This document shows positions 1 to 43,878 of a DNA stretch of 43,878 nt, in pieces. The stretch is from a virus, in IMG/VR virus record IMGVR_UViG_3300035156_000075, positions 1-43,878 of that record; one strand, 5' to 3'. Position 1 is the stretch's first letter, and every line of letters starts with the position of its first letter. The notes beneath the pieces were generated by a model. It had not been told where the DNA came from. It ran no database searches and worked only from the letters and a program-made list of their open reading frames with translations. The position numbers were made by a program, and so were the translations under genes.

Positions 1-354
1 GTCGCCGTGGCGTTCATTCCAAATGCTGCCTACGGTGATGTCGTCAATCACATCGATGGGGACAAGCAAAATAACGCTCTGTCCAACCTCGAGGTAGTGA
101 CATCCCAAGGCAACAATCTTCATGCACACAGAACGGGACTAACCCCTAAACCAGGGGCCTCTGTCTATCACAACGTCCACATCAGGCTTAGTAAGTACAA
201 GGATAAAACCTATACCTACTACATAGCCAAGGTGAAGGACATGCGTAAGGTGATCCTGTGGAAACAGTTCACCTCTGAGATCGAAGCTGCGAAGGCTGTT
301 GATGTCTTCCTGGATTCGATCGGCGATACGCAGAGACAGCGAAACTTCCCGTAG
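1..354 (+). CDS. Intron-encoded HNH homing endonuclease (5'-truncated by window edge)
   Basis: The frame is open from base 1, so the start lies outside the window; the GTG at 7 is not the real start. The visible 117 residues contain an HNH core (VNHIDGDKQNNALSNLEVVT) with the His-Ile-Asp-Gly and Asn-Asn-x4-Asn-Leu pattern typical of phage HNH homing endonucleases. A C-terminal AP2-like DNA-binding segment follows, from about residue 57, ending with an EIEAAKAVDVFLD helix. It stops at 354, directly before the catalytic 3' part of a group I intron. The ORF would therefore be carried in an intron loop and would cut intron-less alleles to spread the intron. Family membership is firm. Activity is inferred. 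Confidence 0.85.
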   Translation, partial: VAVAFIPNAAYGDVVNHIDGDKQNNALSNLEVVTSQGNNLHAHRTGLTPKPGASVYHNVHIRLSKYKDKTYTYYIAKVKDMRKVILWKQFTSEIEAAKAVDVFLDSIGDTQRQRNFP

Positions 355-531
355 TCCTAAATGCCCAACGACTAGAGCGAGAGCTCGTAGGACATAAGCC
401 AATGATGTCCGAAACGGTGGCTCCCCAAACAGGTCATGCTGTGGGGATTGATATAGTCTGATCTGCGTGGTGACACGCAGCAGTTCATAAGAGAACGGGT
501 GAGGCCTTGCGAGCCTCGTCGAACATAAATG
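355..531 (+). ncRNA. 3' half of a self-splicing group I intron (P7, P8, P9 elements)
   Basis: The R element is at 364-374 (CCCAACGACTA) and the S element at about 447-460 (ATTGATATAGTCTG). GACTA at 370-374 pairs with TAGTC at 454-458 as helix P7. Between them GGACAT (390-395) pairs with ATGTCC (405-410), fitting P8. After S, CTGCGTG (463-469) and CACGCAG (474-480) form a P9 hairpin with a GTGA loop. GAGGC (501-505) and GCCTC (513-517) form a further P9-type hairpin. The predicted intron ends with the terminal G at 531 (CATAAATG), after which the ATPase frame continues. P1 to P6 and the 5' splice site lie outside the window. The match to phage group I intron cores is by eye. Confidence 0.8.
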
Positions 532-927
532 ACATGGGAGTTCATGAACAAGCTGATCAAGGGCAACGAAGTCACTGACGACAAGGTGGCTCTCTACGCC
601 GGTACCATCACACCGGAGATCGCTGCCCAGTTCACGCAGTTCACCAAGGTCTTCAAGGATCTAGTCACCGTCAAGGAGATCCTCAACGATCCAATGGGTG
701 CGATGGTCTCCAACGACACCAGCACACGATGGGCAACCATCTGCGCGATGATGGAGAAGGTGGACGACCAGAACTTCGATGGTCTCTCCACTTACGCCAA
801 TCGGTATCCCCTGGACTTCCGGGTGCTGTTCTTCCGCTCGACCATGGCTCGCAATCCGAGGCTGGTTAAGCACCCTGCATTCTCGAGGTCCGCTCTCGAA
901 CTCTCTAAGTATCTCCACGCAGCCTGA
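532..927 (+). CDS. MoxR-like AAA+ ATPase, 3' exon (C-terminal part)
   Basis: The frame begins with Thr-Trp-Glu directly after the predicted 3' splice site. It runs 131 codons to TGA at 925-927. MoxR ATPases have a conserved (S/P)PRT(W) segment near the C-terminal lid, so TWEFMNKLIKG would be its right half, with the split at a conserved residue. The rest is a helical lid domain ending in KYLHAA. N4-like phages carry a MoxR ATPase just upstream of a VWA protein (N4 gp24 and gp25), and a VWA gene begins at 2306 here. An ATG at 529 could start a short independent protein, but that ATG coincides with the last intron bases. The 5' exon with the Walker motifs lies outside the window, so the ATPase identity rests on this fragment and context. 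Confidence 0.65.
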   Translation, partial: TWEFMNKLIKGNEVTDDKVALYAGTITPEIAAQFTQFTKVFKDLVTVKEILNDPMGAMVSNDTSTRWATICAMMEKVDDQNFDGLSTYANRYPLDFRVLFFRSTMARNPRLVKHPAFSRSALELSKYLHAA

Positions 928-938
928 AAGGCTTAATC

Positions 939-1181
939 ATGATCAGTATGGTGAAGATTATAGTGCTTCAGTTGGTTCCCGAGGAGGAACTGGACAGTGA
1001 CGATCAACATCAAGATATCGAGGGAGTTTACTCCTACGAGATCATGGATACGGGAACAGCAGCTGAAGAAAAGGCCCTCGACCAATTTCATGAAGATGTC
1101 GCCATCGCCTGTCTCGAAGACTTCGACATCGAGGCTCGTACCATCAGCCAGCGCCCCATACCCGATATCAACGCCACCTGA
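939..1181 (+). CDS. Small acidic hypothetical protein (80 aa)
   Basis: It starts at ATG 939 with a GAAAGG Shine-Dalgarno at 926-931 that overlaps the stop of the ATPase exon. The product is acidic, with a predicted beta-strand opening (MVKIIVLQLV) followed by EEELDSDD and an ATAAEEKALDQFHEDVA-like helical region. I do not recognise a family. It opens a run of small genes, each starting within a few bases of the previous stop, which suggests one translationally linked operon between the ATPase and its VWA partner. Longer frames overlapping it (for example from 997) have unnatural composition and are not credible. Confidence 0.6.
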   Translation: MISMVKIIVLQLVPEEELDSDDQHQDIEGVYSYEIMDTGTAAEEKALDQFHEDVAIACLEDFDIEARTISQRPIPDINAT

Positions 1182-1191
1182 AGGGAATCTG

Positions 1192-1404
1192 ATGTCTCAC
1201 TCCATGACCACGGCTCCCCTCGAGGTACGGAATATCACCGCCAAGAAGGGACCGATCGATAACACCTACCGTGCCGGTCTCAACCGGGCGGTGGTGGAGG
1301 TCTATGCGCGTTCACTGGCTCAAGCCAAGCAGCGTGCAATCGAACACTTCAAGCCGAGTAAGAAGGACCTGAGCCTGCTCTGGGTCCTGCTCAAGGGAGG
1401 CTGA
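1192..1404 (+). CDS. Small basic hypothetical protein (70 aa)
   Basis: ATG 1192 is chosen over the upstream in-frame start at 997 because AAGGGA sits at 1181-1186 and the residues upstream of 1192 overlap the previous gene. The product begins MSHSMTTAPLEVRNIT, then carries a helical, Arg/Lys-rich region (residues 30-60) and ends in LLKGG. The codons for the C-terminal Lys-Gly-Gly contain AAGGGAGG, which serves as the ribosome-binding site for the next gene. No family recognised. Confidence 0.6.
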   Translation: MSHSMTTAPLEVRNITAKKGPIDNTYRAGLNRAVVEVYARSLAQAKQRAIEHFKPSKKDLSLLWVLLKGG

Positions 1405-1407
1405 ACC

Positions 1408-1602
1408 ATGATCTCCGTAGCACTACCCCAGGATTTGGCCTTACGCGCCTGCCTGTTGTTGGCACGAGCCTATGCTCTTGGTGAAGAAGCCGAAGGCTGC
1501 GTCGATTGGTCGGATGTGGACACTGCCTGGATCGCAGCCAAGAAAGCCCTGGTTGCTGCTGGCATTCCACTTCCTCAAGCCCAAGAAGAAGAGGAGGACT
1601 GA
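1408..1602 (+). CDS. Small acidic hypothetical protein (64 aa)
   Basis: ATG 1408 follows the previous stop as TGA-ACC-ATG, with AGGGAGG upstream. The product is helical, with an Ala/Leu-rich first half (LALRACLLLARAYALGEEAE) and a C-terminal run of acidic residues (EEEED). The GAGGAGG coding those Glu residues is the likely ribosome-binding site for the next gene. There is no membrane segment and no family I recognise. Confidence 0.6.
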   Translation: MISVALPQDLALRACLLLARAYALGEEAEGCVDWSDVDTAWIAAKKALVAAGIPLPQAQEEEED

Positions 1603-1605
1603 ACC

Positions 1606-1803
1606 ATGCCGAAGTACAGTGTGGAAATCTCCCAGCTGCGTTGGGAGTACACCACGGTCGAGCTTGAGTTCGAGGAAGAAGTCTCTGATCGGATGATTCT
1701 TCAAGCAGCGGAAGAAGCTGGCTGGAACTCTGATTGGAGTACCGGCGAGATCGATGAGCGCGAGAGTGCTCACTACGAGATCAAGCTGATCGAGGAAGTC
1801 TGA
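1606..1803 (+). CDS. Small acidic hypothetical protein (65 aa)
   Basis: It starts at ATG 1606 in the same TGA-ACC-ATG junction. The product looks like a compact alpha/beta protein: an N-terminal strand pair (KYSVEISQLRWEYTTVELEF), a helix around DRMILQAAEEAGW, and a C-terminal strand (AHYEIKLIEEV). Its strongly acidic character and size are common among phage host-takeover proteins, but that is only an analogy. No family recognised. Confidence 0.6.
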   Translation: MPKYSVEISQLRWEYTTVELEFEEEVSDRMILQAAEEAGWNSDWSTGEIDERESAHYEIKLIEEV

Positions 1804-1806
1804 ACC

Positions 1807-1989
1807 ATGGACGGTATGGGAGACTTCCTGCGTCCGTATCGTGTGTTCTACGAGCACCGCAATAGCTTCACACCGATGCGGTACTTCTGCTGGGCTATCG
1901 ACCATCAACATGCACGCGAACAGTTCATGCTCTCTGATCATGAGGGCACGTTCATCCGTGCCGAAATCATGGAGACAGTGTGCTTATGA
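1807..1989 (+). CDS. Small hypothetical protein (60 aa)
   Basis: ATG 1807 follows a third TGA-ACC-ATG junction, with GAGGAAG upstream at about 1791. The sequence is rich in aromatic residues (FLRPYRVFYEHR, RYFCWAIDHQHAREQF) and looks like a small single-domain alpha/beta protein. The stop overlaps the start of the next gene (ATGA at 1986-1989), implying translational coupling. I recognise no family. Confidence 0.6.
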   Translation: MDGMGDFLRPYRVFYEHRNSFTPMRYFCWAIDHQHAREQFMLSDHEGTFIRAEIMETVCL

Positions 1990-2309
1990 ATAAGAGTGAG
2001 ACGGTGGGCGTGGTGGTGGTTCCGCGCAACGTGGTGCAGTTCGCTGCGTGGGCGCTTCGTCGCTCTGAATACCTTGAGTGCGCCAGAGCCCTGGAAGCCG
2101 CTCTTGCCGCCCCGCCCGCCGCGCCGTCCGATGATGTGGCGCTGCTGCGGGCCCTTGTTGCCGAGCTGGCCGACGAGGTGGAGGCTGACGTGAACGACGA
2201 GTACCCCGCCACCCAGCGCGAGCAATACGCTTTTGCCCGAGCACGCTACGACCGCGACATGGACGTGGTACGCCGCGCCCGCTCCGCCCTCGCGAGCCGC
2301 CCCGCATGA
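1986..2309 (+). CDS. Hypothetical protein, GC-rich gene (107 aa)
   Basis: ATG 1986 overlaps the previous stop as ATGA. A GTG two codons upstream (1980) is the alternative start. The product has a short N-terminal strand (VGVVVVPRNVVQFAAWAL), an Ala/Pro-rich middle (EAALAAPPAAPSDD) and a helical C-terminus with many Arg and Tyr (EQYAFARARYDRDMDVV). The gene is much more GC-rich than its neighbours: 45 of 60 bases in 2101-2160 are G or C by hand count. This suggests separate acquisition from a high-GC source. Its stop overlaps the start of the VWA gene (ATGA, 2306-2309). No family recognised. Confidence 0.65.
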   Translation: MNKSETVGVVVVPRNVVQFAAWALRRSEYLECARALEAALAAPPAAPSDDVALLRALVAELADEVEADVNDEYPATQREQYAFARARYDRDMDVVRRARSALASRPA

Positions 2310-3493
2310 GCGCTGTCGAAACCATCGACCGAACCAAAGACATCCAGTACCTCACCAGGGAACTGGATAAGATCAAGTCCATGGTGTTCATGGGCAAGAA
2401 CTCTGCTTTCTTTGGTTCACTCATGTGCTCTCTTGGCTTCGAATGGGTTACGAACATCCCCACCGCTGCCACTGACGGAACCAAGATCTACTGGAATCCT
2501 GAATACTTCCTCCGACTGCCCAAGGAATCCAGGCGTACCGATCTCATGCACGAGCTTGGGCATAACTCGGGGTTGCACTTCCTGCGTCAGGGAGACCGTG
2601 ACGCCAAGCTGTGGAACATAGCCACCGATATACGGATTGACCTGGATCTGGAAGCCGATGGCTACACGTTCGAGGGTATTGAAGGCGTCCTCACCTTCAA
2701 GGATCTCGATGCCCGCAAGTACGCGGGTACTTGGACCGATGCTCAGGGCAAGAGCCACATGTGGCTCGAGGAGGACATCTACGATGACCTCCTGAAGAGT
2801 CACTTCAAGCCTCCACCGAACTACCAACCCACCATGCAGCCTGGTGGACAGGGCAAGATCAACGCCAGCGTGAATACCCTACTCAAGGCCGTACACCAGG
2901 CCAAGATGCAGGGCGGTGACGCAGCTGGCATCGGCACGGGTAAGTATGAGCTTCTGATCAAGAAGTTCCTGGCTCCCGTGGTTCCGTGGGAGACGCTCCT
3001 GCATGTCTTCATGACGGAACTGATCGAAGAGGGCTATACCTGGACACGTCCTAATAGACGTTATCCGGATATGTACCTGCCCAGTCGCCATCGTGAGGCG
3101 GGCAAGTTAGACCATCTCATGTACTACCAGGATGTCTCTGGCTCGATCCTCGATGCGGATAATGTGCGGTTCAACTCGGAAATTGCTTTTGTTAAAAGTA
3201 AGTACAAACCGAAGAAGCTGACCCTAGTTCAGTTCGACGATGGTATCACAGACGAAGTGAGCTTCGACGAGAACGACCCATTCGATGAGATCAAGATCAT
3301 TGGACGGGGCGGTACGAATCTTGAGCCAGTGCGTCAGCATATCATTGATCATAAGCCCACGGCTGCGATCATATTCACGGATCTCGAGGTGACTCCTATG
3401 AAGCCGCTTCCTTTCGACATCCCGATCATCTGGATCACCATAAGGAATACCGGGGCAACTGTGCCGTTCGGTAAGATCATCCACATTCGATAA
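2306..3493 (+). CDS. Zincin-like/VWA-domain protein (N4 gp25-like partner of the MoxR ATPase)
   Basis: The 395-residue product combines two domains. Residues 20-230 resemble the putative metallopeptidase domain found with DUF2201 proteins and contain HELGHNSGLH (H82, E83, H86, H91), an intact zinc-protease motif. Residues 270-395 form a VWA-like domain with the metal-ion site DVSGS (D276, S278, S280), a GGTNL loop near 335 and an FTDLE strand near 357. MoxR ATPases and VWA proteins act as chaperone pairs that remodel or insert metal into protein complexes, and the N4 family carries such a pair among its core genes. Here the ATPase lies just upstream at 532-927. The target is unknown. The start is set by the ATGA overlap at 2306. 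Confidence 0.85.
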   Translation: MSAVETIDRTKDIQYLTRELDKIKSMVFMGKNSAFFGSLMCSLGFEWVTNIPTAATDGTKIYWNPEYFLRLPKESRRTDLMHELGHNSGLHFLRQGDRDAKLWNIATDIRIDLDLEADGYTFEGIEGVLTFKDLDARKYAGTWTDAQGKSHMWLEEDIYDDLLKSHFKPPPNYQPTMQPGGQGKINASVNTLLKAVHQAKMQGGDAAGIGTGKYELLIKKFLAPVVPWETLLHVFMTELIEEGYTWTRPNRRYPDMYLPSRHREAGKLDHLMYYQDVSGSILDADNVRFNSEIAFVKSKYKPKKLTLVQFDDGITDEVSFDENDPFDEIKIIGRGGTNLEPVRQHIIDHKPTAAIIFTDLEVTPMKPLPFDIPIIWITIRNTGATVPFGKIIHIR

Positions 3494-3501
3494 GAGGAAC
3501 C

Positions 3502-3774
3502 ATGACAGACAGTTCAATGATCGTCGTCGCCTGCACACACTGTCACTCTATGAATGTTCAGAAAGATGCCTTCGCGTCTTGGGACTTCGAGGGCCAAGAG
3601 TGGGTGTTGTGCTCGACCTTTGACGACAACACCTGCGGTGACTGCGGGGAGAGTACGCACGGGGAAGAGATCACTGTTCCCCATAAGCTCTGTGCTGAAG
3701 CCGACGAAGACGAGATTCAGGCCTACGTTCACTCCCTATACGAAACTACGTTCACCCCCAGTACCGAGAAGTAG
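3502..3774 (+). CDS. Small Cys-rich protein, probable zinc-ribbon (90 aa)
   Basis: ATG 3502 follows AGAGGAACC, eight bases after the VWA stop. Residues 10-50 carry two Cys pairs: CTHC near the N-terminus and CGDCGE about 35 residues later. This spacing fits a zinc ribbon. The remainder is acidic (EADEDEIQAYVHSLYE). Zinc ribbons of this kind bind nucleic acid or RNA polymerase, but nothing here shows the target. A second small Cys-rich ORF occurs downstream at 4653. Confidence 0.65.
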   Translation: MTDSSMIVVACTHCHSMNVQKDAFASWDFEGQEWVLCSTFDDNTCGDCGESTHGEEITVPHKLCAEADEDEIQAYVHSLYETTFTPSTEK

Positions 3775-3784
3775 GCAAATCCTG

Positions 3785-4663
3785 ATGGTCATCAACGGCA
3801 GTAAGCTGATCTTCAACGCCCCGATCAAGAACATGATCGGCACCAAGGTCTATGAGAACGGTGTGTCTCATGGCCTTGGTGAGGCGGGCTACGACATCCG
3901 CATCAAGGAGGACATCACCTTTAGTCGTGATCTGTTCCTCAAGCGGTGTGTTCAGCGCCTGGTTCTCGATAAGGACGGCGACATCCTAGAGCATCACATG
4001 GAGCCAGGTCGATTCGTCCTGGCTTCGGCTCTGGAAGAGTTCGCCATGCCCCTGAACATGATGGCCGAGATCAAGGACAAGTCCTCATGGGCTCGTCGCG
4101 GTCTTAGTGTCTATAACACCGTGATCGAGCCCGGATGGAGGGGCTGGTTGACCCTCGAGCTCGTCTATAACGGTCATCGGGATCTCCACATCCCAGCTGG
4201 TTCAGGCATAGCCCAGGTGGTCTTCAGCGAGGTAAGCAACCCCGCTCAGTACACTGGACGCTATCAGAACCAGGAGAGCCGACCGGTCCCAGCCATCACG
4301 TCCAAGGCTAAAGAGCAGCTCACTCTCGATGCCTTCGAGAGGGTGCATGTGTTCTCCAAGCTCCCTGACGAGACGGGTGGCTGCCCCTATTGCGACAAGG
4401 CCAAGGCCTGGCTCGTGGAGAAGGGCATCCCTCATACCGTCGAGGAGCTGGGTCCGATCCAGCGCCAGGCTCTCTATGACCAGTACGGCCTGGTCGATGG
4501 CAAGCGTACCGTTCCCCAGGCCGTCATCTATGACGGTGAGGGGGTCTCCCACCGAATCGGGGGGTACGCCGAGCTGGTGGTGTCCAGCGTGGAGAGCCTC
4601 TTCGGGCATGGCAATGATCGGGCCGATTCCAGTCAGTATTCTGGACAGCGTAATGCCCGGTGA
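3785..4663 (+). CDS. dCTP deaminase/dUTPase-family domain fused to glutaredoxin
   Basis: ATG 3785 is preferred over the longer frame from 3554, which overlaps the previous gene. Of 292 residues, 1-165 form a trimeric dUTPase/dCTP deaminase fold. SSWARRGL (100-107) matches the deaminase Ser-Ser-x-x-Arg nucleotide-binding motif. IEPGWRGWLTLEL (114-126) carries the Glu (E125) at the position of the dCTP deaminase catalytic Glu. This favours dCTP to dUTP conversion, feeding dTMP synthesis by the ThyX encoded downstream, but bifunctional or dUTPase activity cannot be excluded. Residues 186-275 are a glutaredoxin with a CPYC active site (200-203) and TVPQ (242-245) supplying the cis-proline. An extra loop (KLPDETGG) precedes CPYC. 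The glutaredoxin could reduce ribonucleotide reductase, which is not seen here. Confidence 0.85.
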   Translation: MVINGSKLIFNAPIKNMIGTKVYENGVSHGLGEAGYDIRIKEDITFSRDLFLKRCVQRLVLDKDGDILEHHMEPGRFVLASALEEFAMPLNMMAEIKDKSSWARRGLSVYNTVIEPGWRGWLTLELVYNGHRDLHIPAGSGIAQVVFSEVSNPAQYTGRYQNQESRPVPAITSKAKEQLTLDAFERVHVFSKLPDETGGCPYCDKAKAWLVEKGIPHTVEELGPIQRQALYDQYGLVDGKRTVPQAVIYDGEGVSHRIGGYAELVVSSVESLFGHGNDRADSSQYSGQRNAR

Positions 4664-4781
4664 TCCCGAGGTGAACCTTCCCGTCTGCCCCGTATGTGGG
4701 GAAGAAATCGAGGACGGTGACGGCACGGAGCAGGGCGGTGAGTTCGTTCATTTCATCTGCTTAGGAGAGATGGACGAATAG
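4653..4781 (+). CDS. Very small zinc-ribbon-like protein (42 aa)
   Basis: This short ORF starts at ATG 4653, overlapping the end of the deaminase-glutaredoxin gene by 11 bases. It encodes a 42-residue protein with CPVCGEEIEDGD near the N-terminus and EFVHFICLGE near the C-terminus. The CxxC...HxxC arrangement suits a minimal zinc-binding knuckle. No strong ribosome-binding site is visible (CTGGACAG lies upstream), so expression may depend on coupling. The motif makes it more believable than a random ORF. Confidence 0.5.
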   Translation: MPGDPEVNLPVCPVCGEEIEDGDGTEQGGEFVHFICLGEMDE

Positions 4782-4799
4782 GTTGCAGACCCATCGATC

Positions 4800-4827
4800 G
4801 TCGTCCATGGTTCCTGCCATGAACGAC
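4800..4827 (+). promoter_or_regulatory. Hairpin downstream of the 4653-4781 gene
   Basis: GTCGTCCATGG (4800-4810) pairs with CCATGAACGAC (4817-4827) with a single C-A mismatch and a six-base loop. It lies 19 bases after a stop codon and 16 bases before a stronger hairpin. There is no U-tract, so it could be a 3' RNA-stabilising or processing element and not a terminator. Confidence 0.4.
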
Positions 4828-4842
4828 ACCTAGCCCCAGACA

Positions 4843-4879
4843 GCATAAAGGCTCCCGCTTGCAACGGGAGCCTTTATGC
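4843..4879 (+). terminator. Perfect 15-bp hairpin, probable (bidirectional) terminator
   Basis: GCATAAAGGCTCCCG (4843-4857) pairs perfectly with CGGGAGCCTTTATGC (4865-4879) around a seven-base loop. The A-rich left arm and the CCTTT of the right arm give the look of a bidirectional intrinsic terminator, although there is no long U-run after the stem. It separates the nucleotide-metabolism genes on the left from the helix-turn-helix gene that follows. Confidence 0.65.
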
Positions 4880-4943
4880 CGACCCACAGATGGGATCGAG
4901 AAATGCCTGCGACGGCTTTCCCGAACCTACATCACCGAACCCA

Positions 4944-4966
4944 TCACGCAAGACCTTTTTGCGTGA
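4944..4966. promoter_or_regulatory. 8-bp inverted repeat, possible operator
   Basis: TCACGCAA (4944-4951) and TTGCGTGA (4959-4966) form a perfect inverted repeat with a seven-base centre. It lies just upstream of the helix-turn-helix gene at 5021-5557. The size and symmetry suit a dimeric helix-turn-helix operator, possibly for autoregulation. It could equally be an RNA hairpin. Apart from the hairpins listed, nothing gene-like is seen in 4782-5020. Confidence 0.35.
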
Positions 4967-5020
4967 AGTGGTGAGGTGTGTCTGATCGGGTCCTGGCGCT
5001 CAACCAGGAAGTGCCTATAC

Positions 5021-5557
5021 GTGGCCCACAACAACCTGCACCTGGGGATCGTACTGACGATCTCAGCCAAGCCCCTGGATCTGGCTCCGGGACCGCTGAA
5101 GCTGCTGCTCAGACTGCGCCAGATGGCTGGAACCGATCGATTCTTCGACACCCTGACGAGCTCCATGGCCACCATCCTGGGGGTGTCCACGAACACCATC
5201 CGGAATTGGAGAGAGGTCCTCGTCGAAGCTGGCTACATCCACTGGGTCACCAGGACGTGCAACCGGATGTCGGGCTGGACCAGGATCTACATACGAGAGT
5301 CAGTCGAGCCCCCATCACGCAAGGCCAAGCTGGCTGAGCAACGCCGTATCGATGCCCAGCCTGCCCCTCTACCGTGGCAGAAACCGAAGCCGGTCGTTCT
5401 GCCCCCGAACATAAAGCCGTGGTGGAAAACCCCAGTGAAAACAATCCTTTCTCTGGGGGGTGCACAACGCCATGCGCCCATTAAGACAAGTGAAAAGAAA
5501 GAAGCTCTGGAGCCAGGAGAAATCCTTCGCCTGGCTCAGAAGTGGGGGCTCGCATGA
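5021..5557 (+). CDS. Helix-turn-helix DNA-binding protein (178 aa)
   Basis: GTG 5021 is chosen because AGGAAG lies at 5007-5012. A GTG at 4976 is the alternative and would add 15 residues. The first 80 residues look like a winged helix domain: helices around PLKLLLRLRQM, then SSMATILGVSTNTIRNWREVL (48-68) as the helix-turn-helix, and a wing (GYIHWVTRTCNRMSGWTRIYI). The C-terminal half is Pro/Lys-rich and probably flexible. The layout resembles phage replication-initiator or transcription-regulator proteins, but I cannot say which. A perfect inverted repeat just upstream (4944-4966) is a candidate binding site. Confidence 0.7.
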   Translation: MAHNNLHLGIVLTISAKPLDLAPGPLKLLLRLRQMAGTDRFFDTLTSSMATILGVSTNTIRNWREVLVEAGYIHWVTRTCNRMSGWTRIYIRESVEPPSRKAKLAEQRRIDAQPAPLPWQKPKPVVLPPNIKPWWKTPVKTILSLGGAQRHAPIKTSEKKEALEPGEILRLAQKWGLA

Positions 5558-5572
5558 GCCCAAGGAGAGAAG

Positions 5573-5713
5573 ATGAGTAAAGTCTCGTACTGGATCGACG
5601 CCATAGAGGCCCCTAGCCGATCCCTGAGCATGGGACCGCTGCGTGGTCTGATCATCAGCATCCCGCTCTCCCTGGTTCTTTGGGCTCTGATCCTTCTGCC
5701 GTTTTGGTGGTGA
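5573..5713 (+). CDS. Small single-span membrane protein (46 aa)
   Basis: This ORF was found by reading the gap after the helix-turn-helix gene. It has a strong AAGGAGAGAAG just before ATG 5573. The N-terminal 20 residues are soluble (MSKVSYWIDAIEAPSRSLSM). They are followed by one hydrophobic helix (GLIISIPLSLVLWALILLPF) ending in two Trp. It would sit in the host inner membrane. Size and topology allow a small holin-like or membrane-accessory role, but it lies far from any visible lysis cassette, so function is open. Confidence 0.6.
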   Translation: MSKVSYWIDAIEAPSRSLSMGPLRGLIISIPLSLVLWALILLPFWW

Positions 5714-5740
5714 TCAGGGCAATCGAGCCTTCCTCCTACT

Positions 5741-5771
5741 TAGGCACGATAATAGAGAGTTATCGTGCCTA
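5741..5771 (+). terminator. Perfect 12-bp hairpin between genes
   Basis: TAGGCACGATAA (5741-5752) pairs perfectly with TTATCGTGCCTA (5760-5771) around TAGAGAG. It lies between the small membrane protein and the next gene. There is no U-tract after the stem, so it may attenuate or protect RNA ends instead of terminating. It is also compatible with a protein-binding palindrome. Confidence 0.45.
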
Positions 5772-5793
5772 GCACCCTCCAAAAGGAACCAAA

Positions 5794-5976
5794 ATGCCAA
5801 CACCTATTCGCTACGCTATCGGTGATCTCGGGCCTGCCCGGCGTCACCTGGCTCGCATTCTTCGGGAAGACCTGAAGCCTTCCCCCGCTGTGATGGAGGA
5901 GATCTTTAACTCTATCGAGCGGTGCGTAGAGCGCCTGGAAGCCTTCGACCAAACCGATACCAGGAGCATCCCATGA
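5794..5976 (+). CDS. Small hypothetical protein upstream of thyX (60 aa)
   Basis: ATG 5794 has AAAAGGAACC upstream. The product is a two-helix candidate (LGPARRHLARILREDL and SPAVMEEIFNSIERCVERLEAF), basic in the first half and acidic in the second. The stop overlaps the ThyX start (ATGA at 5973-5976), so the two are translationally coupled. No family recognised. Confidence 0.6.
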   Translation: MPTPIRYAIGDLGPARRHLARILREDLKPSPAVMEEIFNSIERCVERLEAFDQTDTRSIP

Positions 5977-6899
5977 TCAGCGCCCAAGTCATCGCGGACA
6001 GCATCAGTCCGCAGGGCATCCGACTCACGACCTTCCAGCTACGCTATCCCCGCTTCATTCATGCTGAGTTTATGACGCATCGAATGTTCAGCAGGAATGC
6101 CTCTAGTTCCCGTGCTGTACCAGTAAAGAGGCTGATCGAAGATGTTAGTCATGATCCAGCTATCCCAGTTTATTGGGGTAAGAATCAGCCAGGAATGCAA
6201 GCTAAAGAAGAGCTTAATGTAGCCCATATTATTGCCGCTAAAGATACTTGGAATGGTGCTTTAGATGCTGCCGTTGAACACGCTAACGACTTAGCTCGAC
6301 TTGGTGCTCACAAGCAGATCGTGAACCGCATCCTCGAACCCTTCGCCCACATCAACGTGGTGTGCACCGCCACCGACTACGAGAACTTCTACGCCTTGCG
6401 ACGGCACGAGGATGCTCAGCCTGAGATCAAGGCACTGGCCGATGCCATGTGGGAGGCTCAGCAGGCCAGTACCCCTATTTGTCTGAATCCAGGGGACTGG
6501 CATCTACCCTACATCAACTTCACCAAAGGTGAAGACACCTGGCAGGCACTACAGCACTGCAAGAGAGGGCGCATTACTCGTGATGAGCCGAGCTGGGACG
6601 AGATCATCTCTGTACTGTTGAAGGTCTCCGTGGCTCGCTGTGCCCGTGTCTCCTATCTGACCCATGATGGCCGACAGACCACCGTGGAGGAGGACATCGC
6701 TCTCTATGAGCGACTGGTGAGCGCCTCACCGGGCCATATGAGCCCAGCCGAGCATCAGGCCACTCCGGATGAGTGGTTCGACGGTGGTCCTGATAGCAGC
6801 CTCGATCCTCACTGGTTCCGCCCTGAGCAGTCCGGCAATTTCCGCCCTGGTTGGATCCAGCTACGTAAAACTCTACCCGGAGAGTTCATCCCCGGCTGA
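5973..6899 (+). CDS. thyX: FAD-dependent thymidylate synthase ThyX
   Basis: The 308-residue product carries the ThyX signature, here THRMFSRNASSSR (35-47, fitting RHRxxSxNxxSR with a Thr in the first position). The upstream strand LRYPRFIHAEFM is typical of the family. ThyX makes dTMP from dUMP using methylene-tetrahydrofolate, NADPH and FAD, which fits the dCTP-deaminase-type gene at 3785. At 308 residues it is longer than many bacterial ThyX proteins (about 210-250), as is common in phage versions. The start overlaps the upstream stop (ATGA). Bases of about 6055-6300, covering the signature and the following segment, are visibly AT-richer with different codon choice than the flanking parts of the gene. 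Confidence 0.9.
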   Translation: MISAQVIADSISPQGIRLTTFQLRYPRFIHAEFMTHRMFSRNASSSRAVPVKRLIEDVSHDPAIPVYWGKNQPGMQAKEELNVAHIIAAKDTWNGALDAAVEHANDLARLGAHKQIVNRILEPFAHINVVCTATDYENFYALRRHEDAQPEIKALADAMWEAQQASTPICLNPGDWHLPYINFTKGEDTWQALQHCKRGRITRDEPSWDEIISVLLKVSVARCARVSYLTHDGRQTTVEEDIALYERLVSASPGHMSPAEHQATPDEWFDGGPDSSLDPHWFRPEQSGNFRPGWIQLRKTLPGEFIPG

Positions 6900-6931
6900 A
6901 CAAACCCCAACTCGAACCATGAGGATCAACA

Positions 6932-7090
6932 ATGCAGCCCTCTATGGGCGAACGATCGACCGAAGACCTCGCCAGGACCCTGGAAGAGATCCGGCTCTAT
7001 GTCTGTGTGAATTGCCCGGTTCTTGACCAGGCTGCTGCCCGTCTCAGGGCACTTGAAGCCCTCGTGGTAGGCAATAGTCACGAAAAGTGA
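6932..7090 (+). CDS. Small hypothetical protein (52 aa)
   Basis: This is an uninterrupted ORF in the gap after thyX. GAGGA lies at 6921-6925, upstream of ATG 6932. The 52-residue product is mostly helical (ERSTEDLARTLEEIRLYVC and LDQAAARLRALEALVV) with two Cys (CVNC) in the middle. The heptad-like Leu/Ala spacing suggests a short coiled coil. No family recognised. Codon usage resembles that of neighbouring genes. Confidence 0.5.
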   Translation: MQPSMGERSTEDLARTLEEIRLYVCVNCPVLDQAAARLRALEALVVGNSHEK

Positions 7091-7093
7091 ACA

Positions 7094-7114
7094 AATAGGG
7101 AAATCACCCCTATT
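7094..7114 (+). terminator. 7-bp hairpin after the 6932-7090 gene
   Basis: AATAGGG (7094-7100) pairs with CCCTATT (7108-7114) around AAATCAC, four bases after a stop codon. The stem is short and no U-tract follows, so termination is uncertain. The rest of 7091-7166 shows no convincing promoter. Confidence 0.3.
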
Positions 7115-7166
7115 CAGGTCACTCCTGCCCAAGTTATAGAGACTTCACGCACAAGTGAGGCAACCA

Positions 7167-7616
7167 ATGTCCTTCGTCGGTAAAACTAACCATAGTAACT
7201 CCTCGGTTACTCCGACTGCCCCGCCCACCTTCCCCACTCCTGCGCTTCGCAGCAACCGGAAGGGATCGGACGAGGACATTCTTCGACTGAACGCTCTGGG
7301 TCTCTCTCTGGAGAGCATCGGTCGCATTCTCAAGTGCCATCCCACCTCCGTCACCCTTCGGCTTAAGCGTCTCCGCGTCTCCCCTGCCGATACCCGCCGT
7401 GGCTTCATGGAAGACATCTTCTCCTCGCTTCCGGAGAACTTCCAGGAAGTCATCGGGAATCACCTCATGTCCGCCAATCCCTCCAAGCCGAAGTCCATCA
7501 AGGACTACGTGAAGGAGCTTATTGTGGCTGATGTGACCGTGAGGCAGGTCTGGACTGAACTTGACGCAGCTATGGTCGAAGAGAGTGACCCATCCGAAGG
7601 AGACACTCTTGTCTAA
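7167..7616 (+). CDS. Helix-turn-helix protein (149 aa)
   Basis: ATG 7167 is preferred to the GTG at 7155. After a Ser/Thr/Pro-rich N-terminus (about 32 residues) comes a homeodomain-like or sigma-region-4-like helix-turn-helix: DEDILRLNALGLSLESIGRI, then KCHPTSVTLRLKRL as the recognition part (about residues 34-70). A mostly helical C-terminal half follows. Likely a sequence-specific DNA-binding regulator of phage or host transcription. Its end contains AAGGAG (7597-7602), which serves the next gene, and the two reading frames overlap by eight bases, so they are translationally coupled. Confidence 0.65.
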   Translation: MSFVGKTNHSNSSVTPTAPPTFPTPALRSNRKGSDEDILRLNALGLSLESIGRILKCHPTSVTLRLKRLRVSPADTRRGFMEDIFSSLPENFQEVIGNHLMSANPSKPKSIKDYVKELIVADVTVRQVWTELDAAMVEESDPSEGDTLV

Positions 7617-8064
7617 CACGCTCTCTGATACGGTTTCTTGGTTCGAGAAGGCCGTCCCGTCTCCCGACAGCAAGAACTTCCACACCCAGCTGGGGGTTCA
7701 CTTCGAGGAAGTGGGTGAGATGGTTGCCAGCCTGAAGGGAACCAATCGTCTCACTCAGTCCATGCTAACCAACGCTCTCGTAGCCCTGCATGGTCTGGCT
7801 CTTCACCTGAAGTTCGCCAACAACGTGATCGACGTGCCTGATGAGGTGGAGTTCCTGGACTCCATCTGCGATCAGATCGTCACTGTCTCTGGTGTCGGTC
7901 ACATGCGGGACCTGGATGTGGTCGGTGGCCTCAATGAGGTGAACCACTCGAACTTCTCCAAGTTCTTCGATGGAGAGCCCCTGTTCGATGTGAATCGCAA
8001 GATCATCAAGGGTCCTCGCTACTTCAAGCCGGATCTCACCAGCATGGTTCCCCAGATTCCCTGA
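7609..8064 (+). CDS. MazG-like/PRA-PH-type nucleotide pyrophosphohydrolase
   Basis: A TTG at 7609 is the probable start: AAGGAG lies at 7597-7602 and the upstream in-frame codons run over the previous gene. The 151-residue all-alpha product has EE-x-x-E (HFEEVGEM, E33, E34, E37) and a second acidic motif (EFLDSICD, E81, D84, D88), which coordinate Mg in the MazG/phosphoribosyl-ATP pyrophosphohydrolase superfamily. A downstream VNHSNFSKF plus KGPRYFKPDL pattern is shared by phage members. The expected reaction is hydrolysis of an NTP or dNTP to the monophosphate and pyrophosphate. Substrate is not predictable. It belongs with ThyX and the deaminase in shaping the nucleotide pool. Confidence 0.75.
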   Translation: MSNTLSDTVSWFEKAVPSPDSKNFHTQLGVHFEEVGEMVASLKGTNRLTQSMLTNALVALHGLALHLKFANNVIDVPDEVEFLDSICDQIVTVSGVGHMRDLDVVGGLNEVNHSNFSKFFDGEPLFDVNRKIIKGPRYFKPDLTSMVPQIP

Positions 8065-8075
8065 AGGAGATGAAG

Positions 8076-8282
8076 ATGTTCCAGCCATATCGCCGCACAA
8101 AGATTGCCGAAATCCGCCCCTACGAGCCGGGAGAGGCCCTTTCCGGTGTCAGCATTTCTTCCGTGGATCAGGCAGTAGGTTCGCCAAAGGCTGGCGACAT
8201 GATCGCCCGCAATCCAGCGAACCACGACGACCAGTGGCTTATCGCAGCCGCTTACTTCGCGGCCAACTTCGAGCCCGCCTAA
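8076..8282 (+). CDS. Conserved small phage protein (68 aa)
   Basis: ATG 8076 is preferred to ATG 8070 because AAGGAG ends at 8069, giving normal spacing only for the second. The product (MFQPYRRTKIAEIRPYEPGE..., then GDMIARNPANHDDQWLIAAA and a YFAANFE tail) has the look of a short protein that I have seen in many tailed phages next to replication genes. No function is established. A rho-independent-type terminator follows at 8311-8345. Confidence 0.7.
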   Translation: MFQPYRRTKIAEIRPYEPGEALSGVSISSVDQAVGSPKAGDMIARNPANHDDQWLIAAAYFAANFEPA

Positions 8283-8310
8283 ACTCCCTCAACCAACTCC
8301 CTGGATCGGC

Positions 8311-8345
8311 CGAAAGCCCTTCGCCAACAGCGGAGGGCTTTTCGT
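8311..8345 (+). terminator. Rho-independent-type terminator
   Basis: CGAAAGCCCT (8311-8320) pairs with AGGGCTTTTCG at about 8334-8344, with an inner CG-rich extension and a short loop (CCAACAG). The right arm contains TTTT. It closes the nucleotide-metabolism block before the helicase gene at 8359. Confidence 0.6.
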
Positions 8346-8358
8346 TTGGAAACACACC

Positions 8359-9678
8359 ATGATCAAGGAAGACGTTCGTACCCTGAACCAGGGTCAACAA
8401 GAGGCTTCAGACGGGTTCTTCGCCTTTCTCTTCAGTGATGAGAAGGAGATGATCATCTCCGGTCCAGGTGGAGTCGGTAAGACCTTCACCATGGGCCAGC
8501 TCATCGACGAGGTGATGCCCCGCTACTTCAGTACCTGCAAGCTAATGGGCATCAAGCCCGAATACGATGAAATCATGATGACGGCGACCACCAATAAGGC
8601 CGCTGAAGTCCTGGGACAGGCCACCAAGCGCCCAACCGGTACGATTCATAGCTTCCTCAACCTCACGGTGAAGGATGACATGAACACCGGTCGGGCCAAG
8701 CTCACCAAGACAGGCAACTGGAAGGTCCACGAGCGCAAGATCATCTTCGTGGACGAGTGCTCGATGCTGGATAGTCCTCTCGAGAAGGCACTGCTCGAAG
8801 GCACCCACAAGAGCAAGATCGTCTATGTCGGCGATCATTGTCAGCTGGCTCCGGTCACTGAGGAGATCTCGCCCATCTACAAGCGAGGTCTCCCCTTCTT
8901 CGAGCTCACTCAGCCGATGCGTAACGCGGGTCAGCCCGCACTCATGGCAATCTGTCAGCAGCTCCGGAATACGGTCGAGACAGGTGTCTTCCACCCGATC
9001 CAGATCGTGCCTGGTGTCATCGATCATGTGGACGACGCTGAGATGCAGGCGATGCTCAAGATCACCTTCGCCCAGCAGACGAAGGAGAGCCGCATCCTGG
9101 CCTGGTCGAATGATCAGGTTGGTCAGTACAACAACTACATCCGAGCCATCCGTCACCTCCCTCCTGAGTATCAGGTGGGAGAGATCCTGGTGAACAACTC
9201 GGCCTTTAAGATCAACCGAAGGGATATGCTTTCGGTTGAGCAAGAAATCGAGATCACCGAACTCGCATCAGGCACCTACATGCTCGATGTTGATGACAAG
9301 AACACCGGCACCGTCATGCTGGAAGTGCGTAACGCCACACTCAAGACCAATCTGAGCCAGGTCTATCATGATGTGCCGCTTCCCGTGGATCGGAACCACT
9401 ATTCGGAACTGCTGAACTACTATCGTCGGCAGAAGAACTGGTCTCGCTTTTTCTTCCTCAAGAACACCATCCCCGATCTTCGTCCTCGCGATGCTGCAAC
9501 GATCCATAAAGCCCAGGGATCCAGCTACGACACGGTGTTCATCGACGTGGGGAACCTCTCGACGTGCCACCTACAAAACGTGGTTGCACGACTACTGTAC
9601 GTGGCCTTTTCCCGTGCTCGCACTCGCGTGATCTTGTATGGCGATCTCTCGGCCAAGTACGGCGGCCTGGTGAGTTAG
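8359..9678 (+). CDS. SF1 DNA helicase, Dda/RecD-like
   Basis: The 439-residue product has Walker A GPGGVGKT (35-42), motif Ia around TATTNKAAEVL (75-85), Walker B VDEC (131-134) with the SMLDS that follows in RecD/Dda-like enzymes, motif III GDHCQLAPV, and C-terminal motifs TIHKAQGSSYDTVF and YVAFSRARTRV (motifs V and VI). The size is like T4 Dda (439 residues). It would unwind DNA ahead of, or restart, the phage fork. It begins the replication block, 14 bases after a terminator. Confidence 0.9.
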   Translation: MIKEDVRTLNQGQQEASDGFFAFLFSDEKEMIISGPGGVGKTFTMGQLIDEVMPRYFSTCKLMGIKPEYDEIMMTATTNKAAEVLGQATKRPTGTIHSFLNLTVKDDMNTGRAKLTKTGNWKVHERKIIFVDECSMLDSPLEKALLEGTHKSKIVYVGDHCQLAPVTEEISPIYKRGLPFFELTQPMRNAGQPALMAICQQLRNTVETGVFHPIQIVPGVIDHVDDAEMQAMLKITFAQQTKESRILAWSNDQVGQYNNYIRAIRHLPPEYQVGEILVNNSAFKINRRDMLSVEQEIEITELASGTYMLDVDDKNTGTVMLEVRNATLKTNLSQVYHDVPLPVDRNHYSELLNYYRRQKNWSRFFFLKNTIPDLRPRDAATIHKAQGSSYDTVFIDVGNLSTCHLQNVVARLLYVAFSRARTRVILYGDLSAKYGGLVS

Positions 9679-9689
9679 GGGGCGATGAG

Positions 9690-10193
9690 ATGGTCACTCA
9701 CATCGGTCTCAGATTCATCACCGACAAACTCTTCGTCGCCGAAGAGCGCCGCCTGAACGGCTACCTGATCGAACTCAACACCAAGAACAAGCAACTCAAG
9801 GACACCTTGATCGATGGCTTCATCTATGGAGGTAAATACTATCAGCCTCGTGAGGTGACCTTATGGGTTGCTGCCTTCGGCCAGGCTAGGACCCCTCTTC
9901 ATCGATCCCTGCAGGGAGAGATGGAGAACTACCTGACTGACAAGAAGAGTGTCGATGATGAGCGCAAGCTCATCACACAGACCCTCTACACTCTGCTGGC
10001 TCCATGCCGAACCAACCAGCAAATCCGAGATGCCCTGCCTGAGTGCCTGCTCGACTGCTTCGAGGGGGTGAGCAACCTCCCCCGAAGTCAGGAGGTAGGC
10101 TTCACTCTTCGGGACAATCCACGGGCTCTGCGTCAGTTCGAGAAGATCCTGCCCAGGATCGAGATCTATTCGGTAGCCAGACTACTCTACTGA
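9690..10193 (+). CDS. Conserved hypothetical protein between helicase and DNA polymerase (167 aa)
   Basis: ATG 9690 is chosen because GGGGCGATGAG precedes it and the longer frame from 9564 runs inside the helicase gene. The product is mostly helical with a strand near the N-terminus (VTHIGLRFITDKLFVA), many charged residues, and two Cys in the centre (LLAPC and ECLLDCFEG). I do not recognise a domain. Its position between helicase and polymerase genes suggests a replication accessory role. Confidence 0.65.
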   Translation: MVTHIGLRFITDKLFVAEERRLNGYLIELNTKNKQLKDTLIDGFIYGGKYYQPREVTLWVAAFGQARTPLHRSLQGEMENYLTDKKSVDDERKLITQTLYTLLAPCRTNQQIRDALPECLLDCFEGVSNLPRSQEVGFTLRDNPRALRQFEKILPRIEIYSVARLLY

Positions 10194-10221
10194 GTTCAAC
10201 CCCGAACCAAGGTGAGCAAAC

Positions 10222-12834
10222 TTGCGGTACCTCCATTTGGGGAAGAAGGAGCAATCCTCTTACCCGATCTGCTTCCTCGTCCCCAACATCCGGCAGGATG
10301 AGATCCAGCGGGCTTACATAGAGCCTTACTCCCTGGATCCAGAGGAGGTGCTCGTCCTGGATCTCCATTACGCCAGGGACAAGAAGAAGACACCCAAGGC
10401 CGAGATGGTGGAGTACATCACCTCGGAACTCATGCCGGTGTTCCAGGACAACGGTGTTCAGTACCTCGTCGTGACGGATGCTGACTACTTCAAGACACTC
10501 ACAGGTGTGGTGAAGGTCGATTCCAACCTCGGCTATGTGCTGAACACCAGCTTCGGTCCTCAGAAGGTCATCTACGTCCCCAACCATCGCTCGATCTTTC
10601 ATGATCCAGTGAGGGTGACGGCGAAGATCTCCCAGGGGATCCAGGCCCTCATGGCTCACCGTTCGGGAGGCTACACACCTCCCGGCAACGGTATCGTCCA
10701 GTACGAAGCATACCCCGAAACGGACGACCAGATCGCAGACTGGCTGGCTCGTCTGCTCGAGATGCGCTGCCCACTCGCCATCGACATCGAGGCCTTTGAT
10801 CTCAAGCCTCATCGGGCCGGGATAGGTACCATCACCTTCTCATGGTCCAAGCACGAGGGCATCGCCTTCGCGGTGGACTACGAGAGTATCCCTGGTGCCA
10901 CGCAGGCACCATTCGGGATCCAGGTACGCAACGAGACACGAAGGCAGATGCTCCGGTACTTCTTCGAGGCGTACCGGGACACCGCGATCTACCACAACAT
11001 CTCTTACGACGCCTCGGTGCTGATCTATCAGCTCTACATGACTAGCATCATCGACACCCAGGGCCTGCTCAAGGGCATGAGCGTCCTGCTGCGGGACTGG
11101 GACTGCACCAAGCTCATCTCCTATCTGGCGACGAACACCTGTGCCGGGAACAAGCTCTCGCTGAAGGACCAGGCCCAGGAGTTCGCTGGCAACTACGCCC
11201 AGACCGACATCAAGGACATCCGGAACATCCGTCTGGATACCCTGCTCCGGTACAACCTGGTGGATGGGTGCTCGACCCACTACGTCCGGGAGAAGCACTA
11301 CGACCGCATGATCCAGGATGAGCAGCTCCCCGTATATGAGGAGCTCTTCAAGCCAGCGATCCTGGACATCATTCAGATGCAGCTCACGGGGCTTCCCGTG
11401 AACATGCGGAAGGTCAAGATCGCGAAGTACCTGCTTCAGCGAGACGAGCGTAAGGCCCTGGCCAGCATCAAGTCATCCTCCCTGGTTCAGCAGTTCACGC
11501 TCATTCTGCGTCAGGCCTGGATCGATGAGATGAACCAGACCTGGAAGAAGAAGCGGGGCACCATCGACGATGTGCCAGCGTCGGTGGTGTTCAATCCCAA
11601 CTCCGATCCGCAGCTGCGTGAGCTGCTTTACACCATGCTGGATCTGCCCCAGCTGGACTTCACCGACAGCGGGCTTCCTGCCACTGGTGGGAAGACGCTG
11701 GCCAAGCTGGTCAATCACACCGAGAGGGATGACGTTAAAGACTTCCTCACGGCGATGATCGACTACGCCGGTGTGTCCAAGATCCTCTCGGATTTCATCC
11801 CCTCATTCGAGGATGCGATCCCTGGACCCGATGGCTGGCACTACCTGTGTGGCAACTTCAATCTCGGTGGTACCCAGTCCGGTCGTCTCTCCTCGAGCGA
11901 TCCGAACCTGCAGAACCTCCCTGCCAAGTCCAAGTACGGCAAGCGCATCAAGTGGTGCGTCGAAGCGCCCGAAGGATGGCTGTTCGTTGGGTTAGATTTC
12001 GCCTCTCTTGAGGACAAGATCTCGGCCCTCACTACGAGGGATCCAAACAAGATCAAGGTCTATACCGATGGGTACGATGGTCACTCACTGAGGACCTATT
12101 CGTATTTCCGAAAGTTCATGACCGACATCGAGGACACGGTTGAGTCCATCAACTCGATCCAGAAGAAGTACAAGTCTCTCCGCGAGAGATCCAAGGTCCC
12201 AACCTTCCTGCTGACGTATGCAGGCACCTTCAAGGGGATCATGGAGCAGTGCGGCATGACCATGACCGAAGCTCGAGAGATCGAGGCTAACTATCACGAG
12301 CTCTACCGAGTGAGTGACGAGTGGGTGGCCGCCAAGCTGAACCAGGCAGCCAAGACGGGATACATCACCGGAGCCTTCGGGCTGCGTGTGAGGACGCCTC
12401 TCCTGTCACAGGTGATCCGAGGCAATCGAGCCACGCCCTACGAAGCCGAAGCCGAAGGTCGCTCTGCCGGTAATGCCCTGGGTCAGAGCTGGTGCCTGCT
12501 CAATTCCAGGGCTGGCTCTGAGTTCATGAACAAGGTGAGACATGGTGAACAACGACTCTACATCCGACCCTGCGCCCATATTCATGACGCCCAATACTAC
12601 CTTGTCCGAGATGATGTCTCGGCAGTGGCCTATACCAACGACCATCTGGTTCAAGCTGTCCAATGGCAAGATCACCCAGATATATTCCACAAGCACGTAA
12701 AGCTCGGTGGCGAGGTCGGCATCTTCTGGCCCACTTGGGCCGAGGAAATCACTCTCCCTAATGGCGCTGGCGAGCTCGAGATCCCTGGGATCATCGAGGA
12801 AGCCATCGCTGCCTATAACAAGAAAGATCATTGA
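10222..12834 (+). CDS. Family A DNA polymerase with 3'-5' exonuclease (N4 gp39-like)
   Basis: The 870-residue product starts at TTG 10222 with AAGGTGAG upstream. The MRYLHLGKKEQSSYPICFLV opening is shared with N4-like polymerases as I remember them. An N-terminal region of about 170 residues precedes the exonuclease domain with DIE (D188, E190). The polymerase domain has motif A GLDFASLEDK (D592), the fingers helix around SKVPTFLLTYAGTFKG, and motif C HIHDAQYY (D789). The 5'-3' exonuclease of bacterial Pol I is absent, as in phage replicases. Motif A reads DFASLED instead of the common DYSQIE, a phage variant. It is the genome replicase. Confidence 0.93.
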   Translation: MRYLHLGKKEQSSYPICFLVPNIRQDEIQRAYIEPYSLDPEEVLVLDLHYARDKKKTPKAEMVEYITSELMPVFQDNGVQYLVVTDADYFKTLTGVVKVDSNLGYVLNTSFGPQKVIYVPNHRSIFHDPVRVTAKISQGIQALMAHRSGGYTPPGNGIVQYEAYPETDDQIADWLARLLEMRCPLAIDIEAFDLKPHRAGIGTITFSWSKHEGIAFAVDYESIPGATQAPFGIQVRNETRRQMLRYFFEAYRDTAIYHNISYDASVLIYQLYMTSIIDTQGLLKGMSVLLRDWDCTKLISYLATNTCAGNKLSLKDQAQEFAGNYAQTDIKDIRNIRLDTLLRYNLVDGCSTHYVREKHYDRMIQDEQLPVYEELFKPAILDIIQMQLTGLPVNMRKVKIAKYLLQRDERKALASIKSSSLVQQFTLILRQAWIDEMNQTWKKKRGTIDDVPASVVFNPNSDPQLRELLYTMLDLPQLDFTDSGLPATGGKTLAKLVNHTERDDVKDFLTAMIDYAGVSKILSDFIPSFEDAIPGPDGWHYLCGNFNLGGTQSGRLSSSDPNLQNLPAKSKYGKRIKWCVEAPEGWLFVGLDFASLEDKISALTTRDPNKIKVYTDGYDGHSLRTYSYFRKFMTDIEDTVESINSIQKKYKSLRERSKVPTFLLTYAGTFKGIMEQCGMTMTEAREIEANYHELYRVSDEWVAAKLNQAAKTGYITGAFGLRVRTPLLSQVIRGNRATPYEAEAEGRSAGNALGQSWCLLNSRAGSEFMNKVRHGEQRLYIRPCAHIHDAQYYLVRDDVSAVAYTNDHLVQAVQWQDHPDIFHKHVKLGGEVGIFWPTWAEEITLPNGAGELEIPGIIEEAIAAYNKKDH

Positions 12835-12835
12835 T

Positions 12836-13198
12836 ATGGCCGACAACAACTCCTCCCCTCGCCTGAACTACTTCCTGGCCGCCGGTCAGATCATCTTCCA
12901 CACGGGTGAGCCCGACAGTGCTCCCGCGATCGTTACGGTCAACTGCGTGGTGATGAACAAGACCGGGAAGTTCCCGCTCGTGATGGTCGGCAAGGTCCAG
13001 CAGAACCTGCAGATGGAGTTCTTCCGTCAGCTCGGTGACCTGGCTGCCAGCACGACGGTCACCAACGTCGCCATCACGAACATCATGCCTCTCGGTGTCT
13101 TCACCAATGAGGAGTTCAATGCACGCCCCGAGGGTATGCAGCTGCAGGAGATCGACACGAACTCGGTTCTCATGCCCCAGACGATGGGCAACGCCTGA
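12836..13198 (+). CDS. Conserved hypothetical protein downstream of polymerase (120 aa)
   Basis: ATG 12836 lies one base after the polymerase stop; the longer frame from 12707 lies inside the polymerase gene. The product is beta-rich (NYFLAAGQIIFHTGE, AIVTVNCVVMNKTGKFPLVMVGKVQ) and ends in a conserved-looking region (MQLQEIDTNSVLMPQT). No family recognised. Its position directly after the polymerase suggests a replication-linked function. A strong hairpin follows at 13208-13253. Confidence 0.65.
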   Translation: MADNNSSPRLNYFLAAGQIIFHTGEPDSAPAIVTVNCVVMNKTGKFPLVMVGKVQQNLQMEFFRQLGDLAASTTVTNVAITNIMPLGVFTNEEFNARPEGMQLQEIDTNSVLMPQTMGNA

Positions 13199-13207
13199 TC
13201 CATCAAG

Positions 13208-13253
13208 GAGAGGGATAGGACTCTGATTTCTTTTCTTGGGTCGTATCCCTCTC
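13208..13253 (+). promoter_or_regulatory. Paired hairpin element, copy 1
   Basis: A 10-bp stem (GAGAGGGATA, 13208-13217, with TATCCCTCTC, 13244-13253) encloses a second stem GACTC (13219-13223) with GGGTC (13238-13242) and a 14-base pyrimidine-rich loop TGATTTCTTTTCTT. The inner hairpin is shared with 17496-17519. It lies 22 bases upstream of the ATG at 13276. It could be a terminator, an attenuator, a binding site or a middle promoter. Confidence 0.55.
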
Positions 13254-13275
13254 AACCTCTTTCAAGGAGACACTT

Positions 13276-13482
13276 ATGGCATCCGCTGATTGCCGGCTTT
13301 GCGATGTGTGCAACGACAAGACCTTCTACGACTCTACCCTGGATTACGTGACGACCAAGCCAGGGCACCCAGAGTATCCGTACATGGTTCCTGTCGGCTT
13401 AGGTGCGTGGGCCGTCATTTGTGAGAACTGCGCCAAGACCCATGAGGTCAGGGTTCACCCGAAGTCTGAATCGTCCACCTAA
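13276..13482 (+). CDS. Small Cys-rich protein, probable zinc-binding (68 aa)
   Basis: ATG 13276 has a clear CAAGGAGACACTT leader. Cys residues are paired at the start (CRLCDVCNDKTFYD) and in the second half (CENCAKTHEVRV), suiting a zinc ribbon of two CxxC knuckles. It resembles small phage zinc-ribbon proteins found beside replication genes. Function is not known. The leader CCTCTTTCAAGGA is repeated before the next gene. Confidence 0.65.
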   Translation: MASADCRLCDVCNDKTFYDSTLDYVTTKPGHPEYPYMVPVGLGAWAVICENCAKTHEVRVHPKSESST

Positions 13483-13502
13483 CCTCTTTCAAGGAACTCC
13501 CC

Positions 13503-13769
13503 ATGCTCACGCAGACCGTTGTCGTAACCCAGGATGTCTCCGTCACAGTGGACGAGACGAAGTTCACGGAAGACTTCATGCAGGAGTTCAGAGAGTCTTT
13601 CTTTAACTTCGACAGCATAGATGATCACCTCGAGCACCTGGCTCAGCTCTACGCCCGTGGTCTGGTCTCGGACTGGGATCCTGAGGAGTTTATCGAAGGC
13701 TACGGCCCAATGAAGGACATGGGCATCAAGTTCGAGATCATCGACCAATCTTCCGAAATCACTTCGTAG
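13503..13769 (+). CDS. Conserved acidic phage protein (88 aa)
   Basis: ATG 13503 has CAAGGAACTCCCC upstream. The product reads as a beta hairpin (TVVVTQDVSVTVDETKFT) followed by helices (DFMQEFRESFF, DDHLEHLAQLYARG) and a terminal FIEGYGPMKDMGIKFEI segment. I recognise this combination from proteins of many podoviruses with no assigned function. It is acidic and probably soluble. Confidence 0.7.
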   Translation: MLTQTVVVTQDVSVTVDETKFTEDFMQEFRESFFNFDSIDDHLEHLAQLYARGLVSDWDPEEFIEGYGPMKDMGIKFEIIDQSSEITS

Positions 13770-13792
13770 ATCTCCCCCTCAAGGAACTCCCC

Positions 13793-14773
13793 ATGCAGAT
13801 CACCAACGTAAACGATGTGTCGCTCGCCTTGGCGGTTTGGATGGTGAATGATGATTACGATCATATCAACGAGCCGAACTACATCTCAGCCACGGCTCTG
13901 ATGAAGCCGCTCCGTCATATCATCCTTGGCGCCCGTGTCGTCCGCAGCGGCATGTCGATGGATGTCGAGGGCTTCGCTGCACGCGCACTCGGGCACTCCA
14001 TCCACGACAGCATCGAGAAAGCCTGGACCAAGGGCTACGACAAGAACCTCCGGCTCTTGGGCTACCCCCAAGATGTCATCGACCGCATCCGCATCAACCC
14101 GACCGATGACGAGGTGCGAGCCAGCAACTCCATCATCCCGATCTATCTCGAGCAACGCGCCTTCCGTGAGCACATGGGCTACACGATTGGCGGTAAGTTC
14201 GACATGGTGACCGAGGGTGTCGTCCAGGATGCCAAGAGCACCAGTGCCTATACCTGGCTCATGGGTGGCAAGGACGACGACTACAAATTGCAGATGAGCC
14301 TCTACCGATGGCTCGATGCGGCACGTCCCTTGCGTCGCATCACCGAAGACTTCGGTCGTATCAATTTCATCTTTACCGACTGGCAGAAGAGCCAGGCGAA
14401 ATCCAATCCCAAGTACCCGCAGAAGCGGGTCGAGTATCGTGAGATCCCCCTGATGTCTCTGCGTGAGACGGAGGAATGGGTCACGCATAAGCTGAACCAG
14501 ATCGCCAAGAACCAGACTGCAGCAGAGCCTTCGCTCCCATACTGCACGGACGAAGAGCTTTGGCGCAGCGATCCCCAGTACAAGTATTACTCCGACGCAA
14601 GCAAGACCACAGGACGCTCCACCCGTAACTTCGACACAGCCCAGGATGCCAACACATTCATGGCTGAGAAGGGTAAGGGCGCAGTCGTCACTGTTCCAGG
14701 AAGCCCGAAGCGGTGCGGGTACTGCGAGGCGTATGCTCTGTGCAGTCAGAAAGACCAGTGGGTGACGCCATGA
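13793..14773 (+). CDS. PD-(D/E)XK nuclease with a four-Cys cluster (RecB/Cas4-type)
   Basis: The 326-residue product has the nuclease core GGKFDM...QDAKST (D137, D146, K148), with a following KDDDYKLQMSLYRW helix as in RecB-type exonucleases. Four Cys are arranged as one near the middle (C251 in PYCTDEELW) and three near the C-terminus (C308, C311, C317 in RCGYCEAYALC). That spacing resembles the Fe-S-binding pattern of AddB- and Cas4-type nucleases, so an iron-sulphur cluster is plausible. It is probably a recombination or end-processing exonuclease. It overlaps the inserted HNH gene by four bases. Confidence 0.8.
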   Translation: MQITNVNDVSLALAVWMVNDDYDHINEPNYISATALMKPLRHIILGARVVRSGMSMDVEGFAARALGHSIHDSIEKAWTKGYDKNLRLLGYPQDVIDRIRINPTDDEVRASNSIIPIYLEQRAFREHMGYTIGGKFDMVTEGVVQDAKSTSAYTWLMGGKDDDYKLQMSLYRWLDAARPLRRITEDFGRINFIFTDWQKSQAKSNPKYPQKRVEYREIPLMSLRETEEWVTHKLNQIAKNQTAAEPSLPYCTDEELWRSDPQYKYYSDASKTTGRSTRNFDTAQDANTFMAEKGKGAVVTVPGSPKRCGYCEAYALCSQKDQWVTP

Positions 14774-15294
14774 TCAGTTTAGTAAAGCTAAGTGACTACC
14801 GGCATCTGCGAGAGATCTTTAACTACGATCCCGTCACTGGTGTGCTCACTTACGCCAAAGACATGCCCCGTAGAGGCAAAGTTGGTGACGTATGCGGCGG
14901 TGTAAATAGCCGAGGTTATCGTCGAGTTAGTGTGCGGGGCGTCAGCTGCCCGGCACACGTCGTCATCTGGTTATGGATGACTGGTTCGCTCCCTAAGGAA
15001 GACATCGACCATATCGACGGAAACAGGTCGAACAATTCCTGGGACAATTTGCGCTCAGCCTCTCGCTCTCAGAACCTCATGAACCAGGGGGTTAAGTTCA
15101 ATAACACCTCTGGTTTCAAAGGCGTTTGCTCGAGGGGCAATAGCCATTCAGTACGATTTCGGATCAACGGCAAAGTCGTCCACATAGGTTCTTTCAACAC
15201 TGCTGAAGAAGCGGCCTCGGTTTATGATCAGGAAGTTGTCAAACATCAGGGCGTCTTCGCAAAAACAAACAGGAGCTTAGGTTTGATTCCATGA
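14770..15294 (+). CDS. HNH-AP2 homing endonuclease, free-standing
   Basis: ATG 14770 overlaps the nuclease stop (ATGA); an in-frame GTG at 14713 lies inside the nuclease gene. The 174-residue protein has an N-terminal ACGG-like segment, an HNH core (HIDGNRSNNSWDNLRSAS, about residues 78-98) and a C-terminal AP2 DNA-binding domain (SGFKGVCSRGNSHSVRFRIN, then VHIGSFNTAEEAASVYDQ). Its stop overlaps the primase start by four bases, so it sits neatly between two replication genes. It is related in architecture to the intron-borne ORF at 1-354. The gene is somewhat AT-richer than its neighbours. No intron core is visible around it. Confidence 0.85.
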   Translation: MISLVKLSDYRHLREIFNYDPVTGVLTYAKDMPRRGKVGDVCGGVNSRGYRRVSVRGVSCPAHVVIWLWMTGSLPKEDIDHIDGNRSNNSWDNLRSASRSQNLMNQGVKFNNTSGFKGVCSRGNSHSVRFRINGKVVHIGSFNTAEEAASVYDQEVVKHQGVFAKTNRSLGLIP

Positions 15295-17486
15295 TTGATC
15301 TTAGCGGTATTGTTCACCATCCGGCTGTTGAAGAGAACGTTGACATCATCTGCGCGAAGACCCGTCGAGCCGATCGTGGATTCTTTCGCGTGGAGATGGC
15401 TTACTTCCTCTGCAAGATGGCATCCTCCATGGGTGCCACCGTCGTTTTCAAAAATGACGATGAGATCCCCGTCAATGCCTATGTCTTTGCCCTGGCCACC
15501 TCTGGCTACGGCAAGGGTCATAGCATCAACATCGTCGAGGGAAGCCTGATCAACGGATTCAAGAAGCGGTTCACGCAGGACACTCTGCCTGCTCTGGCAG
15601 ATCGCAATTTCTGGATCATCGCCAACGACCGGGCCATCTGCAACAACACGAACCAGCAAGAAGAGTACGACAAGGTTGTCAAGGAGTACCGAGCTGCTGG
15701 CTCGTATCTCTTCACCTTCGACGAGGCGACGGTTCCTGCGGTCAAGCAGCTTCGCAAGAAGCTCATCATGGCCAGCGTGGGCGCCTTGAACTTCCAGGTC
15801 GATGAGATCGGCAGCAACCTAGACAAGTCCATGGAGATGCTGACGCTCTATCTCGAGCTCTACGACCAGGGTCTGGTCAAGGAGAAGCTCACCAAGAACA
15901 ACGTCGATAACCAGCGTGGTGAGGATCTCGACGGCAAGACCCCGGCGAACATGATGGCCTTCGGTACCCCAGCCAAGGTGTTCGATGGATCCAAGACGGA
16001 GGAGCTGTTCAACTCCCTCCTGCAGACCGGCTATGCCAGGCGCTCCCTCTTTGCCTATGGCAACAAGGTCGATGAGATCAACGAGGATGCTGATCCGGCC
16101 GAGGTCTATCACGCCTCCATGGATCAATCGAACAACGTCGCCATGCTCAAGTGGGGCATGATCTTCGAGAACCTCGCAGATCCTGCTCGCTTCAATTGGA
16201 AGATGGTTGTCGAGGACGAGGTTGGCATTGCTCTCACGGCCTATCGCATGAAGTGCGAGAAGCAGGGTGCCAGGTTCAAGGAGACGATCGAGACTGAGGC
16301 CATCCTCAAGGCCGAACTCGAGCATCGCCATGGCAAGGTCATCAAGGTGGCTGGAGCCTACGCCTTCGTGGATGGATCCAGTGAGATCGAACTGGACCAT
16401 CTCATGCAGGCCATCTTGCTGGTCGAAGAGTCTGGCAAGGCTTTCGAGCAGATCATGCACCGGGACAAGGTTCACGTTCGCCTTGGCAAGTATCTCGCTG
16501 ACGCTAATACGGACCTGACCGAGCATGACCTGATCGACAATCTTTCGTACTACCCCAAGGCGCAGCACGTCCGCAGGGACATGATGACCCTAGCGACGGC
16601 ATGGGGCTACACGAACAACGTCATCATTAAGAAGTCCTTCCGCGATGGTGTGGAGTTCTTCCGTGGTGAGACCCTGCAGGCCACGGACCTAGAGAAGCTC
16701 AGGCTCTCCTACTCCGGTGAATGGGCCTACAACTTCAGTCCCATCGAAGCTCCGTTCGAGCAGCTGCATGAACTGGCTCAGGAGCCTGACATGCACTGGG
16801 CCAATCACACATTCAAGGATGGGCATCGTTCTGACGACAATGCCATTGCCGGCTTCAACATGGTCGTGATCGACGCGGATGGGTCCATCCCACTCCTCGC
16901 CTGTCATGAGATCATGAAGGAGTACAAGTTCTTCACCTACACCACCAAGCGTCATCAGACGGTGGAGCAGACCAACAACGGCCCCATCCAGCATGGGGAT
17001 CGGTTCAGGCTGGTTCTGCCTATGAACTACACGCTCGAGCTCGATGGGGACGACTACAAGGAGTTCATGAACAGTGTCATGGACTGGCTCCCCTTTCCTT
17101 CGGACAGGAACGCTAATCAGCGATCCAAGAAGTGGGAGACCAACGAGCACACCCTCTACCACTACAACCTCGAGGGCCAGCTGCTGGACGCGCTTCCCTT
17201 CATCCCGAAGACGAAGCGAAACGAGCAGTGGAAGGAGGGTCTCAAGAAGGTCGAGAGTCTCGACAATCTTGAGCGTTGGTTTGCCCAGCGCATGGTCGAG
17301 GGCGGACGGAACAATCACATGATCCGGTTCGCACTGACGCTCCTGGATGCCGGTATGGGCTTCACGGACATCAGCCTCGCCGTACACAGCTTCAATCGTA
17401 AGCTGAGTAATCCCCTCGACATGGATGAGGTCGATAACACCGTCATGGTGACGGTGGCCAAGCGTCTCGAGAAGCTGGCGGCCTAA
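15291..17486 (+). CDS. Primase, N4 gp43-like
   Basis: The 731-residue product is in the place of the N4 primase (gp43) and has its two-part layout. An N-terminal P-loop domain carries SGYGKGHS (71-78, K75), with a downstream YLFTFDEAT Walker-B-like strand. A C-terminal primase-like domain (AEP type) has IDADG (D528, D530) followed by GDRFRLVLPM near 570-580. It would synthesise primers for the phage polymerase and perhaps act with the ATPase gene downstream. The start at 15291 overlaps the HNH stop (ATGA). Confidence 0.8.
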   Translation: MIDLSGIVHHPAVEENVDIICAKTRRADRGFFRVEMAYFLCKMASSMGATVVFKNDDEIPVNAYVFALATSGYGKGHSINIVEGSLINGFKKRFTQDTLPALADRNFWIIANDRAICNNTNQQEEYDKVVKEYRAAGSYLFTFDEATVPAVKQLRKKLIMASVGALNFQVDEIGSNLDKSMEMLTLYLELYDQGLVKEKLTKNNVDNQRGEDLDGKTPANMMAFGTPAKVFDGSKTEELFNSLLQTGYARRSLFAYGNKVDEINEDADPAEVYHASMDQSNNVAMLKWGMIFENLADPARFNWKMVVEDEVGIALTAYRMKCEKQGARFKETIETEAILKAELEHRHGKVIKVAGAYAFVDGSSEIELDHLMQAILLVEESGKAFEQIMHRDKVHVRLGKYLADANTDLTEHDLIDNLSYYPKAQHVRRDMMTLATAWGYTNNVIIKKSFRDGVEFFRGETLQATDLEKLRLSYSGEWAYNFSPIEAPFEQLHELAQEPDMHWANHTFKDGHRSDDNAIAGFNMVVIDADGSIPLLACHEIMKEYKFFTYTTKRHQTVEQTNNGPIQHGDRFRLVLPMNYTLELDGDDYKEFMNSVMDWLPFPSDRNANQRSKKWETNEHTLYHYNLEGQLLDALPFIPKTKRNEQWKEGLKKVESLDNLERWFAQRMVEGGRNNHMIRFALTLLDAGMGFTDISLAVHSFNRKLSNPLDMDEVDNTVMVTVAKRLEKLAA

Positions 17487-17495
17487 CTCGTATAA

Positions 17496-17519
17496 GACCC
17501 TGATCCTGTTTCTTGGGTC
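17496..17519 (+). promoter_or_regulatory. Paired hairpin element, copy 2
   Basis: GACCC (17496-17500) pairs with GGGTC (17515-17519) around TGATCCTGTTTCTT, a 14-base loop identical in length to that of copy 1 at 13219-13242 and identical at 10 of 14 positions. Pairs differ in a way that keeps the helix (C-G here for T-G in copy 1). It lies between the primase stop and the ATPase start. Confidence 0.55.
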
Positions 17520-17551
17520 GGGGTCTCCTCGCACCACAAGGAGAACAAACC

Positions 17552-18316
17552 GTGTCCAGCGACACACCCGAGCCAGTAGCATCGAACGACCAGCTAGTCC
17601 TGATCACCGGGGAGAGCGGCACCGGCAAGTCCGCATCACTGCAGCATATCCCCAACAAAGAACGCTGGATCTATCTCAACTGCGAGGCAGGTAAGCGTCC
17701 TCCCTTCCGAGCCAGCTGGCATGGTGGTGAGGCACGAGGCACCGTCATCACTGATCCATACCAGGTGTACGAGGCATTCGATTACGGGACCGACAATCCC
17801 GACATCGACGGCATTGTCATCGACACCTGTACCTTCCTCATGGAGATGTTTGAGAGCGTTTACATCATCGGGTCTTCGGACACGATGAAGGGCTGGGCCA
17901 GCTATGCTCAGTTCTGGAAGAACCTCATGCAGCTCAAGGTGGCGAGCTTCGGCAAGCCTGTGATCATTCTGGGTCACACCCGTGCCGAGCTCGATGAGGC
18001 TGCTGGTGTCATGCGCGTTCAGGTGCCCGTTAAGGGCTCTCTGAAGAACAACGGGCTGGAAAGTTATTTCAGTACGGTGGTGTCTACCAAGCGCATTGAG
18101 ACCAAGAACCTCAAGGACGCTGACACCAACCTCCTTCATATCTCGGAGGAGGAACAGGATCTTGGCTTTAAACACGTCTTCCAAACCCGTGTGACGAAAG
18201 CTACGGTCGGCGAACGTATTCGCTCCCCTATGGGGCTGTTCAGCAAGAACCAGACCTACACGGACAATGACGCCAACCTGCTGCTGAACCACCTACGAGC
18301 ATTCTACGGGAACTGA
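17552..18316 (+). CDS. RecA-like P-loop ATPase, N4 gp44-like
   Basis: GTG 17552 has AAGGAGAACAAACC upstream. The longer frame from 17513 would run through the RBS. The 254-residue protein has Walker A GESGTGKS (20-27, K26), a Walker-B-like GIVIDTCTFLMEM strand near residue 90 and a VIILGHTRAELDE strand thereafter. This follows the arrangement of N4 gp44-like ATPases, located between primase and SSB. It may load or drive a replication or recombination protein. The exact role is not established. Confidence 0.8.
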   Translation: MSSDTPEPVASNDQLVLITGESGTGKSASLQHIPNKERWIYLNCEAGKRPPFRASWHGGEARGTVITDPYQVYEAFDYGTDNPDIDGIVIDTCTFLMEMFESVYIIGSSDTMKGWASYAQFWKNLMQLKVASFGKPVIILGHTRAELDEAAGVMRVQVPVKGSLKNNGLESYFSTVVSTKRIETKNLKDADTNLLHISEEEQDLGFKHVFQTRVTKATVGERIRSPMGLFSKNQTYTDNDANLLLNHLRAFYGN

Positions 18317-18372
18317 CTTCCCTGGTTCCCGATTCACCAACAACTAAACACACATAAAGAGAGAGCACGATC

Positions 18373-19158
18373 ATGGGTATTTTCACCAAGATCACGAAGA
18401 CCGGTCTCGAAGAGACCAATGACCGTCTGGGCGGTTATGCCCCGGTCAAGACCGATATCTACACGGGTCCGATCAAGCAGGCCTATTGCGGCAAGTCCAA
18501 GGGCGGCGCCGAGAACATCACGCTGATCATCGACCACGGTGGTCGTGAGTACCGTGAGACGATCTACTACACCAACAAGCAGGGTGAGAACTTCTTCATC
18601 GACAAGAATGACAAGAACAGGAAGGTCCCTCTTCCTGGCTTCGTCATCCTGGACGAGATCTGCATGGTGACCACTGGTTCGGATCTCGCGGCTCAGGAAG
18701 AGCATGTCGAGGAGAAGATGGTGAAGGTGTACGACGCCGACGCCAAGAAGGAACTGCCGAAGTCGGTTCCCGTCATCACCTCGCTGATCGGTCAGGTCGT
18801 CTCGCTGGGTATCGGTGAGCTCCTCGAGAACAAGAACGAGAAGCAGGGCGACGAGTTCGTGCCGATCGCCGAGACCCGCGTGTCCAACGTCATCGAGAAG
18901 GTGTTTCACACCGAGACCAAGATGACGGTTCCCGAGGCTCGTCAGGGCCTCGAGAAGGGCGTGTTCTGGGACGCCTGGGTCGAGCGCAACAAGGGCCTGG
19001 TCCGTGACAAGCGGAAGATCAAGGACGGTGCTGCTGGGGCTCCTGGTGGCGGTCTGCTGGGTCGTCCTGGTGGACGTGCTCTTGCTGGCCCGCCGACTGC
19101 TGGCTCAGCCCAGTCGGCTCCGAAGAAGTCTCTCTTCGGCGCCAAGAACGCAGCCTGA
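18373..19158 (+). CDS. ssb: Single-stranded DNA-binding protein, N4 gp45-like
   Basis: The 261-residue product is at the N4 SSB position and has its features: an N-terminal OB-type region (residues 1-110, GPIKQAYCGKSKGGAENITL), a charged middle, and a Gly/Pro-rich linker (GAAGAPGGGLLGRPGGRALAG) leading to a short C-terminal tail with basic and aromatic residues (APKKSLFGAKNAA). In N4, SSB is needed for replication and recombination and activates host sigma70 RNA polymerase at late promoters through its C-terminus. The start has AGAGAGAGCACG upstream. The same tail (APKSLFKG) occurs in the product of the gene at 19728. Confidence 0.85.
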   Translation: MGIFTKITKTGLEETNDRLGGYAPVKTDIYTGPIKQAYCGKSKGGAENITLIIDHGGREYRETIYYTNKQGENFFIDKNDKNRKVPLPGFVILDEICMVTTGSDLAAQEEHVEEKMVKVYDADAKKELPKSVPVITSLIGQVVSLGIGELLENKNEKQGDEFVPIAETRVSNVIEKVFHTETKMTVPEARQGLEKGVFWDAWVERNKGLVRDKRKIKDGAAGAPGGGLLGRPGGRALAGPPTAGSAQSAPKKSLFGAKNAA

Positions 19159-19166
19159 GCTGAACC

Positions 19167-19715
19167 ATGAAGCTCGCCGTAGCTGGATTTGACCCAAGTT
19201 TAACGAGCTGGGGCATTGCTGAAGGCGAGCTCGATCTGGAGACAGGGTGCTTAGACGCATCCTGTCTCCTGGTCATGGAGCCAATAAAGTCAAAGTCCAA
19301 GCAAGTCCGACAGAACTCCACAGACCTTGCGGTGTCTGAACAGCTTGCTAAGGCTGCCCTGGCTGCGGGTCGTAGAGCCAAGGTGATATTTGTCGAAGTA
19401 CCTGTTGGTTCGCAATCTGCCAGAGCCATGGCCTCTTATGGGATATGCGTAGGGATCCTCGGAGCTCTTCGGGCAGAAGGGATCCAAATCATCGAAGTGA
19501 CCGCAACCGAGGTCAAACTCGCGTTGACTGGCAACAAGAACGCCACCAAGGAGCAGATGATCGCAAGTGCGGTCGCTCTCTATCCGGAAGCGGATTTTCC
19601 CAATGTCAGGGGTCGTATTACTGCCAAGGCTGAGCATGTTGCCGATGCCCTGGGTGCCATACACGCAGGCGTAAACACGCCCGTGTTCCAGAATCTCATG
19701 AGACTTTACAACTAA
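19167..19715 (+). CDS. RuvC-like Holliday junction resolvase
   Basis: The 182-residue product fits the RuvC fold: an RNase H strand with GFDPSLTSWG (D9), a second acidic residue in VIFVEVP (E77), and C-terminal HVADALGAIHAG (H157, D160). These correspond to the metal ligands of RuvC-type nucleases. It would resolve branched DNA made during replication and packaging. The start (GAACCATG) is nine bases after the SSB stop. Confidence 0.8.
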   Translation: MKLAVAGFDPSLTSWGIAEGELDLETGCLDASCLLVMEPIKSKSKQVRQNSTDLAVSEQLAKAALAAGRRAKVIFVEVPVGSQSARAMASYGICVGILGALRAEGIQIIEVTATEVKLALTGNKNATKEQMIASAVALYPEADFPNVRGRITAKAEHVADALGAIHAGVNTPVFQNLMRLYN

Positions 19716-19727
19716 AGGAGACACTAT

Positions 19728-20252
19728 ATGCGAGTTACACTAATCCAGTCCGAGATCGAGACTGGTATCAAGATGTACCTGAACTCGATCCTGAACATCC
19801 AGCCGGGTACACGCATCGAGATCGAGATGGCCGCTACTCGGGGCAATACCGGCTTCACTGCTACGGTGGACATCACCCTTGGTTCTGTGATCACAGTCGC
19901 GGATCTTCAGGCGGCTCAGATTGCGGATATGATGCAGCCTCTGTCAGATCCGACACCGCCCCCTGTTCAGCCTAGTCCTCCCGCACCGCTGCCCAGTGTG
20001 TTCGGTAAGCGTAACTTCGTTCGTCCGCCGTTTGAGAACGTTGCGACGAAGGAGACCACTTACGTGGATCCCGAGATCCAGGAAGAGACTGCTCCCCCGA
20101 ACGAGGAGCCAGTAGAGCCGGTTGCCGCTCCCACTGGCCTGACCGTCGTCGGTGGGCAGGAGTCCGATCCCCCGGCCGAGCATGTCCCCGAGGTTAAGGA
20201 CACCAGCAGCGCACCGAAGTCCCTGTTCAAGGGTCTGCGTAAGCCCAGCTGA
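19728..20252 (+). CDS. Pro-rich acidic protein with SSB-like C-terminal tail (174 aa)
   Basis: ATG 19728 has AAAGGAGACACTAT upstream. Residues 1-60 form a soluble domain (RVTLIQSEIETGIKMYLNSI, then IEIEMAATRGNTGFTATVDI). Residues 65-160 are Pro/Glu-rich and probably disordered. The last residues (SAPKSLFKGLRKPS) closely match the C-terminus of the SSB upstream. Such a tail could bind the same partner as SSB, or this protein may modulate SSB interactions. The N-terminal domain occurs in other phages as far as I recall, without known function. Confidence 0.65.
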   Translation: MRVTLIQSEIETGIKMYLNSILNIQPGTRIEIEMAATRGNTGFTATVDITLGSVITVADLQAAQIADMMQPLSDPTPPPVQPSPPAPLPSVFGKRNFVRPPFENVATKETTYVDPEIQEETAPPNEEPVEPVAAPTGLTVVGGQESDPPAEHVPEVKDTSSAPKSLFKGLRKPS

Positions 20253-20425
20253 TGACTGGAACCGGGATCCTCATCATGGGGGTCCTGGTTCTGGCCGCCG
20301 TGCTGGTCATCACGGCGGCCATCATAGCCATGGCTCCCTACCTGGCCATTATCATCGTGCTCCTGGGTCTCGCCTGGTACTTCATGCGAGGTACTGAGCC
20401 AGGTCCACCGATGGACACCAGCTGA
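20252..20425 (+). CDS. Small two-span membrane protein (57 aa)
   Basis: The start overlaps the previous stop (TGATG at 20250-20254). The 57 residues contain about 40 hydrophobic positions that read as two helices (GILIMGVLVLAAVLVITAAII and PYLAIIIVLLGLAWYFM) separated at MAP, with a polar tail (RGTEPGPPMDTS). The product would sit in the host inner membrane. The size and topology allow a holin or an accessory protein, but no lysis genes are adjacent. Confidence 0.6.
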   Translation: MTGTGILIMGVLVLAAVLVITAAIIAMAPYLAIIIVLLGLAWYFMRGTEPGPPMDTS

Positions 20426-20437
20426 CCGAACACTTAC

Positions 20438-20461
20438 TCCCCGGAGAGAGATCTCCGGGGA
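20438..20461 (+). terminator. Hairpin terminator after the replication block
   Basis: TCCCCGGAGA (20438-20447) pairs perfectly with TCTCCGGGGA (20452-20461) around GAGA. It follows the last gene of the replication block and precedes the lipoprotein gene at 20478. No U-tract follows, so efficiency is uncertain. Confidence 0.55.
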
Positions 20462-20477
20462 ATCGTAGAGAACAACC

Positions 20478-20753
20478 ATGATCAAACACACACTTGCATT
20501 AATTATAGCGGTCACTCTTGCTGGATGCTCGTCCGGTCAGGGCTTGAGCAATATCCATATGGGTATGACCAAGCAACAGGTGATCGAATCCCTCGGTACA
20601 CCTACCTCAGTCCATGCACAGGGCGGGGCAGAGGTCCTCGAATACAGACTCTACGCTGGGTTCACTTCCAATCCCTGGTATCAGACTTACCTTGTAGGAT
20701 TGGTTAACAACAAAGTAGTCCGATATGGTCAGCCCTCCGGTTCTCGGAGCTGA
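20478..20753 (+). CDS. BamE/SmpA-OmlA-like lipoprotein (91 aa)
   Basis: A signal peptide with lipobox LAGC (Cys17) predicts a membrane-anchored lipoprotein. The mature part has the BamE/OmlA-family pattern: MGMTKQQVIESLGTPTSV, a hydrophobic strand (VLEYRLYAGF) and YLVGLVNNKVVRYGQP. In host cells this fold helps outer-membrane assembly. In a phage it may exclude superinfecting phages or alter the envelope, by analogy with phage-borne lipoproteins. Part of the gene (20500-20540) is AT-richer than its neighbours. It is the last plus-strand gene before the convergent late genes. Confidence 0.75.
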   Translation: MIKHTLALIIAVTLAGCSSGQGLSNIHMGMTKQQVIESLGTPTSVHAQGGAEVLEYRLYAGFTSNPWYQTYLVGLVNNKVVRYGQPSGSRS

Positions 20754-20815
20754 CAGAGCTTCTATGCAGCCTGACTGACAATGAAAGGTTCCTGGTTCCC
20801 CCAAGCTACCAGATA

Positions 20816-20947
20816 TCATTTGTGCAGGTGCGTAGTTGGGCGGCCAGAGCGTGGTGCTCTGGCTGCCTTTCCTTTGAACTGGCTAGGACCCAAGCCAGTG
20901 AGTACGGGCGTCATGTCGAGAGGTGGCAGCGGGATGGGAACCCCCAT
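20816..20947 (-). CDS. Possible small late protein downstream of vRNAP (43 aa)
   Basis: On the minus strand the frame that follows the vRNAP stop codon (20990-20992) stays open for 57 codons to a TGA at 20816. An ATG at 20947 would start a 43-residue peptide with a Pro-rich front (MGVPIPLPPLDMTPVLTGLG) and a basic tail (KGKAARAPRSGRPTTHLHK). No strong Shine-Dalgarno is visible and the region also holds the convergent terminator, so this is only a candidate. Confidence 0.25.
   Translation of the reverse strand: MGVPIPLPPLDMTPVLTGLGPSQFKGKAARAPRSGRPTTHLHK
20839..20867 (+). terminator. Terminator at the convergent junction
   Basis: GGCGGCCAGAGC (20839-20850) pairs with GCTCTGGCTGCC (20856-20867), 12 pairs with one G-T, around GTGGT. 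TTTCCTTT follows, so this suits termination of rightward transcripts. A smaller hairpin (ACTGGCT 20878-20884 with AGCCAGT 20893-20899) follows. Confidence 0.7.
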
Positions 20948-20989
20948 GCCACACTTGCTCTCAAAGTCGGTGGACGGCCCGTACAATCC

Positions 20990-23900
20990 TTAAAATACCG
21001 CTGCTGCGAAGGGGTTCAACCTCCACGCACCGAAAGCCATGCCCGGTCCCATCGAGTGACCCAGCGCACCATTGAATCCCTTGGTGAGCAGGTTGTCCTC
21101 GATGGGTGTGCCAACACCAACGGGCATCGGCATCAGACCCATGAGCATCGCATGGACCGGGTTCTCCCGGATCATGTTGGCGGCAATCTTCACCGAGCGG
21201 ATCTTGTAGTTGTAGAACCACAAGAGACCCAGGTTCTCCACGGCACCACGAGAGCGTCCCGGCAGTCGATCGTAGTTGACGAAGTTCTCCGTGACCTTGC
21301 CCAGTGTCTTCTCCTTCGAGAAGCCCTTGCGCTTGGTCAGGTGATCGTAGGTGATCGACTTGGCCAGGAAGTCTCCGTACTCAACGGCCTTCTGCAGCCC
21401 CTGGAACAGCGCCGTGTCCTTGGTGATCAAGGCATAGCGGCCCACCGTCTGCAGGGAACCAGGCAGCTTCTGAGCCAGGTTCTCCATGTAGGCGTGCAAG
21501 CGTCCCTCACTCAGCAGGATGTCCTCACGGGAAATGCCCGCATCCGAGATCGAGCTGAACTCACCATTCTCAATCAGCGGCCAGATCGAGAGACGGCGAT
21601 GACTGTCCTGGATCGTCTGGATCTCAGACTTGAGCTTGCGAGCCGTCACCACATCATCGATGGCTTCGGCCGCACTAAGTTCGGCTTCTGCCTCCACCTC
21701 ACGCAGACGACCGGCAGTGTAGCTGTTCACCTCGGCAATCTTCTTGGGCATGGCCCTCGTGATGTCGCCGATGGGAACGCCCTGGCTCAACATCTGAACC
21801 ACGTTCGAGACGAAGTTGGCGACAGGAACAACCACAGACTTCACCACAATGAGCAGGCGCGCATCCTTGACCGTGTTCTGGATCGTCTTCTCAGCAGTGA
21901 GCAACAACCGGTACGCATCATTACCGGCAAAGCTCAATGCCAGATTCTTCACTCCGTTCTGCAAGCCAGGAGGGAGCCTTGTGATACCCGTCCAAGCGTC
22001 GCCCACTGAGGCCGCACGGTATCCCAGCGCGTCGTTGAGCATGTCCCGACGCACATAGAACCCCTTCCCATCGAACTTCTCTTCCGCGTATTTCATCGTC
22101 TGCCTGGACATGAGAGCCACGGCATCCTTCAGCACTGGATCCTTATCGAGCGTGTCCTGATCCAGGAGATCCACATAGCGGGATTGGTTCGAGGAACTCT
22201 CGGCCATGTCCTTCTTGTACATCTTGCCCAGCTCGTCGATTAGCTGCTCGTTGTAAGCCTGAGCCATGCCCTCCTCTTCCTGACGACCACGCCACACACC
22301 CATCATCTTGGCCAGGTGAGAGTCATGCTCGAGACGCTCAAGCTGTGCCGGATCCAGGGAACGCTCGTAGGCGATGACCTTGCCTGCGACATTGAACCGG
22401 GGGATCAGGTTCTCCCTGGATCCCTTGGCCTCGGACCAAAGCGACTTGCTGATGTCCTCCACCAGCTTCGGATCGGTGATCCGGCCAGCGACCATATCCG
22501 AGGTAAAGCCGGTATTGGCTTCCACCCCAGAGGCAGTCTGATGGACGTTCTGGAAGATGCCCTGGTTAAAGCCAGCCCGTGCCGGGACGGAGGAGAAGTA
22601 GTAGGCCTGACGCGGACGACCGAGCTCTGCATTGGAGCCAGAGTAATCCCCCACCATCGTATAGCTCTTGGCCAAGAGCTCAGCATGGCGAGAGACATCC
22701 GCCACGATCAGGCTGGCACCCTCCTTGGCACTGCTCGGGATGTGCCCCTTGTAGTGGTTCAGGTCAGCCCGGCCAGACTCAACCTTCTTCATCTCAGTCT
22801 TGCGCTGGCTCATGAGCGTGGTGAGAGCGAACTCCACACCCTTGGCTTCGTCCTGAACCAAGGAAGCGAGACTGTCTTTGTCCTCCTGGCTCATACCCTC
22901 GAGCGCATAAAGCGTCGTTATATTGTCCACCGCATCAATGAGAGCTGGCGTCGGAGCCGGACGGTTCCTCGGCACACGCTCATTGAGCAACCGGGCCACA
23001 GCCCCGGCATTGCTGAGCAGGTTGGTCCCTGGCTCACCTGTGTTCATGTGATGCGCCAGCTGGCGAGCCTTGGCTTCGATGAGAGGGGCGAACCGCTTGT
23101 CCTCGTCACGGATGACGCTTTCCAGCCTGGCGATCTCAGCCTTGACGCTCTTGGGATCCCCAAGCAGCTTGAGGACATCGGCAACCTTGCGACCCTGAGC
23201 CAGCACAGCCAGGTCTGTCTTGGCCATGCCACGGAACAGGGTGCTCCACTCGTGCTCCGTGAGAGGACGGCTGAACCGGTTCTTGATGAATGTCGGTAGA
23301 TCCTCGCGGAACTGCTGGCGGACAGCCTGCACATAGGACCTGACCTTCTTGATCAGGTCATACACACCGGCATTGTCCGTGGTTCGACCCACCAGGTCAC
23401 CGACGAACTCCCGCATCGGAGCGAAGCGTTCGACGGTGTTCACCCCGGACATCACACCGGTAGAGACGTTCTCGGCTTCGTCCTCGTTGACGAGTGCTGC
23501 CATGACCTTGGTCGTCGCAGCCACACCACGATTGAGAAGCGTGGGCTTCTTGGTTCGGCGAGCTTCCGCCTTCTTCACCAAGGCACCGGCCAAGGCGTTC
23601 ATGCCCTTGATCACGGCGTCATTGGTGCCATCGACGATCCGGCCACCAGGACCAGAGAGCATCTCAATCGTACTCTTGCCGTCCTGGCTCACCGTCTGGA
23701 TGCGAGCCGAGAGCGCGTCCATGGCTTCCTGGATGTTGTCGCTCTTATTGATCCCACCCATGCGGCGAGAGAGCGAATCCATCATCAGGTTGCCCATGTT
23801 CTCGAGCTTGCTGTCGAGGGTGCTGCCATCCTGAAGCAGGATCTTGGGCACCTCGATCTTGGCCAGAGCCTGGCGCAGTGGATCATTGACCATGGCCAGA

Positions 23901-26900
23901 GCCAGGAACACCGGCAACAGGGATGAACGCTTGGACTGATCGGTCAGCGTGAGGCGGTTGCCCACCAGCACGTCATAACGGCGCTGGGCTGTGTTCTGGG
24001 CACGGCCCGGATCCACGTCATCCTCGTCCACCAGCATATCTGGCGTGAGGTTCTTCACCACATGGGTGTAGAGCGTCTGTGCCGTCGCCATGGCATTGGG
24101 ATCGATGGCGGCCTCGGTTGCCAGGACCGCAACCATCGTCTCAAAAATGGTACGCTCCTGGCCTGTCATGGAGAAGCCGTTATCGATCGCCGACTTGGCG
24201 AGCTGCTCGGCACCCTGCTGAGCCAGGTCATATCGATCAGCCCGATCGATGGTGCTCTTGGCGTCCGTCTTGGTCTCGAGGTGCGTGCTGATCTGTCGAT
24301 CGAACGTGCGCCCGATGTCCGCCAGTCGCTGGCTCTCACCATAGGCCGTACTCATGTAGAGCATGGTTTCTCTGGCTTGCTCCTGCAGGGTGGGCTGTGC
24401 CCGAACCAGGATGCTCGTGTTGAACAGGAGGTTCGAGAGCATGTCCTCCTCGGGCTTGGTGACACGAGCCCGGCCGAAGATGATGGTCTTGATGGCCTTG
24501 AACATGTCCTTGGCAAGCTGAACCAGGGGTGAAGCCTTCACCTGGCTCTGACCCTCGGAGAGCGTCTTATTGGCCAGGCCCCATGCCATAAACTCGTTCA
24601 GGGCTGCGGCGTCGTTCTTGGTGGCCTGGTGTCCCTGGATCGCGAACACTGCTTGCTTGTACGGGGTGCCCGTACCACCGAGGGCCAGGAACTGAGCCAT
24701 GAGAGCCTGCAGACGGGTCACCGCATCCACGACCTCGGGTGTGGTGTCCTTGCCTGCGAGAACAGCCTTCACCTTCTCGAAGGTCGAGGCGTGGATCAAC
24801 TCATGAACCAAGGTTTCCTTCGAGGGATTGACCAGGTAGATGATCTTCTCATCGATCGAGGTGAGACCCCGATCCCCGTCTTTGAAGACGGGAATGATCA
24901 GACCCTTTTTGTCGGCGTAATCCACCAACTGCTCAGCGGAACCATGGACAACAGTGTAGTCCTTGGCTGCCTTGGTACGGCGGATCTGGTCGAAGATCGC
25001 CTGCTGGGTGGCATTCAACCCGTAGTGCTTGACCAGCTTATTGACCGCAGTGGGCGAGAGGATGCGAACACCCGTTGCCTTGTGCAGCGTCCCGAAGGTG
25101 ACCGGCTTTTGGCTCTCCGGAGAGGGAGCCTGTGTAACCTGAGCAGGGGTTTCGGCTTTCACAGCAGGCTTAGTGATAGCCGGGGTACTCACAGTATCGG
25201 ACATCTCTGCCCGAACCTTGATCTCCTCCTCACGCAGCAGCTTGTTCAGGGAGTTGGAGATCTCCTCGTCGTTCATACCCTCGAGCTTGATGCCGGGGTG
25301 AGCATAGGGAGCCCCGGCTGCGGCCATCTGGTCGATGCTGTGGGACACCCGGTTCATCACGCGATGGCGGGCTTCGATAGAAATCGAGGAATCCTTCAGG
25401 GTTATCGGCAGCAGCTTCAGCTCGACTTCAACACCCTTCACAGTCTCAGGCGGTTCCTTATCACCGGGGCGTTTGATGGCACGCTTGAGGCTCTTGAACT
25501 CCTCCTCCGACAGCTTCGACACATCGAAGTTCGGAAGAGACGCCACATAAGCCTTCCGCACGGCCTCCATGGGGTTGCCCTGCCAGCTGTCGAAGATGGC
25601 TCGGTTGGCCTTGACCGAATCCTCCTTCAGCGTGGTGAGCTTGAAGTTCACACCGTCGTAGATGTAGAGCGCACCCTTGGGAGCGTTCTTTCCCGTGACC
25701 AGGCTCTGAATGGCCTGACCGTCACCGGTTCCGATGACCATGAAGGGAATGCCCGCCACTCGGGCATCCTTGGGTCCGAACACGAAGCCAGGGGTCTTGA
25801 AGGTACCAGTCAGAGACTTACCGTACTCAGAGTCATTGGAATCTGTGGACTGACTGCCTGCAGGGAAGAACACCTGGGTTCCAGTGGAGATCAACGGGAA
25901 CTTAGTGATAGTATCCTTCAGGATACTGTCCTGTTCCTTCTTGGTGAGCCCTTCACCACGCACACGGCGGATCTCTGCCATCTGAGTGAAGGTAAGTCCA
26001 AGTTCCTTCAGCTTGACGCCGAGTTCTTTGTTATCGAGCCCATCCAGAGCCAGAACGGAATAGACTTGATCCTTGGAGATCTTCATCTCCTTCAGTCGGG
26101 GATCTTCCGTCAGCTTGGAGTGAATCTTCTCAGAGATCGCTGAATTGAAAGAGTTCGCCTGGAAGATGGACTGAACTTGGGTTGCACGACGTAGAGTGAC
26201 AGTTGCGTCCACCAACTGCTGTCCAACCGTCTCAGTGATAGCCTGACGCAGCGGCATGATAAAGAGATGCAGGACATTGCTCTGCAGAGTCTTCAACTGC
26301 GCCGAAGTGAGCTTGAAATCCTCTGGATCAGAGAGTTTGAAGGGAACAGCCTTCTTCGTCTCCTTGGTATAGAGATTGCCGTCCTTGGATCGAAGCATCT
26401 CGAACTGAGTGAGAGTATTCATCCCAGTCTGGAACTGATCGAACAACTGCAGCGCAGACTTCGTATCAGTGGCCTTATCCCCGAAGAGAGCTTCCGCAAC
26501 ATTGGCAGCACGCCCATCGTCGAGCTTTGCCATGGAGGTAGAGATCCTCTCATAGAGTTCCTCCGTCATGGCGCCCATCACCTTAGCCGCAATGCCTGCT
26601 TCACCCGAACCATAGAGGGTGATGGTCAGGGGGTTCTTGGCGATGCCCCGCTTGAGGTTCAGCTGGTCCCTGCCATTGGCGTCCTGCGTGATGGAGAAGT
26701 CCGGCATCAGCAGGTGCATCACCTCGGACAGACGACGCATGTGCTCGGCTGCTTGGGGGGACATCTTCTCCCCACGCAGAGTACGCAGCGCATCGATCAG
26801 CTTGTCCGTCGTCGTCTGGTACATGTCCTTCTTGTCGCCACCATCCTTTTGGGTGTGGAGATCGTTCAGGGTCTTCGGTCCACCATTGTGCCCACGCAGG

Positions 26901-29900
26901 TTGAGCCCACCCTTGGCCATGCGGTTCACCCATTCCTTGGTGAACTCGCCCACGCTGAGCAGCATCATCGCGTTGATGGCACCGTTGGTGACGCCGTCGG
27001 CCTCGACATAGAGCGAGGTGGTGAAGGCGCTGGTGTCATCAGCAATGCGGTAGCGGGCGTACTCCATGAGGGCGTGCAGACCCAGTGAGGTCACTGGCTC
27101 ACCAATGGCCTTGAAGCTGTCCTGGAGGATTTGCACCTCGGCATCGGTCATGCGGCCAGTGGTCTGGAAATCCCGCATGACATCGACGGCGGCTTCCAGA
27201 TCACCCGAGAGCTTGCCCTCGATGTTGTCGATCGATGTCTGCAGGCTCTGCTTGTGGACCTTCTCGCCAAGACCCTGAGCCATGGCGAGCATGAACATCT
27301 TGTAGTGCTCGGTCTCACGCGAGCTCAGATCCAGGGTCGCACGAGTGGGCAGGATGGCCTCACGCACAGCCTTGGTGGACTGGGGGTTGTACCGACCCAG
27401 CATCATGAGACGACCCACGCGGGTCACGTTGTAGGCGTAGTGGATCGGCATCTGGTCGATGTCCACGCCAGCATCACCGGCCCGTGTCTCGAGCTCCTGA
27501 ACCATGCCCATGAGGTGATCGTAGCCGCCAGCGACAGTGCGGTTGATGCCCTCGAGTGTAGCCCGGTGGTTCACGTTCAGCTTGTGGAGAGGCTTGCCTG
27601 CCTTGTCACGGTTCGGGAGATCACCAGCACCCAGCAGCTTCAGGAAGTTATCCTTGCCGAGTGCCTTGTAGAACTCGAACTGCGGGACGTTCAGGTAGTG
27701 CTTCTCGTTCTGAGCACGCTTGATCATCTCACGCTGCTCAGGCGTGTTATCGACCAGGGCATTACGCAGCTGGCTCTTGGCCACACGAGGACGATCATCG
27801 CCGAAGTAGTTGACCTCTTCCGGCTCGATGAGAATCATCTTCTCAATACGAGACGGGTCCTTGTTCAGTGGATCGTTCTCATCGAACTCCCGCGTGGAGT
27901 TGTAGAGATTTACGTCTCGAACAATGAACTCAACACTGTCTTCGCCTTCGACGAAGTTGTCCTTCTGTTTGCTGAACTCAGCATGAACAGGCGTAACCTT
28001 GAGCTGCCCATTCTCCAAGAGTGCCTCAAGGACTTCGGCAGCAATGGCTTCGGGGATGCCCTCAGTGTATCCGACCTCGACATTTGCGTCCGCATCGAAG
28101 CCCCAGAACTGCCGAATCTTACGGGCCAAAGCACGCTTAGCTTGGATCGATGTGATACCAGACTTCATCTGGTTGACCATCTTATCCGTGATGTCGTCCA
28201 CATCCACACCGAAGAAGCTGGCGATGTCCTCGTCCGCCATAGGCGTGATGCTCTGATTGACCGTCAGAGCCCACTGCAGACCAGCCAGGATTGCGTTCTC
28301 AATCAGCTCCGGGTTGTAGGAGAGCTTACCGTCCTGGTTCTCGACGATGTTAAGAGCCTTGCCATCGAGCCAGCGGTTCACCTCCCGTCCATCGAGGAGA
28401 TCCTTGCCCAGACCGTTCTTGTCCATGGCAGCGTCCAGACGACCCTGCAGGATCTTGCCCAGACGATCACCGGTACGCAGCACGCTCTTATAAGCCTTGG
28501 CCACATCGCTATCGAGCGACACGTCAGAGGCATTGCCGGTGAAGGCAGCCATCGACGAGCCAGAGGAGAACGCAGCCTTCACTCGCTCAAGGGGAGACTC
28601 AATCCCCTGGGTCCGAGACTTCGGCTTCTCAGGCTTGGTAAAAGCCTTCTTGTAGAAGTTGGTGAGCTTGCTCCCGGTCTCGGATCCAATCAGCTTCGAG
28701 AAGGGCTCTTCCTTCTTGGGTGCTGTCTCTTCCGAAACCTTCGGAGCTCCATCGGAAACCTTCGGAGTTGTCTCTGAAACCTTCGGAGCTCCGGTCTTGG
28801 TCTCAACAGTCTTGGTGTCCGCAGCGGCTGTCGCCGGTTCCGCCGCCTTCGGCGTCACAACCGTCTCCGTCACCGCTGCTGGCTTGGGTGTCTCAGCCTT
28901 AGCCTCTACCTTCTTTGGCTCGGGCTTCGCCTCGCTCTTGGTTTCGGTCTTTGCCTCAACAGGAGCCTTGGTCTCAGTCTTGGTCTCAACCTTCGCTTCG
29001 GTCTGAACCACGGGAGCCGAACCAGAGACACGAGTACCGGACTTGAATCCCTCGGCCACTTCCTGTGCCGTGCCCTGCAGCAGGGGAGACATCTCAACAC
29101 GAGTGGCCTTGCCAGCATTCAGCTGGGGAAATGCCTGGCTCACATTGTTGTAGATGTCCGTGAGGCGCTGGCTCTCAAGCGTAGCGGTCTGAGCCAGCTT
29201 GATGGAGCCAGCAGCGTTGGCACTCTTGAGGTGGATGATCGGAGCCCTGGTGTCGTACCACTCACGCTTCTCTGGATCCAAGGCCCTGAACATCTGGGGC
29301 GCACCACCTTCATCAACCTGTTGGTTGATAGCCTTGGCCTTGTTCTGCATGTGACGAACGAACTTGCCGAACTCACGTAGCTGGGTGCTGGCACCATCCA
29401 CATTGCCCTGGCGCATCGAGTCCACGACGCTCTTGATATGAGCCATGGCCGATAGCTTGGGAGAGTTGGGATTGGTATCGAGTTGGATCTCCCGAGACAC
29501 GGCGGTCAAGGGTTTGTCGAATCCCAGGCCTGCGGCCTGGTCGTCTCCACCCTTGACCGCCTCGAGGATGGCCCGTGCCGCGAGAAGGGAGTTACGCTGA
29601 TCCGGCGTGAGCTCGAGCCTGCCACCATCGTTGTGGGCCAGGATCTGGTTCGTCACACCGAGGTCCATGCGCTCTGGCGCGTAGTGTGCGAGGAAGACAG
29701 CCTTCTTTACGTTGTCTTGCCCCTCTGGGGTGTTGAGCTTCTCCACCGGGATGGGTTGAACCATCTCGGTCTTGCCCGCTTCCTGCTGAGCGAACATCCG
29801 CTCGATATGTCGTTCTGCTTTCGCAATGGCTTCGACGATCGTGGGCGTGCTGGAAATATCCCGATTCAGTTCACGACGGCGCTGCATGAGGAGCATCGCC

Positions 29901-31810
29901 GGATCTTCAGCATCGAGGCTGCGAAGGATCTCGGGCGATTCCATCACGGCGTCAGTCAGCTTCTGCCGCATCTCCATCAGAGCCATGGCAGCGGGAAGAG
30001 CACGCTCACTGTCGGTGCTGGCCGCCTTGATCTCGGCAGCCAGGCGCTGCATGGCATCCAGACGATCAGTGGATCCAGTGAGGATGGGCTGCAGCGAAGA
30101 GGGCTGCTGGCTAACCTCCTCAGGGCTGAAGCTGGCAGCCTGCATGAGGTTGGATACATAGGTCTGTGCCTGGGTCCGCTGCTCGGGAGGAGCATCAGGG
30201 ACGGCCGCAATCGCGGTCTCGACAGCGGCCTGAACCACGGCTTCGGTTTGGGGTGCTTGGGTCTGCGCCTCGTCCAGTGAGGCCCTGACCGTGGCGTCAG
30301 CCACGGGCGAGGAAGCCTCGTTCTGGGCACGGAGGCGCTCTGCCCTCTCGGCCGCAACAGCATTGACAGCACTCACACCGGCAGCGGCAACGGTACCTGC
30401 AGCACCAGCAGCACGACCCGCCAGTGCAGGAGCCTGGATCGCACCAGCCCCGGCGAGACCACCAATGGCACCGGAGGCGATCTGCTCACCGACGCCCTGC
30501 GAGAGAGACCGATCACTGTCAGCGACACGCTGGATGGCGATGTTCTGAGCGACGGCGCCGGTACCACCCTGGATGGATTCCTCAGTCGCTTCCCGGATCA
30601 TGTTCTGTCCGGCTGCGCGGAGACTTCCAACGCTAAAAGGTGCGCCCTCGAAACGATCAACAAGACGACCCGCTGCCACGGCAAGCGGTGCCGTGATGGT
30701 GGCCGACATCATACCAGCTCGATTGGCTGCCCCAGTGCGCGCCTCTTCCTGGGTCATGCCCTGACCAAGCAGGCTGCGATAATAAGGAGACCGATCGTTG
30801 AGCTGATCGAAGGGCATTGCTGCCACTTCGGCAGCCGTACCGGTATAGGCGCCACTGCCTTCAGTCAGACCGATACCCAGTGCGGTGGCGCTCGGGAGGC
30901 TTTCACCAATCGTGGCCAGACCACGAGCTGCGGCACCACCGGCCAGGGATTCGGTGATGACACCGAGACCGCGACCGACACCGGCGATGGCCTTGCCCAC
31001 CGGACCAGCCGTGATGATGGAACCAACGGCAGAGGCTCCAAGATCACCCATCATCGCGGGATTGCTGACGATGTTAGAGCCCTGGTCTCGAAAATCCCGG
31101 CCAATGCGGCGAAGATCGGCAAGACCCGGAACCAGGGTCTGATTCTCCCGGTTGAATTCCTGAGTATTATCCCGCTCGGACATCTCGTTGGCAGCAGCGA
31201 GAGCCCGACGCTGGCCCTGCATACCGGGGCTTTGCATTCCCTGGATCGCGGTGCTTGCTTCCTGGATCGCCTGTGAGGCAGAGACGCCTGCATTGCTGTC
31301 GGCCAGACCGAGACCAATGGCTCCGATGTTGGCCAAGCCACTACCGACAGCCAGACCTACCCCAGTAGCCGCGTCACCGATGATCTGTGAACCAGTCCGC
31401 TCCTGAGTCGTATCGGCATCATAGTTCCGTTGACCAGCTGCATTGATCGACAGCAGGTGCATGGCCTGGCGCCGACCATACTTGGCGATCAGCTGTTCCG
31501 TGCGGAGAGTACTCAGATCCTCTTCAACCTGGGTTGTGCTGCGGGCACCGGCCCCAGTGTTACGACCCGCTGCGAAACGGTAGGCATCGGCTTCAGTGGG
31601 AAGGACACCGCCCAGATCGAGGTACTTGTTCGCGGAGGCGTTCGCAACCTGCTCTCGGATACGCTCCGAGGCCGTCATAGGTGTCGTGCGATTGGTAGAG
31701 GAGGGCGGAACTGCCTCATCAAGAACAGCGGGCGGCAGGACAGGAGCAGGTGCAACCGGAGCTGGGACTGCAGCAGCCTGAGCCAGCAGATCCGAGACAG
31801 ATCCCGACAT
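20990..31810 (-). CDS. Virion-encapsidated RNA polymerase, N4 vRNAP-like (3606 aa)
   Basis: The length and context match N4 vRNAP (about 3500 residues). T7-type RNA polymerase motifs are in the right order: T/DxxGR near R1473 (MMLGRYNPQST), motif A with D1605 (VEADGVTNGAINA), motif B with K1725 and Y1733 (AKNPLTITLYGSG), motif C with D2052 (LYIYDGVNF). The K-Y spacing of 8 matches N4. Residues about 930-1040 are a Lys/Glu/Thr-rich repeat linker that marks the front edge of the polymerase domain. The first 900 residues include Gly/Ala-rich, possibly membrane-active helices. Downstream of the polymerase domain, LVHELIHAS (H2336, E2337, H2340) forms an HExxH zincin motif. The protein would be injected to transcribe early genes. 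Start: ATG with AGGAAAT upstream. Confidence 0.92.
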   Translation of the reverse strand: MSGSVSDLLAQAAAVPAPVAPAPVLPPAVLDEAVPPSSTNRTTPMTASERIREQVANASANKYLDLGGVLPTEADAYRFAAGRNTGAGARSTTQVEEDLSTLRTEQLIAKYGRRQAMHLLSINAAGQRNYDADTTQERTGSQIIGDAATGVGLAVGSGLANIGAIGLGLADSNAGVSASQAIQEASTAIQGMQSPGMQGQRRALAAANEMSERDNTQEFNRENQTLVPGLADLRRIGRDFRDQGSNIVSNPAMMGDLGASAVGSIITAGPVGKAIAGVGRGLGVITESLAGGAAARGLATIGESLPSATALGIGLTEGSGAYTGTAAEVAAMPFDQLNDRSPYYRSLLGQGMTQEEARTGAANRAGMMSATITAPLAVAAGRLVDRFEGAPFSVGSLRAAGQNMIREATEESIQGGTGAVAQNIAIQRVADSDRSLSQGVGEQIASGAIGGLAGAGAIQAPALAGRAAGAAGTVAAAGVSAVNAVAAERAERLRAQNEASSPVADATVRASLDEAQTQAPQTEAVVQAAVETAIAAVPDAPPEQRTQAQTYVSNLMQAASFSPEEVSQQPSSLQPILTGSTDRLDAMQRLAAEIKAASTDSERALPAAMALMEMRQKLTDAVMESPEILRSLDAEDPAMLLMQRRRELNRDISSTPTIVEAIAKAERHIERMFAQQEAGKTEMVQPIPVEKLNTPEGQDNVKKAVFLAHYAPERMDLGVTNQILAHNDGGRLELTPDQRNSLLAARAILEAVKGGDDQAAGLGFDKPLTAVSREIQLDTNPNSPKLSAMAHIKSVVDSMRQGNVDGASTQLREFGKFVRHMQNKAKAINQQVDEGGAPQMFRALDPEKREWYDTRAPIIHLKSANAAGSIKLAQTATLESQRLTDIYNNVSQAFPQLNAGKATRVEMSPLLQGTAQEVAEGFKSGTRVSGSAPVVQTEAKVETKTETKAPVEAKTETKSEAKPEPKKVEAKAETPKPAAVTETVVTPKAAEPATAAADTKTVETKTGAPKVSETTPKVSDGAPKVSEETAPKKEEPFSKLIGSETGSKLTNFYKKAFTKPEKPKSRTQGIESPLERVKAAFSSGSSMAAFTGNASDVSLDSDVAKAYKSVLRTGDRLGKILQGRLDAAMDKNGLGKDLLDGREVNRWLDGKALNIVENQDGKLSYNPELIENAILAGLQWALTVNQSITPMADEDIASFFGVDVDDITDKMVNQMKSGITSIQAKRALARKIRQFWGFDADANVEVGYTEGIPEAIAAEVLEALLENGQLKVTPVHAEFSKQKDNFVEGEDSVEFIVRDVNLYNSTREFDENDPLNKDPSRIEKMILIEPEEVNYFGDDRPRVAKSQLRNALVDNTPEQREMIKRAQNEKHYLNVPQFEFYKALGKDNFLKLLGAGDLPNRDKAGKPLHKLNVNHRATLEGINRTVAGGYDHLMGMVQELETRAGDAGVDIDQMPIHYAYNVTRVGRLMMLGRYNPQSTKAVREAILPTRATLDLSSRETEHYKMFMLAMAQGLGEKVHKQSLQTSIDNIEGKLSGDLEAAVDVMRDFQTTGRMTDAEVQILQDSFKAIGEPVTSLGLHALMEYARYRIADDTSAFTTSLYVEADGVTNGAINAMMLLSVGEFTKEWVNRMAKGGLNLRGHNGGPKTLNDLHTQKDGGDKKDMYQTTTDKLIDALRTLRGEKMSPQAAEHMRRLSEVMHLLMPDFSITQDANGRDQLNLKRGIAKNPLTITLYGSGEAGIAAKVMGAMTEELYERISTSMAKLDDGRAANVAEALFGDKATDTKSALQLFDQFQTGMNTLTQFEMLRSKDGNLYTKETKKAVPFKLSDPEDFKLTSAQLKTLQSNVLHLFIMPLRQAITETVGQQLVDATVTLRRATQVQSIFQANSFNSAISEKIHSKLTEDPRLKEMKISKDQVYSVLALDGLDNKELGVKLKELGLTFTQMAEIRRVRGEGLTKKEQDSILKDTITKFPLISTGTQVFFPAGSQSTDSNDSEYGKSLTGTFKTPGFVFGPKDARVAGIPFMVIGTGDGQAIQSLVTGKNAPKGALYIYDGVNFKLTTLKEDSVKANRAIFDSWQGNPMEAVRKAYVASLPNFDVSKLSEEEFKSLKRAIKRPGDKEPPETVKGVEVELKLLPITLKDSSISIEARHRVMNRVSHSIDQMAAAGAPYAHPGIKLEGMNDEEISNSLNKLLREEEIKVRAEMSDTVSTPAITKPAVKAETPAQVTQAPSPESQKPVTFGTLHKATGVRILSPTAVNKLVKHYGLNATQQAIFDQIRRTKAAKDYTVVHGSAEQLVDYADKKGLIIPVFKDGDRGLTSIDEKIIYLVNPSKETLVHELIHASTFEKVKAVLAGKDTTPEVVDAVTRLQALMAQFLALGGTGTPYKQAVFAIQGHQATKNDAAALNEFMAWGLANKTLSEGQSQVKASPLVQLAKDMFKAIKTIIFGRARVTKPEEDMLSNLLFNTSILVRAQPTLQEQARETMLYMSTAYGESQRLADIGRTFDRQISTHLETKTDAKSTIDRADRYDLAQQGAEQLAKSAIDNGFSMTGQERTIFETMVAVLATEAAIDPNAMATAQTLYTHVVKNLTPDMLVDEDDVDPGRAQNTAQRRYDVLVGNRLTLTDQSKRSSLLPVFLALAMVNDPLRQALAKIEVPKILLQDGSTLDSKLENMGNLMMDSLSRRMGGINKSDNIQEAMDALSARIQTVSQDGKSTIEMLSGPGGRIVDGTNDAVIKGMNALAGALVKKAEARRTKKPTLLNRGVAATTKVMAALVNEDEAENVSTGVMSGVNTVERFAPMREFVGDLVGRTTDNAGVYDLIKKVRSYVQAVRQQFREDLPTFIKNRFSRPLTEHEWSTLFRGMAKTDLAVLAQGRKVADVLKLLGDPKSVKAEIARLESVIRDEDKRFAPLIEAKARQLAHHMNTGEPGTNLLSNAGAVARLLNERVPRNRPAPTPALIDAVDNITTLYALEGMSQEDKDSLASLVQDEAKGVEFALTTLMSQRKTEMKKVESGRADLNHYKGHIPSSAKEGASLIVADVSRHAELLAKSYTMVGDYSGSNAELGRPRQAYYFSSVPARAGFNQGIFQNVHQTASGVEANTGFTSDMVAGRITDPKLVEDISKSLWSEAKGSRENLIPRFNVAGKVIAYERSLDPAQLERLEHDSHLAKMMGVWRGRQEEEGMAQAYNEQLIDELGKMYKKDMAESSSNQSRYVDLLDQDTLDKDPVLKDAVALMSRQTMKYAEEKFDGKGFYVRRDMLNDALGYRAASVGDAWTGITRLPPGLQNGVKNLALSFAGNDAYRLLLTAEKTIQNTVKDARLLIVVKSVVVPVANFVSNVVQMLSQGVPIGDITRAMPKKIAEVNSYTAGRLREVEAEAELSAAEAIDDVVTARKLKSEIQTIQDSHRRLSIWPLIENGEFSSISDAGISREDILLSEGRLHAYMENLAQKLPGSLQTVGRYALITKDTALFQGLQKAVEYGDFLAKSITYDHLTKRKGFSKEKTLGKVTENFVNYDRLPGRSRGAVENLGLLWFYNYKIRSVKIAANMIRENPVHAMLMGLMPMPVGVGTPIEDNLLTKGFNGALGHSMGPGMAFGAWRLNPFAAAVF
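28731..28792 (-). repeat. Short tandem repeats in the vRNAP linker
   Basis: The plus strand reads GAAACCTTCGGAG three times at about 20-25 base intervals, coding three APKVS/TPKVS-type repeats in the linker before the polymerase domain. It lies in a wider low-complexity stretch (about 28690-29010) of Lys, Glu, Thr, Ala and Pro. Such sequence can expand or contract by slippage and probably acts as a flexible tether. Confidence 0.6.
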
Positions 31811-31862
31811 TGGTATTTCCTAGGTGTTCGTATCCTTTCATCTTAGCAATCACTGATTGGTG

Positions 31863-31894
31863 AACAGAAGTCCCGTAGTAAGGGGACCTCTGTT
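31863..31894 (-). terminator. Hairpin between vRNAP and the upstream late gene
   Basis: AACAGAAGTCCC (31863-31874) pairs with GGGACCTCTGTT (31883-31894), 12 positions with one mismatch, loop GTAGTAAG. In the leftward direction it follows the 31938-34460 gene. There is no clear U-tract on that strand, so it may partly attenuate transcription into the vRNAP gene, which would lower vRNAP yield relative to other virion proteins. Confidence 0.5.
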
Positions 31895-31900
31895 ATTCTG

Positions 31901-31929
31901 TATATCTTTTAGGAAGACATTTCTCTCAA
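31901..31929 (-). promoter_or_regulatory. Candidate sigma70-type late promoter for vRNAP
   Basis: On the minus strand TTGAGA (31929-31924) is followed after 17 bases by GATATA (31906-31901), a fair match to -35 and -10 boxes. It lies upstream of the hairpin at 31863-31894 and the vRNAP start. N4 late genes are read by host sigma70 polymerase with phage SSB, so a weak box here is plausible, but this is a by-eye match in an AT-richer gap. Confidence 0.35.
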
Positions 31930-31937
31930 ACTAGTAG

Positions 31938-34460
31938 TCAGCGAGAACTCTCCAGCAACAACCTCGTCCGCTCACGACGAAGCTGCTCGTATTCCCTGGT
32001 TCCGGGACGGGGAGTACCGCTCCGTAGTGGGATGTGGCCCCTGACTTGTTCATCGGGGGTATCCCCTGCTGCGGCGCGAGCGATGACATTGCCAGCTGTG
32101 TCACGACGACCTGTACCATCGGTTCCACCCGGATACCTGGGTACGACCCGAAGTGTCTCGGCCCGGATCGTTTCCATCTGCTCACGGGCCTTCTCCATGA
32201 GGTGATGGGCTCGAGCCAGAGGCTCACCGCGCAGTGTCGTGTTAATGGCGCTGGCGTTGAGCATCTGTTCGTAAGCAGCGGTCGCTTTACCGTAAGCCTC
32301 ACCCGACTGAACCAGACGAGCCTGAAGTTGTTCCTCACCTCGGCGAGCATCGACGGCCTGCACCGTCGTACCCCGACGAAGGTTATCCATCTCTCGAGTC
32401 AGAAGCTCTTCATTGACCTGTGGAACATAGCGCGTGTTGTTCTGAGCAAATCCAGGAGTGACATCCCCCAGAACACCTTCACTGGTGAAGTAGGCAGCCT
32501 GCCTGCTGTCAACACTACGCGCGATCAAAGCACCGGCTTGAGCAAGATTGAACATACCCGGATTCTGTTCACGCACTCCGTTGATACGCCGCGTCAGCTC
32601 ACCTTCAGACATTCCAGTCAGGTTGGCGTTGGCAGCAAGAAGTTCCTTAACAACGACACCGATCGGGTTCGTGTTCTCGGCGAGCTTGTCGTAATCGGCC
32701 ACGATCGGGGGAAGACCCTGATTCCTGGCACGGGTCATCTCCAACACGCGATCGGCCACACTCTGCGTAGCTTCACGAGACGTAGTGCGGATCTCCTGAG
32801 AAGTCGGGAATACCGTCGCACCAGCAGCTGCGGCTGCAACAGCAGCAGGGCTGGTCCCAGTCGGCTGTGGGGCCTGAGCAGCCTGAGCCAGGGCAGCTGT
32901 CACAGGTGGGGCCACGACAGGAGCAGCAGGGGTTACCGCTGCTACGGGAGTTGCACCAGCAGCCTGGGCAATAAAGGCTTCGGCCGCCTGTGCTCGCGGA
33001 CCGGGAGCAGCGGGCTGTGCTCCTAGAGGAGGTGCAGCTGGGGCAGGCCCAGATGCCGATGCCAGTACGACCGAAGGACGCGAAGCAGGCTGTCCCTGTC
33101 CCTGACCACCACGAGCAACCTGCCAATGCCAGGGCTCGTTGGCGATCGTCTCCATCCCATGGCGAGGACCGTTCTCACGGAGCCAGTTCGCGGCCTGAGG
33201 AGAAAGTGGAGCCACGGAACCGTCAGGACGACGAAGCCCAAGATCCAGTGCCTCGCCGTGACCATGGCGACTGTGACCGGGTTCAGCGGCGAGACCGCCC
33301 TGGCTCGTCCTGCCCTTCTCTCGAGCGACGCGCTCCTGACCAGCCATGTCCCGATAACTGTCCGTGGGGACAATATCGAACCCAGCCTGCAAGGCAGCAG
33401 ACCGAAGGTTGTTAAAGGGCTGCACGACATGCGGAGCCACCCGATGATTACCAATCCCGAGGGGAGCCAGCTGGTTAGGATTCAACCGACCATTAGTCTC
33501 CGGGCTGGAATAGACAGGCGATGTCGCCGTAGCTGCACCAGCAGGCGCACCACCAAGACCAGCTTCCTGAAGAAGCTGGGAGGGGTTCATCCTGGCCCTC
33601 GGCGGTGGCGCAGTACCGGGCTGAACCTGCGGCAGTCCAGCAGGCGTCGCAGCAATAGCGTCGGGCGTGAATGCCGAAGCGTAGTTGTCTTTGACATGCT
33701 GATCGTAGATGGCTTGAGCCCCGGTACTCAGACGGGTTCGTGCCGCTTCCATACGAATACCGACCGGATCCAGGCCCCTGAGGCGAGTGATCGCAGCCTG
33801 GGCTTCCTCATGATCGGCAACCTTACCGCGCCGTTCATTGATAACATCACCAGCGTTGACCACACCGAGACCGGCTGCGGTCGTAGCGAACTGACCCTGA
33901 GCAAACCTATCGGGGAAGAGAAGACGATTCTGTTCAGTGTCCTGAAGAGTTCGTCCAGTGCTCGCGTTGCTCTGCGCGATATTCGCCACGGTGGAATCAT
34001 TGGCCAGGGCTGCGGCCCTGATGCGGTCACTGGCCGTCGCCGCCGCAACCTGGTTCTCAACCCCACGGCCAGCAATGATTTGCTGCTGCCCGGTAAACAG
34101 AAGAGGGTTCATCCTCTGTGCCTGGGTCAAGGCTTCCTGGCTCGTGGCCTGGCTCAAGAGAGATGTCGCACGGCTGTCCAACGCACCGAGAGCCTCACGA
34201 CCCACCAGGTTGCGATCGATCCCCTGGAACACCGAGCCATCGGCGATGGCTGCACGCAGAGCCTGGGGATCGGAATACCGGGTGGCGGCATTGAGCAGCA
34301 TACCCTCGGCATCGGTACGACGAGAGCTATCGAACTTCTCCAGACCAGCACTCAAGCTGCTGAAGGCTCGATCCATAGAGGATCCAGCGAGGCGAATACC
34401 GTCCATGGCTCCCCGAAACTCGGGGGCCTCGACGTTACGCCAGGTCAAAGGCTGAGCCAT
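31938..34460 (-). CDS. Virion protein with LAS/VanY-type peptidase domain (840 aa)
   Basis: The product has long helical flanks (residues 1-330 Ala/Gln-rich, C-terminal half Ala/Pro-rich with extended linkers) around a central M15/LAS peptidase domain. It carries HSRHGHGEALDLGL (S397, H399, G402, A404, D406, fitting SxHxxGxAxD) and EPWHW (H445), the zinc ligands of D-Ala-D-Ala carboxypeptidase and L-Ala-D-Glu endopeptidase folds. An upstream DSYRDMAGQ resembles the substrate loop. A virion-borne peptidoglycan peptidase would open the wall during DNA entry. The position corresponds to N4 gp51/gp52, next to the vRNAP. Start: ATG with GAAGGAT upstream. Confidence 0.8.
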   Translation of the reverse strand: MAQPLTWRNVEAPEFRGAMDGIRLAGSSMDRAFSSLSAGLEKFDSSRRTDAEGMLLNAATRYSDPQALRAAIADGSVFQGIDRNLVGREALGALDSRATSLLSQATSQEALTQAQRMNPLLFTGQQQIIAGRGVENQVAAATASDRIRAAALANDSTVANIAQSNASTGRTLQDTEQNRLLFPDRFAQGQFATTAAGLGVVNAGDVINERRGKVADHEEAQAAITRLRGLDPVGIRMEAARTRLSTGAQAIYDQHVKDNYASAFTPDAIAATPAGLPQVQPGTAPPPRARMNPSQLLQEAGLGGAPAGAATATSPVYSSPETNGRLNPNQLAPLGIGNHRVAPHVVQPFNNLRSAALQAGFDIVPTDSYRDMAGQERVAREKGRTSQGGLAAEPGHSRHGHGEALDLGLRRPDGSVAPLSPQAANWLRENGPRHGMETIANEPWHWQVARGGQGQGQPASRPSVVLASASGPAPAAPPLGAQPAAPGPRAQAAEAFIAQAAGATPVAAVTPAAPVVAPPVTAALAQAAQAPQPTGTSPAAVAAAAAGATVFPTSQEIRTTSREATQSVADRVLEMTRARNQGLPPIVADYDKLAENTNPIGVVVKELLAANANLTGMSEGELTRRINGVREQNPGMFNLAQAGALIARSVDSRQAAYFTSEGVLGDVTPGFAQNNTRYVPQVNEELLTREMDNLRRGTTVQAVDARRGEEQLQARLVQSGEAYGKATAAYEQMLNASAINTTLRGEPLARAHHLMEKAREQMETIRAETLRVVPRYPGGTDGTGRRDTAGNVIARAAAGDTPDEQVRGHIPLRSGTPRPGTREYEQLRRERTRLLLESSR

Positions 34461-34473
34461 GGGTGGTTATCCT

Positions 34474-34902
34474 TCAGCGCGAGAGGCTGTTGCGGTTGAT
34501 GTAGTCATCCACCTGCGACTGGCTCTGACCCTCGACGGCACCACGAGCACGGGCACGATCCATGATCGACGTGTTCAGGGTCTTGATCTGGTTCGCCAGG
34601 TTGGTGTTGGTCACACCCTTCTGGAAGTCGAACGACTTCTTGGCGAGACCTTGTGCCTGCATGGAGGTGAACATGTTGCCAAGGGCACCGAGTCCACCGA
34701 GAGCCAACTGACCGGTACCGATGTTCATACCGAGGCCTGAACCAAGCCCACTGGGCGAAACATTGGTGGTGTTGGATCCACCGAAGTTAAGTCCACTGGC
34801 TCCACCAACAGCGGGCATAGGAGCATAGCTGGGCGGTTGAGCCACACCAAAGTTGGTCCAGTCCATCTCCGGCACACCGTAGGCGTTAATACGATCAGAC
34901 AT
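34474..34902 (-). CDS. Small virion or late protein (142 aa)
   Basis: ATG 34902 has GAAGGAGAACTTTGAT upstream. Residues 25-75 are Gly/Ser/Asn-rich (GGASGLNFGGSNTTNV and GLGSGLGMNIGTG). The second half is helical with a LAKKSFDFQKGVTN region and a helix (IKTLNTSIMDRARARG). Such a combination is common in small phage core or ejection-associated proteins. No specific function is assigned. It lies in the virion-gene series between two large structural genes. Confidence 0.65.
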   Translation of the reverse strand: MSDRINAYGVPEMDWTNFGVAQPPSYAPMPAVGGASGLNFGGSNTTNVSPSGLGSGLGMNIGTGQLALGGLGALGNMFTSMQAQGLAKKSFDFQKGVTNTNLANQIKTLNTSIMDRARARGAVEGQSQSQVDDYINRNSLSR

Positions 34903-34916
34903 ATCAAAGTTCTCCT

Positions 34917-37394
34917 TCAGAGAGGTAGATCGGTGTTGAGTGTGATTGATGTGAAGTTCGTCAGCATGTCGAGCGACAACCCCGCAATATCACTACCCGT
35001 CATCAGTGTTCGACCCAGGAAACTCTCCGAAGATTCGAGAATGCGTGGGCGAGAGACATTGGTCAGAGAGAGTGGATCCATGATCGTCCCGTTCTGACCG
35101 CCTAGCACTTCCTCGTACTTCGCCTCGATCTCCTTCGACTGGGCACTATAATCGGCAGTCAGCTGCTGTGTCCTCTGCAGAACATCTTGAGTGTCCGCTT
35201 TGATAAAGTCTGCATAACCATTGCCCACCGCAGAGGTCAGCTTGAGGAGGTTCTCAGCCCGCATCATGTCGCCAAAGGCAGAGGCAAAGCTCTGGTCATT
35301 GGCCATCGCTGTACCGGCATAGACCGCCACCATGGAGGCGATGACGCCGATGATGGCGCCCAGCTTGTCGCCGAAGAGGGCCGTGCTGACCTTGGTGATG
35401 ATCTGGGTCAGGATCATCGCAGCCACGGCATTGGCCACGGCACCTGCGACGAGGGCTGCTGTACCGGTGAAGCCCAGAGATGCACCCACAGCGGCATTGG
35501 ATCCAAGCAAGCCCACTGAGCCTGCACCAGCACCACCGCTATAGACGATGATCACGATCACCACGATGATCAGGACGATCTTGAACCAGTCCTGCTGGTA
35601 CCACTGCGTCTTGACGATCTGATAGCAGTTGAACACCAGGTAGGTGCATGTCGTGCTGAGCTGCGTGGACTCCTTCAGCGGCATCCGCTTGATGATCTCC
35701 TCATGCAGCGGGATGATGAAGCCGCTCTCATTCTCGTCGAGCAGAGCGTCTCGGGCCGAGATGTAAACACCCTTGCCGCCGTAGACCATGTTGGCATGAT
35801 CCAGGCCGTAGATCTCGAGACGCCGAAAGGTGTCATCGCCCGTCTGCCAGTAGAGACGGGTCTTGTTGATGACCCGTGCCTCGTAGGTGTAACCCCCATC
35901 TTCGCCACCGAGCCAGCTGGCGATCTGGTCATAGACTTCGGAGCCACCATCCTCGAACCAGAAGTCTCCCTCCTTGGCTCCGGGACGACCCTGGCCTGAA
36001 TAGACAGCTTCCTGGATCGAGTTCCAGGAGACGATCATGTCGTAGTTCAGGTCGGTCCGACTACTGGCTACCCGTACAGTGTACGACGGTGGAGACGGAA
36101 AGCTGAGCTTCACTGGCTCCGGGCTGCCGTAGTCCGACGTGGATGCAGCACTCTGATTGGCTGCCCATTCCTCCCATGCCACGACACTCGCCTTGGCTTC
36201 GGCCCAGTCACTGAGCCAGTCGGAATAGGCTGTACCGGACAGATCCTGACCCAGCATGATCTCCTGGAAGAACTCATAGATGTACCTCTGGCACGCAGCA
36301 TCCTTCGTGTTGAGGGATACCCCGAACACGGCGAAGGCATAGTCGATGTCGTTGAGTGAGGCGTTGTCCTCGATCCGCTCGACCAGATCACTGAAGGAGG
36401 CATCGATCGACTTCTTCAGGGCACGCTTGGCCCTGGGATACACATCTCCGATCCAGCCATCCGAGACGAAGGCATTGTCGATCCGGAGAGGCACCGGGGG
36501 CAGATAAGTCCCAGCACTTGTCGATGTCGCGAATAGCGCATCGAGGGATGGATTCCCCGAACCCTTCCGGTAGATGAAGATCTGCAGAGGCGAATAGGTC
36601 TTGAGGGCGCTCTCCCGCGTATCAAGGCGCCACGTCCTGGGACCAGTGTCGGGTGTGCTCTGCAGCATCACGTCCTGGCGTGACCGAAGGGAACCACCCA
36701 CCATGCCAAGGAAGACAGTGCGGGAGTACACGTTGTCAGGACCGGAGCTGTACATGAGGTCCCAGTCCGAGACACTCGGGAAGTCTTCACCCTCTGCCAG
36801 CGTATAGGTCGTACCAGTCACCAGAGGACCTGGCTCGTCCCCGGTGGAGAGGTTGTAGCTGACGTAGAGATACTGCCCTGCTGGATCATAGTCAGGGATG
36901 GTGAAGGTCTCCGTGGCTCCACCACTGGCAAAGGTGATCGAGACCACCTTGGTCGCATAGTCGAAGTCCGTCTCGTACTCGGTGTCGAGGATCCCCGGAT
37001 GATTGGCCACCATGTAGCGATCGACCCAGTTGGTATAATCGGGCACCCCCAGTTCTGCCGTCTGGATCGTGACGGTCTCCTCGGGCTGATGCGGGATCAG
37101 GTTCTCGAGCGAGGAAGCCGGAACACTGGACTTGATCACCAGTGAACCAGGCAGCATCCCCAACGTACCGTTATAGCCACTGGTTCGAGCCCAGCGACCG
37201 AACGACCGTAGCCTGATGCCAGGACCCTTGAGATAGGAGTCCGTGATCATAGACGCGATGGAGTTGGTACCGGGGCCAACAGCTGCCCCGGCCACCACCG
37301 TCTTGAGGTAGTCCATGCGGTCGTCTTCGCCGCCAGCCAGGTTATAGACAACCGACGAGACGAAGATCTGCTTTGTGGTGCTGAAGAGTCCCAC
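34917..37394 (-). CDS. Large virion protein with a hydrophobic segment (825 aa)
   Basis: It starts at GTG 37394, ten bases after the upstream stop. Most of the first 590 residues look like a globular, Tyr/Thr-rich virion protein. Residues about 605-705 form a strongly hydrophobic and Gly/Ala-rich block (VIVIIVYSGGAGAGSVG and GAIIGVIASMVAVYAGTAM) with several potential transmembrane or amphipathic helices. This suits a protein ejected into the host membrane, like internal virion proteins of podoviruses. The location corresponds to N4 gp53/gp54, but I cannot settle the exact equivalent. Confidence 0.7.
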   Translation of the reverse strand: MGLFSTTKQIFVSSVVYNLAGGEDDRMDYLKTVVAGAAVGPGTNSIASMITDSYLKGPGIRLRSFGRWARTSGYNGTLGMLPGSLVIKSSVPASSLENLIPHQPEETVTIQTAELGVPDYTNWVDRYMVANHPGILDTEYETDFDYATKVVSITFASGGATETFTIPDYDPAGQYLYVSYNLSTGDEPGPLVTGTTYTLAEGEDFPSVSDWDLMYSSGPDNVYSRTVFLGMVGGSLRSRQDVMLQSTPDTGPRTWRLDTRESALKTYSPLQIFIYRKGSGNPSLDALFATSTSAGTYLPPVPLRIDNAFVSDGWIGDVYPRAKRALKKSIDASFSDLVERIEDNASLNDIDYAFAVFGVSLNTKDAACQRYIYEFFQEIMLGQDLSGTAYSDWLSDWAEAKASVVAWEEWAANQSAASTSDYGSPEPVKLSFPSPPSYTVRVASSRTDLNYDMIVSWNSIQEAVYSGQGRPGAKEGDFWFEDGGSEVYDQIASWLGGEDGGYTYEARVINKTRLYWQTGDDTFRRLEIYGLDHANMVYGGKGVYISARDALLDENESGFIIPLHEEIIKRMPLKESTQLSTTCTYLVFNCYQIVKTQWYQQDWFKIVLIIVVIVIIVYSGGAGAGSVGLLGSNAAVGASLGFTGTAALVAGAVANAVAAMILTQIITKVSTALFGDKLGAIIGVIASMVAVYAGTAMANDQSFASAFGDMMRAENLLKLTSAVGNGYADFIKADTQDVLQRTQQLTADYSAQSKEIEAKYEEVLGGQNGTIMDPLSLTNVSRPRILESSESFLGRTLMTGSDIAGLSLDMLTNFTSITLNTDLPL

Positions 37395-37404
37395 AGTCTC
37401 AGGC

Positions 37405-38481
37405 TCAGCTCAGGTTGTTGTTGGTTTTGATATGGCCCAGGACGACATCGAGGCTCGCATTGGCGAACTGCGTGGGGGGAAGCAGACCCTCGTCGATGGT
37501 CTTCTGTACCGTCCAGGCATCGGTGAAGAGCTTGGCGGCCTTGAGCTCGCTGTCACGCTGATAGGACGTGATCTGCTGCGCGTAGAGCAGCTTCTGCTTA
37601 CCGAGCACACCGAGGATCGTCGAACCATCGGTGCGGGTATCCTGGGTCTGAGCCCGCTGGGCTTCAGTCTGTTCCCGGACAAGCGTGACCTGGGCAGGCA
37701 TCGAGGTGCTGACCTGGTACTCAGCAAGCTGCTTCTCGGCAGCGAGCTTACCCATCTGCTGCGGAAGCACTGTGCTCAGGTTGTAGTTCTTGGTCTGGTT
37801 CTCGACATCCACGCCAGTCTTCTGCGCCTGGGTCAGCTCGAACTGACCGGGCAGGACATTGCTCAACTGGTAGTTGGCCGTGTTCAGCTGGGCGTTCTTG
37901 AGCTGCTTGTCGAAGGTGCCGATCTCGAACTGCAGCGGCAGCATGGTCTCGAGATTATACTTCTGGATGCAGTAGCTCATGCTCTCGGTGGCGAGCTTCA
38001 CCTTGGCCAGGGCGAAGTTCGCCTTAACCAGCTGAGCTTCGGAGCGAACCTTGATGAGCTCGACCTTGGCCATGTTCATCGCCACACGGGCGGTGATCGC
38101 TGCGATCTGTGCGGACTGGGCTGCCCAGAATGCCTGGGTCTTGTTGAGCGCGAACTGAACGGCATTGCCCATGGCTGCCTGGGTCAGCTCGATGTACGCC
38201 TTCGTGTACTCAGCCCCGGTGATACGACCCTTGTCGTACTCGGAACCAAGGTGGATCTTCACGCTCTCCATCAGGGCGTCGAAGCTACCGGAGCCACCGA
38301 CTTCACGGGTGGTGACATCCTCGATCGTGACCGCAACGACCTTCTCGTACATGCTGTCGAGGATGCCCGCTGGAATATCAAACAGCGGTCCATCCAGATC
38401 GATGACGGGAATGTCGAACGACATCCCATTCGTCAGGGCCAGAAGGAGAGCTTCCGCTTCGATTTCGGCCCCGCAGCTCAT
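37405..38481 (-). CDS. Virion protein with LPxQ repeats (N4 gp54-like position, 358 aa)
   Basis: ATG 38481 has GAGAGAC upstream. The first 100 residues look like a globular domain. Residues about 110-170 are highly helical (AAMGNAVQFALNKTQAFWA). From residue 174 four related units follow: KYNLETMLPLQFEI, NYQLSNVLPGQFEL, NYNLSTVLPQQMGK and EYQVSTSMPAQVTL. Their spacing is 29, 29 and 22 residues, so the third unit is one heptad shorter. The pattern suggests a long repetitive helical or coiled structure, perhaps part of a tail or ejection conduit. A function is not known to me. Confidence 0.7.
   Translation of the reverse strand: MSCGAEIEAEALLLALTNGMSFDIPVIDLDGPLFDIPAGILDSMYEKVVAVTIEDVTTREVGGSGSFDALMESVKIHLGSEYDKGRITGAEYTKAYIELTQAAMGNAVQFALNKTQAFWAAQSAQIAAITARVAMNMAKVELIKVRSEAQLVKANFALAKVKLATESMSYCIQKYNLETMLPLQFEIGTFDKQLKNAQLNTANYQLSNVLPGQFELTQAQKTGVDVENQTKNYNLSTVLPQQMGKLAAEKQLAEYQVSTSMPAQVTLVREQTEAQRAQTQDTRTDGSTILGVLGKQKLLYAQQITSYQRDSELKAAKLFTDAWTVQKTIDEGLLPPTQFANASLDVVLGHIKTNNNLS
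37657..37962 (-). repeat. Four-fold [Y-x-L/V-S/E...LP-x-Q] protein repeats
   Basis: Unit starts are at residues 174, 203, 232 and 254 of the virion protein. The core Tyr, Leu/Val, Pro and Gln recur in every copy (TMLPLQ, NVLPGQ, TVLPQQ, TSMPAQ). Two spacings of 29 residues and one of 22 differ by exactly seven. This is a coding repeat, not a DNA repeat, since codons differ between copies. Confidence 0.7.
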
Positions 38482-38516
38482 GGTGATGTCTCTCTATTCT
38501 GTCTCTGGTTCAGGAT

Positions 38517-38556
38517 ACGAAAAGGCCCACCAGCTCCGTCTGGAACGGGTGGGCCT
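38517..38556 (-). terminator. Rho-independent terminator on the late strand
   Basis: AGGCCCACC (38523-38531) pairs with GGTGGGCCT (38548-38556) across a GTCTGGAAC-type loop. On the minus strand the transcript then reads TTTTCG after the stem, so it fits a leftward intrinsic terminator. It follows the 38577-39185 gene and precedes the LPxQ-repeat gene. Confidence 0.75.
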
Positions 38557-38576
38557 GGATCAGGAAGCGGACCCGA

Positions 38577-39185
38577 TCAGTCCTCGTCGGTGTTGTCGGC
38601 AAGACCCGCCGCAGCCTGGGTGGCAGCAAGACGCTCAAGCTCCTTGGCAGTCAGTGGCGGCAGGATCTCGAGAGCGAACTCACGGACCCACCGGACGGAG
38701 ACAGTGGGAGTGTCCCCGACCGTGCCCTTCTTGGTCTGGATGTCGAGAAACTTCCGGCTCTCCATCATCGTGTAGATACATTTCGGAATGTGATAACCGT
38801 TGTCGGTGGCTTCACCGAAAGGGACGAACTTGCGGACGGTACCGATGTACTCATTGGCAACCGTGAGGATCTCACCATGCAGATCCTTCTTCTTGGGATC
38901 CAGGTTGGTGATGCGGCAGCGGATGAGCTTGAGCTCTTCCTTCATGAGGTAGTCGCGAAGCGACATGACCTTCACGGCGGGCTCAGTCTCACCGACCAGG
39001 GGATTGGCCTGCGGTGCTTCGGCCACGACTTCCTCGGTGCCTTCCTGCTTGGCGGCAACCTTGGCCTTGAGTGCGGCAAGCCCGATGTTATTCGAGAACA
39101 CGAGACCCATCACACGGGCACGGTCCTTGAGGATGGTGAGCTCGTCGGGCAGAGCTGCCTGAGCCTGGCTCTGTTCGTCGGTCAT
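38577..39185 (-). CDS. Virion or late protein, N4 gp55-like (202 aa)
   Basis: ATG 39185 has AAAGAGAGATC upstream. The first 50 residues (DELTILKDRARVMGLVFSNN, then IGLAALKAKVA) resemble the short helical LEM/SAP-like motif that I associate with phage proteins near the capsid gene. A variable acidic linker follows, then a beta-rich C-terminal domain (KEELKLIRCRITNLDPKKKD, EYIGTVRKFVPFGEATDNGY). It directly follows the capsid gene in transcription order, as gp55 does in N4. Function is not established. Confidence 0.7.
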   Translation of the reverse strand: MTDEQSQAQAALPDELTILKDRARVMGLVFSNNIGLAALKAKVAAKQEGTEEVVAEAPQANPLVGETEPAVKVMSLRDYLMKEELKLIRCRITNLDPKKKDLHGEILTVANEYIGTVRKFVPFGEATDNGYHIPKCIYTMMESRKFLDIQTKKGTVGDTPTVSVRWVREFALEILPPLTAKELERLAATQAAAGLADNTDED

Positions 39186-39226
39186 GATGATCTCTCTTTG
39201 TGAGAAGGTAGTTGGAATAGAGAAGA

Positions 39227-39250
39227 GGGAGAGGGCCTAAGCCCTCTCCC
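39227..39250 (-). terminator. Terminator after the major capsid gene
   Basis: GGGAGAGGGC (39227-39236) pairs perfectly with GCCCTCTCCC (39241-39250) around CTAA. On the minus strand the stem is followed by TCTTCTCTATTCC, a moderately U-rich run. It sits seven bases after the capsid stop, a usual place for a terminator that limits capsid read-through. Confidence 0.7.
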
Positions 39251-39257
39251 ATTCGGC

Positions 39258-40490
39258 TCACATCGGAGCGACGGTCTTGATGATCGCAATGCGTTCCGGG
39301 CGCTTCACGAGCAGGCCATAATACCACTTGATCGAGCTGAAGCCCGTCTCACCGTAGGGGTCGGTGCGATCGGCCGTGGCCATACCGGGCATCTTGGTCA
39401 TGACCGAGAACTTCACCGTCTTGCCATCCGTCTGGAAGCCAATGGTGGAGAAGCTGTCGTCACCGACCACGAGCATCGGGAACACGTCGTAGCGCAGCGT
39501 CCCGGACTTGGTGGTCGCACGGTAGCCGGGGTTGGCCGTCACCGTGGCACCAGCGCCCGCCCAGTTCAGCATCTCGGGAACCTGGATGATGCGGAAGGCA
39601 TCAATGGTCCCGATCTCGCCGTTCATCAGCGTGCCAGCGTCACCGTAGTGCTGGACCGCGATGAACGCCTTGTTGCCGAAGTAGTCGGTCATGCGCTTCA
39701 GCGTCGGAGCCAGCTCGGAGCCGACGAACATCACGCGGGTCGCACCGATCACCTTGGTGTCGATGTTGCGCGAACCAGTGATAATGGTCGTCTGCTTCGG
39801 GGTGCGGTTGTCGGTGAGGATCTGGTCCAGGCGGACCAGGTTGTCGTAGGTCACCACGCTCGCCGGGATGGCAGGCGTCGAACCATTGATCGGGACGATC
39901 TGACCCGTCACAGTGGCATCGGAGGTGGCCGCACCGGCAAAGAGAACCACGCCAGCGGACGACAGCAGATCCTTCTGAAGCACCGCTTCCGTCAGCTGCA
40001 CGGCGCCGGTCATCAGCTCACGGGAGAGGTGATCCTTCAGCTCGTCATCGGAGTCGAAGTCCATGCTCTCCTGCGTGAACTCGGTGAAGAAGCCGAACTT
40101 GTGGATCGTCCCCTCACGCTCGATACGCGTGAAGCCGACGCGGTTCACACGACCGCCGTTCTCACCGAGAACCGGCAGGCGGGCATTGATGACGCCGATG
40201 TCGCGGGACGAACCGTAGAGGTTGCCGTTGGCAATGGTGGCACCAGCCGCATCGAGACCCTGGCTGTTGACGTTGCGGTCATCCAGCAGGGGGATGTACT
40301 CATAGACCTTGATGGTCTTGCCGAAGTTCTTCGGCATGTTGACGACGTTCGCGAGGGGCATGAAATACTGCTCCTTGCGGGTCGTGATCAGCGACTTCTT
40401 GAGCCAGAAGAACGTGTTCATCTGGTTCGAGTTGGCACTATCGATGGTGGACTTGGTGCCCTCTCGTGGGGCGTTATACTGAAGAGCCAT
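39258..40490 (-). CDS. Major capsid protein (N4 gp56-like)
   Basis: The 410-residue product opens with [20 protein letters not shown], followed by a long N-arm with [28 protein letters not shown] and a [27 protein letters not shown] segment. [18 protein letters not shown] helix, [20 protein letters not shown] and [18 protein letters not shown] follow. These are features I recognise in HK97-fold capsid proteins of N4-like phages. Its place between scaffold and gp55-like genes agrees. Start: AAGGAAAG upstream of the ATG. Confidence 0.85.
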
Positions 40491-40546
40491 GGAAGCGATC
40501 TTTCCTTGTGGAAGCTGGGAGGTTCTGGATCAGGGGTTCAGCGAAC

Positions 40547-41731
40547 TCACACCCGGCCCGCGTACTGCTTCATGAAAGCATCGTCGCTCATGGCGAGCGG
40601 ATTGATGATCGGCTGAGCAGACTTGGACGTGGTGCGAGAGGAGGAAGCGGCACTGGCCTTGTCATTGTTGATGACAGTGGAACCAGGTGCGGCCACTCGA
40701 ACGGCGACAGGAACAGGTGCGGGAGCAGCGACCGGAGCAGTCTGAACAGGCGCACGAACCAGGTCGGCGAATCCATTCACTGCTTCGAGCTGCAAACCCA
40801 CATCCCGGTAGGCCTGAAGAAAGGAAACGTTGGGGGAGATCTGTCCCAAGGTCTTGCGACGATCGATCTCGGAGGTGATGCGGGCATAGATGCCGTTCTC
40901 ACGCTGCTCCTGGATCACGGTCAGGACTTCGGGGGAACTCCACAGCACATCCTTCGAGGCTTGATCCCAGTCGGCATTGATGGCTTGGATCGTCTTCTGC
41001 CCGGCTTCGCTGGATTTCATGTCATCCAGAACCGTGCGGAAGCTTGCCTCCTCATCACTGACCTTGTGATTGCCCACTTGGTAGGCTGGCTCGACGGAGG
41101 TATCGATCTCCATCGGGTCGATGCCAGAGTCCTTCACGAGCTTCCGGATAGCGTCGGGATTCTTCTTCTCGATGTCGATCAAGAAGGAGAGCTTGCCCTC
41201 ATCCAGTAGGCCGTTGTTCTCGAGCATCATCAGAACCTTCCGATGCGGGGCAATCGCCTGCATCTTCCGGGTATAGTTCGCACCCATCTGCATCAGCTGC
41301 TTGGCTTCGGCAGGGGACTTGAGCTCGATGGTTTTCCCGTTCGCGGTGAACGGAGCCATGAAGTCCTTGTAGGCCCCCTCATAATTGATGGTGGCCTGCG
41401 TCGTCTCTGGGGGAGTCTCGACGGCATCGGTCTTTGCAGCCTTCGCGGGATCCTGCGGATCCCCGGACTGCACGACCTCTGCCTGGACTTCCCCCTCAAT
41501 CTTGAGGGTTCCCGTTTTGTTCTCCAAAGGAGCAACAACGGGATCCTTGGTATCCGTCTTATCCTCTGGCTCAACGACCGGAGGGGTCTCAACCACCGGC
41601 TCTGCAGCCGGGGTCTCGACGACTGGCTCGGCTACAACGGGTTCCGGAGAGGTCTCCGGACCGTTGAGCTTGGAGAAGTCATCGTCCGACATCCCAAGGA
41701 AGTCGGACTCAGAAGTCTGAGTGTCACTCAT
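40547..41731 (-). CDS. Scaffold-like late protein (N4 gp57 position, 394 aa)
   Basis: ATG 41731 is chosen because it overlaps the upstream stop as TGATG; GTG 41734 is the alternative. The first 120 residues are Glu/Pro/Val-rich and disordered (EPVVAEPVVETPAAEPVVET). The middle has a globular helical domain (KDFMAPFTANGKTIELKSPA and NYTRKMQAIAPHRKVLMMLE). The C-terminus is helical with a Pro/Val-rich tail (APVQTAPVAAPAPVPVAVRV). Acidic, helical, located just before the capsid gene: typical for phage scaffolding proteins. Some annotations call the N4 equivalent a tape-measure protein, which I think less likely. Confidence 0.7.
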   Translation of the reverse strand: MSDTQTSESDFLGMSDDDFSKLNGPETSPEPVVAEPVVETPAAEPVVETPPVVEPEDKTDTKDPVVAPLENKTGTLKIEGEVQAEVVQSGDPQDPAKAAKTDAVETPPETTQATINYEGAYKDFMAPFTANGKTIELKSPAEAKQLMQMGANYTRKMQAIAPHRKVLMMLENNGLLDEGKLSFLIDIEKKNPDAIRKLVKDSGIDPMEIDTSVEPAYQVGNHKVSDEEASFRTVLDDMKSSEAGQKTIQAINADWDQASKDVLWSSPEVLTVIQEQRENGIYARITSEIDRRKTLGQISPNVSFLQAYRDVGLQLEAVNGFADLVRAPVQTAPVAAPAPVPVAVRVAAPGSTVINNDKASAASSSRTTSKSAQPIINPLAMSDDAFMKQYAGRV

Positions 41732-42087
41732 CACTCAGCCCCCTGCTCTTCCTCGGCGCGGGCTTCGACGAGCTCTGCTTCAAGCGTACCCATCTGGTTC
41801 TCAGCGTAGGAACCCATCTGGGTCACCACGGAGAGGTACCGCTTCAGGTGACCCGACGCCTGAGCCAGACCGAGGGCATCAGCACGCTCATTGGCAGCCA
41901 GGGCCGGATCGCAGGACATCTGCACATAACGGGCAGCCTCGTCCCGGCAGAAGCCATCCAGAATGAGTGAACGAAAGTCGATGTTCTTAGCCAGGCGTTG
42001 AGCAGCCTGACGACGATCAACAAGTTCCTTCCACTCTTCACGCTGGATCTCGAGCTTCTGGACTTCGGTGGGGATGACTTCAGACAT
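41731..42087 (-). CDS. Small helical late protein (N4 gp58 position, 118 aa)
   Basis: ATG 42087 has CAGGACCAATC upstream. The product is almost entirely helical with a Glu/Arg-rich coiled-coil look (EVQKLEIQREEWKELVDRRQ and GTLEAELVEARAEEEQGAE) and a central region with two Cys (DGFCRDEAARYVQMSCD). It lies between portal and scaffold genes, as in N4. The role is not assigned. Its stop overlaps the scaffold start. Confidence 0.7.
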   Translation of the reverse strand: MSEVIPTEVQKLEIQREEWKELVDRRQAAQRLAKNIDFRSLILDGFCRDEAARYVQMSCDPALAANERADALGLAQASGHLKRYLSVVTQMGSYAENQMGTLEAELVEARAEEEQGAE

Positions 42088-42111
42088 GTCTGATTGGTCC
42101 TGAGTTAATCG

Positions 42112-43878
42112 TTACTGCATGAGTGGAGCGGGAGAGAGTTGCGGATTACGTCCACCCATCCTCTCCAGATCGTCACTCATAGCATTGAAACCAATCGCGG
42201 CTTCAACATCAGGTTGCTTTTCGCCTTCTTTCTTTGGAGTTGCAATAGCTTTCGTTACAGCCAAGTTCTGATTGCCACGAGACTGAGCCTGTTGCTTCTC
42301 TAGTTCTCGGGCATGAGTGGTACCGCTCTCGTTCTCTACATAGTCCAAGTTAGTCTTATCTTTGAGGGCGAGTGCCTGTTGTGCCTTTGCCTGGTTGAGT
42401 TCTACTTCAGACTTCAGCTTGGCAACCTCCATCTGAGCCTTCTCGATCTCGAGCTGCTGCATCTGCTGCTGCTCGGGAGAGGGCTCTGCCTTGAAGGTCC
42501 GGACACGGTGAGCCAGTTCGGGCATACGCTTGAGATCACAGAGATCGGCCATGATCAGCTGAGCCAGGTCAGGCATCTTCGGGCCGATCGTTTGCAGCAT
42601 GAAGGCCATGTCCTGGGCCTTGGCATTGTCCACCTCGACGGTGGAGATGTCGGTCTCGAGGTCGAAGTCACCAGCCAGTTCCTCGCGCTTGACCACCACG
42701 AACTCATTGTTGGTGACGCGAACCACTTCCTCTTCCGAGAGGAAGGCCCCGTTCATCGAGATGAACTTGCGGCCGATGTCGGTCATGCCCTTCGCCAGAC
42801 GACGAAGGATGGCCATCTCACGCTTGGAGGCAGCATCCATGACACCCCGGATACCGGCTGCCACGTCGCCATAGGCTTCACCGGACATGCCACCGGAGAA
42901 GCTCTTCACACCGGTCAGAGCCTCTGCTTCCTGGTTCTGAAGGTTGAGCATGAGCAACGCGCTCTGAGGAATATCGGGATACTTGTGCTCGACGACACCA
43001 GCACTCGGATGCGTGGTCGGGTTGAACTCGTAGTCATCTCCGTTCTCGTAGCGGCGCCTGTTCAACGCATCGAGCATCCCCTTCTGCATTCCGCGCTGAC
43101 CGTTGGCGGACCGACCCAGGAGATCGATCATGCCTCGTGTCACGGCACCGAGGATCTGCTGGTTCTCCTCGAGGAGCTCAGCATCGGCTTCGCCGTAGAG
43201 ATCACGCTTCACCGGCAGATAGGGAATGATGACGAAGGGAATCGCCTGATCCGGGAAGGGGTTCTCTTCCATCCGGATGATGGTGTCACCGATCCAGGTA
43301 CACACGATGGGAACCAGGGTGCCCGTACCGTGGATGTCGTAGAGACCCCAATACTCATACGCCACCACGCGCTTACGCATGGGGTCACTGAAGTTGAAGT
43401 CACTCGGGGTCTTGGTGGCATGATCCGGCTCCATGATGGGAGCGTTGTTCTCCCAGTGGACCTTATCGAGATTCTTGTATCGCTTACCTTCCTTCTTCAG
43501 ATCCGCCTGGTTCGTCTCGAAGGACTGTATGGCGAAGAGTGCCTTGAGCGCATCACCCTGGCAGCTCGGGTCGAAGAACACGTTGGTGGGGTTACACACC
43601 TCAACGGTCGGGCGGTTCTCGAGCACCTTGTCGATGGTGACTTCCTGCTCGCCTGACTGCACCGCATAGGTCATCACACCCTGCTCTTCGTAGAGCTTGA
43701 TGGCTTCCTTGATAGCGGGCTCGGCGTGCTCCTCGAAGGAACGGGGATCCTCTTCCTTGGCGGCAATGGCCTGCTTCAGAAGCTCAGCCTGTTCCTCGTC
43801 CTGGATCTCAAAGTGCTCGAACACCGGAACCATCTGCTTGATGGGAACCGTGATGCGCTTCCAACCCACACGGACGAT
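42112..43878 (-). CDS. Portal protein (N4 gp59-like), N-terminus outside window
   Basis: The frame is open to the window edge. The GTG at 43869 is not the likely start, because N4-like portals are longer (about 760 residues). The 589 visible residues have the portal features: [28 protein letters not shown]-like segment [20 protein letters not shown], a [20 protein letters not shown] stretch and long C-terminal helices rich in Gln/Lys ([20 protein letters not shown]). The portal ring sits at one capsid vertex as the DNA channel. The C-terminal 100 residues (42120-42420) are AT-richer than the rest. Confidence 0.82.

Follow-up and report, generated by a model that had tools for sequence, protein, structure and literature searches.

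The 3' part of a T4-like group I intron in the gp24 ATPase gene of an N4-like phage and its relatives at other gp24 positions

The window, which is the whole stretch of DNA that was analysed, is a 43,878-base virus contig. Its N4-type core genes identified it as an N4-like phage (Schitoviridae). Gene families found included DNA polymerase, exonuclease, SSB, portal, major head protein, and the gp24/gp25 pair, while a 3606-aa ORF (20990-31810) overlapped a region with DNA similarity to the gene annotated in RiverRider as virion RNA polymerase, a very large protein of the N4 type. The left end of the contig falls within an HNH_3 ORF, leaving the 5' half of the intron (the 5' splice site, the 5' strands of P1-P6, and the N-terminal half of the endonuclease) and the 5' exon of gp24 off the contig. 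The features from this end are as follows.

1-354, + strand: C-terminal 117 codons of an HNH homing endonuclease ORF, with stop TAG at 352-354 and its 5' part off the contig
355-366, + strand: stretch linking the ORF stop to the R element, UCCUAAAUGCCC, conserved in all relatives
367-374, + strand: R element AACGACUA, with GACUA (370-374) as the 5' strand of P7
375-386, + strand: P7.1 hairpin GAGC-GAGA-GCUC, also a hairpin in relatives, with different bases
390-410, + strand: P7.2 hairpin GGACAU...AUGUCC, from alignment and fold
416-421, + strand: 3' strand of P3, GGUGGC, with its partner strand off the contig
422-447, + strand: P8 hairpin UCCCC...GGGGA with an inner ACAG/CUGU stem, from covariation
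450-458, + strand: S element GAUAUAGUC, with UAGUC (454-458) as the 3' strand of P7
463-480, + strand: P9 hairpin CUGCGUG-GUGA-CACGCAG, from covariation
483-496, + strand: P9.1 hairpin GUUC...GAAC, part of the covariation set
501-517, + strand: P9.2 hairpin GAGGC...GCCUC, from covariation
531, + strand: terminal guanosine, the last intron base (3' splice site), aligned with the final G of all relatives
532-927, + strand: 3' exon of an N4 gp24-type AAA+ (MoxR-like) ATPase, beginning TWEFMNK, with its stop at 925-927 (264 phage records)
2306-3493, + strand: partner gene, an N4 gp25-type DUF2201 metallopeptidase/VWA protein (PF13203, PF09967)

In phrog_1314 and many RefSeq phage entries, the gp25-type protein is called 'HNH endonuclease', apparently a misannotation that has spread. 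Downstream, the product of ORF 3554-4663 (+ strand) combines a dCTP deaminase/dUTPase-like domain at residues 105-226 with a glutaredoxin domain at residues 265-329, and no phage record covered 80% of it. The fusion looks unusual, and a sequencing or frame error is possible.

The original prediction proposed that a group I intron splits a MoxR-like ATPase, and the exon agrees with a split gene. Residues 1-130 encoded by 532-924 matched only the C-terminal part of the phrog_1297 ATPase profile (positions 218-355 of 356; E 2.5e-26). As the match starts at 218, the first 217 profile positions lie off the contig, and the window lacks a 5' exon of gp24, its left end lying within the HNH ORF. Intact phages read CPRTWEF across this region, and an alignment of ten ATPases showed no variation at Pro, Arg, Thr, or Trp. 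No solved structure matched gp24 significantly as far as the insertion site; the Arg there might at most be guessed to act as 'sensor 2'. The last three intron bases (529-531) read ATG and keep the frame of the 3' exon, creating an ORF at 529-927 that gene callers may report as a false stand-alone 132-aa ATPase gene.

An HNH ORF had also been predicted upstream of the intron core. Indeed, ORF 1-354 matched PF13392 (HNH_3; E 4.5e-9), and its product shared 69-78% amino acid identity with the full-length NUMOD4/HNH_3 ORFs of Gamaleyavirus NAN33P5 (OZ035750) and UViG 3300035312_000394. Both relatives contain an N-terminal NUMOD4, a region which is off the contig in the window. The closest family members share the C-terminus AAKAVDxxLDSIGDTxRxRNFP. 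The ORF is probably located in the P6 loop, and the segment at 355-366 would, by position, comprise the 3' strand of P6 and J6/7.

T4-like IA introns follow the order P7, P7.1, P7.2, P3', P8, P7', P9, P9.1, P9.2, and G. Subgroup IA is defined by P7.1/P7.2 between P7 and P3 and by P9.1/P9.2 after P9. Both helix pairs are present in the window, together with the group I core (P7 R/S, P8, and the 3' strand of P3), a terminal G, and an in-frame join. The predicted R/S pairing as P7 was recovered between GACUA (370-374) and UAGUC (454-458), and the hairpins anticipated as P8- and P9-type correspond to 422-447 and 463-480, with P9.1 and P9.2 in addition. The 3' end was likewise correctly placed at G531, with the TWEFMNK frame (ACA TGG GAG TTC ATG AAC AAG) restarting at 532. 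The window carries one additional base before the final G (AAATG vs AAG-G in most relatives).

Helix assignment was supported by an alignment of eight 3' halves, in which 94.8% of cells were paired and two-sided changes occurred in 25 of 41 pairs. These included P8 (95.8% of cells paired; changes in 5 of 9 pairs), P9 (100%; 4 of 7), and P9.2 (7 of 7). The P3 strands also covary in the eight relatives (e.g. GCUGCC/GGUAGC, GUUACC/GGUAAC, and AUCGCC/GGCGAU). None of 500 shuffles reached any covariation measure, and sliding the partner registers lowered pairing to 33-45%. A covariance model (R1) was built from seven relatives with the window left out. Within the 43.9-kb window, it produced a single match at 367-530 (142 bits, E 7.1e-41), and it produced none in two intron-less Schitoviridae. 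The held-out match and core covariation uphold a group I intron at 355-531.

A hit to the Rfam group I model (RF00028) covering 355-531 had been proposed as a check. A match was found, but it spanned 302-480 and scored 21.7 bits, below the gathering score of 50; RF00028 was accordingly absent from the window listing at that threshold. The E-value was 4.8e-5 for the whole record and 0.0055 when positions 1-1200 were compared to all of Rfam. We attribute the low score to the ORF held within the intron and to the missing 5' half, as annotated full-length sister introns scored alike (Pylas, 22.0 bits; pYD6-A, 23.4 bits). Several full-length sisters also fell under the gathering score, which is a detection threshold and not a biological feature. 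Because the Rfam match covers 302-480 and lies under the curated cut-off, more weight falls on the purpose-built model. The pYD6-A record (NC_020849, a 77-kb genome) contained six RF00028 matches, three of them above the cut-off.

Two full-length introns were found at the same position as that of the window. In UViG 3300035312_000394 (locus L278), the upstream exon ends TTC TGT TGC CCC CGT and the next begins ACA TGG GAG TTC ATG, flanking an 877-nt intron (2511-3387) with a 188-aa NUMOD4/HNH_3 ORF. In NAN33P5 (locus L013), the exon ends TGT CCT CGT and the next begins ACT TGG GAC; this second gp24 intron is 865 nt long (2560-3424). Both have an in-frame CCPR^TW junction at the same codon boundary as the window, whose DNA is 72-74% identical to the two introns (79-82% over the 3' half). 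They share with it the Pro-Arg^Thr-Trp point and an endonuclease clade (100/99 support). Unlike the window, they possess the 5' half, and their host phages differ clearly from that of the window, with ATPase 3' exons only 29-30% (NAN33P5) and 52% (UViG 3300035312_000394) identical.

Uninterrupted CPRTW sites gave 54 pattern matches in IMG/VR, nearly all of those checked being gp24. Taken with the shared boundary in two relatives, this bears out the suggestion that the insertion lies in a conserved PRTW-type segment, a likely homing site. Within one genus, the joined flanks of NAN33P5 matched the intron-less site of PW8 at 109 of 119 bases and that of pSb-1 at 110 of 120. Near-identical phages with an empty site are the picture expected of a mobile intron. 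In IMG/VR, one same-site intron was found through the junction pattern and alignment to the HNH C-terminus. Searches there with the C-terminal exon or the partial HNH retrieved no same-site intron. A general HNH alignment returned generic HNH proteins, with no same-site intron among the matches listed; nor was there one among the matches listed for an 18-base P9.1 motif, with no gp24 among the loci checked. A scan of genome contigs yielded a single weak match, an HNH fragment from an Actinobacteria MAG with no gp24 match adjoining it.

The endonuclease was better conserved than the genes around it. Between the window and NAN33P5, protein identity was 69% for the HNH fragment, compared to 59% for DNA polymerase, 52% for exonuclease, 51% for helicase, 48% for gp25, and 29% for the ATPase 3' exon. 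As a dispensable endonuclease exceeded the surrounding replication genes in conservation, these values suggest horizontal transfer of the element between phages.

Our data indicate that the first 531 bases are almost certainly the 3' part of a mobile, T4-like IA group I intron which carries a NUMOD4/HNH_3 endonuclease and interrupts N4-like gp24 at Pro-Arg^Thr-Trp. Such an intron explains the truncated look of the ATPase gene in this contig. Splicing, cleavage, and homing would proceed as follows. The 5' exon, ending in ...CCN-CGU in the transcript, would base-pair with a GCG guide within the 5' half of the intron, and a P7-bound guanosine would cleave the 5' site. The freed 5' exon could then attack after G531, producing an in-frame ...CPR-TWEFMNK... 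join. Cleavage of intron-less gp24 alleles by the endonuclease, close to the conserved site, would allow the intron to be copied into the cut allele during mixed infection. This model presumes that the off-contig 5' half of the window resembles that of its relatives. In eight of these, the 5' exon ends in U and forms a U-G pair with the internal guide (P1). Guide triplets matched the respective exon ends (CGU with GCG, CCU with GGG, GCU with GGC, and GAU with GUC). For relatives at the Pro-Arg^Thr-Trp point, guide pairing was short (3-4 bp) and P10 weak.

A free-standing HNH gene inserted in or next to gp24 would give two separately translated pieces, with the folds as remnants and no splicing. 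The ATG at 529-531 could start such a C-terminal piece, and the Pollock and PW8 records annotate gp24 pieces as separate genes. We nevertheless regard this as highly improbable: compensatory changes preserve every core helix, exon joins are in frame in 8 of 8 full-length relatives across four sites, guide triplet and exon end are complementary at every one of these sites, and the Pylas and pYD6-A records annotate gp24 as joined (spliced) genes. Equally hard to credit is a decaying, splicing-defective copy, perhaps in a dead phage or a mis-assembled contig. The break inside the intron and the extra base before the last G would fit decay. Against it, the 3' helices are all intact, the C-terminal part of the HNH is open and conserved, and the 3' exon reads open as far as its stop and is followed by core phage genes. 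Chance folding into T4-like motifs, to which the sub-threshold Rfam score and a single-sequence folding z-score of -2.0 might point, was rejected as having a negligible probability given the covariation and held-out match, and is also contradicted by the in-frame junctions and the DNA identity to two same-boundary introns.

Having placed the intron of the window, we considered its relatives elsewhere. A search with the endonuclease C-terminus recovered 17 phage records (those read being Schitoviridae) and seven IMG/VR loci, and every mapped ORF of the HNH lineage lies in gp24. As far as found, the lineage appears confined to Schitoviridae gp24 introns, with four clear insertion points by sequence comparison. 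Listed here are the insertion points, with positions counted along the Ebordelon ATPase, and further introns of the gene.

66/67 (D^F): ZC03 and ZC08, with phi 1 and locus L284 near there
119/120 (AAA^YK): Pylas, Pollock, pVco-5, 12VC501, and UViG 3300020462_000003
215/216 (Pro^Arg): pYD6-A
216/217 (Pro-Arg^Thr-Trp): the window, NAN33P5, and UViG 3300035312_000394
More distant HNH introns: near 67 in pSb-1 and PW8, and within the Walker B motif of NAN33P5 at about 105/106
37/38 (Walker A motif): a further intron of Pollock

Introns cluster in N4-like gp24, a hot spot with insertions at about codons 37, 66/67, 105, 119, 215, and 216 (loci L013-L017 and L278-L288). Several of the introns lie in or beside the Walker A, Walker B, and PRTW motifs, and NAN33P5 and Pollock have two each.

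In the endonuclease tree, the 216/217 set grouped with 100/99 support and was joined by pYD6-A at 96/96. The 119/120 set grouped with 99/97 support, and the 66/67 set was not one clade. The tree largely follows insertion point. That of the ribozyme 3' halves, which are too short to show whether intron and endonuclease moved jointly, was poorly resolved. We tentatively propose, at somewhat less than even probability, that Schitoviridae gp24 has a private intron lineage, in which one NUMOD4/HNH family moved among Asp^Phe, Ala^Tyr, Pro^Arg, and Pro-Arg^Thr with the guide changing to match. On another reading, endonuclease genes were exchanged between introns already in place. A private lineage, if true, would provide a natural series for studying target-site change in group I introns.

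The splitting of gp24 by HNH elements, and introns of this kind, are already known. The 2013 description of JA1 and VCO139 reported HNH genes splitting gp24, DNA polymerase, and gp43, and suggested introns (PMC3670811). In 2017, the description of ZC03 and ZC08 placed an HNH element in this ATPase and took these to be the only genomes of the set with such an element (PMC5418858). A group I intron has also been described in the thymidylate synthase of an N4-like phage (PMC5746245). Our search of the open-licence literature yielded no account of the Pro-Arg^Thr-Trp point or of the multi-site lineage.

Considered alone, the window adds another example to the known phage group I introns at conserved codons; the wider series is more interesting. 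Its relatives form a compact set of introns in the same gene at different sites, with near-identical empty sites, in which a joint shift of guide sequence and endonuclease specificity is directly testable. The pYD6-A gp24 intron (locus L015, 2256-3121, joined CDS) resembles that of the window in having a related HNH and core and in interrupting the same conserved motif. In contrast, it lies exactly one codon upstream of the NAN33P5 and window point, and its guide GGG matches its own CCU. The introns of Pylas, Pollock, pVco-5, 12VC501, and ZC03/ZC08 share the gene, the intron kind, and an HNH with the DTxRxRN-type C-terminus, but occupy different gp24 insertion points. Outside gp24, the nrdB intron of the T4-like Escherichia phage F1 was 83% identical over window positions 444-528 (from the 3' strand of P8 to near the end) and was also matched by model R1. 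T4-like phage introns such as nrdB differ from that of the window in host gene, insertion site, and intron ORF.
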